A stretch of 64,000 bases of DNA from contig NZ_CP113866.1 of the NCBI RefSeq assembly GCF_026914305.1, forward strand, positions 461,501 through 525,500. The letters run 5' to 3'. The stretch is from Caldicellulosiruptor acetigenus (GTDB taxonomy: Bacteria > Bacillota > Thermoanaerobacteria > Caldicellulosiruptorales > Caldicellulosiruptoraceae). The translations under genes were made by a program, and so were the position numbers. A model generated the notes under the pieces. It was not told the origin of the DNA. It ran no database searches and saw nothing but the letters and a program-made list of their open reading frames with translations. Of the stretch, positions 1-64,000 are shown one piece after another (positions within the stretch are counted from its first letter, which is position 1; every line of letters starts with the position of its first letter).

Positions 1-260
1 CAGCCAATAATTTTGCTGTTAGTGTCTCTTTATATGTTTTAAATTTATCAAAAACGTATGTAGATGTCAATATACTTTAAATTTAACTATATTCAAAAAT
101 GTATAAAGAATTTTTCCATAACTAAAAATACAAACTCTCAACTCGCATCAATATGGTCAGAAAAAAACAAGAATATCTCTTTTCATGAGAGAAGTTGAAA
201 AACAAATAAATTTCTATTGTTTAAATCGATATTTTCGACAAAAACTCTAAAATTAAGTTC
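1..260. other. AT-rich stretch without a supported gene
   Basis: No gene can be supported here. A plus-strand frame open from the left edge ends at TAA 40-42 after 13 mostly hydrophobic codons and could be the tail of a gene outside the window, but it is too short to call. On the minus strand, a TTGACA-like box followed by an AT-rich -10-like sequence near 40-80 might drive a gene leaving the window to the left. Confidence 0.3.
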
Positions 261-332
261 TTGACAACTCTTTAAAAACCCTTTATAATATTTACCCCCT
301 CTATTTACAAAAAAAAAGAATAGTGATATAAT
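261..332 (+). promoter_or_regulatory. tandem sigma-A-type promoters of veg
   Basis: Two promoter sequences lie in series. The first has TTGACA at 261-266 and TATAAT at 284-289 with a 17-base spacer, a perfect consensus. The second has TTTACA at 304-309 and TATAAT at 327-332, also with 17 bases. Both read toward veg and leave a leader of about 80-120 bases. This is inferred from sequence only. Confidence 0.75.
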
Positions 333-416
333 AATAGTGTTTTTAAATGTAGTAAAATGGAGAAATTTTCATGCAGTCTAAAAACTAAATATTTTTAGAG
401 GGGCAGTGATGTTAAG

Positions 417-689
417 GTGGTTGATAAACTTCACCTTCAACAGCTGAAAAAAGACATTGAGGCCCTAAAAGGCGAAAAGGTTTTAATTCGCGCAAATAAA
501 GGACGAAAAAAGATGATTGAGGTTGAAGGTATTTTAGAGAACACTTATTCGAACATCTTTGTTGTCAAGTTTCCAGTTGACAGAGAATGTAAACAGTACA
601 GGTGCGTGACATACACCTATTCAGATCTTATTACAAATACAGTAGAAATTATACTTTGTAGGACAAATACAAAGGTAGGCGTTATGTAA
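417..689 (+). CDS. veg: Veg family protein
   Basis: This 90-residue protein matches the Veg (DUF1021) family in length and layout: a basic helical N-terminus, the basic segment KVLIRANKGRKKM, then a small beta-barrel-like region with FVVKF and YTYSDL. In Bacillus subtilis Veg is a highly expressed small protein linked to biofilm formation and spore outgrowth; its biochemical role is unsettled. The start is GTG at 417 with a GAGGGG sequence at 398-403. The spacing is slightly long, and AAGG directly before the start may help. It is monocistronic, driven by two near-consensus promoters and closed by a strong terminator, which fits the family's high expression. Confidence 0.88.
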   Translation: MVDKLHLQQLKKDIEALKGEKVLIRANKGRKKMIEVEGILENTYSNIFVVKFPVDRECKQYRCVTYTYSDLITNTVEIILCRTNTKVGVM

Positions 690-762
690 ACTCTATAGTT
701 TCATCAATTTTCCTTGTACGTTTTTATTATAATCAAAAATATTGATTTGTCAACTACTTAAA

Positions 763-806
763 AGGGCTTATTCTAAAAAGTTTTTAGAATAAGCTCTTTT
801 TTGTTT
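763..806 (+). terminator. terminator of veg
   Basis: A nearly perfect 17-base-pair hairpin (arms 763-779 and 781-797) is followed by a run of T at 798-802. It closes the veg transcript. Confidence 0.85.
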
Positions 807-882
807 TACATATTCCCAGGACATCCCTGCATATATTTTATAGTAAGAAGATTGAAAACAACAAATGGAGGCAAGTTTAGCA

Positions 883-2418
883 TTGGAAAAGAGGTTTGAA
901 AAGGTTGAATACATGAACGTCTACGGTACAGATTCGCAGAAGGTGATTGTTGAAGGCGAGATTTTGCTTCCAGAGATAAAACCAGACGCTGTGAAAGTGC
1001 TTCAGACTGATAGCGAAATTCTGATTACAAATGTTGAAGTTTTAAACGACAAAGTGATTGTTCAAGGTGAAATAGAATTCAGAGTAATTTATCTCTCATC
1101 TGACCCGCAGAGGAAAGTTGCTTCTGTTTCAAGTTCAGCAGAGTTTTCAAAGACATTTGATATGTTGGGAGTAAGACCTACAATGGCGTACGAGGTCAAA
1201 GATGATCTCATTTATACCTTTTGCTCTCTTTTGAGTCCGCGCAAACTTTCTGCCAAGGCAATTGCAGAGATTACCGTTTTAGTAAAAGCCCCAGCTACTG
1301 TTGAGTATCTTGCCGACATTGAAGAAGATTCAATAAAGTATTTAAAAGAAAAAATCTCAATTTCAAATCCTCGCAGCACGACAGAGGAGATTTCAAAAAG
1401 AGAAATTTTAGAGATACCTCAAGGTAAACCTTCAATCAGAGAAATATTGCGATGTTTTGCAAGGCTTTCAGACAGGAACATCAAGTTTGACAGGAAAAAG
1501 ATGACCTTTGACTTAAAAGTGGACTTAAAAACCCTCTACTCACCAGATATTGGTCAAAATCCTATTGAGATGGTTGAACATGAGGTATTAATCCAGCACA
1601 CAGCTGAAGTTCCAGACAGCCCTGATGATGTAGAGCCAGTTGTTAAATTTTATATCAAAAGCTTCAAAGTTTTGCCCAAGACTGATGAAATAGGTGAGCT
1701 TCGCAGGATAGAGTATGATATAACTATTGAAGCTGAGATAACATTTCATGATGTAAAAACCATTGAACCCATTGTGGATGCATATTCGACAGCGTATGAG
1801 ATAAAAGATTCTAAAAAACTTCTCAACATAGAACAATTTGTTGGGAAAGTCCGGCATATGCATCTTTTAAAAGATACAATTGCACTACCCATTGAACCTG
1901 AGCAGGTTTTTTCAGTCTCTGGCAGGATAGAGGTGGACGTTATAAAGCCAGAAAAGAATAAAATTAATATAAAAGGTGTAGCTGTTGTCTTTTTGATTTA
2001 TCTTTCAAAAGACCAGCAGGACATCATAAAAAATACAACATCCCAAATTCCTTTTGATGTGAAATTAGATATAGAAGGGGTAGAAGAGACCGACAGGGCA
2101 TTTGCAAATATTGAGATAGAAAACATATCATTTTCCATTATTTCTACATCTGAAGTTGAACTGCGGATTCATCTTGCAATTGAGGCGTGGATAAAAAGAG
2201 CGCTCTCAAAAGAGATTTTGTCTGATTTAGAGCTTGTAGAAGAGATAAAAAAAGAAGAGGAGAGACTTGCAAGCGTCTACATTTATACTGTCCAGAAAGG
2301 TGATACTCTGTGGAAAATTGCAAAAAAATACAGAACAACAGTAGAAAAAATGGTTGATTTCAATCAGATAGATAAAGAAGAAATTGTGCCTGGTCAAAAA
2401 CTTTTGATAGTAAAATAG
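883..2418 (+). CDS. SipL-like spore coat morphogenesis protein (SPOCS/DUF3794 and LysM)
   Basis: The protein (about 511 residues) carries repeated DUF3794/SPOCS-type beta-rich domains over most of its length and a C-terminal LysM domain, roughly the last 46 residues, starting YIYTVQKGDTLWKIAKKY. This is the architecture of SipL, which in Clostridioides difficile binds the SpoIVA ATPase through its LysM domain and is needed for spore coat and cortex assembly around the forespore. There is no signal peptide, consistent with a mother-cell cytoplasmic protein. The longest frame begins with ATG 865, but a GGAGG sequence at 867-871 lies inside it, so TTG 883 is the likelier start. It is convergent with murC and shares a terminator with it. 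The family assignment is firm; the exact role in this organism is inferred. Confidence 0.82.
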   Translation: MEKRFEKVEYMNVYGTDSQKVIVEGEILLPEIKPDAVKVLQTDSEILITNVEVLNDKVIVQGEIEFRVIYLSSDPQRKVASVSSSAEFSKTFDMLGVRPTMAYEVKDDLIYTFCSLLSPRKLSAKAIAEITVLVKAPATVEYLADIEEDSIKYLKEKISISNPRSTTEEISKREILEIPQGKPSIREILRCFARLSDRNIKFDRKKMTFDLKVDLKTLYSPDIGQNPIEMVEHEVLIQHTAEVPDSPDDVEPVVKFYIKSFKVLPKTDEIGELRRIEYDITIEAEITFHDVKTIEPIVDAYSTAYEIKDSKKLLNIEQFVGKVRHMHLLKDTIALPIEPEQVFSVSGRIEVDVIKPEKNKINIKGVAVVFLIYLSKDQQDIIKNTTSQIPFDVKLDIEGVEETDRAFANIEIENISFSIISTSEVELRIHLAIEAWIKRALSKEILSDLELVEEIKKEEERLASVYIYTVQKGDTLWKIAKKYRTTVEKMVDFNQIDKEEIVPGQKLLIVK

Positions 2419-2425
2419 AAATTAA

Positions 2426-2470
2426 ACTGCCTCATTTGGGAATTGAGCTCCAAAATGAGGCAGTATTTTT
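2426..2470. terminator. bidirectional terminator between sipL-like gene and murC
   Basis: The hairpin arms ACTGCCTCATTT (2426-2437) and AAATGAGGCAGT (2453-2464) are followed by TATTTTTTT on the plus strand and preceded by A-rich sequence that serves the minus strand. The two flanking genes converge on it. Confidence 0.75.
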
Positions 2471-3838
2471 TTATGATTTTACAACAGCTTTTTTGAGAAT
2501 AATGTCCAAACATTTGTTTATATCACCTGCGCCAATGGTTGCAATGATGTCACCTTTTTTTGCTTCTTTTACCACATAACAGGCAATATCTTCAAAGCTG
2601 CTTATATACTCACAATCAACTCCAATTTCTTTTAATTTCAAATAAAGCTTTTCAGATGTAATTCCGAAAGTATTTTTTTCACGTGCGGCATATACATCTG
2701 TGACAATAACCTTGTCAGCCAACTTCAGGCTCTCAGCAAACTCGTTCAAAAGGCTTTTAAGCCTTGAAAAGGTGTGGGGTTGGAATATGGCAAAAACCTT
2801 TCCTTCAGAGAGCTTTTTCAGGGTAGCAAGTGTTGCCTTAATTTCAGTAGGGTGGTGGGCATAGTCGTCATAGAGGTATATTCCATCAAACTCTCCTACC
2901 TTTTCAAGCCTGCGCGAAGCACCACAAAATTCAGAGAGAGCATGTTCAATTGTGAGACTTTCTACTCCCAACTTTGATGCAACTGCAAATGCAGCGAGCG
3001 CATTATAAACGTTATGGAAACCAGGAATGTTGAGCTTTATATGAGCTAAAATCTCGTCGTTATTATTTTTAACGTCAAATTCACAGTATCCATCATTACA
3101 GCTGATATTGCCGGCAAAAATGTCAGCTTTTTCTTTTGTGGATATACAAACTACCTGTGTGTGAAGCTTACTTATAACATCTTTAACATTTTTATCGTCA
3201 CAGTTTGCTACTAAAAACCCTGAAGTTGGAATTTTCTGTGCGAACTTTTTAAAGGAGTTTTTTATTGAATCTATGTCTTTGAAATAATCCAAATGGTCAT
3301 TGTCAATGTTTAAAATAACTCCAATTGTAGGGTTGAACTTTAAAAAACTATCTACATATTCACATGCTTCAACAACAAGATACTCTTTAGAACCAATCAC
3401 AAAATTTCCACCGAGTTGTTTTACAAATGCACCTACTAAAATTGTAGGATTATAACTTGCTTTTTTTAGAATGTAACCAATCATAGAAGTTGTGGTTGTT
3501 TTTCCATGCGTACCTGATATTGCAATGACATTTTTAAAATTTTTCATCAAAAGCCCTAAAAATTCTGCCCGTTCATAGATTTTCAGATTCATCTTCTTTG
3601 CTGCTAAAAGTTCGGGATTGTCTTTTGAAATTGCCGCAGTATATATCACAGTTTCATCGCCGTGGATGTGACTTTCATCATGACCAATATATACATTTAT
3701 TCCATTTTCTCTTAGCATTTTTGTAGTAGCGCTTTCTTGAATGTCAGAACCTTCAACACAAAAACCTTGGTTTTTGAGTATTAAAGCGATTGCACTCATT
3801 GATATTCCACCAATACCTATAAAAAAATACTTGTTCAT
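2471..3838 (-). CDS. murC: UDP-N-acetylmuramate--L-alanine ligase
   Basis: This is the cytoplasmic ATP-dependent ligase that adds L-alanine to UDP-MurNAc, the first amino acid of the peptidoglycan stem peptide. The N-terminus has the Rossmann-like UDP-binding motif IGIGGISMSAIA, the P-loop AISGTHGKTTTT lies at about residues 106-117, and YDDYAHHPTE marks the C-terminal domain; all three are characteristic of MurC. Length (455 residues) is normal. The longest frame adds seven residues from a TTG at 3859, but the GGAGGT ribosome-binding site lies within that stretch, so ATG 3838 is chosen. It stands alone, convergent with the spore-coat gene. Confidence 0.95.
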   Translation of the reverse strand: MNKYFFIGIGGISMSAIALILKNQGFCVEGSDIQESATTKMLRENGINVYIGHDESHIHGDETVIYTAAISKDNPELLAAKKMNLKIYERAEFLGLLMKNFKNVIAISGTHGKTTTTSMIGYILKKASYNPTILVGAFVKQLGGNFVIGSKEYLVVEACEYVDSFLKFNPTIGVILNIDNDHLDYFKDIDSIKNSFKKFAQKIPTSGFLVANCDDKNVKDVISKLHTQVVCISTKEKADIFAGNISCNDGYCEFDVKNNNDEILAHIKLNIPGFHNVYNALAAFAVASKLGVESLTIEHALSEFCGASRRLEKVGEFDGIYLYDDYAHHPTEIKATLATLKKLSEGKVFAIFQPHTFSRLKSLLNEFAESLKLADKVIVTDVYAAREKNTFGITSEKLYLKLKEIGVDCEYISSFEDIACYVVKEAKKGDIIATIGAGDINKCLDIILKKAVVKS

Positions 3839-4194
3839 TTTAAAAAAACTTACCTCCAACCTGAAAATTTCAATATTGAAATACTTCTACATTCTATATT
3901 ATACTTCTTTTTTGCTTAGCTTGTTAAAAATTTTTATAAGGACTTTCCTATCTTCTCGCAAACTAAACATACTATTAATTGTAACACTTAAAATTATCCT
4001 GATTTAAAATTATTCCAAAATAATTCTATTTTTGCAACTTAAAATCATTATATATTATAGTTTTAAACAACAAACCTTCATCAAAGGGAAGCCTGCCAAC
4101 TTTTTTGTTATCCTTGTTCAACAAAATTTCGCACATTTTATACAAAATATGTATTGATTTCGTCCAAGCTAACTGCTATATTTTTATTTATAGC
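3839..4194. other. intergenic region between murC and the LacI-type regulator
   Basis: This divergent intergenic region of about 350 bases is very AT-rich and must contain the promoters for murC (minus strand) and the regulator gene (plus strand). I see no convincing ORF, RNA structure or repeat apart from the operator that begins at 4195. Confidence 0.4.
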
Positions 4195-4208
4195 CGAAAT
4201 CGATTACG
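4195..4208 (+). promoter_or_regulatory. LacI-family operator before the regulator gene
   Basis: CGAAATCGATTACG is a near-perfect inverted repeat with a central CG, the usual form of LacI/CcpA-family operators. It differs at only two positions from the operator at 5310-5323 before the sugar transporter. The position just upstream of the regulator's ribosome-binding site suggests autoregulation. Confidence 0.65.
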
Positions 4209-4243
4209 TATAAATCCAAATCAAAGAGAAAAGGATGGGAAAG

Positions 4244-5251
4244 ATGAAGTACACAATAAAAGATATAGCAAAGATAACTGGCTATTCTGTTGCTACAATT
4301 TCAAGGGCACTGAGCGGTAAAGAAGGAGTAAGCGAGGAAAAAAGAAAAGAAATCTTAAGAATTATAGACCAACTTGGATATATTCCAAACCAGAGCGCGA
4401 GAAGGCTCAGAAGCAAAGAGACCAAAAATATTCTGGTGATGATACCTGATATAGAAAACTACTTTTTCAACAAGCTAATAAAAGGTATTGAGACAGAGGC
4501 GCGCGAAAAAGGTTACAATATCATCCTTGGTGATTTTTCAGACTCTCAAGAAATTGAAGAGGAATACTACAAGATGATGAAAGGACAGATAGCAGATGGC
4601 ATTTTGATTGTTGGAAGTTTGAGCGAGCCTCAAAAGGTTGTTGAAATATCAAGACAGTTTCCTATGGTTGTGATTTCTGACTATTTTTCTGACGAACTTG
4701 TGACTGTGTGTATTGACAATTTCAAGGCGGCATATGATGCTACAATGTTTTTGTATAAATGTGGATATCGAAGAATTGCCAAGATAACTGGAAAAATTGG
4801 AGCGATTCTGTCTCAAGACAGATTAAAAGGATATAAGATGGCACTTGAGAACTTAGGGTTAGGAAGCGATGAAAAATACATAAAATATGGTGACTTCAAG
4901 TACGAAAGTGGCTACAAGCTTGCAAAAGAACTTTTAAGTGCAAAACCTTGTCCAGATGCTATCTTTTGTTCAAACGATGAGATGGCAATTGGGGCATGTG
5001 ATGCAGCAAAAGAGCTTGGTTTTTCAATTCCTGATGAACTTGGAGTTATGGGATTTGACGACATTGAACTATCTTCAATGGTGACGCCTAAAATTACCAC
5101 AGTTCATCAGCCACGATATGAAATGGGAAAGTTATCTGCACAACTTTTGATAAATATTTTAACTGGAGAAGAAGTTTCAAAAGGCAAATACATCCTTGAC
5201 ACTTCAATAATTCCAAGGGATTCGACCAAAAATGCAAATATAACAAAATAA
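4244..5251 (+). CDS. LacI family transcriptional regulator
   Basis: A typical LacI-type repressor of about 335 residues: an N-terminal helix-turn-helix (YTIKDIAKITGYSVATISRAL), the hinge region IPNQSARRLRS, then a periplasmic-binding-protein-like sensor domain with FCSNDEMAIG and VMGFDDIELS. It probably binds a sugar ligand in the cytoplasm and represses the downstream transporter. ATG 4235 is also possible, but an AAAGG-like site sits better before ATG 4244. A matching operator lies upstream of this gene and another before the sugar-binding protein, so it likely controls both itself and the operon at 5472-8973, and perhaps the chemoreceptor behind it. The ligand is unknown. Confidence 0.9.
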   Translation: MKYTIKDIAKITGYSVATISRALSGKEGVSEEKRKEILRIIDQLGYIPNQSARRLRSKETKNILVMIPDIENYFFNKLIKGIETEAREKGYNIILGDFSDSQEIEEEYYKMMKGQIADGILIVGSLSEPQKVVEISRQFPMVVISDYFSDELVTVCIDNFKAAYDATMFLYKCGYRRIAKITGKIGAILSQDRLKGYKMALENLGLGSDEKYIKYGDFKYESGYKLAKELLSAKPCPDAIFCSNDEMAIGACDAAKELGFSIPDELGVMGFDDIELSSMVTPKITTVHQPRYEMGKLSAQLLINILTGEEVSKGKYILDTSIIPRDSTKNANITK

Positions 5252-5272
5252 GTAGTGTTTTTTAAAAACCTA

Positions 5273-5323
5273 TTGACAAATTGAACAAGATATAATATAT
5301 TTTATTTAGCGTAAACGATTACG
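5273..5323 (+). promoter_or_regulatory. promoter and LacI-type operator of the CUT1 sugar transporter
   Basis: TTGACA at 5273-5278 is followed after 17 bases by TATATT at 5296-5301 (a TATAAT at 5291 would be spaced too closely). The operator CGTAAACGATTACG at 5310-5323 overlaps the expected transcription start, so a bound LacI protein would block initiation. Confidence 0.7.
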
Positions 5324-5341
5324 ATAGACAACAAAAATAAC

Positions 5342-5415
5342 TGCCTGGTCTAACAAAAAATCTTTAAGACCAGACCAGGCACAAAAATGGTATTATCCCA
5401 TAATATGGGATAATA
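5342..5415 (+). other. two perfect hairpins in the leader of the sugar transporter mRNA
   Basis: TGCCTGGTCT (5342-5351) pairs exactly with AGACCAGGCA (5372-5381). A second palindrome at 5391-5415 (TATTATCCCATA, one base, TATGGGATAATA) folds perfectly. Neither is followed by a T run, so they are probably not terminators; mRNA protection or post-transcriptional control is an inference. Confidence 0.6.
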
Positions 5416-5471
5416 TACAACTCCCCATTCTATATTATACCATAAAACTTACTAAAAGGAGGTATTTTTAA

Positions 5472-6749
5472 ATGAAAAGATTTATTGCTGTGGTAATTTT
5501 GATTGCTTTGAGTGTAGGCTTATTTTTAGCCTTTGGGCCTACTGATTCTAATGCCGCTTCCAAAAAGCAGGTCACAATTACCTATGTTCGAGGCAAGGAC
5601 GAAACCCACGCAACAGAAAAGATTATCCAAGAGTTCATGAAGAAAAACCCTGACATCAAAGTAATCTACAAAGAAAACCCATCTGACACAGGTCAAAATC
5701 ATGACCAGCTTGTGACAGTACTGAGCGCTGGCGGGTCTGACATCGACGTGTTTGACATGGACGTTATCTGGCCAGCTGAGTTTGCTCAAGCAGGCTACAC
5801 ACTTCCTCTCGACAGATTTATAAAGAGAGACAAGATTAATCTCAATGACTACATTAAAGGAACAATTGATGCTGCAAGATTCAAAGGTCAGATGTGGGCA
5901 TTTCCGAGATTTATTGATGCCGGACTTTTGTATTACAGAAAAGACATTGTTCCACCAAATGAACTTCCAAAGACATGGGATGAGCTGATTAAAGTTGCTA
6001 AAAAATATAAAGGTAAAAATGGAACAAAATATGGATTTTTAATGCAGGCAAAGCAGTATGAAGGTCTTGTTTGCGATGCGATAGAGTATATTGCATCTTA
6101 TGGCGGCAGGGTTGTCGATGAGAGTGGAAACATTGTAGTCAACAACCAAGGAACAATAGATGGACTTAACATGATGAGAAAGGTTATAACATCTGGGATT
6201 GTTCCACCAAACATCAACACATTCACAGAGGTTGAAACACATACAGCTTTCATAAACGGTCTTGCAGTGTTTGCAAGAAACTGGCCGTATATGTGGGCTA
6301 TGGTAAACAGTCCGCAGTCAAAAGTAAAAGGCAAAGTTGGAATTCTTCCGCTTCCAAAAGGTTCAAAAGGTTCAGCTGCAGCTCTTGGTGGCTGGATGGT
6401 TGGTATTAACAAATACACAAAAAATCCTGAGGCTTCTTGGAGACTTTTGAAGTTCCTTGTTCAGAAAGAAGGACAAAAACTTATGGCTATTTACAATGGA
6501 AATGTTCCTGTTTACAAACCACTTTTCAATGACAAGGATGTTATAAAAGCAAATCCATTGATAGGTGATAAGAAGTTTATTGAAGCTATTTTAGCTGCTG
6601 TTCCAAGACCTGTATCACCAATTTATCCAAAGATTTCGGATGTTATGCAGATTGAGCTTTCAAACATTGTAAATGGCAAGAAAGATGTAAAGACAGCTGT
6701 CCTTGATATGGACAAGAAGTTAAAAGAACTTGTAAAGACTCAAAGGTAA
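5472..6749 (+). CDS. sugar ABC transporter substrate-binding protein (CUT1 type)
   Basis: The protein (425 residues) is a family-1 extracellular solute-binding protein, the MalE-like ligand receptor of an ABC importer. It begins with a signal peptide (basic MKR, hydrophobic stretch to about residue 22, likely cleavage near SNA-AS). There is no lipobox cysteine, so attachment may differ from classic lipoproteins. The mature part has family features such as the domain with DVFDMDVIWPAEFAQAG and the FVQKEGQ-like helix near the C-terminus. AAAGGAGG precedes ATG 5472 closely. Two permease genes follow; no ATPase is encoded here, as is common for CUT1 systems that share an MsmK-type ATPase. Substrate unknown, probably an oligosaccharide. 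Confidence 0.9.
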   Translation: MKRFIAVVILIALSVGLFLAFGPTDSNAASKKQVTITYVRGKDETHATEKIIQEFMKKNPDIKVIYKENPSDTGQNHDQLVTVLSAGGSDIDVFDMDVIWPAEFAQAGYTLPLDRFIKRDKINLNDYIKGTIDAARFKGQMWAFPRFIDAGLLYYRKDIVPPNELPKTWDELIKVAKKYKGKNGTKYGFLMQAKQYEGLVCDAIEYIASYGGRVVDESGNIVVNNQGTIDGLNMMRKVITSGIVPPNINTFTEVETHTAFINGLAVFARNWPYMWAMVNSPQSKVKGKVGILPLPKGSKGSAAALGGWMVGINKYTKNPEASWRLLKFLVQKEGQKLMAIYNGNVPVYKPLFNDKDVIKANPLIGDKKFIEAILAAVPRPVSPIYPKISDVMQIELSNIVNGKKDVKTAVLDMDKKLKELVKTQR

Positions 6750-6771
6750 AAGGCAATCTCAATATTGTAAG

Positions 6772-6804
6772 TTGGCAGGCTTAAAAGGATTTTAAGCCTG
6801 CCAA
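6772..6804 (+). other. intercistronic hairpin after the binding-protein gene
   Basis: TTGGCAGGCTTAAAA (6772-6786), three loop bases and its exact complement TTTTAAGCCTGCCAA (6790-6804) form a perfect 15-base-pair stem with no T run after it. Such hairpins after binding-protein genes often stabilise the upstream message or cut readthrough, giving more binding protein than permease. Confidence 0.75.
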
Positions 6805-6828
6805 TCAAGTTTAAAGGGGAGGGAAAAG

Positions 6829-8112
6829 ATGGACAGAAAGGAAAAACTATTTGGGTATTTGTTCTTGCTACCTGCAGTTTTGATATTCATATTTGTTGCT
6901 GTGATTCCACTGGTTCAAGTTTTTATCTTCAGCTTATTTGACATTCAGCTCAATAACCCAACAAAGAGTGAGGTTTCTCTTTCATACAAGATAGATGTTG
7001 AAAACTATGCCAACACTCTTTTTACAGCTTCTTCAATAATTGATGGTATCAATCTTGAGGCTTTGAATGATAGTCAAAAAAAGACAATTGCCAGAATAAA
7101 ATCTCTCTTGCCTGTGATGGAGAAAAGCATTTTTAACACAAAGACCAGAATAGACAGGCTCAACAAGGTAAATGACCTTTTAAATAACTTTCAGCCGGTA
7201 GATAGTAAACTAAAATATCTGCCAGTATCTGCTAAGGAGATAAATCAATATAATGCATATGTGAATAAAATCATAAACCTTACAAACTCTTTGCCAAACA
7301 CACAGGAGATGAATGATTTAAAACAGGCACTTTTAGCGTTCGACCAGGTGATAGTTAAACCAAACTTTGTTGGTCTTCAGAACTATAGCTACTATCTAAA
7401 AGATTCAAGGCTTTTGTCAGCTGTGAAAAATACACTTTTGTTCACAGTTGTAACAGTGTTTTTTGAACTTGTATTTGGTCTGATGCTTGCAGTTGTTATG
7501 CACAAAGTAGCAAACCTGAAAAATGTTTTCAAAAGCATTGTTCTTCTGCCCTGGGCTATTCCAACAGTTATATCAGCTTTGATGTGGAAGTTTATGTATG
7601 ATGGTCAGGTTGGCATCTTGGCAAAGTTTTTTGCAGACATTGGACTTATCAAAAGCCCGGCAGACCTTTTATCAAGCACTACAAACGCAATGATAGCTGC
7701 AATGACAGCCGACATCTGGAAAACAACACCCTATATTGCAATTTTGCTTGTTGCGGGACTTCAAACAATTCCGGAATCGCTGTATGAAGCTGCAAAAGTG
7801 GATGGAGCAAATGCGGTGTATCAATTTTTCAGGATTACATTGCCAATGTTAAAACCAACCATACTTGTTGCCCTGCTTTTTAGAACCTTGGATGCGTTTA
7901 GAGTATTTGACCTGATTTATGTTTTGACTGGTGGTGGACCAGCAAACTCAACAGAGACAGTCTCTATCTACACTTACAAAACTCTATTTAACCAGCTTGA
8001 TTTTGGAAGAGGTTCGACTTTAGCAGTTTTGATTTTTATAATGGTGACAATCATCAGTTTTATCTATATAAAAATCCTTGGTGCTGAGGTATTCTCACAT
8101 CAAAAGAGGTGA
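6829..8112 (+). CDS. sugar ABC transporter permease, MalF-like, with large extracytoplasmic insertion
   Basis: This integral membrane protein (427 residues) is the first of two permeases of the CUT1 importer. The conserved coupling loop is visible as ESLYEAAKVDGANAVYQFF, the EAA motif that contacts the ATPase. The first membrane span (about residues 10-35) is followed by an unusually long hydrophilic helical segment of about 130 residues before the core spans resume near residue 190, somewhat like the P2 loop of E. coli MalF but distinct in sequence. A GGGGAGGG ribosome-binding site precedes ATG 6829. It is separated from the binding-protein gene by a strong hairpin and followed after 9 bases by the second permease. 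Confidence 0.92.
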   Translation: MDRKEKLFGYLFLLPAVLIFIFVAVIPLVQVFIFSLFDIQLNNPTKSEVSLSYKIDVENYANTLFTASSIIDGINLEALNDSQKKTIARIKSLLPVMEKSIFNTKTRIDRLNKVNDLLNNFQPVDSKLKYLPVSAKEINQYNAYVNKIINLTNSLPNTQEMNDLKQALLAFDQVIVKPNFVGLQNYSYYLKDSRLLSAVKNTLLFTVVTVFFELVFGLMLAVVMHKVANLKNVFKSIVLLPWAIPTVISALMWKFMYDGQVGILAKFFADIGLIKSPADLLSSTTNAMIAAMTADIWKTTPYIAILLVAGLQTIPESLYEAAKVDGANAVYQFFRITLPMLKPTILVALLFRTLDAFRVFDLIYVLTGGGPANSTETVSIYTYKTLFNQLDFGRGSTLAVLIFIMVTIISFIYIKILGAEVFSHQKR

Positions 8113-8121
8113 TAGGATAAA

Positions 8122-8973
8122 ATGAAAAACAAGAAGAAACTGACAGGCGAAAAGATTGCAAGGATTGTTATGAACATAATAATTGTGCTGGCTCTGATTG
8201 TAATTTTGTTTCCTTTTTACTGGCTACTTCTTACATCAATAAGACCGAAAAGTGAAATATTCAATATTTCATCACTGATAACGCTAAAGCCTCATATTGG
8301 CAACTACAAGATGGTGTTTACTGAAAGACCATTTGCCAGATACATTTTAAACAGCTTTGTAATTGGTCTTGAGACAACAATTATATCAATTGTGATTGCC
8401 AGCTTTGCAGCATATGCAATTGCAAAGACAAATATCTCACCAAAGATAAAAAACCTTGTTTTGAGTCTGTCTTTAGCTGTGTCCATGTTCCCACAGATAA
8501 CAATAGTCTCTCCTATTTACGTTATGGTAAAAAACCTTGGACTGAGAAACAGCTTTTTTGGGCTTTTGATTCCATACACAACATTTTCACTGCCACTTGC
8601 AATCTGGTATCTGACAACATTTTACCAGGGTGTCTCTCATGAAATTGATGAAGCAGCAAAGATTGACGGGTGCAACACATTCCAAATTTTTTATAAAATC
8701 ATAACACCTCTCATCGCACCGGGAATATTTACCGCAGCAATTTTGATTTTTATCTCTGCATGGAATGAGTTTTTATTTGCCCTGGTTATCAACACAGACG
8801 ATATATGGAGAACAGTATCTGTTGGAATTGTCATGTTCCAGGGAAGGTTCACGATTCCCTGGGATGAAATTTCAGCAGCTGCAATTGTAGTAATGATTCC
8901 GCTTGTGCTTATGGTATTTGTGTTCCAGCAAAGGATTGTGTCGGGTCTCACTGCTGGTGCTGTGAAAGAATAA
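8122..8973 (+). CDS. sugar ABC transporter permease, MalG-like
   Basis: The second permease of the importer (283 residues) has the six-span MalG-type layout and the EAA loop EIDEAAKIDGCNTFQIF at about two thirds of its length. It ends with the short cytoplasmic tail typical of MalG proteins. It should form a heterodimer with the preceding permease and use an ATPase encoded elsewhere. The gene follows the first permease after a 9-base gap and is followed by a hairpin and a chemoreceptor gene. Confidence 0.93.
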   Translation: MKNKKKLTGEKIARIVMNIIIVLALIVILFPFYWLLLTSIRPKSEIFNISSLITLKPHIGNYKMVFTERPFARYILNSFVIGLETTIISIVIASFAAYAIAKTNISPKIKNLVLSLSLAVSMFPQITIVSPIYVMVKNLGLRNSFFGLLIPYTTFSLPLAIWYLTTFYQGVSHEIDEAAKIDGCNTFQIFYKIITPLIAPGIFTAAILIFISAWNEFLFALVINTDDIWRTVSVGIVMFQGRFTIPWDEISAAAIVVMIPLVLMVFVFQQRIVSGLTAGAVKE

Positions 8974-8987
8974 AAATGGTGCAGCAG

Positions 8988-9061
8988 GGCTGTCTAAAAG
9001 GGATTTATGACGATTTGCAACATTATATAAATGGGAGCTTTTATCACCTTTTAGATAGCCC
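8988..9061 (+). other. long-loop inverted repeat between permease and chemoreceptor genes
   Basis: GGGCTGTCTAAAAGG (8988-9002) and CCTTTTAGATAGCCC (9047-9061) are complementary over 15 bases with one G-U pair, separated by 44 bases. T-rich sequence follows, so it may be a weak terminator or processing site that lowers chemoreceptor expression relative to the transporter. Confidence 0.5.
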
Positions 9062-9093
9062 AGTTTTATATTTTGCGATATAGGAGGGGTTAG

Positions 9094-11187
9094 ATGGTTT
9101 TAAATGTTCAAAAAATTAGAAAATTGTTATCTACACTGCCTGGAAAAATCTCGCTGCTCATATTTACTGTGATTCTGGTTTTGGTGTTTGCCATAGATGT
9201 GTTTGCTGTGGCAATATCTACATCTATTTTGAGACAAAATCTTCAAAGCAGTATTTCAACATCTGTGTTCCAGTCGGGAAAATACTTTGATCAGATCTTA
9301 GAGCGTGCAAAAGATTTGTCTTTTCAATTGGCTACGAATGAAACTATACAAAAATATTTAAATGTGCAAAGGACAAGCACTGACGATTATGAGAAATTAG
9401 ACTGGAAGAAAAATGCTCAAAAAGCTCTGTTAAGTATTGTTTCTGCTAATAAATTTTTGTCGAGCATATATATTTTAGTTGATAAAGAAACTTCGTTGGG
9501 TTATCCAACAATAAGTTTTGAGAACATTGACTTCAAAAAATTAATGAGTAGTAGTTGGGCGAAAGCAGCTATTGAAAGTGATCAAGGTTTTGTATGGTGT
9601 TCTAATCACAATCAGTATTTCAATGATGTTTTGAAAGAGGTTGGTTCCGAAGTAAGAGATTATGCTACATCAGTGGTAAGAGTGTTGTATGATTCATCAA
9701 GTGGTAATAGAGTTGGGTTAATAGTAGTAGATATTGGAAGGGATGTTTTTGATGAAATGCTTTCAAATGTAAAAGTGACTAAAAACAGCACATCATTTGT
9801 TATTACACCTGATGGGTTTATTATTTTGCCAACTAATATAAACGAAAAATTGGTAAAGAATTTGAAGGCTCTCAGTGCTGAGCTTTTGAAAAAGGCTGAA
9901 AAGAAAGAGATTGATAATTTCGAGCTTAACATGTCAGGCAGATGGCTTGTAAGCTATTCGAAGAGTCCAGACAGCAGCTTTTTGTATGTTTCATTAATAC
10001 CTATCAGCGACATAAATTCTAAAACTGTAAAATTACAAATTTTCATAATTATGATAAGTCTAATATTTGGTATTTTAGGAATTGTTTCTGGACTTATAGT
10101 AACATTGAAAATAACAAAAAATGTAAAGATATTGTTAGAATCAATGAGCAAAGCAGCTAATGGCAATTTAACTATGACAACTAACATTTCTTCAAATGAC
10201 GAAATAGGTATGTTATCGGATGGTTTTAATAGTATGGTACAGCAGTTAAAAGAGCTAATTACAAAGATAAAACAGCTTTCAGAAAAAGTTAACAAATCAA
10301 TATCACTAATTGCCAGTGTTGCCACTGAAACCACAGCTGCTTCGCATGAAGTGACCAAAGCAGTTTCAGAAATTGCTGAAGGTGCTTCTCAGCAGGCAAA
10401 TGAGGCTACTGCGATTTCTCAGCAGATGGCAGAGTTCACTAAAGAAATTAGTGTTATGGTAAATGATTTTAAAAGTATGAATCAATTTTCAGAAAATGTA
10501 TTAATTCAAACTAATAAAGGATTTTCAGCTATTGAGATGTTACACCAAGTTGCGAGAAAATCTCAAGAGACAACCAAAAACATGATTTTCCATGTAAGAG
10601 AACTCATCGGATGGACTGAAAAGATAGGTAAAATAATGAATCTGCTTTCAAGTATTTCTGAACAGACAAAGCTTTTGGCTTTGAATGCATCAATTGAAGC
10701 TGCCAAAGCGGGCGAGGTTGGAAGAGGGTTTTCGGTTGTAGCAACTGAAATAAGAAAGCTTGCGCAGCAGTCACGTGAGTCGACAAAAGATGTTGAAGAT
10801 ATTATTAAGAATATTCTATCGAAAGCCAAATTTTCTGATAAAGTTGCAGCTGATGTCGAGAATTTGATAGGATTACAAGAAAATGCGTTGGATAATGTCC
10901 AGCTTTCTTTTGATGCGATGAAAAATGCAATTTCTGAGCTATATGAAAATTTAAGAAAATCATTAAATGTATTGGAAGATATAGACTACAAAAAGGATAG
11001 AATTTTCAATAGTGTAGAAAGTATTTCAGCAATTTCCGAAGAAACAGCTGCATCAGCTGAGGAAGTGTCGGCTGCAACTGAGCAGCAGCTTGCTTCAATA
11101 GAGGAACTTAAGAATATGATAGAGGAACTTAGGAAATTGTCAGTGGAACTTGATACGACAACATCACGCTTTATAACTGAAAATTAA
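9094..11187 (+). CDS. methyl-accepting chemotaxis protein (extracellular Cache-type sensor)
   Basis: A 697-residue chemoreceptor. It has a first membrane span at about residues 18-42, a long extracellular region of the double-Cache type to about residue 310, a second span at about 314-338, a HAMP domain, and a long cytoplasmic coiled-coil signalling domain. The signalling tip is clear: [19 protein letters not shown] followed by [15 protein letters not shown]. It should couple ligand sensing to CheA/CheW. An AGGAGGGG ribosome-binding site sits before ATG 9094. Its place directly behind the sugar transporter suggests the two respond to related substrates, which is inference. Confidence 0.92.
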
Positions 11188-11215
11188 AGTAATTTCAAGT
11201 TTTATACTCAGATAT

Positions 11216-11230
11216 TGCTTGTATGCTCTT
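11216..11230 (+). repeat. 15-base direct repeat, copy 1 of 2
   Basis: TGCTTGTATGCTCTT occurs here and again at 14762-14776, each time shortly after the end of a chemoreceptor gene. The two copies flank the XRE/ImmA/PIN trio and the atypical chemoreceptor. Confidence 0.5.
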
Positions 11231-11325
11231 ATTCAGAGGTTTGTAAAGAAATTTGTGTTTCTTAGTAAAGTGAATATTTCTTTTTTGTTTTAACTCCCGA
11301 TTGGAATCAAAGAAGCAATTTTGTG

Positions 11326-11353
11326 TTTACAAAAAGCAACAAAGTGTTATAAT
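11326..11353 (+). promoter_or_regulatory. promoter of the XRE/ImmA/PIN operon
   Basis: TTTACA at 11326-11331 and TATAAT at 11348-11353 with a 16-base spacer, about 45 bases before the first gene of the trio. Confidence 0.65.
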
Positions 11354-11400
11354 AATATTAAAGAAATGTTGAAGTTATTCAACAAGTTGGGGTGGATTTT

Positions 11401-11766
11401 ATGAAACAAATTATAGCAGAAAGGTTGCAAAAGGCAAGGAAAAGTGTTGGGCTTACTCAGGAAAGGGTTGCGCAGCTACTCAATGTTAGCAGAAATAAAA
11501 TAATCAATATGGAAAAAGGCGACGATGATTATGAGATAACCATGCTTGAAAAGCTTTCAAAACTTTATGGATGTTCCTTAGAATATTTAGCTGGGATTGA
11601 GGAAGCTGAGGAAAAAGAGGATGAACTTTTTTTCAGGTCTATTGAACCAAATGGTGAATTTAAAGACTATGAAATAATAGCGTGGAGCAATATGCTCTTG
11701 TCTAATATTAAGGCATTAAAAGAAATACTCAGTGAGGTGCAAGAAGTTGAAGAATATGAATATTAA
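11401..11766 (+). CDS. XRE family helix-turn-helix regulator
   Basis: A 121-residue protein with an N-terminal Cro/C1-type helix-turn-helix (RLQKARKSVGLTQERVAQLL, then VSRNKIINMEKG) and an acidic C-terminal half that may mediate dimerisation or be the target of proteolysis. A longer frame starts at GTG 11392, but the GGGGTGG sequence (11389-11395) fits ATG 11401. The next gene, an ImmA/IrrE peptidase, overlaps its end by 11 bases, so they are co-translated. By analogy with ImmR/ImmA and DdrO/IrrE, this protein is probably the repressor that the peptidase inactivates; that pairing is inferred from neighbourhood. Confidence 0.88.
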   Translation: MKQIIAERLQKARKSVGLTQERVAQLLNVSRNKIINMEKGDDDYEITMLEKLSKLYGCSLEYLAGIEEAEEKEDELFFRSIEPNGEFKDYEIIAWSNMLLSNIKALKEILSEVQEVEEYEY

Positions 11767-12502
11767 AGCCAAAATGTATGCTGTTAAAATGAGAGACATG
11801 TTAGGATTGGGACTTTTAAAACCTATTCCTGATGTATTTTCGCTCCTTGAAAGTGTTGGAATCTATGTTTTTAAAAAACCATTTCTTGATACAAACATCT
11901 CAGCACTTTATAGGAAAAGAAAAGACATTTGTTTGATTGTTATAAACTCAGCACGAACTCTTGGCCATCAGATTTTTTCAGCTGCCCATGAATTGTATCA
12001 TTACCAATACAATCCTGAAATCACAAGCAGAATTTGTGTGGTTAATTCACCTGGTTCAAAACAGGAAGAAATTATGGCAGATTTATTTGCTTCCCACTTT
12101 TTAATGCCAGATGAAGGTGTGGTGGAAATAGCAGAAAACCGGAAAAATAAAAAAGGAGTCTTGGATGTTACAGATGTGCTTTTTATTCAGCAATATTTTG
12201 GTGTAAGTTATAAGGCAATTATAAAGAAATTGCTGGAATTGGGATATATAAAAGACCCTTCTTACTATTTAAATGTTCCAATAACTAAACTGGCAAAAGT
12301 CCTTGGTTATAACACTCAGCTCTATCAACCTACAAATGATATTTATTGTTCCAAAGCTTATGTAGAATTAGTTATGGATGCTTTCAAATTAGAACAGATA
12401 AGCCAAAGAAAAGCAGAAGAATATTTAAACGCAGTAAATATTAACCTAAATGATGTAATAGAGGGGCAATCTGTTGAAGAGGGGGACTGGATGTATGACT
12501 AA
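11756..12502 (+). CDS. ImmA/IrrE family metallo-endopeptidase
   Basis: The protein (about 248 residues) contains the zinc-peptidase motif HELYH at about residues 78-82, within FSAAHELYHYQYN, and a downstream acidic segment KQEEIMADLFASHFLMP that supplies the third zinc ligand. This is the hallmark of ImmA/IrrE (DUF955) peptidases, which cleave a partner XRE repressor in response to stress. A C-terminal region of about 100 residues follows, with no domain I can name. ATG 11756 overlaps the upstream gene; a longer frame from GTG 11732 is less likely. The downstream PIN gene overlaps this gene by 8 bases. Confidence 0.88.
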   Translation: MNIKAKMYAVKMRDMLGLGLLKPIPDVFSLLESVGIYVFKKPFLDTNISALYRKRKDICLIVINSARTLGHQIFSAAHELYHYQYNPEITSRICVVNSPGSKQEEIMADLFASHFLMPDEGVVEIAENRKNKKGVLDVTDVLFIQQYFGVSYKAIIKKLLELGYIKDPSYYLNVPITKLAKVLGYNTQLYQPTNDIYCSKAYVELVMDAFKLEQISQRKAEEYLNAVNINLNDVIEGQSVEEGDWMYD

Positions 12503-13037
12503 TCCCCCTGCAGTAATAGATACGAATGTATTTTCAAACTTTGCCCTAACGGGTAACATTAACATACTTGAAATTCTGTACGGGAAAAAACTTTATATGC
12601 CAACTATTGTTATACAAGAATGTGAAGATAAACCAGAACTTAGACCTTACATATCTGACGCTATTTCGAAAGGCTGGTTGAAAGAGTTTGTTATTTCATA
12701 TACTTTAACTCCCAGGGAGTTTATAGAACATACCAGAATACGAAAAAAGTTTCATCCAGGAGAAGGAGCAATTTTGGCAATTGCGAAAGTTAATGATTTT
12801 ATTGTTATAAGCGATGATATGACAGGTGTAAAGAATTATTGTAAAGCCAATGGGTTAAAACTGAAAGGAAGTTTAGGGATATTATACGAAGCATTCAGGT
12901 ACCAATTGATAACTATCACACAGGGCGACAAAATCATTCAAGATATGATAAAGTTCAATAATTATAAAAGTCCTGTTCAATCCATGCAAGAGGTTTTAAA
13001 CTGGTTTGCATATAGAATTGGAAGAGAATTATTTTGA
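12495..13037 (+). CDS. PIN-domain nuclease-like protein (DUF3368-like)
   Basis: About 180 residues with a PIN-type nuclease core: AVIDTNVFSNF near the N-terminus supplies the first Asp, then the acidic QECED, the HPGEGAILAIA segment with the conserved Glu, and VISDDMTG with the last acidic cluster. These match the Asp/Glu tetrad that binds divalent metal in PIN RNases; overall it resembles DUF3368-type predicted nucleases. A strong AGAGGGGG site precedes ATG 12495, and the start overlaps the peptidase gene (ATGACTAA). A toxin or defence effector controlled by the XRE/ImmA pair is the simplest reading, but the target RNA is unknown. Confidence 0.82.
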   Translation: MTNPPAVIDTNVFSNFALTGNINILEILYGKKLYMPTIVIQECEDKPELRPYISDAISKGWLKEFVISYTLTPREFIEHTRIRKKFHPGEGAILAIAKVNDFIVISDDMTGVKNYCKANGLKLKGSLGILYEAFRYQLITITQGDKIIQDMIKFNNYKSPVQSMQEVLNWFAYRIGRELF

Positions 13038-13041
13038 CCTC

Positions 13042-13070
13042 TTGTATTTTTTGATAGTTTATGCTATAAT
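13042..13070 (+). promoter_or_regulatory. candidate promoter before the atypical chemoreceptor
   Basis: TTGTAT (13042-13047), a 17-base spacer and an extended -10, TGCTATAAT ending at 13070. It starts only five bases after the PIN gene and lies before the terminator-like hairpin, so transcripts from it would begin inside an attenuator-like leader. Confidence 0.6.
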
Positions 13071-13088
13071 GTATAAAAAATATTGTAT

Positions 13089-13140
13089 CCAAAACAAAGG
13101 CGTTTTGGGGCGAAAGCTTCAAAGCGCCTTTAATTTTTTT
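13089..13140 (+). terminator. terminator with competing hairpin (attenuator-like leader)
   Basis: AAAGGCGTTTTG (13096-13107) pairs with CAAAGCGCCTTT (13120-13131), and TAATTTTTTT follows, giving an intrinsic terminator. An alternative hairpin, CCAAAAC (13089-13095) with GTTTTGG (13102-13108), uses the same bases and would exclude it. It either ends the PIN operon or conditionally controls the chemoreceptor gene. Confidence 0.6.
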
Positions 13141-13170
13141 GTAAAACTTTTTTCAGGGGGGTTTTGCAAG

Positions 13171-14706
13171 ATGCAGGTTGTATTGACTATCTTGGGTGCG
13201 CTTGTGCTATCAGTTATATTTTCCATTCTGATTTTAAAAATCTTTGTTGACAAGATACTTTCAATTTTGCACGGCAAGAACAACCTCAACGCATTTGAAA
13301 AGCTCTTTTTGACACCTGTGAAAGACTGGGCAGCATCTTTTCAGGGTTTTCTAAGTGACATATTCAAAGAGATTGACCTTGCATACAACAAAATTTTGTC
13401 AGTTGCTTATGACATTGAATCAAGCGCAGAAAGGAACCAGCAGCAATCCAATCTTGTGCTTTCAAATAGCAAGGACATTCAAAATTCTATATCAGGACTT
13501 CTGGTGGGCTTGAAGCTTGTTCTTGAGCACATTGAGAGCGCCTATGAAAATGTCTCAAGCCTTGAAGAATTCATGGCTCATTTCAAAGAAAAAAACCAGA
13601 ATATTCAAGAAGACATTCAAAAGCTGCTTGCAGAGGTGTCAAGCGATTTGGAAAATATGGTTTCAGAAAATACCGCGTACACCCAGAAAATGGCAGACCA
13701 AATAACCAAGCTCAAGACTGTTTTCAAAAAGGTAGAAGATTTTCTTGGCACAATTGTGAAGATTTCAGAGCAGATAAACATCCTTGCACTGAACGCTTCT
13801 ATTGAGTCAGCAAAGCTTGAAAGTGTGCTTGGCGAGAATTTCAAAACGGGCTTTCATGTAATTGCTGACCAAATCCGAAGACTTTCAAATGACACAAAAT
13901 CAACTGCAGACGAGATTGGAGACTTTATCATTGAGATTTCTGGCATAGTTGATGGAATTTCAAGCCTCAGCGAGAAAAGCAAGGACATAATATCAGCACA
14001 AGTTGAGTATGGCAAAACTACTTTCCAGAAACTAAATCAGGTATCTCAGCTTGTTAACTACATAAACAAAAAGATTTCCCAGGCATCAGAAAAGCTTTCT
14101 GTCCAGTACTCTATTGTGAACGACCTTAAGCACTATGTATCAAGACTTGAGAATGACTACATCGCTGTCGATAGGAGCACCAGCAGAATTTTGAGTTCTG
14201 TAGAGGTGAGCCAAAAAACTGCAGCAAGGCTTATGCGGCTTATGAACAGGCTTGTTGACATGTGCAGGGAGTTTGAGTCTGTCAGAAATGACATCTCAGA
14301 AAAGATTACAAAGAGAGTAGAGATAGAGGTAAACCAGCAGCGTGTTGCAGAGGCTATTGAGACCATTGAAAATGAGGTGATACCGCAGCTTGTTTTAAAC
14401 TGGCAGAGTGAGCTCAATCATAAAGAGGTTATAGACCAGAGTCTTCAAAAGTTTTCTAATATATTTGAAGCTCTGTGGACAAACAACCCTGATGGAACGT
14501 TCATCTACTCAAATCCGCCAGAGGGCATAGAAAATGCAAAGGTTAGAGAGTGGTTCACAAAAGCAATGGCAGGTCACACATATGTATCTGGTGCTTACAT
14601 CTCAGCTATCACAAGAAACTACTGCATCACAATTTCTATGCCTGTATATGATAGTTTTGGCAAGCTTTTGGGTGTGATAGGTGCAGATATAAAACTTTCG
14701 TTGTGA
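13171..14706 (+). CDS. chemoreceptor-like signalling protein with C-terminal Cache/PAS-like sensor
   Basis: About 511 residues. A single N-terminal membrane span (VVLTILGALVLSVIFSILIL) is followed by long coiled coil with a methyl-accepting signalling region whose tip reads [18 protein letters not shown], slightly divergent from the usual sequence. The last 80 or so residues (WTNNPDGTFIYSNPP through ISMPVYDSFGKLLGVIGADI) look like a Cache/PAS-type ligand domain, which would therefore sit in the cytoplasm after the signalling domain, the reverse of normal receptor order. There is no HAMP. The frame is open upstream to 13006, but that extension translates the leader and terminator; CAGGGGGG precedes ATG 13171. 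Confidence 0.82.
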   Translation: MQVVLTILGALVLSVIFSILILKIFVDKILSILHGKNNLNAFEKLFLTPVKDWAASFQGFLSDIFKEIDLAYNKILSVAYDIESSAERNQQQSNLVLSNSKDIQNSISGLLVGLKLVLEHIESAYENVSSLEEFMAHFKEKNQNIQEDIQKLLAEVSSDLENMVSENTAYTQKMADQITKLKTVFKKVEDFLGTIVKISEQINILALNASIESAKLESVLGENFKTGFHVIADQIRRLSNDTKSTADEIGDFIIEISGIVDGISSLSEKSKDIISAQVEYGKTTFQKLNQVSQLVNYINKKISQASEKLSVQYSIVNDLKHYVSRLENDYIAVDRSTSRILSSVEVSQKTAARLMRLMNRLVDMCREFESVRNDISEKITKRVEIEVNQQRVAEAIETIENEVIPQLVLNWQSELNHKEVIDQSLQKFSNIFEALWTNNPDGTFIYSNPPEGIENAKVREWFTKAMAGHTYVSGAYISAITRNYCITISMPVYDSFGKLLGVIGADIKLSL

Positions 14707-14761
14707 AATGTTCACAAACAGGTTTGTAAGGTTAACTAAATAAATATTAGTTGCAGGATGC

Positions 14762-14776
14762 TGCTTGTATGCTCTT
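14762..14776 (+). repeat. 15-base direct repeat, copy 2 of 2
   Basis: Exact second copy of the sequence at 11216-11230, again shortly after a chemoreceptor gene. Confidence 0.5.
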
Positions 14777-14923
14777 TGTCTTTATGGTATAATTTTAAAC
14801 AGAAGAAAAAAACTAAAGCTGGAGAAAAATTAATTATAAGGATGAAATAGATTATTTTGTTCATGACTGCTGAGGATAGTAAAACCGCTATCATCATTTG
14901 TCCGAAAGTCCATTGAAAACGGC

Positions 14924-15043
14924 ATGGATATAATTAAGGAAAATCCATCAAACTTTCTTTTGATGCATGCAATGGGACCGAACGTTGCAGGGGTTATTGG
15001 CTCAGCAGTTGCCGCAGGCGTGCTGTTGACGTTGTTTAAGTAA
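14924..15043 (+). pseudogene. remnant of Na+-translocating decarboxylase beta subunit (C-terminus)
   Basis: A 39-codon frame begins [11 protein letters not shown], contains [16 protein letters not shown] and ends in [10 protein letters not shown]. This is the well-conserved C-terminal end of the beta subunit of sodium-pumping oxaloacetate/methylmalonyl-CoA/glutaconyl-CoA decarboxylases, a membrane protein normally of about 370-400 residues. The frame extends upstream to about 14867 with no recognisable family sequence and no ribosome-binding site. Only the tail of the gene is left, so a large deletion or recombination has removed the rest. A strong terminator lies 52 bases downstream. The surrounding 14707-15209 region holds nothing else I can support. 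Confidence 0.75.
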
Positions 15044-15094
15044 TAAAGATGGTAGTACATTTATAGTAGCTTAATGAAAAATAATAAAGATAAT

Positions 15095-15150
15095 AAAGCC
15101 CACGAAGGGATGTACTTTTTGGAATTCTCCTTTTGTGGGCTTTTGTTTTT
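15095..15150 (+). terminator. terminator behind the decarboxylase remnant
   Basis: AAAGCCCAC...AAGG at 15095-15108 pairs with CCTT...GTGGGCTTT at 15129-15143, followed by TTTTGTTTTTTT. It probably once ended the decarboxylase transcript. Confidence 0.8.
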
Positions 15151-15209
15151 TTGTGATATGTGATAGTTTTACTCAAAAATCTTTTAAATAAAGAGGAGGG
15201 AAAGTAAAC

Positions 15210-15809
15210 ATGAATATGCGGAAGTATTTTAACATGCTTGCAGAGAAATGGGATGAGATTGTATGGCATGATCCTCAAAAACTAAATAAAATAGTAGAGC
15301 AAATTGGACTCAAAAAAGGTGATAAGGTTTTAGATGTTGGCTGTGGGACGGGGGTTTTGGTGGAGTACATATTAAAATTTGTGGGACCAGAGGGCTGCAT
15401 CATTGGTGTTGATGTTTCAGAGAAAATGATTGAAAAGGCAAAGGAAAAATATAAAGAGATAACAAATGTAAATTTTTTACACAACGATGTGATGAATCTT
15501 GATTTTAAAGACTTTTTTGATGCTATAATATGCTACTCAGTATTCCCGCATATTGAAGACAAAGAAAATGCAATAAAAAAGTTTTCTCAAATGCTAAAAA
15601 AAGATGGCAAACTTGTGATTGCTCACTCACAGTCAAGAGAGAAAATAAATAGCCTTCATAAGAGTCTTCCTGAACCAGTAAAAGGTCATTTTCTTCCACA
15701 AATGAATGAAATAATACACCTGTGCCGAAAAGCTCAGCTAATTGAAGTCCTCAGTATTGACAATAGCGAAATGTTTTTGCTCATAGCTAAAAAAGAGCTT
15801 ATCAACTGA
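15210..15809 (+). CDS. class I SAM-dependent methyltransferase
   Basis: A 199-residue Rossmann-fold methyltransferase of the UbiE/Methyltransf_11 type. The SAM-binding motif I is clear (KVLDVGCGTGVLVEYIL, near residue 40), followed by an acidic residue at the end of strand 2 (IIGVDVSEKMIEKAK) and the motif FDAIICYSVFPHI. GAGGAGGG precedes ATG 15210. The substrate cannot be predicted from sequence. It sits alone, between the decarboxylase remnant's terminator and the glycosyltransferase pair. Confidence 0.88.
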   Translation: MNMRKYFNMLAEKWDEIVWHDPQKLNKIVEQIGLKKGDKVLDVGCGTGVLVEYILKFVGPEGCIIGVDVSEKMIEKAKEKYKEITNVNFLHNDVMNLDFKDFFDAIICYSVFPHIEDKENAIKKFSQMLKKDGKLVIAHSQSREKINSLHKSLPEPVKGHFLPQMNEIIHLCRKAQLIEVLSIDNSEMFLLIAKKELIN

Positions 15810-16025
15810 GGATAAAAACTAAATATGCCTCAAAGGTATTTATTACTAAAATTTTACAATAGACTTTGGTTGGAAAGTTTTTAAAGATGAAATTTTTAAT
15901 TGCAAATATTTGGAATTCTTATGTACTATTATGAGTGTATTTTATGTTATAATGTTACTGTTGAAATGCTTTTACTAATTATTCTGCTAATTCTTTGTAA
16001 AATTTAGAGCAATGGAGTGCGAAAT

Positions 16026-16838
16026 ATGAAAAAACGACTTCTTTATGCAAATTTTGTAATAGCAATAATTGTTCAATTCCTTTTCTATTATCTTTTTACT
16101 ACCTTTGTGCCGTTGGAAATAAGAAAGTACTATCTTATTTTTTTTATTCTTCTAGTTTTTTTAACCTTTTTATACGATTCCCTCAAAAGTTTTGTATTTT
16201 TAGTATCAGGAATGTTAATTACTGCGTTCTACATAGTTATATCTTCGTGGATAAGAATTGAATATGGAATAAACCAATTTGAGATTGTTTTCCAGCAAAT
16301 GTTGATTATAATTCTATCAATTTCAATTTGGCTTGAATCGTTGTATCTAAAAAATATTGTAGACAACAGCGAAAAATTAAAGGAAAAAGTAAAACAATTA
16401 GAAAAATTACATCCTGAAGCGGGAGTGTTAACTTTTAATGAGTTTTTAGAGAGAGCAGAAATAATTTTTACTGGTCTTAGAAGACGAAGTGAAGAGGCTC
16501 AGCTGCTGGTAATAAAAGTAAGCTACATAGATGATAATAATAGAATCTCAAAAACTTTTATAAATACAATAGGTAGAGTCCTAATAGATTCAGTACGAAA
16601 AAATTATGACATAATTTGTTACATAGAAAACACTATTTTTTTAGTTTTACTACAAAATACCAATAAACAGGGTGCTATGCTTGTTGTAGATAGAATTAGA
16701 CGAAATCTTCGCACCATAAGATATTTGAATCCAGAGATTATAGAAAAACATATTGATATAAAAATAGAGAGTTTCAACAATGACTTTCTTGCTTTTAAAG
16801 AATACATACAAAATTTAGCAAATAATACCAATAGTTAA
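16026..16838 (+). CDS. membrane protein with degenerate GGDEF domain
   Basis: About 270 residues. The first 120 form several hydrophobic spans (LYANFVIAIIVQFLFYYLF, YYLIFFILLVFLTFLY, FLVSGMLITAFYIVISSW and a fourth), then a short coiled coil (KLKEKVKQLEKL) leads into a GGDEF-like fold: VLTFNEFLERAE aligns with the usual start, and CYIENTIFLVLLQNT aligns with the region R-Y-GGDEF. The catalytic GGDEF signature is replaced by ENTIF, and no canonical RxxD I-site is seen, so it is probably not a diguanylate cyclase. GGAG precedes ATG 16026 by eight bases (longer frame from GTG 16017 less likely). It is tightly followed by a glycosyltransferase, suggesting a regulatory or structural partner. Confidence 0.75.
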   Translation: MKKRLLYANFVIAIIVQFLFYYLFTTFVPLEIRKYYLIFFILLVFLTFLYDSLKSFVFLVSGMLITAFYIVISSWIRIEYGINQFEIVFQQMLIIILSISIWLESLYLKNIVDNSEKLKEKVKQLEKLHPEAGVLTFNEFLERAEIIFTGLRRRSEEAQLLVIKVSYIDDNNRISKTFINTIGRVLIDSVRKNYDIICYIENTIFLVLLQNTNKQGAMLVVDRIRRNLRTIRYLNPEIIEKHIDIKIESFNNDFLAFKEYIQNLANNTNS

Positions 16839-16866
16839 TTATCCTTATAGATTAGGTGATATGAAA

Positions 16867-18090
16867 ATGATAGTTTCGAAAATAGTGATAATTGTTGCAA
16901 TACTCTTCTGGTTGTTGATTTTCTACTATTCTATATTAACAGTGTTTGGATTAATATTTAAAGTTCAATATAAAGAGACAAAAGTTGATTTAAAGGAGTA
17001 TCCAAGCGTGGATATTCTGATACCAGCTTATAATGAGGGCAAAGTGCTATTTGATACTTTGGATGCAATGGTAAATTTACATTATCCTGGTGAGTTAAAT
17101 ATCTATGTTCTTAATGATAATTCTACAGACAATACTGGCGATATTGCAGATTACTTTGCAAGGCTTTATACAAATGTTCATCATATAAAGGTGCCACCAG
17201 GAAAACCAAAAGGCAAAGCGAGAGTATTAAATTATGGTATGTCTATCTCTAAAGGAGAGATGATAGCCGTTTATGATGCAGACAATCAACCAGAGAGATT
17301 TGCTTTAATTAAACTTGTTCAAAAAGCTTTAGAGAAAGAGGAATATGCAGGTGCTGTAGGTTATGTGAAAACAATTAATATGCATAAGAATTCACTAACA
17401 AGAATGATAGGGTTAGAATTTATGATATTTCAATTGCTTATGCAATCTGGAAGATGGAAATTATTTAAATTAGGAACCTTAACAGGTACAAATATGCTTT
17501 TGAAAAGACATGTTTTGGAAAGGATAAATGGTTGGGACCCTTATGCCTTGGCTGAAGATGCTGAATTATCTTTGAGAATATATGCAGCACATTATTTATT
17601 GCCAATAGTACCTGATTCTGTAACATGGGAACAAGAACCTGAAGTTCTGAGAGTGTGGATTAGACAAAGGACAAGGTGGATGCAGGGGAATCTCTATCTT
17701 ATAGCCAAAGTTCTTTCCGAAAAGAGCCTGATTAGAGGAATGAATATATTCAATGTTGTTCAAATGATATCTATTTACTATTTATTCGTTTCTCTCGTAT
17801 TAGTTTCCGATATATGGTTTGTAATGGGGATTCTAAATTTGGTTAATATAAAATTCTCTGTTCCTTTGTTTGTACTTTGGTTTGAAACATTATTCATATA
17901 TGTTGTCCAAATAGTGGCTTCTGCCGTAGTTGAGAAGGAGATAAATATAAGAAATATAATGTATGCTTTTTTAATGTATTTTACTTATGCTCAATTCTGG
18001 ATATATCTTGTTCTGAAAGGATATTGGCTTCAGTTTAAAGCACGAAGAAAAAATTTGGAACCTGTTTGGGATAAAACTGTGAGATTTTAA
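16867..18090 (+). CDS. membrane-bound family 2 glycosyltransferase (BcsA/IcaA-like)
   Basis: About 407 residues: one N-terminal span, a GT-A catalytic domain, then about four C-terminal spans. Catalytic motifs are all present: DILIPAYNEG at the start, the DAD metal site (VYDADNQPE), a TGTNMLLKR segment, the ALAEDAELS acceptor-side ED motif and the processive-synthase motif QRTRWMQGN. This combination indicates a polysaccharide synthase that polymerises a UDP-sugar and exports the chain, similar to cellulose, hyaluronan or poly-GlcNAc synthases. No PilZ domain is present. ATG 16861 is also possible, but AGGTGAT at 16854-16860 fits ATG 16867. It is probably co-transcribed with the degenerate-GGDEF gene. 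Confidence 0.88.
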   Translation: MIVSKIVIIVAILFWLLIFYYSILTVFGLIFKVQYKETKVDLKEYPSVDILIPAYNEGKVLFDTLDAMVNLHYPGELNIYVLNDNSTDNTGDIADYFARLYTNVHHIKVPPGKPKGKARVLNYGMSISKGEMIAVYDADNQPERFALIKLVQKALEKEEYAGAVGYVKTINMHKNSLTRMIGLEFMIFQLLMQSGRWKLFKLGTLTGTNMLLKRHVLERINGWDPYALAEDAELSLRIYAAHYLLPIVPDSVTWEQEPEVLRVWIRQRTRWMQGNLYLIAKVLSEKSLIRGMNIFNVVQMISIYYLFVSLVLVSDIWFVMGILNLVNIKFSVPLFVLWFETLFIYVVQIVASAVVEKEINIRNIMYAFLMYFTYAQFWIYLVLKGYWLQFKARRKNLEPVWDKTVRF

Positions 18091-18121
18091 TGTTATTTTT
18101 GCAATTTTGCCTAAAACTCTC

Positions 18122-18152
18122 TTGACACATTCTCTGTTAAATGATGTATAAT
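18122..18152 (+). promoter_or_regulatory. promoter of the chemoreceptor at 18190
   Basis: TTGACA (18122-18127) and TATAAT (18147-18152), with a rather long 19-base spacer. Confidence 0.55.
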
Positions 18153-18189
18153 CAAAGATATAAAAATTAAAATTTAGAAGGTGAGGAAA

Positions 18190-20307
18190 TTGTCTAAAAA
18201 AGACCCATTATCGTTTTTCAAAAAATCCATATTAAAACAAGGTCTTGGCAGAAAGCTCAGTCTTCTTGTTGTGGGGGTTTTGCTCATTCCAATTATTATA
18301 ATTGACGTTATTTCAATCTCTATGTCTGTAAATTCAGTTATAAACGAGAGCAAAATGTCGTATCTTGCAGCGACAGAGGCAAACAGCCACTATTTTCAGC
18401 TTGTCTTTGACACTGTCAGAGATCAGGCACTGCAGCTTATGTCAAACGATGTTATCCAAAAACTCTATTCAGAGTCGCGTCAGATGACATTAGAAGATTA
18501 TGACAAATACAGACTCAAAACTGATGCTGACAAGATGATTCAAAATGTTTTTGTCACAAACATCATGCTTTCTGCAGCGTATATATTGGTAAACAAGGAT
18601 AATTCACTTTTGTATCCATACTTTTCTGCAGAATACATAGATTTTAACAAGTTAAAACAGGCTGACTGGTACAAAAAGATAATGCAGGCAGACGGACCTG
18701 TGTTTTTGGACAACCACTATCAGGCTTTAGATGAGGTAGCAAACCAAAAGAGCCAGACAATACCGCAGTATGCTTTTGCTATAGGTATGCCGTTTAAAGA
18801 CATTTCATCTTCTCAAACACTTGGTGTTTTGCTAATCGACGTAAGTCTTCAGTGGCTAAGATCTGCTCTTCAGTCTACAAATATTTCCCAGCAGGGCGGG
18901 TACATGCTTGCTGTTTCACCATCTGGAAAAGTTATTTTGCCAAGCGAATGGGAAACAACAAGAAAGCTTTCGCCAAAAGCAGACACACCTTTTATAAAAA
19001 AGATACTGGCTGAGGCAAAGGGGAAAAATCCAAAAGGAGCTTTCAACACAGTATTTGACGGCAAACCATTTTTGATTACATATTCGCGCATACCCGAGCA
19101 AGAATGGATAATTGTAAGCATGATTCCTATTGAGATGCTACTTAGCTCTGCAAGGAAACTTGAGATTTTTGTGATTGTACTTACAATAATTTTCACCCTT
19201 GCTGCGCTTGCAGTTGGAATTTTCTTTGCGCTCAGGATGGTAAAGGATTTAGAGCTTGTTACAAACACATTTGCAGTTGCTGAAAAAGGTGACCTGACAG
19301 TAAGCCTGAACATTGAGCGAAACGACGAGATAGGATTTCTTTCACACAGTTTTAACAACATGATAAAGAACATAAAAGGGCTCATTGAAAAGGGAGTAAA
19401 GCTTAGCGATCAGGTCACAGGCTCTATTTCTACTCTTTCGACCATTGCCGGTGAGACTGCTGCAGCATCAAATGAAGTTGCAAAAGCAATCTCAGAGATT
19501 GCAGAAGGTGCATCTAATCAGGCAAAAGAGGCGAGCAACGTTGTTGAGATAGTTTCAAAGTTTGGTGAGAGGATAGAAACAATTGTTGATGCTTCAAATA
19601 AGATGGAGAAGCTTTCAAAGAATGTAGCTGAACTTTCAACAAAAGGAGAAAATACAGTTTCAACTTTGGATTCTGTTTCACACGATACTATGCAAATTAC
19701 AGATACAATGATTTCAACAATCAACCAGCTTGCAGAATATTCAAGGTCAATTGGCAAGATTATTCAGGTACTCAGCAGCATATCAGAGCAAACAAAGCTT
19801 TTGGCTCTAAATGCATCAATTGAGGCGGCAAAAGCAGGAGATGCTGGACGTGGCTTTGCTGTTGTTGCAAGCGAGATTAGAAAGCTTGCCGACCAGTCAA
19901 AAGAGTCAACAAGAGAAGTTGAGGATATGATAAAGAGGATTGTCAGCCAGACAAAAGCTGCTCAGGATGTCGCTGATAAAGTAGAAGATGTTATTGAAAA
20001 GCAAAATGAAGCCGTCAGAAACGTTTCTTTGGCATTCTCAAGCATAAAATCTGCAATGGATGAACTAATTGGCGGTATAGAAAATATAAATCAGTCTATC
20101 TTGGCAATTGATAAAGAAAAAGATACTATTGTTCAGAGTATCGAGAATATCTCGGCAATATCACAAGAGACTGCTGCATCTTCTGAGGAGGTTTCTGCAT
20201 CCACTGAAGAGCAGCTTGCTGCAATTGAAGAGCTCAGAGCTATGGCAGAGCAGCTTAACAAGCTTGCGCAAGATTTAAAAGAGGCAATGCAGGTTTTCAA
20301 AGTGTAA
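18190..20307 (+). CDS. methyl-accepting chemotaxis protein (extracellular Cache-type sensor)
   Basis: About 705 residues, same plan as the receptor at 9094: a membrane span at about residues 25-48 after a basic N-terminus, a double-Cache-type extracellular region, a second span ([21 protein letters not shown]), HAMP, and the cytoplasmic coiled-coil signalling domain with tip [19 protein letters not shown] and [15 protein letters not shown]. The two receptors differ in their sensory domains and so likely detect different ligands. The frame is open from GTG 18181, but AGGTGAGG (18179-18186) lies at the right distance from TTG 18190. It is monocistronic with its own promoter and is followed by the S-layer gene region. 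Confidence 0.92.
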
Positions 20308-20357
20308 TAAAATTATTTCACCAATTTTACAGTTTGGTTACAAATGCTAAACCCCTA

Positions 20358-20386
20358 TTGACTTATTAAAATGCTGTTGTTAAAAT
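20358..20386 (+). promoter_or_regulatory. promoter of the large SLH protein gene
   Basis: TTGACT (20358-20363) and TAAAAT (20381-20386) with a 17-base spacer. Confidence 0.6.
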
Positions 20387-20397
20387 TTTAGCTGTAA

Positions 20398-20433
20398 GTG
20401 ATGAGGCTATAAAAAATAGTATAGCCTCATCAC
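20398..20433 (+). other. perfect 5' leader hairpin before the SLH protein gene
   Basis: GTGATGAGGCTATA (20398-20411) and TATAGCCTCATCAC (20420-20433) are exact complements. The hairpin begins about 12 bases after the promoter, so it would lie at the very 5' end of the mRNA, with the ribosome-binding site AGGAGG at 20449 left free. Such 5' stem-loops lengthen mRNA life, as expected for an S-layer message. Confidence 0.7.
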
Positions 20434-20467
20434 TAAAAAATCATACAAGGAGGTTTGGTGAGTAGTT

Positions 20468-23400
20468 ATGAAAAAATTCAAAAGACTCATCGCTATCGTA
20501 ACAGTTTTACTCTTTGCCCTCTCAATAATTGCGCCTGCGTTTGCACAGGACGAAGCTACACAAGAGACAGGTTCTGTGTATGACCAGGCAGCAAAGATTC
20601 TCCAAGACAAAGGTATCTTGAAAGGTAATGAACAAGGCGACCTGATGCTCGACAAGGAACTTACAAGAGCAGAGATTTTAGCAATGATCATCAGAGCAAC
20701 AGGTCAGGAAGATGTTGTAAAAGACTATGTCTATGCAGAACAATCCTTCAGCGATGTTCCACAGGATCACTGGGCATTTGCATATGTTGAGGCAGGTAAA
20801 GACCTCGGCATTGTAAATGGCTACCCGGATGGAACATTCAAGCCAGACAAACCAGTAAAATTTGAAGAGCTCTGCAAGATGCTTGTTGCTGCAAAAGGCG
20901 AGAGCCCAGCAGCAGGAAAGTGGCCTCTCAACTATGTAAGAAAAGCCCTTGAACTTGGATTCTTCAATGGAATTGAAGATGAAGTCGGAATTGGCGATGT
21001 TGTAATCAGAGGTCAAGCAGCAGTAGCATTCGCAAATGCATTCTTCCCACCAGAGAAGACAGTTGTTGTGAAAGATGTTAAAGCTCTTGCAAATGATACA
21101 ATTGAGGTTGCAGTTGATGTATACCTCAATAATGAACCTGCAACACTTGAAGATGGAGATGTAATTCCTCTTGATTTCGAAATTAAAGATGCATCTGATG
21201 AGACAAAGACAGTTGCAGTAACTCTGATTGATACAGAAAAGTCCGACTTTGCAAGCGGCAAGATTGTTCTTAAAACAGCTGCTCAGACAGCAAATGCAAC
21301 ATACAAACTCTACTTCAAGGGTAAAGACACAGGTTTGAAGTTTGTAGCAGTTCCAGTGCCACTCACAGTTACAAAGGTTGAGGCACTCAACTACAAAGAG
21401 ATAAAGGTTACATTCAACAGAGCGGTTGACAATGACACATATGCGACAACAACTGGTAACTATACTGTAAAGGTAGGAACAGCAACAGTATCAGTTTCAA
21501 ATGCAGCTTTGGCATCTGATAAGAAGTCAGTAACATTGTTATTGGGTGACAATGATAAGTTTACAAAAGATGATACTGTAACAGTAACAGTTAAAGCGGC
21601 TGTAGGTATTGCAAGCGATTATACAACAACAATAACAAACTTTATTGACGACAAGGCTCCTGTAATTGAAAGTGTAGTTGGTTCTGGCTTAATGAAAGTA
21701 ATTGTGACATTTAGTGAACCAGTTCAAAATGCAGATAATCCTGCAAATTGCTTAATTGATAATGCGTACACAGCTGCAAAAGTTACTTCTGATGCAACGA
21801 AGAAAGTATATACAATAACATTCTATAGTCCGTTATCGGCTGGAACTCATACAATTCAATTCAATAATGTTACTGATTATGCTGGATATGGACTTGTGAC
21901 ACCAGTAAAAACATTTGTGCTGTCAGGTGATAATACTCCTGTTACAACACCAACAGTATTGTCTGCAACTCAAACAGAAGTAAAATTACAATTTAATAAG
22001 GATATAGCAAGAATTGAAAATGTGAGTGCGTCACCACAAGGAACTTGGGACAGTGAAAATACAAAATATGAAGGTAATATTGTTACATTAAAATTTGGAA
22101 CAACTGCTTCAACGGCGTTACCAGTATCTGGTGCAACTATTAAGTTTGATGTTGTTGATGCATCTGGTAATGTAACAACTGGTTTGAGTGTTACTGTTAC
22201 ACCAACTATAGATGTAATAAGACCAGCATACGTAAGTCATACAGTAAATTCTGAAAGCGAAATTGTAATTGTGTTCTCTAAGGACGTTGATAAAGATACG
22301 GGCACATATACTATGAAAGACAGTAGTGGTAATATTTATCCTGCAACAAGTAAGGATTATGCTGAATCAGGAGTTTACAATAAAATAAAAGTAACATTTA
22401 GTGGATTAAGTGCAGGTACCACATACACACTATCAATCTCAGGAGTGAAGGACAGAACGCCATTACAAAATGAAATTATTCCAACAGATGTAGCTGTGAC
22501 TATATTAGATAAAACACCTCCAGGGGCAACTGTTTACAAGAAAGTTGTAGATAGCAATATTACAGAGATTTATGTTGCATATGATGAAAAGGTTAATGTT
22601 GCGTCAGCTACAAATCCATCAAATTATTCTATACTTTACAGTGATAATACAACAAAGAGTTTAGCTTCTATTTCTGCAGCTTATATCACGCTTCTTGCAG
22701 ATGGGAGAACTGTAAAAATTGATTTTAGAACAAGTCCACAACTAAATACAAGTGTTGATAAGCTTGTGATAACAAACGTAGCAGATTTGTCTGGTAATGC
22801 AATAGGAGGTATTATAAAGACATTAAATCCTATTACAGCTGCATCTATTAATTCAACAGGTGTTAAGCTGGTTTCAAAGAACAAGATCGAGATTGCTATT
22901 GATAATGCAAAACTTCAATATGTTTCGCCGTCAGATTTCGTTGTTGTATATGCGAAATCAGATACATCAAAAGTTGATTATGCTTATGCAACAGCTGCAT
23001 CTTATGATGTAAATGCGAATAAAATTACTTTGACTCTTAACAAAGATGTAAATACTGATGCAACTGTAACTGCTACAGATTCTGATTCAACTGTACAGAG
23101 GTTGTCAATTTCTTTGAAAGTTGTGGGGACGGCTACAAAAGATATATTTGGTAATGCTTTAGTTCCATCAACACCACAATTTTATTCAGTTATTGATGCA
23201 TGTGCTCCAACAGTAGTTGCTGTTAGTGGTGATACAGCTGGAACAATCAAACTAAGATTCAGTGAAGAAGTGTCAATTGTAGCTGCTGATTACGGTTCAA
23301 AAGTTAAGATTGTTTCTGGATTGCAAACAGGTGATAGTCCTGCAATTTCATCTGTAGGATGGAGCACGGGTTCAGATTCAAAGAAATATTATGAAGTTGT

Positions 23401-23521
23401 AATAAATGGTCTCACATCAAATAAGGTTTATACAGTGCGAGTAGATTCAGATATACAAGATAATGCTTCTAGTCCTAATAAGATTGGGTATGTTGCAGAT
23501 ATGACTGTGACAGCAAAATAA
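20468..23521 (+). CDS. large S-layer homology (SLH) domain surface protein
   Basis: A 1017-residue exported protein. The signal peptide ends after about residue 26 (LSIIAPAFA, then QDEATQ). Three SLH motifs occupy about residues 35-190 (for example DHWAFAYVEAGKDLGIVNGY and NYVRKALELGFFNG); in Gram-positive bacteria these bind pyruvylated secondary cell-wall polymer. The rest is a series of beta-sandwich-like, Thr/Val/Asp-rich repeats resembling bacterial Ig-like/SbsA-type domains (recurring VTFSEPV, VFSKDVDK, IYVAYDEKV patterns). The size, leader hairpin, strong promoter and strong terminator suggest a major S-layer protein. AGGAGG lies a little far from ATG 20468. Confidence 0.88.
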   Translation: MKKFKRLIAIVTVLLFALSIIAPAFAQDEATQETGSVYDQAAKILQDKGILKGNEQGDLMLDKELTRAEILAMIIRATGQEDVVKDYVYAEQSFSDVPQDHWAFAYVEAGKDLGIVNGYPDGTFKPDKPVKFEELCKMLVAAKGESPAAGKWPLNYVRKALELGFFNGIEDEVGIGDVVIRGQAAVAFANAFFPPEKTVVVKDVKALANDTIEVAVDVYLNNEPATLEDGDVIPLDFEIKDASDETKTVAVTLIDTEKSDFASGKIVLKTAAQTANATYKLYFKGKDTGLKFVAVPVPLTVTKVEALNYKEIKVTFNRAVDNDTYATTTGNYTVKVGTATVSVSNAALASDKKSVTLLLGDNDKFTKDDTVTVTVKAAVGIASDYTTTITNFIDDKAPVIESVVGSGLMKVIVTFSEPVQNADNPANCLIDNAYTAAKVTSDATKKVYTITFYSPLSAGTHTIQFNNVTDYAGYGLVTPVKTFVLSGDNTPVTTPTVLSATQTEVKLQFNKDIARIENVSASPQGTWDSENTKYEGNIVTLKFGTTASTALPVSGATIKFDVVDASGNVTTGLSVTVTPTIDVIRPAYVSHTVNSESEIVIVFSKDVDKDTGTYTMKDSSGNIYPATSKDYAESGVYNKIKVTFSGLSAGTTYTLSISGVKDRTPLQNEIIPTDVAVTILDKTPPGATVYKKVVDSNITEIYVAYDEKVNVASATNPSNYSILYSDNTTKSLASISAAYITLLADGRTVKIDFRTSPQLNTSVDKLVITNVADLSGNAIGGIIKTLNPITAASINSTGVKLVSKNKIEIAIDNAKLQYVSPSDFVVVYAKSDTSKVDYAYATAASYDVNANKITLTLNKDVNTDATVTATDSDSTVQRLSISLKVVGTATKDIFGNALVPSTPQFYSVIDACAPTVVAVSGDTAGTIKLRFSEEVSIVAADYGSKVKIVSGLQTGDSPAISSVGWSTGSDSKKYYEVVINGLTSNKVYTVRVDSDIQDNASSPNKIGYVADMTVTAK

Positions 23522-23537
23522 AAGTTTGTATAAAATT

Positions 23538-23581
23538 AAAGGGGCTGTACCCCAAAAGGAGTGGGCAGCCCCTTTAATTTT
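23538..23581 (+). terminator. terminator of the SLH protein gene
   Basis: AAAGGGGCTG (23538-23547) pairs with CAGCCCCTTT (23566-23575), followed by AATTTT. Confidence 0.85.
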
Positions 23582-23654
23582 GGGCTTTTTGTCAAGAAAT
23601 GGGGTAGGTATTTTGAATTTCTAACTTTTCAGTTAGTTCTTTAATAAGAGTAGG

Positions 23655-23695
23655 GGTGGATACTTTTAATATCCACTCTTTTTTATTTTTCACAC
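23655..23695 (+). terminator. second terminator-like hairpin
   Basis: GGGTGGATA (about 23654-23662) pairs with TATCCACTC (about 23669-23678), followed by TTTTTTATTTTT. It backs up the terminator 80 bases upstream. Confidence 0.6.
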
Positions 23696-23797
23696 TTCTT
23701 TAAAATTTGTTTATAAAAATTTAAAAATTTATTCACAAATTATTGCTAACATATTTAAAGAGGAAAAATCTTCATAGAAGGAGGCAGAAAACAAAAA

Positions 23798-24241
23798 ATG
23801 AGAATGCCAAAAAGCCTAAAAGCTTATATGTGCCTTATGTTAATATTAACTTTTATAGCTGCAGTGTTAATCTTACCATGGGATACATCACTTGCCCAAT
23901 CGAATAATGCTCAAAATTCCCAGCCAGACTTGATTGGTGTTGTAAAGAACTTCTCAGGCAGTAAAATCACAATCTACATCGCAAAGCTCTCATCTCAAAG
24001 CGATGGCAGAGGATTTGGAAGAAGCAGAGTTGAACTGACAAACAAGACACAGACAATTACAGTTTCAAGCAAGACATCAATTGTAACAAGAGTATTTCAG
24101 AATGGTCAAATAACAGAGAAAAAGCTATCCACGAAGGACTTAAAAACAAACAACATACTGTACATCTGGTATGCTGACAGCAAAAAGACAACTGCAAAAA
24201 GGATTATGGTTATGGGAACATACAGCCAGAGTTCAAAATAA
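23798..24241 (+). CDS. small exported protein of unknown function
   Basis: A 147-residue protein with an N-terminal signal peptide or membrane anchor (basic start, hydrophobic segment MCLMLILTFIAAVLILPW, possible cleavage after SLA). The mature part is small and beta-rich: LIGVVKNFSGSKITIYIAKL, then TQTITVSSKTSIV and ILYIWYADSKKTTAKRIMVMG, a pattern seen in small OB-fold-like extracytoplasmic proteins such as DUF5666. I do not recognise a specific family. AGGAGG lies before ATG 23798. It is 32 bases before the membrane-fusion protein gene, so it is probably part of the efflux operon. Confidence 0.7.
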   Translation: MRMPKSLKAYMCLMLILTFIAAVLILPWDTSLAQSNNAQNSQPDLIGVVKNFSGSKITIYIAKLSSQSDGRGFGRSRVELTNKTQTITVSSKTSIVTRVFQNGQITEKKLSTKDLKTNNILYIWYADSKKTTAKRIMVMGTYSQSSK

Positions 24242-24273
24242 AGCAGTAAAAAAGCGAAAGGAAGGGTGTGCAT

Positions 24274-26265
24274 ATGGCAGAGAAAATAAAACCGCTAAAA
24301 ACTCCAAAGTTTAAGTTAAGTTTAAAAAGCAAGGTTTTGAAGAGGGTTATAATATCCATAGTAATTGTTGCAATCTTGGCAGGGGCAGGGTTTGGAATAT
24401 ACAGGTTTGTCCAGGGTAGAAAAGATCAAAATCAAACTGTTCAGCAGAGGACTGCAAGAGCAGTCCGCGGCAATATAACAGTAAGTGTCACCGGGTCTGG
24501 TCCTATTGAGTCTGCTCAGAGCGTAGATCTCACATCGCTAGTGAGCTCAACCATCACAAATGTGTTTTTCAAAGACGGTGATTCTGTCAAAAAAGGGGAT
24601 GTCATATTTGAGCTTGAAAATCAGGATGCAAAGGACAAGATTGATTCAATAAAGAGTCAGATTGACGATGTAAGCTCTTCAATTGCAGATGTTCAGGAGA
24701 GCATAAAAAACCTTGTTATCACAGCACCCATTTCCGGGTATATTAAAAATCTGAACGTTCAAGAGGGAGACAGGGTTTCAAAAGGTTCAACCGTATTGAC
24801 AATAATTGATACATCAAAGCTGAAAGTTACATTGCCATTTTCAGCAGCGCTTTTCGGCAAGGTCAAGATAGGCACGCCGGCAGTTGTTTACATTCCTGAC
24901 ATTTCACAGTCAATCCAGGGTACAGTAAGCTATCTTGGGAACACAACTTACACAAATGACTACGGTGGCAAAGTTTTTGATGTTGAGATAACAATCTCAA
25001 ACCCCGGTGCTCTTCAGGAAGGCATGAAGGCAAGTGCTGAGATAAAGGTTGGAAGTGATGTATATCTTAGCACGCAGGATGTAACCTTGGAGTATGTGGA
25101 CAAAGAAAATGTCAAGGCAAAGGTTGACGGTGAGGTTGAAGAGATTTTTGCAAGAAACAACCAGTTTGTTAAAAAAGGTGCTGTGCTTTTGAAACTTTCA
25201 AACGATGACCTGTCAAAACAGCTCAAGAACTACCAGACACAGCTTAAAAACTTGCAGGACCAGCTAAAGGATGCAGAAGAGAATCTGGAAAATTACTACA
25301 TCAAGGCTCCGTTTGACGGAGTTGTGACAAACATAAATTTCAAAAAAGGCGATAACATAAAAGCGGGAGAGGTACTTGCAACTGTATTTGATAACAAAAA
25401 TTTAGTATTCAGGGTTGACATAGACGAGCTTGATATTGCTAAAATAAAAGTAGGGCAAAAAGTAAATATAACAGTTGATGCTCTACCAGAGACACAGACA
25501 AACCCGCTGACAGGGAAAGTTGCCAAAATCCCGCTTGAGGGAACAACCCAGAACGGTGTTACAACATACTCTGTTACAATCTCAATTGACAATCCCAAGA
25601 ACCTCAAGATTGGCATGAACGCAAACGCAGAGATAATAGTAAACCAGAAACAGGATGTTTTGATGGTACCACTTGAAGCTGTCCAGAAATTTGGTAACAG
25701 GTACTTTGTGTTTGTAAAATCATCAGCCCAAAGCAGTTCTCAGCAAGAACAAACGGGCGGATTTTTCCCGCAGGGAGGTTTTGGAAATAATCAGCAAAGT
25801 TCTGGCCAAGGCTCACAAAACTGGCGACAGAGATGGCAGCAAGAAGGTAGCAGCACAGAAAATACACAGCAGTCGACAAGTGGCCAGTCAAGAGGTTCAT
25901 GGTCGCAAAATAGCCAAGGCACAGGTAGCTCTTCGCAGTTTGGAACAAGAAGGATGGCAAGTTTACTTAACAACAGTTACTACAAAGGTGCAGTTTTACG
26001 ACCTGTTGAGGTTGGTATAAACAATGACTCATACATCGAGATTGTAAGCGGACTTAACGAAGGAGATATCGTTGTCCTGCCACCGCTTTCAACAAGCTCA
26101 ACAAGCACACAAACTACATCTCAGCAGGGCTTTAACATAATGGGCGGGTTTGGTGGACCTGGTGGTGGAATGCCCGGCGAGTTCAGGCAGTTTAGGCAAA
26201 ACCAAAGTGGTACTGGCAGAACAAATCAGTCTTCTAGCTCACAGGGAAGTAACACAAACAGGTAA
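24274..26265 (+). CDS. efflux membrane-fusion/adaptor protein (YknX/MacA-like)
   Basis: About 663 residues. An N-terminal span (RVIISIVIVAILAGAGFGIY) anchors a periplasmic-adaptor-type protein: lipoyl/biotinyl half-motifs at about residues 60-160 and again near 280-370, coiled-coil hairpins between them, then beta-barrel domains. Two adaptor-like halves in tandem make it longer than the usual MacA (about 370 residues). Residues about 485-560 and the C-terminus are low-complexity Gln/Ser/Gly-rich. With the following ATPase and FtsX-type permease it forms a tripartite exporter like YknXYZ of Bacillus or MacAB. AAGGAAGGG precedes ATG 24274; the GTG at 24268 is less likely. Confidence 0.85.
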   Translation: MAEKIKPLKTPKFKLSLKSKVLKRVIISIVIVAILAGAGFGIYRFVQGRKDQNQTVQQRTARAVRGNITVSVTGSGPIESAQSVDLTSLVSSTITNVFFKDGDSVKKGDVIFELENQDAKDKIDSIKSQIDDVSSSIADVQESIKNLVITAPISGYIKNLNVQEGDRVSKGSTVLTIIDTSKLKVTLPFSAALFGKVKIGTPAVVYIPDISQSIQGTVSYLGNTTYTNDYGGKVFDVEITISNPGALQEGMKASAEIKVGSDVYLSTQDVTLEYVDKENVKAKVDGEVEEIFARNNQFVKKGAVLLKLSNDDLSKQLKNYQTQLKNLQDQLKDAEENLENYYIKAPFDGVVTNINFKKGDNIKAGEVLATVFDNKNLVFRVDIDELDIAKIKVGQKVNITVDALPETQTNPLTGKVAKIPLEGTTQNGVTTYSVTISIDNPKNLKIGMNANAEIIVNQKQDVLMVPLEAVQKFGNRYFVFVKSSAQSSSQQEQTGGFFPQGGFGNNQQSSGQGSQNWRQRWQQEGSSTENTQQSTSGQSRGSWSQNSQGTGSSSQFGTRRMASLLNNSYYKGAVLRPVEVGINNDSYIEIVSGLNEGDIVVLPPLSTSSTSTQTTSQQGFNIMGGFGGPGGGMPGEFRQFRQNQSGTGRTNQSSSSQGSNTNR

Positions 26266-26290
26266 TAAAAAAAGAAGGTGAAAGCTTGCT

Positions 26291-26968
26291 ATGATCGAAC
26301 TTTATGATATCTACAAAATCTATAAGATGGGCGAAAATGAGGTGTATGCTTTAAACGGTGTCAACTTGAAAATCAATGCTCACGAGTTTGTTGCAATAGT
26401 TGGGCCATCCGGTTCAGGAAAATCAACTCTTATGAACATCATAGGCTGCCTTGACACGCCAACATCTGGCACATACATACTGGATGGTCATGAAGTCAGC
26501 AGACTCAACGACAACCAGCTTGCAGAGATTCGAAACAGCAAGATAGGCTTTGTGTTTCAAAACTTTAACTTAATACCACAGCTCACAGCTCTTGAAAATG
26601 TTGAGCTTCCTTTAATCTACAAAGGTGTTCCAGCCTCTGTGCGTCACAGGCTTGCAAAAGAAGCTCTTGCCAGGGTCGGCTTGGAACATAGAATGCATCA
26701 CAGACCAAGAGAGCTGTCTGGCGGTCAGCAGCAGAGGGTTGCAATTGCAAGGGCGCTTGTGACAAGTCCGCCGATAATTCTGGCTGATGAGCCAACGGGA
26801 AATTTGGACTCAAAATCAGGTGCTGAGATTATGCAGATTTTCAAGGAGCTTCACGCTCAAGGAAACACCATTGTTTTAATCACGCACGACAACAACATTG
26901 CCATGCAGGCAAAAAGGATTGTGAGGATTCAAGACGGTCAAATAATAGAGGACAAGGAGGTGAGCTGA
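26291..26968 (+). CDS. ABC transporter ATP-binding protein (YknY/MacB/LolD-like)
   Basis: A 225-residue ATPase subunit with Walker [11 protein letters not shown]-loop VFQNFNLIP, signature LSGGQQQR and Walker [10 protein letters not shown], all intact. Size and sequence place it with the MacB/LolD group of ATPases that drive FtsX-type mechanotransmission permeases rather than classical importers. An AAGAAGGTGAAAG site precedes ATG 26291. The permease gene starts three bases after its stop, so the two are translationally coupled. Confidence 0.93.
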
Positions 26969-26971
26969 CAG

Positions 26972-28150
26972 GTGGCTCAGTTTGCTTTGGCTTTTAAAAT
27001 GGCAATAAAGAGTATCCTTTCAAATAAGCTAAGGTCTTTTCTTACAATGCTTGGTGTTATCATTGGTATCTGGGCAGTGATTGCGGTTGTTGGGCTTGCC
27101 CAGGGAAGCACCAAAAGCATAACAGACAGGCTTCAAAGGCTTGGAACAAATCTCATTCAAATAAACATCACAGGAAGAAACAGTAACAGAAACGTCACAT
27201 ATGAGGAGCTTCAGCAGTTTGCCGAGCAGCACCAAGACGACATTGAGGCAATCGCACCAACTGTATCAAGTTCTGTCACGCTCAAGTATGGGACAAACAC
27301 CCACGATACAACTCTGATTGGAACAACAGCAGACTATAGCCTTGTGAGAGATGTCAACGTCAGCAGCGGAAGATTTATTTTGCCCATTGATGTGGACTAC
27401 CGTCAAAAGGTTGCGCTTGTTGGGACGTACATCGTAAAGGATTTATTTAACGGGCAAAACCCAATAGGGAAAAAGATAAAGATAAACGGGCAGATATTCA
27501 CGGTTGTTGGTGTTTTAGAAGAGCGTGCGAATTCGCAAGAGCAGTCAGACGATGACCAGGTGATAGTCCCTGTAACAGTTGCACAAAGGCTCACACGAAA
27601 TGCAATAATCCGAAACTTTGCGATAAAAATCACAGATGGCAACAGAAGTGAAGCTGTGATGAACTATCTGAACGACTTCCTCATGAAGATTTACAATGAT
27701 TCTACAGCTTTTAGAGTTTTCAACACAGCCCAGCTGCTTGACACCTTAAACAGTGTAACCCAGACGCTCACGCTAATGCTTGCCGGGATTGCTGCAATTT
27801 CGCTGATCGTTGGTGGAATTGGCATCATGAACATCATGCTTGTGTCTGTGACAGAGAGGACAAGAGAGATTGGAATCAGAAAAGCAATCGGCGCAAAGAG
27901 AAGAAATATACTTGTTCAGTTTCTGATAGAGGCATCTGTTGTGACAGGACTTGGTGGAGTGGTAGGTATAATTCTGGGATTTGTGACAATAAGAGTAATG
28001 TCAAAACTTAATATTGCAACAGCCATATTCTCAATACCATGGGCCATTCTTGCATTTACAATTTCGCTTGCTATAGGGATAGTCTTTGGACTATTCCCGG
28101 CATCAAAGGCATCGCGCCTCAACCCAATAGAAGCGCTAAGATACGAATAA
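26972..28150 (+). CDS. ABC transporter permease, FtsX/MacB type (YknZ-like)
   Basis: A 392-residue membrane protein with one N-terminal span (LGVIIGIWAVIAVVGLAQG), a large extracytoplasmic MacB-type periplasmic core domain of about 220 residues, and three C-terminal spans containing the family signature GGIGIMNIMLVSVTERTREI followed by GIRKAIGAKRRNI. It should dimerise and work with the adaptor and ATPase upstream. Start is GTG 26972 with GAGGTGAG upstream. Substrate unknown; the position between two cell-surface SLH genes suggests a peptide or envelope component. Confidence 0.92.
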   Translation: MAQFALAFKMAIKSILSNKLRSFLTMLGVIIGIWAVIAVVGLAQGSTKSITDRLQRLGTNLIQINITGRNSNRNVTYEELQQFAEQHQDDIEAIAPTVSSSVTLKYGTNTHDTTLIGTTADYSLVRDVNVSSGRFILPIDVDYRQKVALVGTYIVKDLFNGQNPIGKKIKINGQIFTVVGVLEERANSQEQSDDDQVIVPVTVAQRLTRNAIIRNFAIKITDGNRSEAVMNYLNDFLMKIYNDSTAFRVFNTAQLLDTLNSVTQTLTLMLAGIAAISLIVGGIGIMNIMLVSVTERTREIGIRKAIGAKRRNILVQFLIEASVVTGLGGVVGIILGFVTIRVMSKLNIATAIFSIPWAILAFTISLAIGIVFGLFPASKASRLNPIEALRYE

Positions 28151-28170
28151 GCTTGGAGGGGATATGAAAG

Positions 28171-31100
28171 ATGAGAAAAAGGTTTTTGGCAGTCATTTTG
28201 ACGTTGTGCTTTGTGCTTGCAAATCTTGGTTTGTCTTCTGCTTTTGCTGCATACAAGGACATTCCAGCAAATGCAAGTTACAGGCAGGCAGTGGAAAAAC
28301 TAAATAAGCTTGGAATTCTTGTTTACAAAGATTATTTCAAGCCAAACGCTGCGGTCTTACGCGGTGAGTTTGCAGCTGCGATTGTCAAGATTTCAAACGC
28401 AGAGGATGAGGCAAACCTTCAAAAAGGATATTCACAGTATCCTGATATAAAGCCCAACACCACACTTTGCGGATATGTCAACTGGGCAGTAAAGAAAAAG
28501 TATATGACACCAATGGCAGACAATAAGTTCCATCCAAACGACCCGCTTACCTTTGCCCAGGCAACAACTGCTATTGTAAGGATGCTTGGGTACTCTGACT
28601 CAGATCTTTCTGGCATCTGGCCACAAAACTACATCGACAAGGCGTCTGAGCTTGGACTTATAAAAGGAATAAACCTTTCTGCATCGCAAAAAGTTCCGCG
28701 CTGGGCTCTTGCCTTGATGCTATCAAGGCTTCTTGATACTTATGTCAAAAGCGGTGGAAATCAAGCTTCATCTGCTCAGTCAGCTTTAAGTGGAGTATCA
28801 GCTTCATCCCAAAACAGCGGCATAAAATTTTCTGAGTATGTTGGGCTTTACAAATCGTATGTGGTGCTTGATACCGGCAAAACTTCTTCAAAGCTTCTTT
28901 CAAATGAGGTTTTGACAGACAGCGGAGTGCTTGTGAACACAACAAAAACGCAACTTGAAGTTGGGAAAAAGTACATGCTTCAGGTCGATAGCAACAAAAT
29001 CACGAAAGTGTTTGGCACTGAAGCTGACTCTTTCCAGATTGTCAGTACAAAGGTAAGCAGCAAGACTGTATATTACAAGGAAAGCGGAAAGACAAAATCA
29101 ATCACTTTGCCATCTTCAGCAACATACTATTACAATGGGACAAAGCAAAGCTATGATGCAATAGAAAATGTGCTAAAACCGAACCAGAAAATAAGCTTTA
29201 TCTATTCTGAAGATAGGAGCAAAGTGGACTATGTTGTAATTAAAGAAATATATGCACAAGAGGTTTATGGAAACTACGATGAGGTGCTGATTTTGGCAAC
29301 TCCTAAAACATCATCGTCTTTGGAGGCAAACCAGGTTCAGACAGACAAGGGAATATACTTTGTTGCATCTTCAATAAAACCTGAAAACCTTGAAATTGGC
29401 ACAAAGTATGGAGTGTATATAAAAGATGATACAATCACTGCAGCTTTGCAAAAAGTGTGGGTATCCGACAAGTTTACTATCAAAAATATAGATGATTACA
29501 CACTTGATGTTCAACAAAACGGCAAGACACAGAAGATTCAGCTATCAAGCAAGCCTTTATATTACTATCAGGGGACAAAACAGAGCTATGAAAATCTACC
29601 AAACATTTTAAAAGAAGACCAGATACTCTATGTATCAAAAGACCCTGACACAGGCAAGGTTATGGCATACGTTATTCAGGACCCATACGGCACCCAGTAT
29701 GGAAGCTATATTGAGGCAATAATCTTGCAGGATGCACTTTTAAATTCAAGCCTTGAGAACAACCAGGTTATGACTGACAAGGGCATCCTTTACCTTCCAT
29801 CTGCTGACACAAAGCTTGAACTTGGCGCAAAGTACGGGCTTTATGTGAAAAACGATAAGATAACCCTTGTTGTGAAGAAGTTAAATAACACTGCGCAGTA
29901 TGAAGTGACAGATGTCGTCAGCGACACCAATGTCAAGCTAAAAGGTGCGCAGGGGCAGGAGAACATCATTCTACCTCAAAAGCCAACTTACTATTACAAT
30001 GGTGCAAAAACAAACTACCTTGAGCTTAAAAATGTGCTAAAAGTGGGTCAGAAAATCTACTTTGGCTATACAAAGGACGGCAAGACATACGAATATGTTG
30101 TAATTCAGGACCCATACTCTCTTGAGTATGGCACATACACAGAGGTCATAGTGATGGCAGATGCAGTTTCATCAAGCAAACTTGCAACAAATGAGGTTCT
30201 GACAGACAAGGGCATATATGTTGTAAGCAGCAGTGCAGGAAAGCTGACAGTTGGATCAAAGTATGGTGTGTACATCAAAAATGATACAATCACCAAGGTT
30301 GTGAAAAAGCTCAACAACGTGGAGTCAGCAGAGATCACTGCGGTTGTGAGTGCTACATCCGTGAAACTCAAAAAAGGTAGCACTGAAAATGCAATGCTTC
30401 TTCCTCAAAAACCCACGTATTATTACAATGGGAATAAGCTTAGCTATGATCAATTAAAGAGCATTCTCAAAACAGGTCAGAAGATCTATTTTGGCTACAA
30501 CCAGACAGGAAGTTCTTATGAGTACGCGATCATCCAGGACCCATACTATGATGAGTATGGAACATACATGGAAGTCATTGTAATGGGTACAAGCAAAGTC
30601 TCAAAAGGTCTTGCAGACAATGAGGTGCTGACAGACAAAGGCATTTTGACCCTGCCGTCAAACCAGAACGTAAACCTGGAGCTTGGCGCAAAATACGGAC
30701 TTTATGTTGATACAAACAACCAGATAACTCTTGTTTACAAAAAGTTCAATTCAACAGATGGCATGACAGTTGTATATGCTCTTGGAAGCAAAGTAACAGT
30801 TGACAAGGGTGGAACACAGGTTGAAATGACCTTGCCACAGAACATAACCTACTACTACAGCGGCACAAAGATTGACTACTCAACAGCCCTCCAGAAGATG
30901 CAAAGGGCAACATCGCTTGTGTTTGGGATATCAACACAGAAGAGCGGGTATGACTACTGTGTAATATTTGACCCGGTATACAGCAAACCGTACCTTGCAA
31001 ACGAGCAGACATATCTGACCTTAAAAGCAGGTGATTTGGATATAAGCGGCAGCAATAAGGTTATAAAAGACGGGGATGTTGTGGATTACAGCTATATTCA

Positions 31101-31395
31101 GAAGAACGATGTTGTCTACGCTGTGACAGACATCTGGGGCGGCAACAAGTTTATACTTGTTGTAGATGACAGGGTTGAGGGTTATATCAAGAGCTACCAG
31201 CCAACAAGGTTCACACCAAAGTCTATTGTTGTGAGCGTATACGACCAGGCAACAGGAAAGCTTGTAGACAAGACATATGAGGTGAGTGAAGACTTTGACC
31301 CGTCTGTGCTTCTTGCAGATACATTCAAAGTTGGTCAGAGAGTGTACCTCATCTTAGGTTATGACGGCAAAGTTGTTAGCATGGTAAACCCATAA
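28171..31395 (+). CDS. SLH-domain surface protein with five tandem repeats
   Basis: A 1074-residue exported protein: signal peptide ending near residue 26 (LGLSSAFA), three SLH motifs over about residues 27-190, an Ala/Ser/Gln linker, then about five repeats of roughly 125 residues. Each repeat has an EYGTYTEVIVM-like strand, a NEVLTDKGI turn, a LELGAKYGLYVKNDKIT-like segment and PTYYYNGTK...LKVGQKIYFGY. The repeats suggest an elongated wall-anchored rod. AATGGAGGG-like sequence precedes the start, and the gene begins only 20 bases after the permease, so it is probably co-transcribed with the exporter, unusual for a structural surface protein. It ends in a clear terminator. Confidence 0.85.
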   Translation: MRKRFLAVILTLCFVLANLGLSSAFAAYKDIPANASYRQAVEKLNKLGILVYKDYFKPNAAVLRGEFAAAIVKISNAEDEANLQKGYSQYPDIKPNTTLCGYVNWAVKKKYMTPMADNKFHPNDPLTFAQATTAIVRMLGYSDSDLSGIWPQNYIDKASELGLIKGINLSASQKVPRWALALMLSRLLDTYVKSGGNQASSAQSALSGVSASSQNSGIKFSEYVGLYKSYVVLDTGKTSSKLLSNEVLTDSGVLVNTTKTQLEVGKKYMLQVDSNKITKVFGTEADSFQIVSTKVSSKTVYYKESGKTKSITLPSSATYYYNGTKQSYDAIENVLKPNQKISFIYSEDRSKVDYVVIKEIYAQEVYGNYDEVLILATPKTSSSLEANQVQTDKGIYFVASSIKPENLEIGTKYGVYIKDDTITAALQKVWVSDKFTIKNIDDYTLDVQQNGKTQKIQLSSKPLYYYQGTKQSYENLPNILKEDQILYVSKDPDTGKVMAYVIQDPYGTQYGSYIEAIILQDALLNSSLENNQVMTDKGILYLPSADTKLELGAKYGLYVKNDKITLVVKKLNNTAQYEVTDVVSDTNVKLKGAQGQENIILPQKPTYYYNGAKTNYLELKNVLKVGQKIYFGYTKDGKTYEYVVIQDPYSLEYGTYTEVIVMADAVSSSKLATNEVLTDKGIYVVSSSAGKLTVGSKYGVYIKNDTITKVVKKLNNVESAEITAVVSATSVKLKKGSTENAMLLPQKPTYYYNGNKLSYDQLKSILKTGQKIYFGYNQTGSSYEYAIIQDPYYDEYGTYMEVIVMGTSKVSKGLADNEVLTDKGILTLPSNQNVNLELGAKYGLYVDTNNQITLVYKKFNSTDGMTVVYALGSKVTVDKGGTQVEMTLPQNITYYYSGTKIDYSTALQKMQRATSLVFGISTQKSGYDYCVIFDPVYSKPYLANEQTYLTLKAGDLDISGSNKVIKDGDVVDYSYIQKNDVVYAVTDIWGGNKFILVVDDRVEGYIKSYQPTRFTPKSIVVSVYDQATGKLVDKTYEVSEDFDPSVLLADTFKVGQRVYLILGYDGKVVSMVNP

Positions 31396-31431
31396 AGAAT
31401 GTGTCTTTTAATTGGCTGCTTATGCTATGCT

Positions 31432-31474
31432 AAGGGGACTGTCCTCGATTTTTGGGCACAGTCCCTTGTTTTTA
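31432..31474 (+). terminator. terminator of the exporter/SLH operon
   Basis: AAGGGGACTGT (31432-31442) pairs with ACAGTCCCTT (31458-31468) with one bulge, followed by GTTTTTA. Confidence 0.8.
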
Positions 31475-31607
31475 TTCAATATAAAAAATTTGATTTGTGG
31501 TATAATTAAATTTGAAAAATAACAGGGCATTTAAAAAACATCTTAATGATTTACAATAAACAAACTTTGAGGTATAATAATTCCAAAAAGTATAAAAGAT
31601 TTAAGCG

Positions 31608-32591
31608 ATGAGAATAAGAGATCCAGTATTGGGCTTTATTGAACTGAACGAAAATGAAAGAAAAGTCATAGATTTATATGAATTTCAAAGACTGCGTTAC
31701 ATAAAACAACTTGCGTTGAGCTGCTATGTCTATCCAGGGGCAGTTCACACAAGATTTGAACACTCCTTGGGCGTCATGGAATTAGCAACTCGAATTTTTG
31801 ATAAATTGTGCAAGGAGCATAAAGAACTAATTAGCAAGAATTTTGAAGAGATAGGGCTAAATATTAATGAAGCAAGACAAATTTTGAGGCTTTCAGCCCT
31901 ACTTCACGACATAGGACATCTTCCGTTCTCACATGCTGGGGAAGAGGTTTTGCCACAAGGGAAGAAACATGAAGATGTCACGGTTAGCATCATTCTTAGC
32001 TTAAGAGATGTATTAGACAGGATTTTTTTCAATGGTATTACCGAAAGGATTATAAATGTGATTAGTAAAAAAGAGACTATTAAAAATTTAATGATACTGA
32101 AGAAAATAATTAGGGTGCTATTGATGCAGACAGGATGGATTATCTGTTAAGAGATTCGCTATACTGTGGAGTTGAATACGGAAGATACAATTATCAGAGA
32201 TTGATAGAGTGTTTGGGTTTAAAAGAGTCATATGAAACTTCAGACTTTTGCGATTCTCTTCAGAAGAAAAATATAAAAGTACTTTACGAAAGGCTTCAAA
32301 CAAGTTTTCCTCAATATGATTTTGTATTACTTGAAACTAAGCAAAGAATCCATAATTTTATTACAAGGGAAGCCACAGATGAAGAGGAAGCAGGAGAGGG
32401 ATTCTATGTGATTAGAAATAATAAACCCTATTTGCTTTCTGATGAGTCACACGTAATTAAAAATATGCCAAAAAAATTTTCCAAATATAAGAATATATGT
32501 CAGCCACAAAGAAAAAAAGTTTGAAAAGCTAAGAGAAGAAGAAATTAAAGATTTGAAGATGGCAATTGAAAAAATAGGGAGGTCAATTTGA
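31608..32591 (+). pseudogene. HD-domain phosphohydrolase (YwfO-like), interrupted by two frameshifts
   Basis: The N-terminal part (31608-32150) has HD-hydrolase motifs: HTRFEHSLGVMELA and LSALLHDIGHLPFSH. It leaves frame near 32111-32116, where ISGAIDADRMDYLLRDS is expected: the DNA reads ATTAGGGTGC, one base short, and DADRMDYLLRDS continues in another frame (to 32524). A second shift in a run of seven A (32512-32518) hides the true tail, KKFEKLREEEIKDLK, which ends at TGA 32589-32591, overlapping the next gene as TGATG. Intact, it would be a metal-dependent nucleotide phosphohydrolase related to YwfO or dGTPase. Either genuine decay, slippage-dependent expression or sequencing errors could explain the shifts. 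Confidence 0.75.
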
Positions 32592-33165
32592 TGATGGAGA
32601 AAGTAAAATTGTATCTATGTGATAGTGCAGAGGATGCTTTAGTGGCATATACAATAAAAAAATGGACCGAAGCTTCACAAATTCCTTTGGGAAGAACTAT
32701 TATTCAAAAAATATGTTATTTTTTGAAGAGCGTAGGAGTACCATTCAACTTTACTTATGAACTTTACAATTATGGTCCTTTTTCCTTTGAACTGTATGAT
32801 AAGATGGATGAATTAATTGCCGATGAAGTAATTATAGATGAGTGTCTTAAAGATAAAAAAAAGAAAAATCGAGCTATAAACTGGCAAAAAATGGCGACTA
32901 TTTAATTGCGAAATACGAAAATGAAGTTAATAAATATAAAGATACAATCGATAAAATAATTGAAGTATTCAAAAATTTTACCCATACTGATTTGGAGCTT
33001 GCTTCAACCATTTTGTATTACATTAGATCTTACGAAAATTATTTTTCAAAAAAACCTTCTGTTGAAGAGGTTATAAAAGGAGTAAAGGAGATAAAGAAAA
33101 ATAAATTTTCAGAGGATGCAATTCGAGAAAAATATGATTATATCGTGAAAAAGCTAATAGATTAA
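32591..33165 (+). pseudogene. YwgA-like protein, interrupted by one frameshift
   Basis: ATG 32591 overlaps the HD gene stop (TGATG) and has GGGAGG upstream. The open frame ends at 32905, but the protein clearly continues in another frame (KSSYKLAKNGDYLIAKYENE onward) to TAA 33163-33165; the shift lies in a run of eight A at 32855-32862 (one more A restores about 190 residues). The N-terminal motif IIQKICYFLKSVGVPF...YELYNYGPFSFEL resembles YwgA/DUF4065-type proteins. In Bacillus subtilis ywgA lies next to ywfO, so the neighbourhood supports the assignment. Function is unknown in the family. Confidence 0.65.
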
Positions 33166-33183
33166 AGAAGCAAATCAAATGGA

Positions 33184-33226
33184 AAAATCCTTGATGGCTA
33201 CTCTACCATCAAGGATTTTATTTTTG
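33184..33226 (+). terminator. terminator of the HD/YwgA-like pair
   Basis: AAAATCCTTGATGG (33184-33197) and CCATCAAGGATTTT (33206-33219) are exact complements, followed by ATTTTTG. Confidence 0.88.
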
Positions 33227-33270
33227 ACATTCTGTGACCTGTGAGTCATAATAATCTTGAGGTGATGTCA

Positions 33271-33486
33271 ATGCCAAAGGCTACATTTTTAAATCTGCCA
33301 GAAGAGAAAAAGAATCTTATCACAGAGATACTGATTAAACATTTTGCAACAAAACCCTACCATCTTGTGGATATATCGGATGTTGCAAAGGAGTGCAGAG
33401 TAGCTAAGGGGAGCATGTATCAGTATTTTGAAAACAAAAAGGATATGTATTTTAAGGAGATGGTATTCTGTGTTTGTCAAGGTTGA
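33271..33486 (+). pseudogene. truncated TetR family regulator (DNA-binding domain only)
   Basis: The 71-residue product has a complete TetR helix-turn-helix (ITEILIKHF, then DISDVAKECRVAKGSMYQYFENKKDMYFK), but stops after VFCVCQG, so the ligand-binding and dimerisation half of about 120-140 residues is missing. Its last 17 bases overlap the next ABC ATPase gene, and the ATPase's ribosome-binding site AAGGAGATGG lies inside it. An internal deletion joining TetR to the transporter is the likely cause. AGGTGATG precedes ATG 33271. It may be non-functional, or act as a DNA-binding fragment. Confidence 0.75.
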
Positions 33487-34168
33487 AAATCTCTCTAAAA
33501 TCTACAGGATTGGGAAAAACGAGATAAGAGCCCTAAATGATGTGAGCTTTGAGCTTGAAAGAGGAAAAATCTACACAGTGATTGGACCGTCTGGCTCTGG
33601 CAAAACAACCCTTTTTAACATCCTTGGCGGGCTTGACAGGGCAGATGAAGGAAGAGTCTTTGTTGATGGGAAAGAAATTACTGCAATGGACATGAAAAAG
33701 TTATCTGAGTACAGGAAAGACTATGTTGGATTTGTCTTTCAGTTTTTCAACCTCATAAACGGTCTTACCGTGTATGAAAATGTTCTGTCCAGTGCGATTC
33801 TAAGCAAAAATCCTTTGGATGTTGACATGGTGCTCAAAATGATGGATGTATATTCAGAAAAAGATAAATTCCCGTTTGAACTGTCCGGCGGTCAGCAACA
33901 GAGGGTTGCAATTGCAAGAGCGGTTGTCAAAAACCCTGCGATGATTTTATGCGATGAACCAACTGGAGCTCTAGATTATGAAAGTAGCAAGCTTGTTTTG
34001 AAGCTTTTAGAAGATATAAACAAAAGGTTTGGTACAACCATCTTGATAATAACACACAACCTTGCCATCTCTAAAATGGCAGATGCAACATTAAAACTAA
34101 GATCAGGAAAGCTTATTGAATTTTTGCCCAATCCTCAGAAAATCTCTGCTGAGGAGGTAACGTGGTAA
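33470..34168 (+). CDS. ABC transporter ATP-binding protein (FtsX-type exporter)
   Basis: About 232 residues with Walker A GPSGSGKTT, Q-loop VFQFFNLIN, signature LSGGQQQR and Walker B ILCDEPTGALD, all intact. It belongs to the MacB/LolD-like ATPases that serve FtsX-type permeases in peptide or antibiotic resistance. Start GTG 33470 fits the AAGGAGATGG site within the truncated TetR gene; the longer frame from 33428 would extend into the regulator. The stop overlaps the permease start (TAATG). Confidence 0.9.
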   Translation: MFVKVENLSKIYRIGKNEIRALNDVSFELERGKIYTVIGPSGSGKTTLFNILGGLDRADEGRVFVDGKEITAMDMKKLSEYRKDYVGFVFQFFNLINGLTVYENVLSSAILSKNPLDVDMVLKMMDVYSEKDKFPFELSGGQQQRVAIARAVVKNPAMILCDEPTGALDYESSKLVLKLLEDINKRFGTTILIITHNLAISKMADATLKLRSGKLIEFLPNPQKISAEEVTW

Positions 34169-36399
34169 TGGTAATTAAAAAAATTCCACTGAGAGTAATC
34201 AAAAGAGAACTTCTTCAGTTTATTTCTATTATCCTTTTGACTGCAATGGCAAGCATGATATACACATTATTTTCTGTCTCAATGGAAGATGTTGATAGCA
34301 ATTACAAACAGTTTATAAAAGACTATGTTCAAGAAGATGGATATTTTATAACCTCACAGCCTGTAGATACTAAGCTGGTTGAAAAAGAGTTTGGAATTGA
34401 ATTGGAAGAGAGGCTTTTTTATGACAGCCAAGAAGATGAGATTACTTTTCGAGTGTTTTCATTGCCAGAGAAAATCAATCTGCCTTATACTCAGCCTCAA
34501 AAAGATTTAAAAAATGGCGAAATTTTTATAGATCCAAGCTTTTTAAAGGCACACAATTTAAAAATTGGAGAAAACATAAAAATTGCAGGTAAAAACTTCA
34601 AAATTGCTGGCAAGGCATACCTCCCTGACTATATCTACCTTATTAAAAACGACCAAGATTTTTTGCCAGACCCACAAAGGTTTGCAGTTGTGATTATGAC
34701 AAAAGAGGATATGAAAAATACTTTTCCCTCTTTGCCAGTACACTATTATAGCTACAAAGGAAACGTTAAAAAACTTGAAAATTTTAAAAGCTATGTAAAC
34801 TCTCACTGGTTTTTGCTAAAATTTATGACCAAAAATGAAAATCCGAGGATAATTTATACTGAGATGAAGCTTGAAAATGCAAAGAGAATGACAATGCCGC
34901 TGAGCTTATTTATAGTATTAGTGTCATCGTTTATCCTCTTCATAGTCATGAGAAGAGTTATAAACTCAATGCATGCAGAGATTGGTACGCTATATTCCAT
35001 GGGTTATACACAAAAAGATGTCTTTGGTGTTTTTATGAGATTTGCACTTTACATCTGGATCCTTGGCTCAATTTTAGGTATTTGTTTTGGCCTTCTAGAA
35101 GCATCACCTTTTGCAGAGTTTTACAGGTCATATTTTACACTGCCAAAGTTAAAAGCAATCTTTCCTCTAAAGCATATTTTTGTGGCACTGTTTTTGCCTG
35201 CAGTATTCATATTTTTGTCTTGTTATCTTGCATTGAGAAGCTTTTTAAAACTCACAATTGTTCAGATGCTGCATGGCACAGACGAGATAAAGTTTGGCAA
35301 GCTTCCAAATATAAAGTTATTTGATAAATTTGATTTCAAGACAAGAATAATGCTCAAATACGGAACAAGACATTTTGCAAGGGAATTAATATTATTAATT
35401 GGTATAATTTTTTCAACCATACTGATGATGTATGGACTTGTTGCAAAGGATTCGATTGTGTCTGCAATAGAAAAGACATACCAGAAGAATTTCAAGTATG
35501 AATATCTTTATATTTTAAACTCTACCTCAAATCACCCTGAAATAAATCTCCCAGCCGATGCAGAGAAGTTTAACATGATGTCTTTTGATGTAGAAGGGGA
35601 AAAGATTAGCATTATAATATATGGCATCAAAAAAGACTCAAGACTTATAAACCTATTTGATGAAAGGGGTAGGAAACTCGATGTCTCAAATAACCTTATT
35701 ATCACAAGACCGCTTGCAAACAAGCTTGGCTTAAAAGAGGGGGACAGTATTGCTATAAAGAACAAATTCAATGATAAAAGATACACATTAAAAATTCAAA
35801 AGATAGCAGCCCTTTCTACAGGAAACAATGGATATTTGGAGATAGAGAGCTTTAACAGCATGTTTGGGTTTGGCAAGGATGATTATATTGGGATTTTTTC
35901 AAAAGAAAGCTTAAATCTTGACAAAAACATGGTATTTGAAAGCTTTTCAAAGTCAGAACTTGTGGATAGCTTCAAAAAATCGGCTCAAGACTTATCTAAA
36001 AGCATAGGAGTCATAGCATTGTTTTCCGCAATCATAGCACTATTGATTGTCTATGTTCTTTCAAACCTCACTTTGAATGAGAATAAGAAAAATATTGGGA
36101 TACTCAAGATGCTTGGATTCAAAGAAAATGACATATTCAAAATGATGCTTGGATTTAACAATATCTCATTTATTATAGGATTTATCTTAGGTATTCCACT
36201 ATCCAAACTTACAATGGATGGTCTCATAGCACAAGCAACAAAGGACATAGATTTTGCAATGTCTCTTGATTTGAGCCTGCAAAGTATTACAAGTACGTTT
36301 GTAATCTTGGGGGTTGTATATGTTATTTCACGACTTTTAGTAAAAAGAAAGATGTCAAAACTTATGCCAGTTGAGATTTTAAGAGAGCAGGTAGATTAA
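34168..36399 (+). CDS. ABC transporter permease with two FtsX domains
   Basis: A protein of about 743 residues with an N-terminal span (FISIILLTAMASMIYTLFSVS), a large extracytoplasmic region, three spans near residues 245-350, a second extracytoplasmic domain, and three C-terminal spans (VIALFSAIIALLIVYVLSNLT, ISFIIGFILGIPL and VILGVVYVISRLL). The duplicated FtsX layout is typical of permeases for antimicrobial-peptide export, lipoproteins or signalling. ATG 34168 overlaps the ATPase stop; GTG 34162 is also possible since GAGGAGG lies at 34151-34157. Substrate unknown. Loss of the full TetR upstream suggests altered control. Confidence 0.87.
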   Translation: MVIKKIPLRVIKRELLQFISIILLTAMASMIYTLFSVSMEDVDSNYKQFIKDYVQEDGYFITSQPVDTKLVEKEFGIELEERLFYDSQEDEITFRVFSLPEKINLPYTQPQKDLKNGEIFIDPSFLKAHNLKIGENIKIAGKNFKIAGKAYLPDYIYLIKNDQDFLPDPQRFAVVIMTKEDMKNTFPSLPVHYYSYKGNVKKLENFKSYVNSHWFLLKFMTKNENPRIIYTEMKLENAKRMTMPLSLFIVLVSSFILFIVMRRVINSMHAEIGTLYSMGYTQKDVFGVFMRFALYIWILGSILGICFGLLEASPFAEFYRSYFTLPKLKAIFPLKHIFVALFLPAVFIFLSCYLALRSFLKLTIVQMLHGTDEIKFGKLPNIKLFDKFDFKTRIMLKYGTRHFARELILLIGIIFSTILMMYGLVAKDSIVSAIEKTYQKNFKYEYLYILNSTSNHPEINLPADAEKFNMMSFDVEGEKISIIIYGIKKDSRLINLFDERGRKLDVSNNLIITRPLANKLGLKEGDSIAIKNKFNDKRYTLKIQKIAALSTGNNGYLEIESFNSMFGFGKDDYIGIFSKESLNLDKNMVFESFSKSELVDSFKKSAQDLSKSIGVIALFSAIIALLIVYVLSNLTLNENKKNIGILKMLGFKENDIFKMMLGFNNISFIIGFILGIPLSKLTMDGLIAQATKDIDFAMSLDLSLQSITSTFVILGVVYVISRLLVKRKMSKLMPVEILREQVD

Positions 36400-36407
36400 T
36401 TCAAAAA

Positions 36408-36466
36408 AAGGGACTCTCCGTTTTAAGCAGCAGTTGAGCTTAGGAAAGTCCCCTTCTATTTTTTTT
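36408..36466 (+). terminator. terminator of the FtsX-type transporter operon
   Basis: AAGGGACT-CTCC (36408-36419) pairs imperfectly with GGAAAGTCCCCTT (36443-36455), followed by TATTTTTTTT. It lies next to the convergent Uma2 gene. Confidence 0.7.
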
Positions 36467-36470
36467 ACAT

Positions 36471-37046
36471 TTATTTTACCACGCTAAATATTTCATCAAC
36501 ATCTAAAACAAGGTTATCGAATACTTTTATTGTCATACCTTTTTTGTATTTATTTATTGAGCAATACTTTCCATTGATATTGTTGCTGTAAACTTCAATG
36601 CACTCATTCGAAATATCCACTATCCAGTACTCAGGTACTTGAAATTTCTCATACACAGACAGTTTGATTGTTCTGTCGCGGTGTTCTGTCGAATATGATA
36701 GTATTTCAACAATCAAGCGGGGAATTCCCTTGTATTTAGGTCCGTGAAAAAGTTTAGGATTGCAGCATGCCATTATATCTGGCTGAAATTCGTAAATTTC
36801 ATTTTGACTTTCAAAGACAACAGCAATATCACTTGTGAAAACTTCACACATGCCATCAAACCCAAGATGATTAATAAACGCTGTTGCGATTTTGTTCTTT
36901 ACCCTATCATGGTTTGGGTGAGCAGGAGCCATAGAAAAGATAAAGCCCTTGTCATATTCAATTTTAAATTGGGTTTCCTCTTTTTGAAGTTTCAAAAATT
37001 CTTCGTATGTGTAATACTCATATTTATTGGAAAAGCTTACTTCCAC
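36471..37046 (-). CDS. Uma2 family endonuclease-like protein (DUF820)
   Basis: A 191-residue protein of the Uma2/DUF820 family, which has a PD-(D/E)XK restriction-endonuclease-like fold. Visible family features are YTYEEFLKL at the start, EFQPDIMACC (the Asp of the active site), IPRLIVEILSYSTEHRDRTIKL (the Glu and following region) and QVPEYWIVD. Such genes multiply in cyanobacteria and some Clostridia; their cellular role is unknown. Start is GTG 37046, preceded by AGGTGAG on this strand. It stands alone. Confidence 0.85.
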   Translation of the reverse strand: MEVSFSNKYEYYTYEEFLKLQKEETQFKIEYDKGFIFSMAPAHPNHDRVKNKIATAFINHLGFDGMCEVFTSDIAVVFESQNEIYEFQPDIMACCNPKLFHGPKYKGIPRLIVEILSYSTEHRDRTIKLSVYEKFQVPEYWIVDISNECIEVYSNNINGKYCSINKYKKGMTIKVFDNLVLDVDEIFSVVK

Positions 37047-37432
37047 CTTATACTCACCTTTGCTTAAAACACAAGACTTTTCTCTTTAATAATTATACCA
37101 CAAACTTTTCGTTCTTTACCACATTAGAAAATAGGCAATTTGTCAGATTCTCAAAAAGACCATGTATGTCAAAATTTTTAAATATAACAACTTCTCAATA
37201 TGGTCTTTTCAAAATTTTAATTATGTTGTCACTTTTTGCTGGTAATGTTTTGATTTGCTAAATGATATTACGTAAACTTTCACTGCTGTTAATTGTTAAG
37301 TTGCTATGTCAAAAAGCAGGAAAGTGTGGTATAATAAAATTAAAAGCACAAACAAACTTTCCAACGCAGCTTAAGACTATTATCCAGCGTTTAATTTCAA
37401 TTTATCAATTTATTACTTGCAGATGGGAGTAA
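37047..37432. other. intergenic region between Uma2 and Rpn genes
   Basis: About 385 bases between divergent genes. A promoter-like extended -10, GTGGTATAAT ending at 37335, lies about 100 bases before the Rpn gene; no clear -35 was found. I see no gene, hairpin or repeat in the rest. Confidence 0.4.
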
Positions 37433-38416
37433 ATGAAAGTGGAACAAAAACCTCCTCACAACCAATACGATTTGACTTTTAAAAGGATATTTAGTTTCAA
37501 AGAAGTATTCTTGAACTTTCTAAAATCAACCATCAAAAGACCATGGGTTGATAAAATAGACCTGCAGAGCCTTGAGTTTGTAGATAGAAGCTTTGTTAAA
37601 GATGAGTTTGTTGAAAAAGAGGCAGATGTCATCTATAGGGCAAAGATTGAGGATACTGACATATACTTTTATGTTCTTTTAGAAGCCCAGTCAACAGCAG
37701 ACAAAACTATGCCAAGAAGACTTTTTGAGTATATGAACCTGATATGGCAAAGGCATATCGAAGAAACAAAAGATGAACTTCTGCCACCAGTTGTACCAAT
37801 AGTTTTATACAACGGCAGAAGCAATTGGAACGTACCGACGCTTATATTCAAAGGCTGGGATATTTTCAAAGATGACATGTTCAACTATTTTCTTGTTGAT
37901 GTGAACAATCTTGATGATGAAACACTTAAAAATAGGCTTGACCTTTTGAGTGTAATATTGTATTTGGATAGGTCAAGGAAAACAGCAAAGGAGTTTATAG
38001 AGAAATTAAAAGAGGTGACAGAGTACATTAGTTGTTTGCCGACAGAACAGGTGAAGGTATTTGCGATGTGGCTTTTGAGGGTGATAAGACCGCAGATGAT
38101 GGAAGAGATACAAGGGGAAATAGATGAGCTTCTTGGAAGAATAGAACAAGAGGGGGTGGCTGATGTGGGTGATTTTGTATTTAATGTTCAGCGGCTGATG
38201 CAGGAATATTACAAAGAAGCAGAGGAAAAAGGAAAAGAAAAAGGGTATGAGGAAGGAAAGTTTGAAGGAAAACTTGAAGCTACAATCAGAATAGCAAGAA
38301 ACATGATATTGGCAGGAGCAGAAGACAGCTTTATTTCAAAGGTCACAGGACTTGACATTGAGAAAATAAAAGAATTGAGGCAAAACATGACAGATAAAGA
38401 ATTTGAACAATTCTGA
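37433..38416 (+). CDS. Rpn family recombination-promoting nuclease / putative transposase
   Basis: A 327-residue protein of the Rpn (PDDEXK transposase_31) family. The N-terminus HNQYDLTFKRIFS and the middle motif FYVLLEAQSTADKTMPRRL are characteristic; the last 70 residues carry the charged helix EKGKEKGYEEGKFEGKLEATI and a degenerate helix-turn-helix-like tail (SFISKVTGLDIEKIKELR), as in many Rpn proteins. Family members cut DNA and promote RecA-independent recombination in E. coli; they are usually not flanked by inverted repeats, and none was found here. GGGAG lies before ATG 37433. Confidence 0.85.
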   Translation: MKVEQKPPHNQYDLTFKRIFSFKEVFLNFLKSTIKRPWVDKIDLQSLEFVDRSFVKDEFVEKEADVIYRAKIEDTDIYFYVLLEAQSTADKTMPRRLFEYMNLIWQRHIEETKDELLPPVVPIVLYNGRSNWNVPTLIFKGWDIFKDDMFNYFLVDVNNLDDETLKNRLDLLSVILYLDRSRKTAKEFIEKLKEVTEYISCLPTEQVKVFAMWLLRVIRPQMMEEIQGEIDELLGRIEQEGVADVGDFVFNVQRLMQEYYKEAEEKGKEKGYEEGKFEGKLEATIRIARNMILAGAEDSFISKVTGLDIEKIKELRQNMTDKEFEQF

Positions 38417-38426
38417 CAAAAAATTA

Positions 38427-38475
38427 GCCACAGATAGGCTGCACAGGCAAAACTATCTGTGGCTTTTATTTTTGA
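38427..38475 (+). terminator. terminator of the Rpn gene
   Basis: GCCACAGATAG (38427-38437) and CTATCTGTGGC (38453-38463) are exact complements, followed by TTTTATTTTT. It also faces the convergent trmI gene. Confidence 0.88.
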
Positions 38476-38480
38476 CCGTA

Positions 38481-39245
38481 TCACAAAATCTTCCTTGCAA
38501 AAATCATATAAGCGGTGTGCCCTATCATTCTATCATCAGGTCGCAGACGCTCTGGCACAGGCTTGTACTGGCGCATCATTATTTCAACAACTTCGGAGAC
38601 ATAAAATCTGTGTGCTTGCAAGGCTGTGAGGGTCTCTGACACTTGATTTGTTGTTGGAACAAGTATTCCCAAGTGCCCTGCAGGCTTTAGAGCCTCTCTT
38701 ACAGCGCTAATTGCTTCTTCAGGTTCTCTGATATCTAAAAAGAATGCATCCAAATCCTTCTCTTCAATTCCTTCTACGATTGATTTGTTGTGCATAACCA
38801 CATTGTCAAACTTTGAAAAATTTTTTATATTCTTCTCAGCCATTTTGTAAAACTCTTCTCTTTGCTCATATGTATACACTTTCCCTTCCGGACCAACAGC
38901 CATCGAAAGGTAAAGCGTAAACGCACCAGAGCCTGTTCCGGCCTCACCAACTCTTTTTCCGGGGTGTATGTCAAGTCTCATCAGAATATATGCTCCGTCT
39001 TTTGGATAGACTATCTGTGTATGTCTTTTCAAAAAGTGCATAACATAGTCAAACGTGTCACAAGGAAAGACATAATACTCAACATCATTTGCAAAAAAGC
39101 TTCCGCCAGGAGAAATTTTTGCAAGTTTGTCTGTTTCAATATATCCTGTTGGAAGATTAACTCTTTTTGGCACTGATATGTCAACAACCTTTTTGAACCC
39201 TTCTGGACCTATGATTACTCTCTTTGTATCAAACGACTGCTCCAT
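38481..39245 (-). CDS. trmI: tRNA (adenine(58)-N1)-methyltransferase
   Basis: A 254-residue SAM-dependent enzyme that methylates N1 of adenosine 58 in the T-loop of tRNA, a modification important for tRNA stability in thermophiles. Motif I is GEAGTGSGAFTLYL, and the N-terminal beta-domain with IVYPKDGAYILMRLDIHPGKRV is typical of TrmI. Length matches bacterial homologues. On this strand AGGAAAGGG precedes ATG 39245. No partner genes are nearby other than the CBS gene upstream, 73 bases away. Confidence 0.92.
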   Translation of the reverse strand: MEQSFDTKRVIIGPEGFKKVVDISVPKRVNLPTGYIETDKLAKISPGGSFFANDVEYYVFPCDTFDYVMHFLKRHTQIVYPKDGAYILMRLDIHPGKRVGEAGTGSGAFTLYLSMAVGPEGKVYTYEQREEFYKMAEKNIKNFSKFDNVVMHNKSIVEGIEEKDLDAFFLDIREPEEAISAVREALKPAGHLGILVPTTNQVSETLTALQAHRFYVSEVVEIMMRQYKPVPERLRPDDRMIGHTAYMIFARKIL

Positions 39246-39318
39246 CCCTTTCCTCCTTTATTGCAATTTGCCAACATATTACTCTTGAATTTGCAATGGC
39301 TTCTATGAATATTTAATA

Positions 39319-39690
39319 CTACATCTTTATAAAATAATCAACAATATCCTCAAGTCCAACAAGGCCAACTACCTTACCATTGTCAAGAACAGGAACAGCA
39401 GAGATATCATGTTCACGCAAGAGTTTTGCAACATCTTTAATATCATCATTTTTGTCAGCTGTAATAACAGCTTTTGTCATGGCAAGCTCAACAGGGTATG
39501 TTTCATAATGTCCTGGCTGGCTCAAAAACCTGTAAATATCTACTTTTACAATGATTCCTTTGAGAAAGTCATTCTCGTCCACAACAACTGCCACGCTCTT
39601 TTTTCTTTTTTGCATCTGCTCAAGTGCAAATTTGACTGTGTCAGTCGGCAAAAGCTTTATAAAATCATGGTTAATGATGTTTGAAAGCAT
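39319..39690 (-). CDS. CBS-domain protein
   Basis: About 123 residues that consist of two CBS motifs and nothing else: DTVKFALEQMQKRKKSVAVVVDENDFLKGII in the first half and DVAKLLREHDISAVPVLDNGKVVGLVGLEDIVDYFIK in the second. Paired CBS domains bind adenosyl ligands such as AMP, ATP or SAM and often act as small sensors. The longest frame begins with TTG 39705, but GGAGGAG lies in that stretch and fits ATG 39690. A 73-base gap separates it from trmI, so co-transcription is possible. Confidence 0.88.
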   Translation of the reverse strand: MLSNIINHDFIKLLPTDTVKFALEQMQKRKKSVAVVVDENDFLKGIIVKVDIYRFLSQPGHYETYPVELAMTKAVITADKNDDIKDVAKLLREHDISAVPVLDNGKVVGLVGLEDIVDYFIKM

Positions 39691-39814
39691 CTTTTTCTCC
39701 TCCAAAATTGATATTTCCTTTACTGAAAATTTTTATCCTGCTATTAATTATATACCCAAATTAATTTCGAAACACAAAAAATTTACCCATTATAAAAAGA
39801 GACAACAATTATTA

Positions 39815-39843
39815 TTGACATATGCCAAAAACGAGAGTAAAAT
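39815..39843 (+). promoter_or_regulatory. promoter with TTGACATATGCCAA operator before mrp
   Basis: TTGACA (39815-39820), a 17-base spacer and TAAAAT (39838-39843). The -35 box is the first half of TTGACATATGCCAA, a near-perfect palindrome of the form TTGGCATATGCCAA. The same sequence recurs at 40785-40798. Confidence 0.7.
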
Positions 39844-39875
39844 AAAGAGAAAAACGAATAAGGGAGAGAGAAAAA

Positions 39876-40676
39876 TTGCGACAAAATACAATGCACCCAA
39901 TTCCAAAAAATGAATTTACAGATGTAAAAAAGATATATGCCATTGTCAGCGGCAAGGGCGGAGTAGGAAAAAGCTTGGTTACATCTTTGCTTGCCGTGGG
40001 TTTGAGAAGAGAAGGATTTGAAGTTGGAATCCTTGATGCGGACATTACCGGACCATCTATCCCAAAGATGTTTGGTGTAAGTGGTGCTAAGATTGAGTCA
40101 GACTCAAAGGCACTATATCCTGTGAGAACTCACAATGATATAAGAATTATGTCAATGAATCTACTTTTGAATAAAGAAGATGCTCCAGTGATTTGGAGAG
40201 GACCGCTCATTGCAAAGACAATAGAGCAGTTTTGGACAGAGGTTGGCTGGGGTGTTTTAGATTATCTTTTTATAGACATGCCCCCCGGAACAGGTGATGT
40301 TGCACTTACAGTTTTTCAATCTTTGCCAATTGACGGAATCATTATTGTAACATCGCCTCAAGACCTTGTTTCTTTGATAGTCAAAAAAGCTTATAACATG
40401 GCAAAACAAATGGATATACCAATTGTAGGTATTGTTGAGAATATGAGTTATGCGATATGTCCTCATTGTGGAAAAGAATTCGATATTTTTGGTAAAAGCA
40501 AGCTGGAAAGCGTAGCTGAGCAGTTAGATTTGAGGATTTTAGGACGGATTCCAATAGATCCAGAACTGACTAAACTTTGCGATGAGGGCGAAATTGAAAA
40601 GGCGAGGAATTTGTACTTGGATTCCTGTATAGAGGTTTTAAAAAGGGACGTTGTAGAAGGGGAAGAAAATTTTTGA
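39876..40676 (+). CDS. Mrp/ApbC family ATP-binding iron-sulfur carrier
   Basis: A 266-residue deviant-Walker P-loop ATPase of the Mrp/NBP35 family, which carries and transfers iron-sulfur clusters. It has the nucleotide motif VSGKGGVGKSLVT near residue 28, then VGILDADITGPSIPKMFG, DMPPGTGD and the C-terminal metal-binding CPHCGKEFDIFG. It lacks the usual N-terminal DUF59 domain, which is common in Clostridia. The AAGGGAGAG site at 39861-39868 fits TTG 39876. It sits alone on its transcript, with the same operator as the downstream metal/redox-linked genes, so it is likely part of that regulon. Symbol left open because mrp/apbC naming varies. Confidence 0.9.
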   Translation: MRQNTMHPIPKNEFTDVKKIYAIVSGKGGVGKSLVTSLLAVGLRREGFEVGILDADITGPSIPKMFGVSGAKIESDSKALYPVRTHNDIRIMSMNLLLNKEDAPVIWRGPLIAKTIEQFWTEVGWGVLDYLFIDMPPGTGDVALTVFQSLPIDGIIIVTSPQDLVSLIVKKAYNMAKQMDIPIVGIVENMSYAICPHCGKEFDIFGKSKLESVAEQLDLRILGRIPIDPELTKLCDEGEIEKARNLYLDSCIEVLKRDVVEGEENF

Positions 40677-40784
40677 CACTTTTATATTATAGAACTGCAA
40701 CATTTCTGTGACAGAACAATAATTTCTTTTTTGGTAGGTGATTACCCTTGTGAAAAGCAAGGGTAAAAGTTTTTCAAAAAGTTA

Positions 40785-40831
40785 TTGACATATGCCAAAA
40801 ATAGAGTATAATTATAATTAGCATATGCCAG
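40785..40831 (+). promoter_or_regulatory. promoter with two copies of the shared operator before the DUF5320-like gene
   Basis: TTGACA (40785-40790), a 16-base spacer and TATAAT (40807-40812). TTGACATATGCCAA (40785-40798) overlaps the -35 box and TTAGCATATGCCAG (40818-40831) covers the likely start site. Two sites flanking the -10 region suggest repression. Confidence 0.72.
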
Positions 40832-40865
40832 AAACAAAAAACAAAAATAGCTTTGGAGGTGAAAA

Positions 40866-41114
40866 ATGATGCCTTGGGGTTTTGGACCAGGATTTGCAGG
40901 CGGCAGCGCAGGAAGAGGTTTTGGTAGAGGTTTTGCAAGAGGCTTTGGTGGTGGTTTTGGCAGAGGTTTAGGAATTTGCAAATGGGCTCTCTTAGGTAGC
41001 ACTTCTTACGCACCTTATGTCAAGGATGCTTTGGAGTTTGAAAAACAAGTTTTAGAGCAAAGACTAAAGCTAATTGATAAGCTTCTGAAAGATAATGAAC
41101 AAAAGCAAGAGTAA
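40866..41114 (+). CDS. small Gly/Arg/Phe-rich protein, DUF5320-like
   Basis: An 82-residue protein. The first 40 residues are an unusual low-complexity run of Gly, Arg and Phe (for example GRGFGRGFARGFGGGF); the rest includes GICKWALLGSTSY and a coiled-coil tail (DALEFEKQVLEQRLKLIDKLL). Its layout resembles DUF5320 proteins, which often sit beside Mrp and NifX/NifB-type proteins. The function is unknown. GGAGGTG precedes ATG 40866; ATG 40869 is also possible. Two operator copies lie in its promoter. Confidence 0.72.
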   Translation: MMPWGFGPGFAGGSAGRGFGRGFARGFGGGFGRGLGICKWALLGSTSYAPYVKDALEFEKQVLEQRLKLIDKLLKDNEQKQE

Positions 41115-41139
41115 AAGAACTTAAAGAAACTTCATAGAA

Positions 41140-41178
41140 GGGGGCACAGCAGAATATTTTTACATGTTATGTGCCCCC
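41140..41178 (+). terminator. hairpin behind the DUF5320-like gene
   Basis: GGGGGCACA (41140-41148) pairs exactly with TGTGCCCCC (41170-41178). It is followed by AATTTG without a strong T run, so it may be only a partial terminator. Confidence 0.6.
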
Positions 41179-41299
41179 AATTTGTTAAACCAAAATTATC
41201 TTTAATAAGATCAAGCCTGCTACTCAAATTTGGTGGATTGTTATGAAGAGTATGCATAAAAATAAAAAAAGAAGAATAAAGAATTTGGAGGGAAAAATT

Positions 41300-41701
41300 A
41301 TGAAAATAGCAGTAATGATGGTAGGCAATCAGATAAGTCCCCACTTTGGGGGAAGTGAAAAAGTTTGTATTTATACAATTGAAAATGGCAATGTTGTAGC
41401 AAAAGAATATTTTGACATGCCAGAGCACAGAGCAGGACTTTTTGCAAAATTTATAAAAGAAAAAGGTGCAGATGTTGTAATTGCAGGCTCAATAGGTGAG
41501 CGGGCAAGATATATATTTGACACTCTTGGAATAAAATATTTCATTGGTGTGCTGGGAGATCCAGACGAAGCAGTTGAAAAGCTATTAAAAGGCCAGCTGA
41601 AGTCAAACGAAGCCCTTGCAAATGAGATTCATGAGCGTGAAGAGGGACTCAATCATCATACCCATAGACATTCTCATCAGCACCATCATAATGGAAAGTA
41701 A
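41300..41701 (+). CDS. NifX/NifB-type dinitrogenase iron-molybdenum cofactor-binding family protein
   Basis: About 133 residues. The core MKIAVMMVGNQISPHFGGSE, then GLFAKFIKEKGADVVIAGSIGERA and YFIGVLGDPDEAVEKLLKG, is the PF02579 fold found in NifX, NafY and the C-terminus of NifB, which bind iron- or molybdenum-containing clusters. The C-terminus is His-rich (HHTHRHSHQHHH), suggesting metal binding. There are no nitrogenase genes in view; stand-alone copies next to Mrp are widespread. The longest frame starts at 41243, but GGAGGG is right for ATG 41300. Confidence 0.85.
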   Translation: MKIAVMMVGNQISPHFGGSEKVCIYTIENGNVVAKEYFDMPEHRAGLFAKFIKEKGADVVIAGSIGERARYIFDTLGIKYFIGVLGDPDEAVEKLLKGQLKSNEALANEIHEREEGLNHHTHRHSHQHHHNGK

Positions 41702-41814
41702 GCCGTATAAATTGCTTCTAAGTAGGTAAGATTATTGAGGCGCAAGTTGCTAAGATTTGTGATATAATATTCTTAAAAGTATATTTAAAACAAAGGTTAC
41801 CGTTAAAGAACACG

Positions 41815-41839
41815 GGCAGGGTTAAAATCCTGCCTTTTT
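41815..41839 (+). terminator. short leader terminator-like hairpin before the DUF134 gene
   Basis: GGCAGG (41815-41820) and CCTGCC (41829-41834) with an eight-base loop, then TTTTT. A TATAAT at 41763-41768 lies just upstream, so this may be an attenuator or simply the terminator of the NifX-like gene. Confidence 0.5.
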
Positions 41840-41874
41840 GTTCATAATAATTTCAGACAAAGGAGGCATTCACT

Positions 41875-42297
41875 TTGCCACGACCTATAAGATGCAGAAG
41901 AGTTGAGTTTTTGCCAAGGTTTAAATATTTTTCACCACGTGAGGGTTCAAATGATGAGGTTTTGCTGAAGGTTGAAGAGCTTGAGGCAATAAGACTTAAA
42001 GACTTAGAAGGGCTCATGCAGGAAGAATGTGCACAAAAGATGCAAGTTTCCCGCCAGACATTTCAGCTCATATTAGAAGAGGCGAGAAAAAAAATTGCCG
42101 ATGCTCTTATTAACGGCAAAGCTATCAGAATTGAAGGTGGGAACTACGTTTTTGGAAATTGCAAGTATACCTGCTTAAATTGCGGAAAAGTTTTTGAATC
42201 AGAAAAGGATGAGTGCCCAGAATGCCACTCTTCTCATGTTGTATGTCACAGAGGAAAAGGAAGAGGACACTGCTTTAGGCACCACGGGGGGTGGTGA
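41875..42297 (+). CDS. DUF134 family DNA-binding protein with zinc ribbon
   Basis: A 140-residue protein of the DUF134 (UPF0251) family: MPRPIRCRRVEFLPRFKYFSP-type start, a sigma-70 region 4-like helix-turn-helix (EELEAIRLKDLEGLMQEECA and KMQVSRQTFQLILEEARKKI), then an added zinc-ribbon-like region with CLNCGKVF and CPECHSSH and a His/Cys-rich tail (CFRHHGGW). DUF134 proteins are thought to be transcriptional regulators and cluster with Mrp and NifX-like genes. It is the best candidate for binding the shared operator, with metal or redox sensed by the Cys/His region; this is inference. Start is TTG 41875 with AAAGGAGG. Confidence 0.85.
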   Translation: MPRPIRCRRVEFLPRFKYFSPREGSNDEVLLKVEELEAIRLKDLEGLMQEECAQKMQVSRQTFQLILEEARKKIADALINGKAIRIEGGNYVFGNCKYTCLNCGKVFESEKDECPECHSSHVVCHRGKGRGHCFRHHGGW

Positions 42298-42374
42298 TAG
42301 AGGTAAAGATAGCTGATAGTATTTTTTAGTAGGTGGGTATAATAAAATTGAGAGAAAAATTTATTTTTTAAATA

Positions 42375-42433
42375 ATTCCTACTTGACATATAGGAATAGT
42401 AGAGTATAATAAAGTTAGATTAGCAAATGCTAA
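42375..42433 (+). promoter_or_regulatory. copA promoter with two dyads
   Basis: TTGACA (42383-42388), a 16-base spacer and TATAAT (42405-42410). The -35 box lies inside the dyad ATTCCTA-N9-TAGGAAT (42375-42397), and TTAGCAAATGCTAA (42420-42433), a perfect copy of the shared operator type, lies just downstream of the -10 box. Dual control by two regulators is suggested. Confidence 0.7.
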
Positions 42434-42451
42434 AAAAAGAGGGTGTTACAT

Positions 42452-44911
42452 GTGGAGAAAAAAACTTTGAGTGTAACAGGTATGACATGTGCTTCGTGTG
42501 CAAGGGCAATTGAAAAAAGTGTTAGCAAAGTAGAAGGAGTAAGTAATGTCTCGGTTAACTTTGCGCTTGAGAAGCTCATAGTTGAGTTTGATGAAAGCAA
42601 AGCCAGCATTGATAAGATCAAAGAAGCTGTGGAAAGAGCCGGCTATGGTGTTTTGGACGATAGAGAAGAAACTATTAGAGAGGTAAGCATTCCCATCTCA
42701 GGCATGACATGTGCTTCATGTGCAAGAGCGATCGAAAAATCAATTTCAAAGCTTAATGGAATAAAAGAGGTAAGTGTTAACCTTGCAAGTGAAAAAGCAA
42801 GAGTTGTGTATGATTCGTCTCAGGTAAGGCTGTCTGAAATAAAAAATGCGATAATAAAAGCAGGATATACGCCACTTGAGATTGAAAAGACATCCTATGA
42901 AGATTCGCATCAAGAACGAAAGCAAAAGGAGATAAATAGTCTTTTTAGGAGATTTGTCATTGCAAGCATATTCGCAGTTCCACTTTTATTGATTGCTATG
43001 GCACATGTGGTGGGAGTTCCGCTGCCAGAGATAATCTCGCCTGAAAAACATCCTTTGAATTTTGCGCTTGTACAAGCGATATTGGAAATTCCAATTGTCA
43101 TTGCAGGGTATAAGTTCTACACGGTAGGCTTTAGCAGGCTTTTCAAGTTTCACCCCAACATGGACTCATTAATTGCAGTTGGGACAGGAGCTGCTATCTT
43201 GTATGGGCTTTTTGCTATATACCAAATTGCAATAGGTAACTACCAGTATGTAAAAGAAATGTATTTTGAGACTGCAGGTGTAATTATAGCCCTTGTGTTA
43301 CTGGGCAAATACTTAGAAGCAGTTTCCAAAGGCAAAGCCTCAGAAGCCATAAAAAAATTAATGGGACTTGCACCAAAAACTGCAGTGGTTGTTCAAGGTG
43401 ATAATGAAATAGTCATTCCAATAGAAGAAGTTGAAGTAGGCGATATACTCTTAGTAAAGCCCGGGGAAAAGATTCCCGTTGATGGAGAAGTAATTGAAGG
43501 TAGAAGCTTTGTGGATGAATCAATGCTGACAGGTGAAAGTATCCCTGTTGAAAAAACACCTGGAAGCAAGGTTATTGGTGCCACAATAAACAAAAATGGC
43601 ACGCTAAAGATAAAAGCTACAAAGGTCGGCAAGGATACAGTCATTGCGCAGATTATCAAACTGGTTGAGGATGCTCAAAGTTCAAAGGCACCAATCGCAA
43701 GGTTGGCAGATGTAATCTCAGGGTATTTTGTGCCAGTTGTCATTCTCATTGCTGTAATCTCAGCCCTTGCATGGTACTTTGTTGACAATTCATTTATTTT
43801 CGCTTTGAGAATATTTATTACCGTCTTGGTGATCGCATGCCCGTGCGCTTTGGGTCTTGCAACACCCACTGCTATTATGGTTGGAACAGGAAAAGGCGCA
43901 GAACATGGGATTTTGATAAAAAGCGGTGACGCATTAGAAACCTTGCACAAGATCACAATGGTTGTTTTCGACAAAACGGGAACAATTACCGAAGGTAAGC
44001 CAAAAGTAACTGATATAATTCCGGCAAATGGGTGGGAAAGCGAAAGACTTTTGCAAATAGTAGCTTCGGCAGAAAGGCTCTCTGAACATCCTTTAGGTGA
44101 AGCAATAGCCTTGGCAGCAAAGGAAAAGAATCTGCAGCTTTTTGAAGCAAGTCAGTTTGAAGCAATTTCAGGGCATGGAATAGAGGCAGTGGTAGATGGA
44201 CAAAAAGTTCTTGTTGGGAACATAAAACTCATGAAAGATAAAGGCATTGATATACCAATGCTACTTGATGTAGAAAAACTAACAGTTGAGGCAAAGACGC
44301 CTATGTTTGTAGCAATAGATGGAAAGTTTGCTGGGATCATAGCAGTATCAGACGTGATAAAGCCAAATAGCAGAAGGGCAATTGAACTTTTGCATAGCAT
44401 GGGCATTGAGGTAGCAATGATTACAGGGGATAATAGCAAAACAGCAAAAGCAATTGCAAAACAGGTTGGAATAGATAGGGTTTTAGCAGAGGTTTTGCCA
44501 CAAGACAAGGCAAATGAAGTGAAAAAGCTACAAAGAGAAGGCAAAAAGGTTGCGATGGTTGGCGATGGGATCAACGACGCACCAGCTTTGGCTCAAGCTG
44601 ATGTGGGTATAGCAATTGGGTCTGGAACAGATGTTGCAATAGAGTCTGCTGATGTAGTTCTTATGAAAAATGATGTATTGGACGTTGTAAATGCAATACT
44701 GCTTAGCAAAAAAACAATACAGAACATCAAACAGAATCTATTCTGGGCATTTTTCTACAACACATTGGGCATTCCGATTGCAGCAGGAGTTTTACACATA
44801 TTTGGTGGCCCGCTTTTGAATCCGATAATAGCAGCCTTAGCTATGGCGTTTTCTTCCGTCTCGGTTGTTTCAAATGCTCTGAGGTTAAAAAGATTCACGC
44901 CTGTAAATTAA
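42452..44911 (+). CDS. copA: copper-translocating P-type ATPase
   Basis: About 819 residues. Two N-terminal metal-binding domains each have GMTCASC (near residues 9-16 and 78-85). Eight predicted spans follow, with the CPC motif [13 protein letters not shown] that binds Cu(I), the phosphorylation site VVFDKTGT, the SEHPLGEAI motif and the hinge [11 protein letters not shown]. These identify a PIB-1 type copper exporter. GTG 42452 has AAGAGGG upstream; GTG 42443 is less likely. It is followed after 45 bases by a copper chaperone-like gene. The promoter carries two dyads, so it may answer both to copper and to the mrp-type regulon. Confidence 0.95.
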
Positions 44912-44956
44912 AATTAATATAAATTAAAAAATTTGAAAGAAAGGATGGGTTTTGAA

Positions 44957-45166
44957 ATGACAAAGAAAATTTATATTAAAGGCATGACCTGCGACCACTG
45001 CGTAAGAAGAGTGGAAAACAGCCTAAAAGCCATAGAAGGTGTAAGTTCTGTTAAGGTTGACCTACAAGGCAAAGTTGCAACTGTTGAGCTAAGTAAAGAT
45101 GTAAAAGATGAAGAATTTGTAAGAGCAATTGATGATGCAGGGTATGAGGTTGCGAGGATAGAATAG
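44957..45166 (+). CDS. copZ: heavy-metal-associated domain protein (CopZ-like copper chaperone)
   Basis: A 69-residue single HMA domain with the copper-binding loop KGMTCDHCVRRVENSLKAIEG, the His between the cysteines being common in CopZ. It likely hands Cu(I) to CopA's N-terminal domains. The frame extends upstream to 44933, but GGATGGG sits well before ATG 44957. It is co-transcribed with copA and ends with a strong terminator. Confidence 0.9.
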   Translation: MTKKIYIKGMTCDHCVRRVENSLKAIEGVSSVKVDLQGKVATVELSKDVKDEEFVRAIDDAGYEVARIE

Positions 45167-45198
45167 AGGCTGGCTTAATGCCAGCCTCTATATTTTTT
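45164..45198 (+). terminator. terminator of copA-copZ
   Basis: TAGAGGCTGGC (45164-45174) pairs with GCCAGCCTCTA (45180-45190), followed by TATTTTTT. Confidence 0.9.
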
Positions 45199-45215
45199 AA
45201 ACCATTCTCTACCAT

Positions 45216-46295
45216 TTAAACTACAAAAAGGATCAAGTAAAATGCAAGGAGCAATATTAATCCCAGTGGTAGTCCCAGCTGTACCCATTCCTTGCTCTTT
45301 ATTTCTAATTTATTTGCTGCAATTATGTTTGGAATGTTGCCTTGAATTAAAATACCGCCACTTGCAAGAAGGCTCAAAAGTATTGCTTTTACTTGACCAG
45401 TTGAAAGGCTTGGTGTTATCTCAGCAGCTGCAATGGTTGCATTGTCGAGGGCTGCTGATATTACGTTTATCCAGAACAGAAGTTTATCTCCCAGTTTTAC
45501 AACATATTTATCAATGAAAGGCTTAAAACCATTGCCCAGCAGTTCCAATGCAACTATGAACATAAAAATTTTGCCAGCACGCAGTATTACATCTTTCCTT
45601 GCTTCAGCAGCTAAAATAGCTCTTTCTTCAGCTTTCACAATAGCCTCTTCTTCTGTCAGCAGTTGTTCATAAGTAGGTAAGATATACCCTCTTTTTCTTT
45701 CATGCAGCAGGATAAAGTAGCTTAAAAGTGATAAGATGATTATTGTGGGTACTATATACATTCCAAGATTTTTAAGTATATACAAAAATTCAGCGTTCAA
45801 CGAACTAACAACAATTGTTGAAAGTGGTTCTCCAACGGGAGTTAATGCTGCGCCAAATCCTATGGAAAAGCAGCCTATTATTGCTACCTTAACCTTTGTT
45901 TTGTGTTTCAGGGGCAGCAAGTGAATGATTTCCACCAGTATCAATGTCGCAACAATTGCAGTGATGATGCTTGATACAAAGCCAAGAAGTAAAATCACAA
46001 GAGCCACGAAGAGCTCTATTTTCATCTTGCTCAAAATAGAGTTTATTGCAGTTTTAAGTTTGCTGACTGTGAGGTTAAACACAAAACCCATTACAAGAAC
46101 AACTGCTGTAACAAGATAAAGAAGATAATTGCTAAATACATGTCCCAGAAGATGAAATGATAGAGTTTTAGAAACCACAATTGCTAAGATACCCATTACA
46201 AGCAAAAATAACTCTAAATTGTGCTCAATCTTGCGAAAAACAAACGGTAATATGAAGACAAGCAGCAGGATTGTTATCAGCAATATGTCAACCAC
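45216..46295 (-). CDS. DUF1646 family membrane transporter
   Basis: About 359 residues with ten or so hydrophobic spans, belonging to the DUF1646 family of predicted ion transporters (IT superfamily). The most typical segment is GFGAALTPVGEPLSTIVVS, with a second re-entrant-like region (NVISAALDNATIAAAEITPSL, and GGILIQGNIPNIIAANKL). Its substrate is unknown; a cation or anion antiporter is likely. The frame is open to TTG 46319, but AAAGGAGG lies inside that extension, so GTG 46295 is the better start. Confidence 0.82.
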   Translation of the reverse strand: MVDILLITILLLVFILPFVFRKIEHNLELFLLVMGILAIVVSKTLSFHLLGHVFSNYLLYLVTAVVLVMGFVFNLTVSKLKTAINSILSKMKIELFVALVILLLGFVSSIITAIVATLILVEIIHLLPLKHKTKVKVAIIGCFSIGFGAALTPVGEPLSTIVVSSLNAEFLYILKNLGMYIVPTIIILSLLSYFILLHERKRGYILPTYEQLLTEEEAIVKAEERAILAAEARKDVILRAGKIFMFIVALELLGNGFKPFIDKYVVKLGDKLLFWINVISAALDNATIAAAEITPSLSTGQVKAILLSLLASGGILIQGNIPNIIAANKLEIKSKEWVQLGLPLGLILLLAFYLILFVV

Positions 46296-46338
46296 CTCAA
46301 AAAATCCTCCTTTAAACAATTTTTAATATCGCTCCATT

Positions 46339-46767
46339 TTATTGAGCAAGCTTTCCAGTGATTTCATCTATAAACTTATCAAAGTCACTAAGATTGTTTT
46401 GAAGTATGTCATACAAGGTTAAATTATCAACCTCAAAATACAAATGAACAATTCTATTTCTGAATTTAACCATTTTTACTAATTGAGCTGCTATCTCTTG
46501 AGAAATTATATTATTTTTCACAAGAATTCTTATAGCATCAGCGTGAGTTGAGGGTTTCCCTAAATTATTTCGAGCAATAATGTGATTGCAAATATCAATT
46601 ATTGCTTCAATTGAGGTTTGCAAAAGATATTTGCAACTTTCAGTATTCCTAAAATCATTTAAAAAATCTTCTAATTCAATTTTTTTTAATTGGTTTAACT
46701 TTGCAAGATTTCCTTTGATAAATTCTATTTTTTGAAATACCTTATCATAATCTATATTGAGAGTCAT
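46339..46767 (-). CDS. hepT: HepT-like ribonuclease toxin (DUF86)
   Basis: A 142-residue helical HEPN protein with the active-site motif RNRIVHLY at residues 103-110, exactly RX4HXY. HepT RNases form the toxin of the MNT-HepT (type VII) toxin-antitoxin system and are disarmed when the partner MNT enzyme adds AMP to the Tyr of this motif. It overlaps the upstream mntA gene by 23 bases, with AGGGAGAG before ATG 46767 on this strand. Confidence 0.9.
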   Translation of the reverse strand: MTLNIDYDKVFQKIEFIKGNLAKLNQLKKIELEDFLNDFRNTESCKYLLQTSIEAIIDICNHIIARNNLGKPSTHADAIRILVKNNIISQEIAAQLVKMVKFRNRIVHLYFEVDNLTLYDILQNNLSDFDKFIDEITGKLAQ

Positions 46768-47167
46768 GGTGATTTCTCTCCCTTAACTCTTTATAAAATG
46801 TCCTGTAAAAGTACTCATGGTCTTGATACAAATCCAGGACTACTTCTTCAAAGTCTGCTACTTTAATAGGGTCTTTTTTAATTACCTCTCTTCCTTCGCT
46901 GATGGCTTTAAACTGTAAAGTCAACGGAGCTTTATTGAGATTTATAATGTCCACCTTGTCTGTTTGAAGAATGTCGGATATCTGTACTTCTAAATCGAGT
47001 TCATCAAAAAAGCTAATTTCTTTAGAAAATAAAATCGCAAGGTCGATATCGCTGTTTTCTGTTTGATATTTTGTACCGTATGAACCCACTATCCAAACGG
47101 CTACTATATCGTCCCGCGCTTTGAAAAAACTAACAAGATCGGGAAGTTTATTATCTACGTTTAGCAT
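46745..47167 (-). CDS. mntA: MntA-like minimal nucleotidyltransferase antitoxin
   Basis: A 140-residue minimal nucleotidyltransferase with the motif GSYGTKYQTENSDIDLAIL (Gly28-Ser29, Asp40 and Asp42), the GSX10DXD hallmark. It likely AMPylates the HepT toxin and so neutralises it. Length is normal. It is the first gene of the pair and overlaps hepT. Nothing shows whether it also acts on other targets. Confidence 0.9.
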   Translation of the reverse strand: MLNVDNKLPDLVSFFKARDDIVAVWIVGSYGTKYQTENSDIDLAILFSKEISFFDELDLEVQISDILQTDKVDIINLNKAPLTLQFKAISEGREVIKKDPIKVADFEEVVLDLYQDHEYFYRTFYKELRERNHHDSQYRL

Positions 47168-47358
47168 GGTCTTTTCAACTCCATATGAAAATCTTATTTA
47201 ATGATACCATGAAAAAATTGTGTATTGCAAGATATTTACAAAGTTATAATATTGTTTATTGTTATCATAGTTCCAAATGTGGTATAATAAAAACAGACAA
47301 AAATTAAAAAAGAAGATATTAAAAATGGTATAGTTATTAATCATGAGGTGGATATATT

Positions 47359-47628
47359 ATGGAAAAAATGGATATTGGATTGAATCCAGAAACGCAGTAT
47401 GTTACTCTCAAAGTTCAAAAAGAGATATTTGACACAGTGAAAAATTTTTTAGGAGACAATGTACTTTGGACATACGATGAAGAAAAGAAAGAAATTATTA
47501 TTTTTAAAAAACCTGAGTCATACACTCAAGCATTAATAGAAATCGGTTCAAAAATTTGGGAGAATGTAGATGCCGACGCGTATATTAGTCAGGAGAGAGA
47601 TTCATGGGAAGACTACAACAGAAAATAA
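47359..47628 (+). CDS. probable antitoxin of a degraded PIN toxin pair
   Basis: An 89-residue acidic protein with an N-terminal beta-strand segment (TQYVTLKVQKEIFDTVKNFL) and a charged C-terminal region (SKIWENVDADAYISQERDSW), the shape of many small antitoxins, although I do not recognise the family. The conclusion comes from its neighbour: a strong ribosome-binding site (AGGAGAG at 47591-47597) inside its last codons leads to ATG 47604, a second frame that starts like a PIN toxin and then breaks off. A promoter-like GTGGTATAAT lies upstream near 47280. Confidence 0.55.
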   Translation: MEKMDIGLNPETQYVTLKVQKEIFDTVKNFLGDNVLWTYDEEKKEIIIFKKPESYTQALIEIGSKIWENVDADAYISQERDSWEDYNRK

Positions 47629-47666
47629 AGGAGTGCAATTGCATTGCAATAGATACAAATAAATAA
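47604..47666 (+). pseudogene. remnant of a PIN-domain toxin (N-terminal 20 residues)
   Basis: ATG 47604, well placed behind AGGAGAG and overlapping the antitoxin end, opens a 20-codon frame, MGRLQQKIKECNCIAIDTNK. The ending IAIDTN is the standard first strand of a PIN nuclease, containing its first catalytic Asp, and is followed at once by TAA. The rest of the toxin is missing. Translation of this stub is likely, but it cannot be active. Confidence 0.55.
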
Positions 47667-47684
47667 AGCTTAGAGCACTCCTTT
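47627..47684 (+). terminator. terminator overlapping the PIN remnant
   Basis: AAAGGAGTGC (47627-47636) pairs with GCACTCCTTTT (47674-47684) across a 37-base loop. It lies at the break in the toxin gene and may be leftover from the deletion. Confidence 0.5.
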
Positions 47685-47685
47685 T

Positions 47686-47935
47686 AAAAAGCTGAATTCC
47701 CAGGGTAAAGACCTGGGATACGGGGGACCCAACCTTTTTGGGGTGAATCAGAAGCAAAAGCTTCTGTAGGGCTAACCCTTTCGGCCCGAACCCGTCAGCT
47801 AACCTCGGAAGCTTTGAAAGGGGAGGCAAAAGGGGTTTTTTTATGCCCTTTTTTAAAAGGGAAGGCATTCCTTTGCCTTTTGATTTCAAAGCAGCCAAAT
47901 TCCGAGGTTATGGAGTTTGGCTGCTTTTATTTTTG
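47686..47935 (+). ncRNA. c-di-AMP riboswitch (ydaO/yuaA type) with terminator
   Basis: The conserved ydaO core is present: ACGGGGGACCCAACC (about 47720), TTTGGGGTGAATC (about 47737), GTAGGGCTAACCC (about 47766), CCGAACCCGTCAGCTAACC (about 47786-47804), then AAAGGGGAGG near 47817-47826. An expression platform follows: AAAGCAGCCAAA (47888-47899) pairs with TTTGGCTGCTTT (47916-47927) plus T-rich sequence, an intrinsic terminator just before the aminomutase gene. The terminator loop contains CCGAGGTTA (47902-47910), exactly complementary to TAACCTCGG (47800-47808) in the aptamer, which offers a route to switching. The ligand assignment is from family knowledge: ydaO riboswitches turn genes off when c-di-AMP is bound. 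Confidence 0.9.
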
Positions 47936-47965
47936 GCAAATATTTTGAAAGGAGGTTTATAGAAT

Positions 47966-49195
47966 ATGGAAAAATTAAATGTTATCAACAACAATGAAAG
48001 GTTTGAAAAGTTAAAAGAAGCTATTAAAGACTACTTAGAAGTAAAAGACACAATCAAAACTGGCATAGAGGATGAGGAAAAGATTGAATATCAAAAGAGA
48101 AAGATTCTTTCCTACTTTGGTGCAAGCGAAAAAGACTGGGCAAATTATAAGTGGCAGCTAAAAAATAGGGTTTTATCTGCCAAGACGCTAAAAGAACTTT
48201 TGAACCTTGACGAGAAAGAAACCCAACAAATTGAAGAAGTAGCCAAGGTTTACCGCTTTGCAATCTCCCCTTATTATTTATCGCTAATTGACCCAGATGA
48301 TCCAAACTGCCCAATAAAAAAGCAATCGGTCCCAAGCTCATTTGAGCTAATAGAAAAAGGTGAGCTTGACCCAATGGACGAAGAGCACACCTCACCTACA
48401 AAGGTAGTCACGCAGCGATACCCAGACAGGCTCATTATAAAGGTTACAAATATATGTGGGATGTTTTGCAGGTTTTGCCAGAGGAGAAGACTTATCGGTG
48501 AGACTGACACACACGCATCGCTGGATGACATTACGGATGCAATTGAATATGTGGCACAAAACCCAAACATCAGAGATGTTCTCATCACAGGTGGCGATGC
48601 CCTGATGCTCTCTGATGAGATTTTGGAGTGGATTTTGAGGTCTTTGCGCCAGATTCCTCATGTTGAGATAATCAGAATTGGCACACGAGCACCTGTAACC
48701 TTGCCACAAAGAATTACAAAAGAGCTTGTTGATATGCTAAAGAAATATCATCCTATTTATATAAACACCCACTTTAACCATCCACGTGAGATAACGAAAG
48801 AATCAAAAAAGGCTTGCGAAATGCTGGCAGACAGTGGCATTCCACTTGGCAACCAGATGGTTTTGTTAAATGGGGTCAACAACGACAAGTTTGTTGTTCG
48901 AAAGCTCAATCAAGAACTTTTGAAAATCAGAGTAAAGCCATATTATATCTTTCATCCAAAAAGAGTAAAAGGAACATCGCACTTCTGGGTGACAATTGAA
49001 GAGGGTATGGAGATAATTGAAAGCTTGCGAGGAAGAACCTCAGGCATGGCGGTTCCCACATACATCATAAATGCTCCAAAAGGCAAAGGAAAAACTCCAA
49101 TCATGCCAAATTATCTTCTTTACTTTGGCAAAGGGAAAGTGGTTTTTAGAAACTGGGAAGGTGAGGTTTTTGAGGTTGAAAATACCTCTTTGTGA
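47966..49195 (+). CDS. radical-SAM aminomutase, probably glutamate 2,3-aminomutase
   Basis: A 409-residue KamA-family enzyme. The radical-SAM cluster motif is Cys164-x3-Cys168-x2-Cys171, and PLP-binding features follow. In lysine 2,3-aminomutase two Asp residues (293 and 330) bind the substrate side-chain amine; here these positions, in YIFHPKRVKGTSHF and YIINAPKGKGK, are Lys332 and Asn369. As I recall, those are the exact residues that define glutamate 2,3-aminomutase, which converts glutamate to beta-glutamate, a compatible solute. The upstream c-di-AMP riboswitch supports an osmotic role. GGAGG precedes ATG 47966. No acetyltransferase (AblB) is near, which also argues against the acetyl-beta-lysine pathway. 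Confidence 0.85.
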   Translation: MEKLNVINNNERFEKLKEAIKDYLEVKDTIKTGIEDEEKIEYQKRKILSYFGASEKDWANYKWQLKNRVLSAKTLKELLNLDEKETQQIEEVAKVYRFAISPYYLSLIDPDDPNCPIKKQSVPSSFELIEKGELDPMDEEHTSPTKVVTQRYPDRLIIKVTNICGMFCRFCQRRRLIGETDTHASLDDITDAIEYVAQNPNIRDVLITGGDALMLSDEILEWILRSLRQIPHVEIIRIGTRAPVTLPQRITKELVDMLKKYHPIYINTHFNHPREITKESKKACEMLADSGIPLGNQMVLLNGVNNDKFVVRKLNQELLKIRVKPYYIFHPKRVKGTSHFWVTIEEGMEIIESLRGRTSGMAVPTYIINAPKGKGKTPIMPNYLLYFGKGKVVFRNWEGEVFEVENTSL

Positions 49196-49252
49196 CCTTA
49201 AAATAGCTTTGAAAAAACCTGAGAAAAAATGATTTTATTCACCTACTTTTCT

Positions 49253-49279
49253 GATGGCGCTGTGCCATCTTTTCTTTTA
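49253..49279 (+). terminator. terminator of the aminomutase gene
   Basis: GATGGC (49253-49258), a five-base loop and GCCATC (49264-49269), then TTTTCTTTTA. It overlaps the end of the convergent ATPase gene. Confidence 0.7.
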
Positions 49280-50752
49280 TAACCCCATTGCCGTTTTCAA
49301 AATCTTATCATAATCCATCTCCTTTTTAGAAAACTCATGGACTGCCTTGCCTCTGTGGAGTACCAGGATTCTGTCACACATGCCAATCAGTTCTGAAAAG
49401 TCAGAGGAAATGAAAATAATGGCACAACCAATTCTTGCAAGCTCATTGATGATATTATAAACCTCTACCTTTGATGCCAAATCCAAGCCCTTTGTGGGCT
49501 CATCCAAGATAAACACATTCGAACGTGAAAAGAGCCATTTTGCAATCAATACCTTTTGCTGGTTCCCACCACTTAAGAACGCAATCTTTTGAGTAATCTC
49601 CTTTGGCTTTATCCCAAGCTTTTTTATATAAAGATTTGCAATCTTTTCCTGACGGGATGAGTCTACAAAAAAGCCGTTTGCAATGTTCCAGATGTTAGAT
49701 GAGATGATGTTGTCTGCGATGTTGAGGGTTTTGAAAAGGCCTGTACCAATTCTGTCTTCGCTCATAAACGCAATACCATTTTTTATGGCATCGGCTGGGC
49801 TTGAAAGTTTCAAAAGAGTTCCATTCATATAAATCTCACCTGAGTCAAGCTTTTCTGCACCAAAAAGAGCCTTTGCCAGAAAACTTCGCCCAGACCCAAC
49901 AAGCCCTGCAATCCCAAAAACCTCTCCCTCTCTTACATCAAATGAAATGTCCTCGATAATTCCACGTTTTGTTAAATTTTTAACGCTAAAGATGGTAGAG
50001 CCTTTTTCAACCTTTAGTTTTGGATATGTCCTGTTTACACTGCCAAAGATCAAAGAGATTACCCTGCTTAAGTTAAAGCTTGTAACGCTATCAGATGCAA
50101 CAACCTCACCATCACGAAGGATTGTTACCCTGTCTGCAATAGATAGCGCCTCTTCCACCATATTTGTTACAAATATTATCACAATTCCTTTTTCTTTCAG
50201 CTCTTTTATGATTTTAAAAAGCTTTTCTATCTCATATGTTGTAAGCCCTGCTGTTGGCTCATCAAAAATCAAAACCTTTGCGTTTTGAACAAGCGCTCTG
50301 CAGATCTCAATCACCTGAAGCTGAGATAGCCCCAGGTTTTTGCAAAGCGCTTCAGGGTTTATATATACGCCCATTTTGCTTAAAATTTCTGATGCCTGTT
50401 TTATCATCGCCTTGTGGCTTATAAATCCAAACTTGTTTTTTGGCTTGTTGTCAATAAAGATGTTCTCAGCAACAGAAAGGTGAGGAAAGTACAAAAGCTC
50501 CTGATGCACGGTAAATATTCCAAGCGATTTTGCAAGCATAGGATTGAGACTTGAAAATTCCTTACCGTCAATCAAGACCTTTCCGCTGGTTGGCGCTGTG
50601 CTTCCATTTATAATCTTTGTCAGGGTTGTTTTGCCAGAGCCGTTTTTGCCAAGGATGACATTCACCTGACCTTCAAAAAATTCAAGGTTTATATCTTTTA
50701 AGGCATAAAAATCATCAAATTTTTTTGAGATGTTTTTCAGCAAAATAGCCAT
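49277..50752 (-). CDS. sugar ABC transporter ATP-binding protein with two ATPase domains (RbsA-like)
   Basis: About 491 residues in two tandem ABC domains, as in RbsA/MglA/XylG. The first has Walker A GKNGSGKTTL and LIFDEPTAGL, the second GLVGSGRSFL, LSGGNQQKVLIAKWL and FILDEPTKGLDLASK. The second Walker A (Gly-rich GSGRS) is degenerate, as usual in this group. It follows the DeoR regulator gene directly, but there are no permease or binding-protein genes on this strand, so it is an orphan or spare ATPase for the divergent CUT2 system. A frame from TTG 50761 exists; AGAGGGG suits ATG 50752. Confidence 0.85.
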   Translation of the reverse strand: MAILLKNISKKFDDFYALKDINLEFFEGQVNVILGKNGSGKTTLTKIINGSTAPTSGKVLIDGKEFSSLNPMLAKSLGIFTVHQELLYFPHLSVAENIFIDNKPKNKFGFISHKAMIKQASEILSKMGVYINPEALCKNLGLSQLQVIEICRALVQNAKVLIFDEPTAGLTTYEIEKLFKIIKELKEKGIVIIFVTNMVEEALSIADRVTILRDGEVVASDSVTSFNLSRVISLIFGSVNRTYPKLKVEKGSTIFSVKNLTKRGIIEDISFDVREGEVFGIAGLVGSGRSFLAKALFGAEKLDSGEIYMNGTLLKLSSPADAIKNGIAFMSEDRIGTGLFKTLNIADNIISSNIWNIANGFFVDSSRQEKIANLYIKKLGIKPKEITQKIAFLSGGNQQKVLIAKWLFSRSNVFILDEPTKGLDLASKVEVYNIINELARIGCAIIFISSDFSELIGMCDRILVLHRGKAVHEFSKKEMDYDKILKTAMGL

Positions 50753-50757
50753 AATTT

Positions 50758-51537
50758 TCAAACCCCTCTTTCAAGGTCAGAAAAGTCAAAACTGCAAAAT
50801 ATTTGGGTGCCATTTTCAAAGAAAAATGACTTGTACTCATCCGGCACGTTTGTATCGCTTATAACCTTTTTGATCTCATCAACCCTTGCAATCTGGAAAA
50901 GAGAAATCTTGTCAAACTTTGATGAATCTGCAACAATAATTGTCTCTTTTGCAATTGACTTAAAATATTTGTATGCATTTGCAAACTCAACATTGTTCAC
51001 AGTAAATCCTCGCTCAAGTGAGACACCGTCAACCTCAATAAACGCCTTGTCAACAAATATATCAAGGTTTGGATTTACAAGCATTGGCCCTGCCAGGGTG
51101 AAGGTGTTTCCAACAATATAGCCGCCTGTTACAATTGTCTGGATGGAAAGCTTTCCACACTCTATTGCCAAAAGAAGGTCGTTTGTGAGCACAATAATGT
51201 TTTGTTTTTCCTTTATATACTTTGGAACAAGCCTTAATATATTTCCGCCTGCAAGGATAATTGCCTGGTTACTTTCTATCATGTAAGAGCACACTTTTGC
51301 GATTGCCTCTTTTTCAGAGTCTTCTGAGATTGTAGGTGATAGAATCTTTGCTGCCTCTTCTTTTAAGATTGCTCCGCCATATGTTTTTATCAAAAACTCT
51401 TCGCTCTCAAGCCTGTCCAAGTCACGCCTGATTGTGACCTCTGAAACGTTCAAAAGTTCTGCAAGTGTTGCAACGTCAATGTGCTTTTTCTGAAGAAGTA
51501 TCTCTCTTATCTTTTTCAGCCTCTCTGCAACAAGCAT
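50758..51537 (-). CDS. DeoR family transcriptional regulator
   Basis: About 259 residues. The N-terminal DeoR helix-turn-helix is complete (RLKKIREILLQKKHIDVATLA and LLNVSEVTIRRDLDRLE), followed by the sugar-phosphate-binding DeoRC domain (residues about 75-240) with VDKAFIEVDGVS and IVADSSKFDKIS. DeoR proteins commonly repress sugar-use genes until bound by a sugar phosphate. It is divergent from a CUT2 sugar importer, which it likely controls together with the RbsA-like ATPase downstream. TTG 51540 is an alternative start; ATG 51537 is preferred. Confidence 0.9.
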   Translation of the reverse strand: MLVAERLKKIREILLQKKHIDVATLAELLNVSEVTIRRDLDRLESEEFLIKTYGGAILKEEAAKILSPTISEDSEKEAIAKVCSYMIESNQAIILAGGNILRLVPKYIKEKQNIIVLTNDLLLAIECGKLSIQTIVTGGYIVGNTFTLAGPMLVNPNLDIFVDKAFIEVDGVSLERGFTVNNVEFANAYKYFKSIAKETIIVADSSKFDKISLFQIARVDEIKKVISDTNVPDEYKSFFFENGTQIFCSFDFSDLERGV

Positions 51538-51540
51538 CAA

Positions 51541-51826
51541 TATTCACCACTTTTGCAAACTCTTATGCTATTATACCACTAAAAAAGTTGTATGTGAACA
51601 AGTTTGATATATTTTCTTTTCTTCAGTGTATTACATTTTATCAGGCCTGTCAACAAGCTGAACACTTTTGATAACATCGTTCAAAAAAATAAAAATTTTT
51701 TGATTAAAAAAGAAGGATTTTTGATTTTGGTGTAGAATATATATAAATAGAAAAGCAAAAGATAGATGCAAGTAAATAGTTTTACCAAGACTACTATAAT
51801 TTTTAACAAAGCGAGGTGAGATTTGC
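51541..51826. other. divergent intergenic region between DeoR and CUT2 transporter
   Basis: This roughly 285-base region must hold the promoters for both directions and the likely DeoR operators. A plausible -10 (TAGAATATAT, around 51735-51745) faces the transporter. I could not pick out a convincing operator repeat. Confidence 0.35.
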
Positions 51827-53326
51827 ATGAAAAGCTCCACAGATGCCGAACTTTTAAAGCTAAACGGAATTACAAAGATTTTCCCAGGCACTGTTGCACT
51901 TTCTGATGTTTCGTTTTCGGTAAACAAAGCAGAGATACATGCAATAGTTGGTGAAAACGGTGCTGGAAAGTCAACTTTGATGAACATCATATCAGGAAGC
52001 CTTCTTCCAGACAAAGGTGAGATATACCTTGAGGGCAGGAAGGTCAATATCAGATCTCCAAGGGATGCTCAAAATCTTGGCATTAGCATAGTTCACCAGG
52101 AGCTTGCGCTCTGCCCGCATCTTACTGTTGCTGAGAATATATACATAGGAAGACTTCCTGAAAAGTCTGCAAAGATAGTGGATTTTAAAAAGCTCAACCA
52201 GATGTCGCAAGAAGTTTTGTCTTTGTTTGATGAGGTGAACATAAAACCAACTGACAAGGTTGCAGACTTGAACGTTGCGCAGCAGCAGATTGTTGAAATT
52301 GCAAAAGCAATTACGTTCAACTGCAAGCTTTTAATTTTGGATGAGCCAACATCGGCTTTGTCTGAAGCTGATGCAGCAGTGCTCTTTAAAATCATAAAAG
52401 ATTTAAAAGCAAAGGGTATAAGCATTCTTTACATCTCTCACAGGCTACGTGAGATTTTTGAGCTTGCAGACAGAATCACTGTCCTTCGAGATGGCAGATA
52501 CATCACAACGCTAAATACAGCTGAGACAAACCCCGACCAGGTTGTAAGCCTGATGGTGGGAAGAGAAATCAAGGAAATGTATCCGCCAAAGAGCACTTTT
52601 GTTGGCAAAGAGATCTTCAGGGTGGAAAACATTAGCTCTGACAAGGTTTACAATGTTTCGTTTTCGCTCAGAGAAGGTGAGATTTTAGGGTTTGCAGGGC
52701 TTGTGGGTGCTGGAAGAACAGAGCTTGCCCAGACAATCTGCGGAATTTTACCAAAGCATTGTGGGGAAATTTATCTTGAAGGTAAGAAGATTGAGATAAA
52801 CTCATTCGAAGATGCCATCAGGCATAAAATCGGTTATGTTACAGAAGACAGAAAACAGTATGGTCTTTTTCTAAAGCTTCCTGTTGCGCACAATGTCTCG
52901 GCAATACATCTCAAATATGATTACAAAAGGCTTTTGATTGACAGGCAAAAAGAACTTTTGCTTGCCCAGGAGTTTGTCAAAAAGCTAAATGTCAAGACTT
53001 CATCGTATGTTCAGCTTGTTATGAGTCTTTCTGGTGGTAACCAGCAAAAGGTGATGATAGCAAAATGGCTTGCTATAAATCCAAGGATTTTGATTTTGGA
53101 TGAGCCAACACGTGGAATAGACGTTGGTGCAAAGGCAGAAATTCATGGTCTTTTAAGAGAGCTTGCAAAAAGCGGAATAGGGATTATTCTTATCTCATCT
53201 GAGCTTCCCGAGATAATTGGAATGTGTGACAGGGTACTTGTCATGAGAGAAGGAAGGATAACTGGAGAGCTTTCGGGAAGTAGCATCACCGAAGAAAACA
53301 TTATGCAGCTTGCTGCACACAAATAA
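51827..53326 (+). CDS. sugar ABC transporter ATP-binding protein, CUT2 type (RbsA/XylG-like)
   Basis: A 499-residue double ATPase of the CUT2 group. Walker A of the first domain is GENGAGKST, its Walker B LILDEPTSAL; the second domain has GLVGAGRTEL, LSGGNQQKVMIAKWL and LILDEPTRGIDVGAK. This order and these motifs are typical of importers for monosaccharides (ribose, galactose, xylose). GCGAGGTGAG precedes ATG 51827. It is the first gene of a three-gene operon with permease and binding protein and divergent from the DeoR regulator. Confidence 0.93.
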   Translation: MKSSTDAELLKLNGITKIFPGTVALSDVSFSVNKAEIHAIVGENGAGKSTLMNIISGSLLPDKGEIYLEGRKVNIRSPRDAQNLGISIVHQELALCPHLTVAENIYIGRLPEKSAKIVDFKKLNQMSQEVLSLFDEVNIKPTDKVADLNVAQQQIVEIAKAITFNCKLLILDEPTSALSEADAAVLFKIIKDLKAKGISILYISHRLREIFELADRITVLRDGRYITTLNTAETNPDQVVSLMVGREIKEMYPPKSTFVGKEIFRVENISSDKVYNVSFSLREGEILGFAGLVGAGRTELAQTICGILPKHCGEIYLEGKKIEINSFEDAIRHKIGYVTEDRKQYGLFLKLPVAHNVSAIHLKYDYKRLLIDRQKELLLAQEFVKKLNVKTSSYVQLVMSLSGGNQQKVMIAKWLAINPRILILDEPTRGIDVGAKAEIHGLLRELAKSGIGIILISSELPEIIGMCDRVLVMREGRITGELSGSSITEENIMQLAAHK

Positions 53327-53355
53327 TTCTGCGCAAAAGGAGGGGAAGGTTTGAA

Positions 53356-54342
53356 ATGTCAACACTATCTTCAAATCAGGCGGCAAATAGAAGTTTTCTT
53401 AAAAAATTGATGGGGTTTAGGGAAATTACTTTGATTTTCATCATAATTGTCATAAGTGCGATTATATCGGTCCTGAGCCCAAACTTCTTGACAGCAGAAA
53501 ATTTGATAACAACAGCTCTGGGTCTTGCAGCAGATGGTATCTTGGCAATAGGGATGACAGTTGTGCTTGTCTCTGGTGGGGTAGATCTTTCTGTTGGTTC
53601 TGTTCTGGGGCTTTCGGCTGTCATTGCAGGCGGGCTTTATCTTAGCTATGGGGTAAACATCTGGATAGGTTCATTGATAGCTCTTGTTATCTGTGCTCTG
53701 ATTGGGCTTTTCAACGGGTATTTCATAGCGCGAATTGGGATTCCACCACTCATTGTTACACTTGCTATGATGGGGATTGCAAGAGGTGCTGCGTATGTTC
53801 TGACTCAAGGTTCACCTCTTTCGCTTTATGGGAACTTGAAAGGCTTTGATTTTCTTGGTCAGGGCAAGGTTTTGGGAATTCCATTTTTCATCCTGTTCTT
53901 TATCATCCTAATAATCCTTTTTGACTTTTTGATGAGAAAATCAGCACCGTTCAGACTTGTGTACTATGTGGGAAGCAACGAAAACGCTGCAAGGCTTTCT
54001 GGTATAAATGTTCCAAAAGTAAAGATTTCTGTGTATGTCTTGATGTCAATTTTGGCGGGAATTGCAGGGATATTCACACTTTCAAGGTTTTCAGTTGCAG
54101 CACCAACAGCAGGAAACGGTTCAGAGCTGAACGCAATCTCAGCATGTGTCATTGGCGGAGCGTCACTGGCAGGCGGTGAAGGAACTGTCCTTGGAGCAAT
54201 TCTTGGTACAATCCTGGTTGGTATTATCAACAACGCGCTTGTACTTTTGAACGTCTCTGTCTACTGGCAGAACTTGGTCAGCGGTGTGATTTTGATTGCG
54301 GCTGTGACAATTGACTACCTGACACATCAGAAAAAATCATAA
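53356..54342 (+). CDS. sugar ABC transporter permease, CUT2 type (RbsC-like)
   Basis: A 328-residue membrane protein with the RbsC/XylH pattern: about eight to ten spans, and the conserved segments GGVDLSVGSVLGLSAVIAG, VTLAMMGIARGAAYVLT and CVIGGASLAGGEGTVLGA. It dimerises and pairs with the double ATPase upstream. AAAGGAGGGGAAGG lies before ATG 53356. Confidence 0.93.
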   Translation: MSTLSSNQAANRSFLKKLMGFREITLIFIIIVISAIISVLSPNFLTAENLITTALGLAADGILAIGMTVVLVSGGVDLSVGSVLGLSAVIAGGLYLSYGVNIWIGSLIALVICALIGLFNGYFIARIGIPPLIVTLAMMGIARGAAYVLTQGSPLSLYGNLKGFDFLGQGKVLGIPFFILFFIILIILFDFLMRKSAPFRLVYYVGSNENAARLSGINVPKVKISVYVLMSILAGIAGIFTLSRFSVAAPTAGNGSELNAISACVIGGASLAGGEGTVLGAILGTILVGIINNALVLLNVSVYWQNLVSGVILIAAVTIDYLTHQKKS

Positions 54343-54370
54343 AGGATTTTCAAAGTAAAAGCTTGGTTTT

Positions 54371-54416
54371 AACTTCTGTCGCCTGCCTGGAGAAAAGCTT
54401 GTAGGCGGCAGAGGTT
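54371..54416 (+). other. intercistronic hairpin before the binding-protein gene
   Basis: AACTTCTGTCGCCTGC (54371-54386) pairs with GTAGGCGGCAGAGGTT (54401-54416) over 16 bases with G-U pairs. There is no T run. It likely protects or separates the binding-protein message from the upstream genes. Confidence 0.65.
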
Positions 54417-54456
54417 AAAATAAATAAAAACTATATTGGAGGAGGTTTGATAGGCT

Positions 54457-55494
54457 ATGAAGAAGAATTTCTACAAGTATCTTTCAATCTTTCTGGCGGT
54501 TGCGCTGATTGTGTCTTTGGCTTATGCGCTTGTTCCAAGTTCAAAGGATGTCACACAGGCAAGCAGTGGCAATCCAAAGCTCAAAGGAAGTCCAAATGAA
54601 GAGTATTACATGGTAACCTTTGTGTCTGGTATTGAGTACTGGAAAGGCTGCTTCAAGGGAATGAAGGCAGCAGCAGATCTGTACGGTGTAAAGGCTATCT
54701 ACACAGGTGCACCACAATTTGATGTTAACCAGGAAGTTACAGTACTTCGCCAGGTTATTGCTAAAAAACCCGCAGGAATCTTGGTAACATGTGCAAACCC
54801 TGATGCTCTGAAAGCTCCAATTGATGAGGCAATCAAGAAAGGAATTCCTGTTATAACATTTGACGCAGATTCGCCAAAGTCAAGCAGATATTCTGTTTTG
54901 GAGACAGGAAACTATAACGCAGGTGCAATGGCTGCAAGATATCTTGGCAAGCTTTTGGGCGGCAAAGGCGAGGTTGGTATCTCAACAGTTGCTGCACAGC
55001 TCAACCATGAGCAAAGAAAACAAGGGTTTATTGATACTCTCAAAAAAGAGTTCCCAGGAATTAAGGTTGTTGCAATTGTAAATGATGAAAATGACCAGAC
55101 AAAAGCTGCAAGACAGATTTCTGCTATGCTCCAAGCTCATCCCAACATCAAAGGAATATTCTGCACAGACGCTCTTGGTGGTGTTGGTGCTGCAACAGCT
55201 ATCAAGGAGGCTAATAAAGTTGGCAAGATTAAGATAGTAAGCTTTGACACTGACAAGGGAACACTTGACCTTATCAAACAGGGAATCATTGATGCGTCGA
55301 TTGCACAGGGTACATGGAACATGGGATTCTGGGGCATGACATTCCTGTTCTACTTAAAACATGGCATTGTTAACCCGGTTGACAATTGGCAGAAATATGG
55401 CATTAATCCACTCCCACCATATGTCGATACAGGTACAATGGTTGTAACAAAACAGAATGTGGATGCATTTTATAAGGTTAATGTGATTAAGTAA
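54457..55494 (+). CDS. sugar ABC transporter substrate-binding protein, CUT2 type (RbsB-like)
   Basis: A 345-residue exported periplasmic-binding protein: signal peptide (MKKNFYKYLSIFLAVALIV, cleavage probably near residue 27-35), then a type-1 fold with the sugar-pocket segments IPVITFDADSP, EVGISTVAAQLNHEQR, IFCTDALGGVGA and IVSFDTDKGTLDLI. No lipobox Cys is seen. GGAGGAGG precedes ATG 54457. It is the last gene of the CUT2 operon and ends with a terminator. Part of its last 13 codons recurs, mutated, at 56408-56446. Ligand unknown. Confidence 0.93.
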   Translation: MKKNFYKYLSIFLAVALIVSLAYALVPSSKDVTQASSGNPKLKGSPNEEYYMVTFVSGIEYWKGCFKGMKAAADLYGVKAIYTGAPQFDVNQEVTVLRQVIAKKPAGILVTCANPDALKAPIDEAIKKGIPVITFDADSPKSSRYSVLETGNYNAGAMAARYLGKLLGGKGEVGISTVAAQLNHEQRKQGFIDTLKKEFPGIKVVAIVNDENDQTKAARQISAMLQAHPNIKGIFCTDALGGVGAATAIKEANKVGKIKIVSFDTDKGTLDLIKQGIIDASIAQGTWNMGFWGMTFLFYLKHGIVNPVDNWQKYGINPLPPYVDTGTMVVTKQNVDAFYKVNVIK

Positions 55495-55513
55495 GTGAAT
55501 TAAAATGCTTCTT

Positions 55514-55552
55514 AAAGAGCCTCTTGGCCTTTTGGGCAAAGGGGCTCTTTTT
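55514..55552 (+). terminator. terminator of the CUT2 operon
   Basis: AAAGAGCC-type arm (55514-55528) pairs with GGGGCTCTTT (about 55541-55550), then TTT. Confidence 0.8.
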
Positions 55553-55646
55553 GTAATAGGTTAAGATTGTATAAAAGTTAATGATGTTATCTTGCAATAA
55601 AAAGAGTTATAATAAAAATGAGTAAGAAAGATGGTGGTGAAAAGAA

Positions 55647-55865
55647 GTGAGTAATTTGTTAAAAAACAGGTTGAAAGAAGTTATTGATAATCTTAGTGAA
55701 GACGAGCTTACAGAAGTTGTTAATTTTATAGAGTATTTGAAATTTAAAGATGAAAAAGAAGAAAACGAAATCCTTAATGATGTAGAATTAATGGAATCAA
55801 TTAAAAGAGGTCTTAAAGATTTAGAAAACGGTGATGTATACGATTTTGAGGATGTGTATAAATAA
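55647..55865 (+). CDS. small antitoxin-like protein (DUF2281-like)
   Basis: A 72-residue helical acidic protein: LKNRLKEVIDNLSEDELTEVV, a FIEYLKFKDE segment and a tail ending FEDVYK. The helical N-terminus with E-L-T-E-V-V-N-F-I-E-Y-L-K resembles antitoxin families such as DUF2281. It starts with GTG 55647, with GGTGGTG upstream. Its last codons (GATGTGTATAAATAA) match the end of the RelE toxin gene at 57230, which is where the 236-base repeat begins, so it has been joined to a copy of the RelE-linked antitoxin. Confidence 0.6.
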   Translation: MSNLLKNRLKEVIDNLSEDELTEVVNFIEYLKFKDEKEENEILNDVELMESIKRGLKDLENGDVYDFEDVYK

Positions 55866-56086
55866 GAAATCCCCGAGATGAGCTTTATTCACTGATTGAC
55901 AAGCTAACAACTGAAGATGTGATTAGCCTTTTACACATAATAAAGAGGATAGTCACTTCAGATGAAGAACTAACAGATGAAGAAATTCAACAAATAGAAT
56001 TGGCAAAAGATGAGATTGCTAAAGGGGAAGGAATAGAAATAGAGGAAGTTAAGAAAATATTGAAGCTAAATTCGCAATAAAATCCA
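55851..56086 (+). repeat. 236-base direct repeat, copy 1
   Basis: This stretch is nearly identical to 57230-57465, at a constant offset of 1379 bases and without gaps; I counted four substitutions by eye. It includes the tail of the upstream gene and all of the following antitoxin frame. Confidence 0.88.
55862..56080 (+). pseudogene. copy of the RelE-linked antitoxin without a start codon
   Basis: The frame is the same as the antitoxin at 57241-57459 (RNPRDELYSLIDKLTTEDV and so on), but its ATG has become ATA (base 55864), and no other in-frame start with a ribosome-binding site is seen. It also lacks its toxin. It is probably not translated. Confidence 0.8.
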
Positions 56087-56198
56087 TCAAAGACAAACTG
56101 TAATATGTCAAGGGAATAATTGAAAAATATTTTGATCTGGGTGGATAATGAAAATAGCAGAGTTAAGTTAAAAAGTGTCATCAAAGAGAGGGATTGTG

Positions 56199-56375
56199 AT
56201 GGAGTTGGCAAGGAGAATTTTAGAGGATATAGTAAACTTACCCGAAGAACTGCAAAAAGAGGTATTGGAGTTTATTGAACTCAAAAAAAAAGAGAGGGAA
56301 AAAGAGATTGAAAGATTAATGGATGAAATTATTGACAAGTATAAAAAAGCTTTTGAGGAGCTTGCAAAGAAATGA
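56199..56375 (+). CDS. small helical antitoxin-like protein
   Basis: About 58 residues, MELARRILEDIVNLPEELQK, then EVLEFIELKKKEREKEIERL and a basic coiled tail. The N-terminal pattern (NLPEELQKEVLEFIE) is common in small DUF2281-type antitoxins. GAGAGGG precedes ATG 56199; the longer frame from 56175 is less likely. Its stop overlaps (ATGA) a short broken frame that starts like a partner toxin gene. Confidence 0.55.
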   Translation: MELARRILEDIVNLPEELQKEVLEFIELKKKEREKEIERLMDEIIDKYKKAFEELAKK

Positions 56376-56446
56376 ATATGCTATCTTGGTCTGAAATTTT
56401 GAAACTAAATGTGGATGTGCTTTATAAGGTCAATGTGATAAAGTAA
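56372..56446 (+). pseudogene. fusion of a truncated partner gene to the tail of a sugar-binding protein
   Basis: ATG 56372 overlaps the antitoxin stop and opens a 24-codon frame: MNMLSWSEILKL, then NVDVLYKVNVIK. The second part repeats the end of the CUT2 binding protein (NVDAFYKVNVIK at 55456-55494; 34 of 39 bases identical), in frame, with its stop. It looks as if the start of a toxin-like gene was joined to a duplicated 3' end of the binding-protein gene. It is followed by a terminator, as the original is. Confidence 0.7.
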
Positions 56447-56467
56447 AGCAAAGAAGTTAAAAAGCTC

Positions 56468-56507
56468 AAAGAGCCATTTCACCTTCTTGGTGAAGTGACT
56501 CTTTTTC
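56468..56507 (+). terminator. terminator behind the fusion remnant
   Basis: AAAGAGCCATTTCACC (56468-56483) pairs with GGTGAAGTGACTCTTT (56489-56504) with two mismatches, then TT. It resembles the CUT2 operon terminator in position and in its AAAGAGCC arm. Confidence 0.7.
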
Positions 56508-56600
56508 TATAGCAAAAATACTTAGGTTTGTGGTATAATTATCAATAAGAAAATTGAAAGAGGATAAAAAATAAGATAAGGGACTCTACTAAGAGAAAAG

Positions 56601-56831
56601 ATGGACTGTGTTTTGTGTAAATCACAATTAATTCATGGAGAGGTAAACCATATTGTTGATACTGAATCTCAGATTGTCATTATCAAAAATGTTCCAGCTA
56701 TGATATGTCATCAATGTGGAGAATATTACCTTGACAATGAAACAGCTATAAAAATAGAAAAGTTAGTTGATGAACTTCTCAAAAACAAGACAGAAATAAC
56801 TATTGCAAACTACACAGAAATTGCTGCTTAA
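56601..56831 (+). CDS. YgiT-type zinc-finger protein (MqsA-like antitoxin domain)
   Basis: A 76-residue protein with two CxxC pairs (MDCVLCKSQL and MICHQCGEYYL) that form the YgiT/MqsA N-terminal zinc ribbon, then a helix (AIKIEKLVDELLKNK). Full MqsA antitoxins carry a helix-turn-helix behind this; here it is absent, as in stand-alone YgiT proteins that pair with DUF4258-type toxins. No toxin partner is seen on either side, so it may be an orphan. Confidence 0.78.
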   Translation: MDCVLCKSQLIHGEVNHIVDTESQIVIIKNVPAMICHQCGEYYLDNETAIKIEKLVDELLKNKTEITIANYTEIAA

Positions 56832-56998
56832 TTACCATACTGGTTTCACACGTTTTTCCGATGTAGGAAATGCATTTGCACCTATTTAGAAAGTCACCTC
56901 TTGTTAATTTTAATGGAAATAGCTTTATTTTTGTGATATAATAAAATTACGCAAAAAACAATTTACATTATAAAAAAGTTATTTGGAGTCAAAAATAG

Positions 56999-57244
56999 AT
57001 GAAGATTATTTTTTCTAAGCAAGCTCTCAAATTTTTAAGCCTCCAAGATGCTAAAACAGCTAAAAGAATAATTGATGCGATTGAAAATAATTTGAGTGAG
57101 AAGCCTTTCAAGGGAGATATTAAAGTTTTAAAGGGACGTGAAGAGTTAAGGCTACGTGTAGGGAATATAAGAGTAATATTTACGGTTAAAGGTAATGAAG
57201 TACATATTTTGACAATCGGATATAGAGGAGATGTATATAAATGA
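56999..57244 (+). CDS. RelE/ParE family toxin
   Basis: An 81-residue toxin-type protein with the RelE/ParE fold: MKIIFSKQALKFLSLQDAKT, the basic middle (FKGDIKVLKGREELRLRVGN) and the C-terminal strand IRVIFTVKGNEVHILTIGYR. RelE-type toxins cleave mRNA at the ribosome; ParE-type toxins poison gyrase, and sequence alone does not decide here. GGAGTC before ATG 56999 is a fair ribosome-binding site. Its stop overlaps the antitoxin start (ATGA), the toxin-first order found in many relE/higB pairs. Confidence 0.85.
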   Translation: MKIIFSKQALKFLSLQDAKTAKRIIDAIENNLSEKPFKGDIKVLKGREELRLRVGNIRVIFTVKGNEVHILTIGYRGDVYK

Positions 57245-57465
57245 GAAATCCCCGAGATGAACTTTATTCACTGATTGACAAGCTAACAACTGAAGATGTG
57301 ATTAGCCTTTTGCACATAATAAAGAGGATAGTCACTTCAGATGAAGAACTAACAGATGAAGAAATTCAACAAATAGAATTGGCAAAAGATGAGATTGCTA
57401 AAGGGGAAGGAATAGAAATAGAGGAAGTTAAGAAAATATTGAAGCTAAATTCGCAATAAAATCCA
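57230..57465 (+). repeat. 236-base direct repeat, copy 2
   Basis: Matches 55851-56086 without gaps and with about four substitutions. This copy is the intact one. Confidence 0.88.
57241..57459 (+). CDS. antitoxin of the RelE-type pair
   Basis: A 72-residue acidic protein, MRNPRDELYSLIDKLTTEDV, then ISLLHIIKRIVTSDEELTDE and a helical tail ending LKLNSQ. No clear DNA-binding domain is seen. The ATG overlaps the toxin stop by four bases, so translation is coupled. The same gene, without a start codon, lies 1379 bases upstream. Confidence 0.75.
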   Translation: MRNPRDELYSLIDKLTTEDVISLLHIIKRIVTSDEELTDEEIQQIELAKDEIAKGEGIEIEEVKKILKLNSQ

Positions 57466-57530
57466 ATACCCATATTGATTTATCTTTCAAAAACTCATAT
57501 AATTAATATAGAAGGAAAAAAGTAAATATC

Positions 57531-57619
57531 AGGGCGATGGAGTTCGCCTTAAATGCCACAGGGAATACCCTGGATGGCTGATAACTCCTGTCCGTATAAG
57601 TGCGGGCAGGAGTTTTTTG
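57531..57619 (+). ncRNA. fluoride riboswitch (crcB motif) with terminator
   Basis: The aptamer sequence GGGCGATGGAGTTCGCC (57532-57548), AAATGCC, a hairpin, and GGCTGATAACTCCTG (57576-57590) match the crcB motif almost base for base (usually GGCGATGGAGTTCGCC... GGCTGATGACTCCT). Its 3' part pairs into a terminator: AACTCCTG (57583-57590) with CAGGAGTT (57607-57614), then TTTT. Fluoride binding is expected to prevent the terminator and allow transcription of the genes behind. The longest frame of the next gene runs through this RNA and should be disregarded there. Confidence 0.9.
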
Positions 57620-57669
57620 CTTTTTTAAAAGGTTATAAGCTTTTTGAGAAGGATTTGGGGGGATGGACC

Positions 57670-58305
57670 TTGGATATTATGTATTTTGAAATGATAGAAA
57701 ACTTGAAAGAAGACAAGTGTATAATTTGTTATCTCAAAAACAAGGCGATGGACAAATTCTTTGATGATTTTCTGTATGAATCTGTAAACGACCATAGGCT
57801 GCGCGATAGAATCAGAAAAGGGGGGATATGCCCGGAGCATGCAAGAAAGTTAGAGTCGTTTGGAGATGTGCTTGCCCATGCCATTATATATTCAGACTTG
57901 CTAAGTAGTTTTAAAAACAACCACCATATTGAAATATTGCCTCGTAAAAGGAAAACTCAAGAGCAAAATATGTGTGTCTTTTGTGAGAAGGAACAAGGCT
58001 TTGAAGACACCTACACAAGAGCGTTTTCTTACTACTGGGCAACACAGTCTCAGTTTAAATCTGCATTTGCGGAAAGAGGTTTCATATGTCAAAGACACCT
58101 AAATCAAGTTTTAGAAAAAATGCCCTCAATGTCAGTTCAAAAAGACCTCTTGTCAGTTGTGAAGCACAAAATTGATATAATCTTGCATCATCTTGAGAAG
58201 ATAAAAGAAAAGAACGACTATCGAAACATTCATGAAAGCTATACGCCTGAAGAGGTAAGAGCATGGCACATGGCTGTCGAGTTTGTTGCAGGGTCTAAAG
58301 AGTAA
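57670..58305 (+). CDS. Cys-rich DUF6062-like protein under fluoride riboswitch control
   Basis: About 211 residues with paired Cys motifs: KCIICYLKNK, GGICPEHARKL, CVFCEKEQGF and RGFICQRHLNQ, suggesting metal or cluster binding with two similar halves. It resembles DUF6062-type proteins of unknown function. The longest frame starts at 57553 inside the riboswitch; GGGGGGATGG (57656-57665) fits TTG 57670, ATG 57679 is possible. It is followed by a dynamin-like GTPase 36 bases later, and both appear to be expressed from the fluoride riboswitch. Confidence 0.7.
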   Translation: MDIMYFEMIENLKEDKCIICYLKNKAMDKFFDDFLYESVNDHRLRDRIRKGGICPEHARKLESFGDVLAHAIIYSDLLSSFKNNHHIEILPRKRKTQEQNMCVFCEKEQGFEDTYTRAFSYYWATQSQFKSAFAERGFICQRHLNQVLEKMPSMSVQKDLLSVVKHKIDIILHHLEKIKEKNDYRNIHESYTPEEVRAWHMAVEFVAGSKE

Positions 58306-58341
58306 GTGCATTTGAGCTGACATTTCAAAATGAGGTGAGAT

Positions 58342-60114
58342 ATGATGAGGGACACAGCGTATGATATCATGCAGCAGAATATTAAAAACTTTCTCCAGCA
58401 AATTAAAAAGTTATCAGAGGAGATTGATTCAGAATCTATTAAGAGATTAGCAAGTAGTATTGAGGAAAAAATCGAAAAAGATGCATTTTACCTTGTTGTG
58501 TTGGGTCAGTTCAAAAGAGGAAAATCTACGCTAATAAATTACATGCTTGGAACAAATTTATTACCAACAGGAGTTCTTCCTTTGACATCGAGTATAACAA
58601 AGATTTATTACAGTCCTGAGGTTAAAATAGATGTAATTTTTTACAATGGTGTAAAAAAAGAAATTCCAGTTGATGAGCTTGAGCTTTACTGCACAGAAAA
58701 AGGGAATCCTAAGAATCAAAAAGGTGTTGATACAATTGAGATAGGGTATCCGTTTGATTTTTTGAACAAAGATGTTGTAATTGTTGACACACCGGGAATT
58801 GGTTCTATATATCAGCACAACACAGATGTGACATATGAATTTGTAGACAAGGCAGATGCAGTCATATTTGTATTGTCTGTTGACCCACCAATTACTGAAG
58901 TTGAAAAAAGGTTTTTACTCAAGATTGCTGAAAGTGTAGATAAGATATTCTTTGTAATTAACAAATGTGATTTGATAAGCAGAAATGAATTAGAGGAGAT
59001 AGCAAGTTTTACAAAAAGTGTAATTATGGATATTACAAAGAAAGAAAATATAAATATCTTTCCTTTTTCAGCAAAGATGGCCCTTGAAGGCAAGGTGCTA
59101 AATAGTAGAGAAGTTATCAGAAAAAGTGGCATAGAAATTTTTGAAGAGGAGCTAAAACGATTTTTAAGAGAGGAAAAAGAAAAAGTGCAAGTTTTGAGTA
59201 ATCTGAAAAGTTTAGATAGCTTTTTAGAAGTTTGTAAAACCTTTTTGGAAAGTGATATGAAACTCAGGGTTATGCCATTAAAACAGCTTGAAGAAAACAT
59301 TAAACAGTTTGATGAGTTTTTAGATAAGATAAATCGGAACAAGATTGAGATTTATAAGCTATTTAGGGTTGAGATGAATGATATTCTGACAAGTTTTGAT
59401 GAGCAGATGGAAAAGATAAAGAAAGAACTCATAATGAATATTACAAAAAAGATAAAAGATTATTATCCATCAGTTGCAAGGTTTAAAAGACTCAAACAGA
59501 AAGAATATCTCGAAAGGTATCTTGAGGAGGCTATTGTGCAAGAGTTTGAGTTTCAAAAAAGAGGTCTTGAAAAGTATGTTGAAGGTCAGTTTGCCATTCT
59601 TCTTTCAAGATATTGCGAGAAGATAAATGAGCTGATAAAGAGTATCAAAGACACGGCAAAAGAGCTTTTTTCTATTGAGATTGGCTACTATGAAGGACTG
59701 CAAAGGTTTGTGGTTCAGAGCAAGTTTACTTATAAGATAGGCTATGAAGTTGGTGCGCTTGAGATTGATCCTGTGTATTTTACTTATCTTTTGCCCAAAA
59801 AACTTGCTCAAAAGATTATTTTAAAGAGAGTGCTTGACAGGGTTGAAATTGATGTTGATAGAAACATTGGAAGAATTAGGTATGACCTTTTAAGGAGAAT
59901 GGAAGAAAGCTTTGAGACTTTTAAAACTGATATGGAAGACAAAATATCACAGGTTTGCAGTCTCATATCAGAGCTTTTGAGAAGTACAAGGGAGGATTTT
60001 AATAAAAACAAAAGTGAATTGGAGAGAAAAATGGCATACAATCAGAAGGTATTAGAGAAAATTATACAACTTAAGGACGAAATCTCCGAAGTTATTGACC
60101 ACTTAACAAGATAG
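58342..60114 (+). CDS. dynamin-like GTPase
   Basis: A 590-residue large GTPase of the bacterial dynamin family. The GTP-binding motifs are G1 GQFKRGKST, G3 VDTPGIGSIY and G4 INKCDLI, all intact; a long helical region with coiled coils and a hydrophobic stretch (EVGALEIDPVYFTYLLPKKL) occupies the rest, suggesting membrane association and self-assembly. Such proteins remodel membranes and have been linked to membrane stress and phage tolerance. AGGTGAG precedes ATG 58342 (ATG 58345 also possible). It lies 36 bases behind the Cys-rich gene and probably shares its fluoride-controlled transcript. Confidence 0.85.
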   Translation: MMRDTAYDIMQQNIKNFLQQIKKLSEEIDSESIKRLASSIEEKIEKDAFYLVVLGQFKRGKSTLINYMLGTNLLPTGVLPLTSSITKIYYSPEVKIDVIFYNGVKKEIPVDELELYCTEKGNPKNQKGVDTIEIGYPFDFLNKDVVIVDTPGIGSIYQHNTDVTYEFVDKADAVIFVLSVDPPITEVEKRFLLKIAESVDKIFFVINKCDLISRNELEEIASFTKSVIMDITKKENINIFPFSAKMALEGKVLNSREVIRKSGIEIFEEELKRFLREEKEKVQVLSNLKSLDSFLEVCKTFLESDMKLRVMPLKQLEENIKQFDEFLDKINRNKIEIYKLFRVEMNDILTSFDEQMEKIKKELIMNITKKIKDYYPSVARFKRLKQKEYLERYLEEAIVQEFEFQKRGLEKYVEGQFAILLSRYCEKINELIKSIKDTAKELFSIEIGYYEGLQRFVVQSKFTYKIGYEVGALEIDPVYFTYLLPKKLAQKIILKRVLDRVEIDVDRNIGRIRYDLLRRMEESFETFKTDMEDKISQVCSLISELLRSTREDFNKNKSELERKMAYNQKVLEKIIQLKDEISEVIDHLTR

Positions 60115-60298
60115 AAATTAACTGAGTTTGAGGTGACACAAGGTCAGCTTTTTTTGGATTGACTACAGATTTTTCAAGGTTTATACTTTTAAAAGAGAAT
60201 AATTTTTTCACGTTCTAAACAGGAGAAATAGCCTCTTCATCATAGCTTTAAGATAGAGATAGTTTAAAAATCTCAAAAAGAAAGGATTGAGAAATACA

Positions 60299-61756
60299 GT
60301 GGAAGTGAGAACAAGGTTTGCGCCAAGCCCGACAGGGCACCTGCACATTGGAGGTGCAAGAACAGCACTTTTCAACTACCTTTTTGCCAAAAGATATGGT
60401 GGAAAGTTCATATTAAGAATAGAAGATACAGACTTAGAAAGATCGTCTATTGAGTCTGAAAAGGTTATCATCGAAAGTTTAAGATGGCTTGGGATTGAGT
60501 GGGACGAAGGAGTTGAGGTAGGAGGTCCCTATGGGCCTTATAGATCAACAGAAAGAGTAGATATTTACAAAAAGTATGTTGATGTTCTTTTTGAAAAAGG
60601 CTACGCATACTATTGTTACTGCACAGAAGAGGAGTTAGAAGGCCAAAGGCAGGAGCTTCTCTCAAAAGGGCAGATGCCAAGATATCTTGGTAAGTGCAGG
60701 AATTTAACAGAGGAGCAAAAAAGAAGATTTGAGCAGGAGGGGAGAAAACCAACTGTCAGGTTCAAAGTGCCAGAAGGTGTTAAGATAGTTGTCCATGACC
60801 TTGTGCGTGGAGATGTTGAGTTTATGTCAGATGACATAGGCGACTTTGTGATTGTCAAGTCTGATGGTATTCCAACATACAACTTTGCAGTTGTCATAGA
60901 TGACCACTTAATGAAGATTTCGCATGTTATAAGAGGAGAAGAGCATCTTTCAAACACTCCGCGCCAGATTCTGATATACAATGCGCTTGGGTTTGAACTT
61001 CCGCAGTTTGCTCATGTTTCGCTTATACTTGGAAAAGACAGAACAAAGATGTCAAAGCGCCACGGTTCTACTTGGGTTGAACAGTACAAAGAACAAGGGT
61101 ACTTAAAAGAAGGGCTTATAAACTTCTTGGCTCTGCTTGGCTGGTCACCACCAGAGGATAAAGAAATATTTGATATGAGGTATCTAATTGAGAATTTCTC
61201 ATTAGACAGAGTTTCCAAAAACCCTGCAATATTTGACATTGATAAGCTAAACTATATAAACTCTCATCATATTAGGCTAAAATCATTGGATGAACTGACT
61301 CAAATGTGCATACCATACTTCGTTGAAGCAGGATATGTCAAAGAAGATGAGGCGCAGTCCAAATTTGAATGGCTCAAGAAGATAGTAAAATCTGTGTATG
61401 AAGGACTGGATTATCTTTCTCAGATAAAGGACAGGGTTGATATCTTCTTTAACAATGAAGTCAAAATAGAGGATGATGAGGCAAAAGAGGTCCTAAAATG
61501 GGAGCATGTGAAAGATTTGATTAATGTCTTTGAGAATAAGATAACTCAGCTAAATGACTTGAGTTCTGAAAACATCAAAGCACTTTTCAAGGAGATTCAA
61601 AAAGAGACTGGCTATAAAGGCAAAAACCTATTTATGCCGATAAGAGTTGTGTTGACTGGCAAAACTCACGGACCTGAGCTTGTTGAGATAATTGAGATTG
61701 TGGGGAAAGAAAACATACTAAAACGATTGGAATTCTTCAAAACGTGGTATAATTAG
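60299..61756 (+). CDS. gltX: glutamate--tRNA ligase
   Basis: A class I aminoacyl-tRNA synthetase of about 485 residues that charges tRNA(Glu). The HIGH-type motif is FAPSPTGHLHIGGARTA at the N-terminus, and KMSKRHG is the KMSKS-like motif. The C-terminal anticodon-binding domain is complete. TTG 60287 starts the longest frame, but AAAGGA favours GTG 60299, giving MEVRTRFAPSPTG. It is followed by cysE and cysS, the same gene order as in Bacillus subtilis. No T-box leader was recognised upstream. Confidence 0.95.
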   Translation: MEVRTRFAPSPTGHLHIGGARTALFNYLFAKRYGGKFILRIEDTDLERSSIESEKVIIESLRWLGIEWDEGVEVGGPYGPYRSTERVDIYKKYVDVLFEKGYAYYCYCTEEELEGQRQELLSKGQMPRYLGKCRNLTEEQKRRFEQEGRKPTVRFKVPEGVKIVVHDLVRGDVEFMSDDIGDFVIVKSDGIPTYNFAVVIDDHLMKISHVIRGEEHLSNTPRQILIYNALGFELPQFAHVSLILGKDRTKMSKRHGSTWVEQYKEQGYLKEGLINFLALLGWSPPEDKEIFDMRYLIENFSLDRVSKNPAIFDIDKLNYINSHHIRLKSLDELTQMCIPYFVEAGYVKEDEAQSKFEWLKKIVKSVYEGLDYLSQIKDRVDIFFNNEVKIEDDEAKEVLKWEHVKDLINVFENKITQLNDLSSENIKALFKEIQKETGYKGKNLFMPIRVVLTGKTHGPELVEIIEIVGKENILKRLEFFKTWYN

Positions 61757-61799
61757 ATTAGATTTATTTTGAGCTTTTTAGAAGGAGTTATGAAGAAGT

Positions 61800-62504
61800 A
61801 TGTTTAAATTCATAAGGATGATTAAAGAAGAGATGGATGTTATCATGGAAAAGGACCCGGCTTGCAAGAGCAGGCTGGAAACTCTTTTGTATCCAAGCCT
61901 GTGGGCTATTATATACCACAGAATAGCTCACTGGTTTTACAACCGCAAGATGTACTTCATTGCAAGATGGATTTCCCAGCGTGCAAGGCACAAAACTGGT
62001 ATTGAGATACATCCCGGTGCCAAGATTGGTCGAAGGGTATTTATAGACCATGGCATGGGTGTTGTCATTGGTGAGACAGCTGAGATTGGCGACAATGTTT
62101 TGATTTACCAGGGCGTGACGTTGGGCGGCACAGGAAAAGAAAAAGGTAAGCGCCACCCTACAATTGGAAACAACGTCTTAATTGGTGCTGGTGCAAAGGT
62201 TTTAGGACCGTTCAAGGTAGGAGACAATACAAAAATTGGTGCAAATGCAGTTGTTCTTCGAGAGGTTGAAGAGAACTCAACTGTTGTTGGTGTGCCGGGA
62301 AGGGTTGTAAGAAAAGAGAAAAAGGAAAAGCCGACTGTTGAAGAACAGCTTGACCAGGTGAGATTTCCTGACCCCATTGCAATGCAGATTTGCAGGCTTG
62401 AAGCCAAGATAGAGGCTTTGGAGAAAAAACTTGCCGAGTACGAAAGGAGATTAAAAGAGTATGAAGCTTTACAACACTCTAAGTCAGACCAAGGAGGAGT
62501 TTGA
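61800..62504 (+). CDS. cysE: serine O-acetyltransferase
   Basis: A 234-residue enzyme that makes O-acetylserine from serine and acetyl-CoA, the first step of cysteine biosynthesis. The N-terminal helical part ([19 protein letters not shown]) leads to hexapeptide repeats forming the left-handed beta-helix ([48 protein letters not shown]). A C-terminal coiled coil extends over cysS. AAGGAG lies somewhat far from ATG 61800. Its end overlaps cysS by 44 bases. Confidence 0.93.
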
Positions 62505-63858
62505 ACCTCTTGAGAAAAACAAAGTAAAGATGTATGTTTGCGGTCCAACTGTTTATGATTTTATCCACATCGGCAATGCAAGACCTTTGATTGTGTTTGA
62601 CACTTTGAGACGATATTTTGAGTACAAAGGATACGAGGTCATATATATTCAAAACTTTACAGATGTAGAAGATAAGATGATAAACAGGGCAAACAAAGAG
62701 GGTATAACCGTCTTTGAGCTTGCAAAGAGGTTTATTGAAGAGTATTACAAAGATGCAGACAGATTAAATGTCAAGCGAGCAACCAAAAATCCCAGGGCAA
62801 CAGAAGAGATAGAAGATATGATAGCCCTGATACAAAGGCTGATTGACAAAGGCTATGCATATGTTGTTGATGGTGATGTGTATTTTAGAACAAGAAAGTT
62901 TGCTGAGTATGGAAAGCTTTCTCACAAGAACATTGAAGAGCTGATGGCTGGTGCGCGCGTTGACCCGAATGAAAAGAAAGAAGACCTGCTTGATTTTGCC
63001 CTGTGGAAGGCTAAAAAAGAAGGTGAGCCGGCATGGAGTTCACCTTGGGGTGAGGGTCGACCTGGCTGGCACATAGAGTGCTCTGTTATGGCAATGAAAT
63101 ACCTTGGCGAGACCATTGACATTCATGCAGGCGGGCAGGACTTGATCTTTCCTCACCATGAAAATGAGATTGCCCAGAGCGAGGCTGCAACAGGAAAACC
63201 TTTTGCGCGTTTTTGGCTTCACAATGGGTATGTGAGTATAAACAATGAGAAGATGTCAAAGTCGCTTGGGAATTTCTTTACTGTGCGTGAAATCATAGAA
63301 AAGTACCATCCAGAGGCTCTGAGACTTTTCATGCTTCAGGCTCACTATAGAAAGCCTCTTAATTTCAGTATAGATCTTATTGAACAGGCAGAGGTGGCAC
63401 TCAAAAGAATTTATACCTGTTATGAAAACCTTGAGTTTTTGATTCAAAATGCAGCCTCTTCATCTGAAAATGATGATAAGCTAAAAGCTGCAATTGAAGA
63501 TCTAAAAGCAAAATTTATAGAGGCAATGGAAGATGACCTCAACACTGCCGAGGCAACAGGGTATTTGTTTGAAATGGTAAGAGAAATCAATACACATGCT
63601 AATTCTTGCTCAAAAGAAACTTTAACTTTTGTAAAAGATACATTGAAAGAACTTTGCAGTATACTGGGAATCTTGGAGCAGTATGGCGCAAAAGAAGAGG
63701 CTATTCCACAGGAAATTTTAGAGCTGGTTGAAAAAAGAAACCAGGCACGAAAGGCGAAAAACTTTGCCGAGGCAGATAGAATAAGAGATGAGCTCAAAAG
63801 CTTGGGCTATATCGTTCTTGACACCCCTCAGGGGACAAAGATTGAGAGGATAAAATAA
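62461..63858 (+). CDS. cysS: cysteine--tRNA ligase
   Basis: A 465-residue class I synthetase that charges tRNA(Cys). The HIGH-type motif is [17 protein letters not shown], the KMSKS motif is [10 protein letters not shown], and zinc-binding residues are seen (Cys in VCGPT, Cys and His in [10 protein letters not shown] and [10 protein letters not shown]). It begins inside cysE (44-base overlap) with GGAG about nine bases before ATG 62461, so the two are translationally coupled. The tail ends at a strong terminator. Confidence 0.95.
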
Positions 63859-63860
63859 AG

Positions 63861-63884
63861 CCGGGCAAAAAGCCCGGTTTTTTT
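63861..63884 (+). terminator. terminator of the gltX-cysE-cysS operon
   Basis: CCGGGC (63861-63866), AAAAA loop, GCCCGG and a run of seven T. It likely also serves a convergent minus-strand gene. Confidence 0.92.
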
Positions 63885-64000
63885 ATAAATCTTTTAGAAT
63901 CCCTACTTGAAGAACATTCTGCGATTTTCCGAAAAATATAATGTAATATATCTCCTTTTTTGAAGTCATATAACTTCCAAAATGATATGGATTTTCACAC
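63883..64000 (-). CDS. possible 3' end of a gene entering from the right edge
   Basis: On the minus strand a frame is open from the window edge to TAA at 63883-63885, 38 complete codons, ending SQNVLQVGILKDL. The codons look protein-like (YYIIFFGKSQ) and the stop falls at the bidirectional terminator, as expected for convergent genes. It is too short to identify. Confidence 0.4.
   Translation of the reverse strand, partial: CENPYHFGSYMTSKKEIYYIIFFGKSQNVLQVGILKDL

Follow-up and report, generated by a model that had tools for sequence, protein, structure and literature searches.

The final 13 codons of a CUT2-type sugar-binding protein gene occur twice in the window (i.e. the whole stretch of 64,000 nucleotides from Caldicellulosiruptor acetigenus analysed here): once at their native place and again, followed by a similar terminator, ~950 bp downstream of the native gene end. 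There they continue, in frame, a short coding segment that most likely is the start of a doc-type (Doc/Fic) toxin gene. The arrangement is best explained, with a probability that we put at roughly one half, by ectopic copying of the gene end and its terminator onto the doc-type gene. The repeated gene end is real and old, but looks like an ordinary and minor genome rearrangement and not like a new mobile element. The features on which the argument turns are the following.

54457-55494, + strand: CUT2-type sugar-binding protein gene, from which the copied end derives (Peripla_BP_4, 9.4e-64)
55456-55494, + strand: copy A, the native 3′ end of the binding-protein gene (34/39 identity to copy B)
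55514-55550, + strand: terminator A (hairpin of -23.8 kcal/mol, z -3.8, then a T run)
56175-56375, + strand: antitoxin 3, the probable doc partner (TIGR02609 doc_partner 0.0012 and VapB 6.4e-5, both below cutoff)
56372-56446, + strand: 24-codon fusion ORF, its first ~13 codons doc-like toxin (a relation inferred from relatives), then the in-frame binding-protein gene end; ATGA overlap with antitoxin 3
56402-56510 (right edge approximate), + strand: copied segment B, binding-protein gene end and terminator
56468-56504, + strand: terminator B (hairpin of -19.4 kcal/mol, z -4.65)

The initial annotation had reported the repeated gene end at 56408-56446, and both its coordinates and its count of 34 identical bases out of 39 are exact. 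The copied codons include the stop, and each of the two copies is in frame and terminated by TAA. The best other site for the 39-base end in the 64-kb window reaches 25/39, and the chance maxima in 40 order-2 Markov simulations of 64 kb each were 23-27/39; chance similarity can thus be rejected, 34/39 standing against a best simulated value of 27/39. A second ORF end with a 30/39 match, at 50288, proved to be an antisense stop codon opposite a stretch common to ABC-ATPase genes, which we take to be the Walker B region, and represents no similar event.

The homology of copy B has its left edge at 56402, upstream of which the identity between A and B, taken in 6-base steps, is 1/6 in four of the first five steps and 0/6 in the other; past the terminator, no similarity between A and B is evident. 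Since the homology runs from 56402 on through the terminator, the copied segment measures about 108 bp (56402 to ~56510), more than had been stated at first, with a right edge that is blurred by divergence. A whole-genome search with 55440-55560 as the query missed copy B, though three other comparisons show it.

Relatives were compared in a genus sample of 12 genomes, the own genome (G000) and G001-G011. The binding protein is 95-100% identical in eight of them (G000, G001, G002, G004, G006, G008, G009 and G010), in all of which the last 25 codons of its gene encode an identical protein sequence, and the loci of these eight were scanned for gene ends, either end being counted at 27/39 or more. 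Two ends are present in G000 and G002 only, a single one in the remaining six, and a search of 31 genomes for the copy with its flanks gave a full or nearly full match in these same two genomes only. The second copy of G002 sits behind antitoxin 3, at the orthologous position, within a 408-bp stretch 90% identical to 56183-56590; the binding-protein genes of the two genomes are 91% identical. As both carry copy B at orthologous positions, the duplication arose before G000 and G002 diverged.

The terminator behind copy B, also part of the initial claim, aligns with native terminator A at a score of 24.5, whereas 23 other terminator-like sites across the window reach 13.5 at most. Against the native end regions of the other genomes, terminator B scores 22.5 in G010, 22 in G002, 19 in G001 and 18 in G008; values are low in G006 (13.5, i.e. 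no better than the best unrelated site of the window), G009 (6) and G004 (4), and in the last two the native end region differs from that of the window. The terminator B hairpin of G002 (-18.9 kcal/mol, z -4.72) shows that the structure is retained in both genomes despite sequence change, and terminator B may be under maintenance, as far as two sequences can tell. A promoter-like motif 3′ of copy B (56529-56559) has matches in many genomes; as its 12 exact occurrences in the own genome precede unrelated genes, it seems to be an ordinary strong promoter.

The 24-codon ORF starts at 56372, in an ATGA overlap with the antitoxin 3 stop codon that is conserved in G002; its head, as far as the first copied codons, is MNMLSWSEILKLN. 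Antitoxin 3 has homologues at G001:6058, G009:1585288 and G001:2079482 (39-47% identical), and directly 3′ of the first two lie Doc genes with an overlap of the same kind, that behind G009:1585288 being intact (DOC_P1 2.7e-13, Fic 1.2e-16) and that behind G001:6058 broken by stops. It is because relatives of antitoxin 3 precede Doc genes in this manner that the 13-codon head is taken as a doc start. The head by itself is not long enough for its sequence to prove doc identity, and no intact close relative of this doc gene was found when sought via antitoxin 3 in 37 genomes of the class, so that it is position and partner, and not sequence, that point to a doc toxin. The region of the Fic/Doc motif is absent from the ORF, which ends after 24 codons. 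A further relative of antitoxin 3, at G000:C1:6053-6229 (L090), stands without a Doc partner next to a presumably gyrA-like gene; in G001 the Doc gene is broken.

That the fusion ORF encodes a functional small protein is highly improbable. The reading frame, the ATGA overlap and the position of the stop are retained in G000 and G002, which speaks for a functional product, but the differences between the two genomes over the 25 codons (stop included) are mostly amino-acid-changing, with five changing and two silent codons, one of the latter being the stop. By comparison, the differences in the native gene end comprise four silent codons and not one changing codon, those in the whole binding-protein gene 86 silent and four changing ones. 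The antitoxin 3 gene upstream is, moreover, interrupted by an internal stop in G002. From this pattern of substitutions, the fusion peptide appears to carry no sign of maintenance.

The surroundings are a decaying toxin-antitoxin islet, in which toxins have been lost and antitoxins retained. Besides antitoxin 3, it contains the following genes.

55647-55865, + strand: antitoxin-like gene 1 (weakly DUF2281/VapB-like; PF10047 6e-5, below the curated cutoff), toxin missing
55851-56086, + strand: start-less copy of antitoxin 2 (98% identical to 57230-57465)
56601-56831, + strand: YgiT/MqsA-type antitoxin (TIGR03831 5e-12)
56999-57244, + strand: RelE/ParE-type toxin with intact reading frame (ParE_toxin 4.6e-9)
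57241-57459, + strand: antitoxin 2 with start codon, overlapping the toxin stop; no family match above cutoff

The RelE/ParE-type toxin, overlapped by the small gene at 57241, forms with it a predicted pair, the one intact pair of the islet; antitoxin 1, the start-less antitoxin 2 (which lacks its RelE partner), antitoxin 3 and the YgiT antitoxin, whose DUF4258 partner is present in G002, all stand without a partner. The start-less antitoxin that had been noticed between the two gene ends is borne out, its ATG having become ATA. Its first bases fall within the final codons of antitoxin 1, which are similar to those that close the RelE gene, both genes ending in DVYK. The start-less gene belongs to a 236-bp repeat (55851-56086 and 57230-57465, 98% identical) that was absent from the initial annotation and is much younger than the copied gene end (34/39). 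A joint duplication of the RelE-antitoxin cassette and the binding-protein end was considered and rejected on the grounds of age (98% versus 84% identity), and G002 has the gene-end copy without a duplicated cassette. The cassette itself (56898-57468) is 91-93% identical to G006:C1:1053187-1053759 and G004:C1:1160547-1161129; such matches at another genomic place in two congeners indicate that it has moved, with no obvious mobility gene. Further 3′, a fluoride riboswitch (57524-57597, 48.3 bits) precedes genes for a DUF6062 protein and a dynamin-like protein; a gene for a fluoride exporter was not noticed immediately after the riboswitch.

The region 3′ of the binding-protein gene is different in each of the eight genomes. 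G002 has no counterpart of 55646-56182 and 56889-57455, and a DUF4258 gene precedes its YgiT antitoxin. Orthologues of antitoxin 1 directly follow the binding-protein gene in G006 and G010, with a broken one in G008 and no second copy of the gene end in any of the three; the G006 islet comprises antitoxin 1, a remnant of a RelE end and a broken YgiT gene, and in G010 a stretch of ~6.7 kb that includes a second sugar operon intervenes. G008 and G001 carry an HD-domain gene with a DarG-like partner, families that were assigned from the homologues in G006, where (L038 3939-5794) an HD-domain (dGTPase-like) gene is accompanied by a small gene whose match is to the end of DarG. The two genes, which adjoin the same riboswitch gene, are possibly a defence or toxin-antitoxin pair.

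Direct repeats flanking a toxin-antitoxin block that varies between species would be expected if 55557-56401 were the body of a small mobile element and the repeats its attachment site or a long target duplication, and the initial annotation had offered a reading of this kind. It is highly improbable, being unsupported by a recombinase, a matching empty site or further copies. Between the copies, no recombinase or transposase was found among the annotated ORFs, which convincingly match only antitoxin-type families or none. Six of the eight genomes have a single repeat, yet G006 and G010, which have no second end, contradict the reading, since the content of the supposed element, antitoxin 1, still comes after their native end (as it does, broken, in G008). 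G002 has both ends and a different, shorter content. Identity between the repeats is 84%, and the joint of the repeat falls within a toxin-like reading frame, and among the 31 genomes the repeat with its flanks has no full match at other places than the G000/G002 locus.

It is very unlikely that the second end was acquired horizontally, together with the toxin-antitoxin genes, from another organism with a related binding-protein gene. The sugar-binding gene apparently moves between genera, as Caldicoprobacter algeriensis (L123), which is outside the genus, has a binding protein 91% identical; but copy B matches the ends found in the genus at 33-35/39, as expected for a copy from within. Among 19 related loci, moreover, the end of C. 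algeriensis is the only one close to copy A (33/39), and none of the 19 has a doubled end at 27/39 or more. The 39-45 bp of copy B are insufficient for placement in a tree.

A tentative, more serious contender is the duplication of the binding-protein gene, or of a larger stretch, followed by a single deletion from about codon 13 of the doc gene to the last ~15 codons of the duplicate. The terminator that closes the copy has the layout of the native one, which is also what a full duplicate would show, deletions bounded by short matches are frequent in this islet, and the same operon has decayed in this way in G003, where, near C1 2188400 (L043), the transporter operon is reduced to ATPase fragments and a terminator resembling that of the binding-protein gene. 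The deleted second gene, which the initial annotation had also proposed, accordingly survives as a rival history; but its gene body is absent from the locus, where the last ~15 codons alone are present, no complete or longer second copy exists in any of 21 genomes, relatives at this locus included (the next best homologue being 31% identical), and nothing upstream of the binding-protein gene has a nearby duplicate.

A short templated copy and a full duplication with deletion leave the same footprint. Ectopic templated copying is slightly preferred because the gene body, or a second full gene, is untraced in relatives and because the copy shows a boundary at either end. These edges and the inclusion of the terminator are consistent with it, and the other toxin losses of the islet (that of the DUF4258 partner and that of the RelE gene paired with the start-less copy) provide a supporting context. 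During repair or replication, template switching or ectopic gene conversion involving two gene ends close to each other would have copied the gene end and its terminator onto the toxin gene, cutting it at about codon 13 and removing its remainder. The toxin would thereby have been killed, and the antitoxin gene would have gained a stop codon and a working terminator downstream; later, the islet would have kept decaying, with toxins lost and antitoxins left behind.

The locus provides a clear and dated example of the decay of a chromosomal toxin-antitoxin islet, in which antitoxins and terminators are retained and gene ends serve as joints, and cautions that direct repeats of gene ends around small genes are not necessarily the mark of a mobile element. 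Whether gene-end capture, the copying of an adjacent gene's end with its stop codon and terminator onto a toxin gene, is a repeated route by which such islets are disarmed, the toxin being killed and the antitoxin provided with a clean transcript end, is doubtful and rather unlikely. If it were so, a second gene-end capture would lie at 55851, the joint at which antitoxin 1 ends and passes into the repeat whose other instance stands behind the similar last codons of the RelE gene.

Three known kinds of system bear comparison with this one. As in Phd-Doc and Fic-Doc modules, the relatives have an antitoxin followed by a doc ORF in ATGA overlap, but the locus of the window retains just ~13 toxin codons. 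Degenerate chromosomal toxin-antitoxin loci with orphan antitoxins, reportedly encountered in a survey of E. coli, share with it the partnerless antitoxins and the variable contents at one site; the difference is that here the end of a neighbouring metabolic gene replaces one toxin end. Finally, partial duplications of the 3′ ends of genes, which arise by illegitimate recombination or template switching, likewise join a short, sharp-edged segment to an unrelated gene, whereas here the segment ends in a complete terminator and truncates a toxin-like gene.
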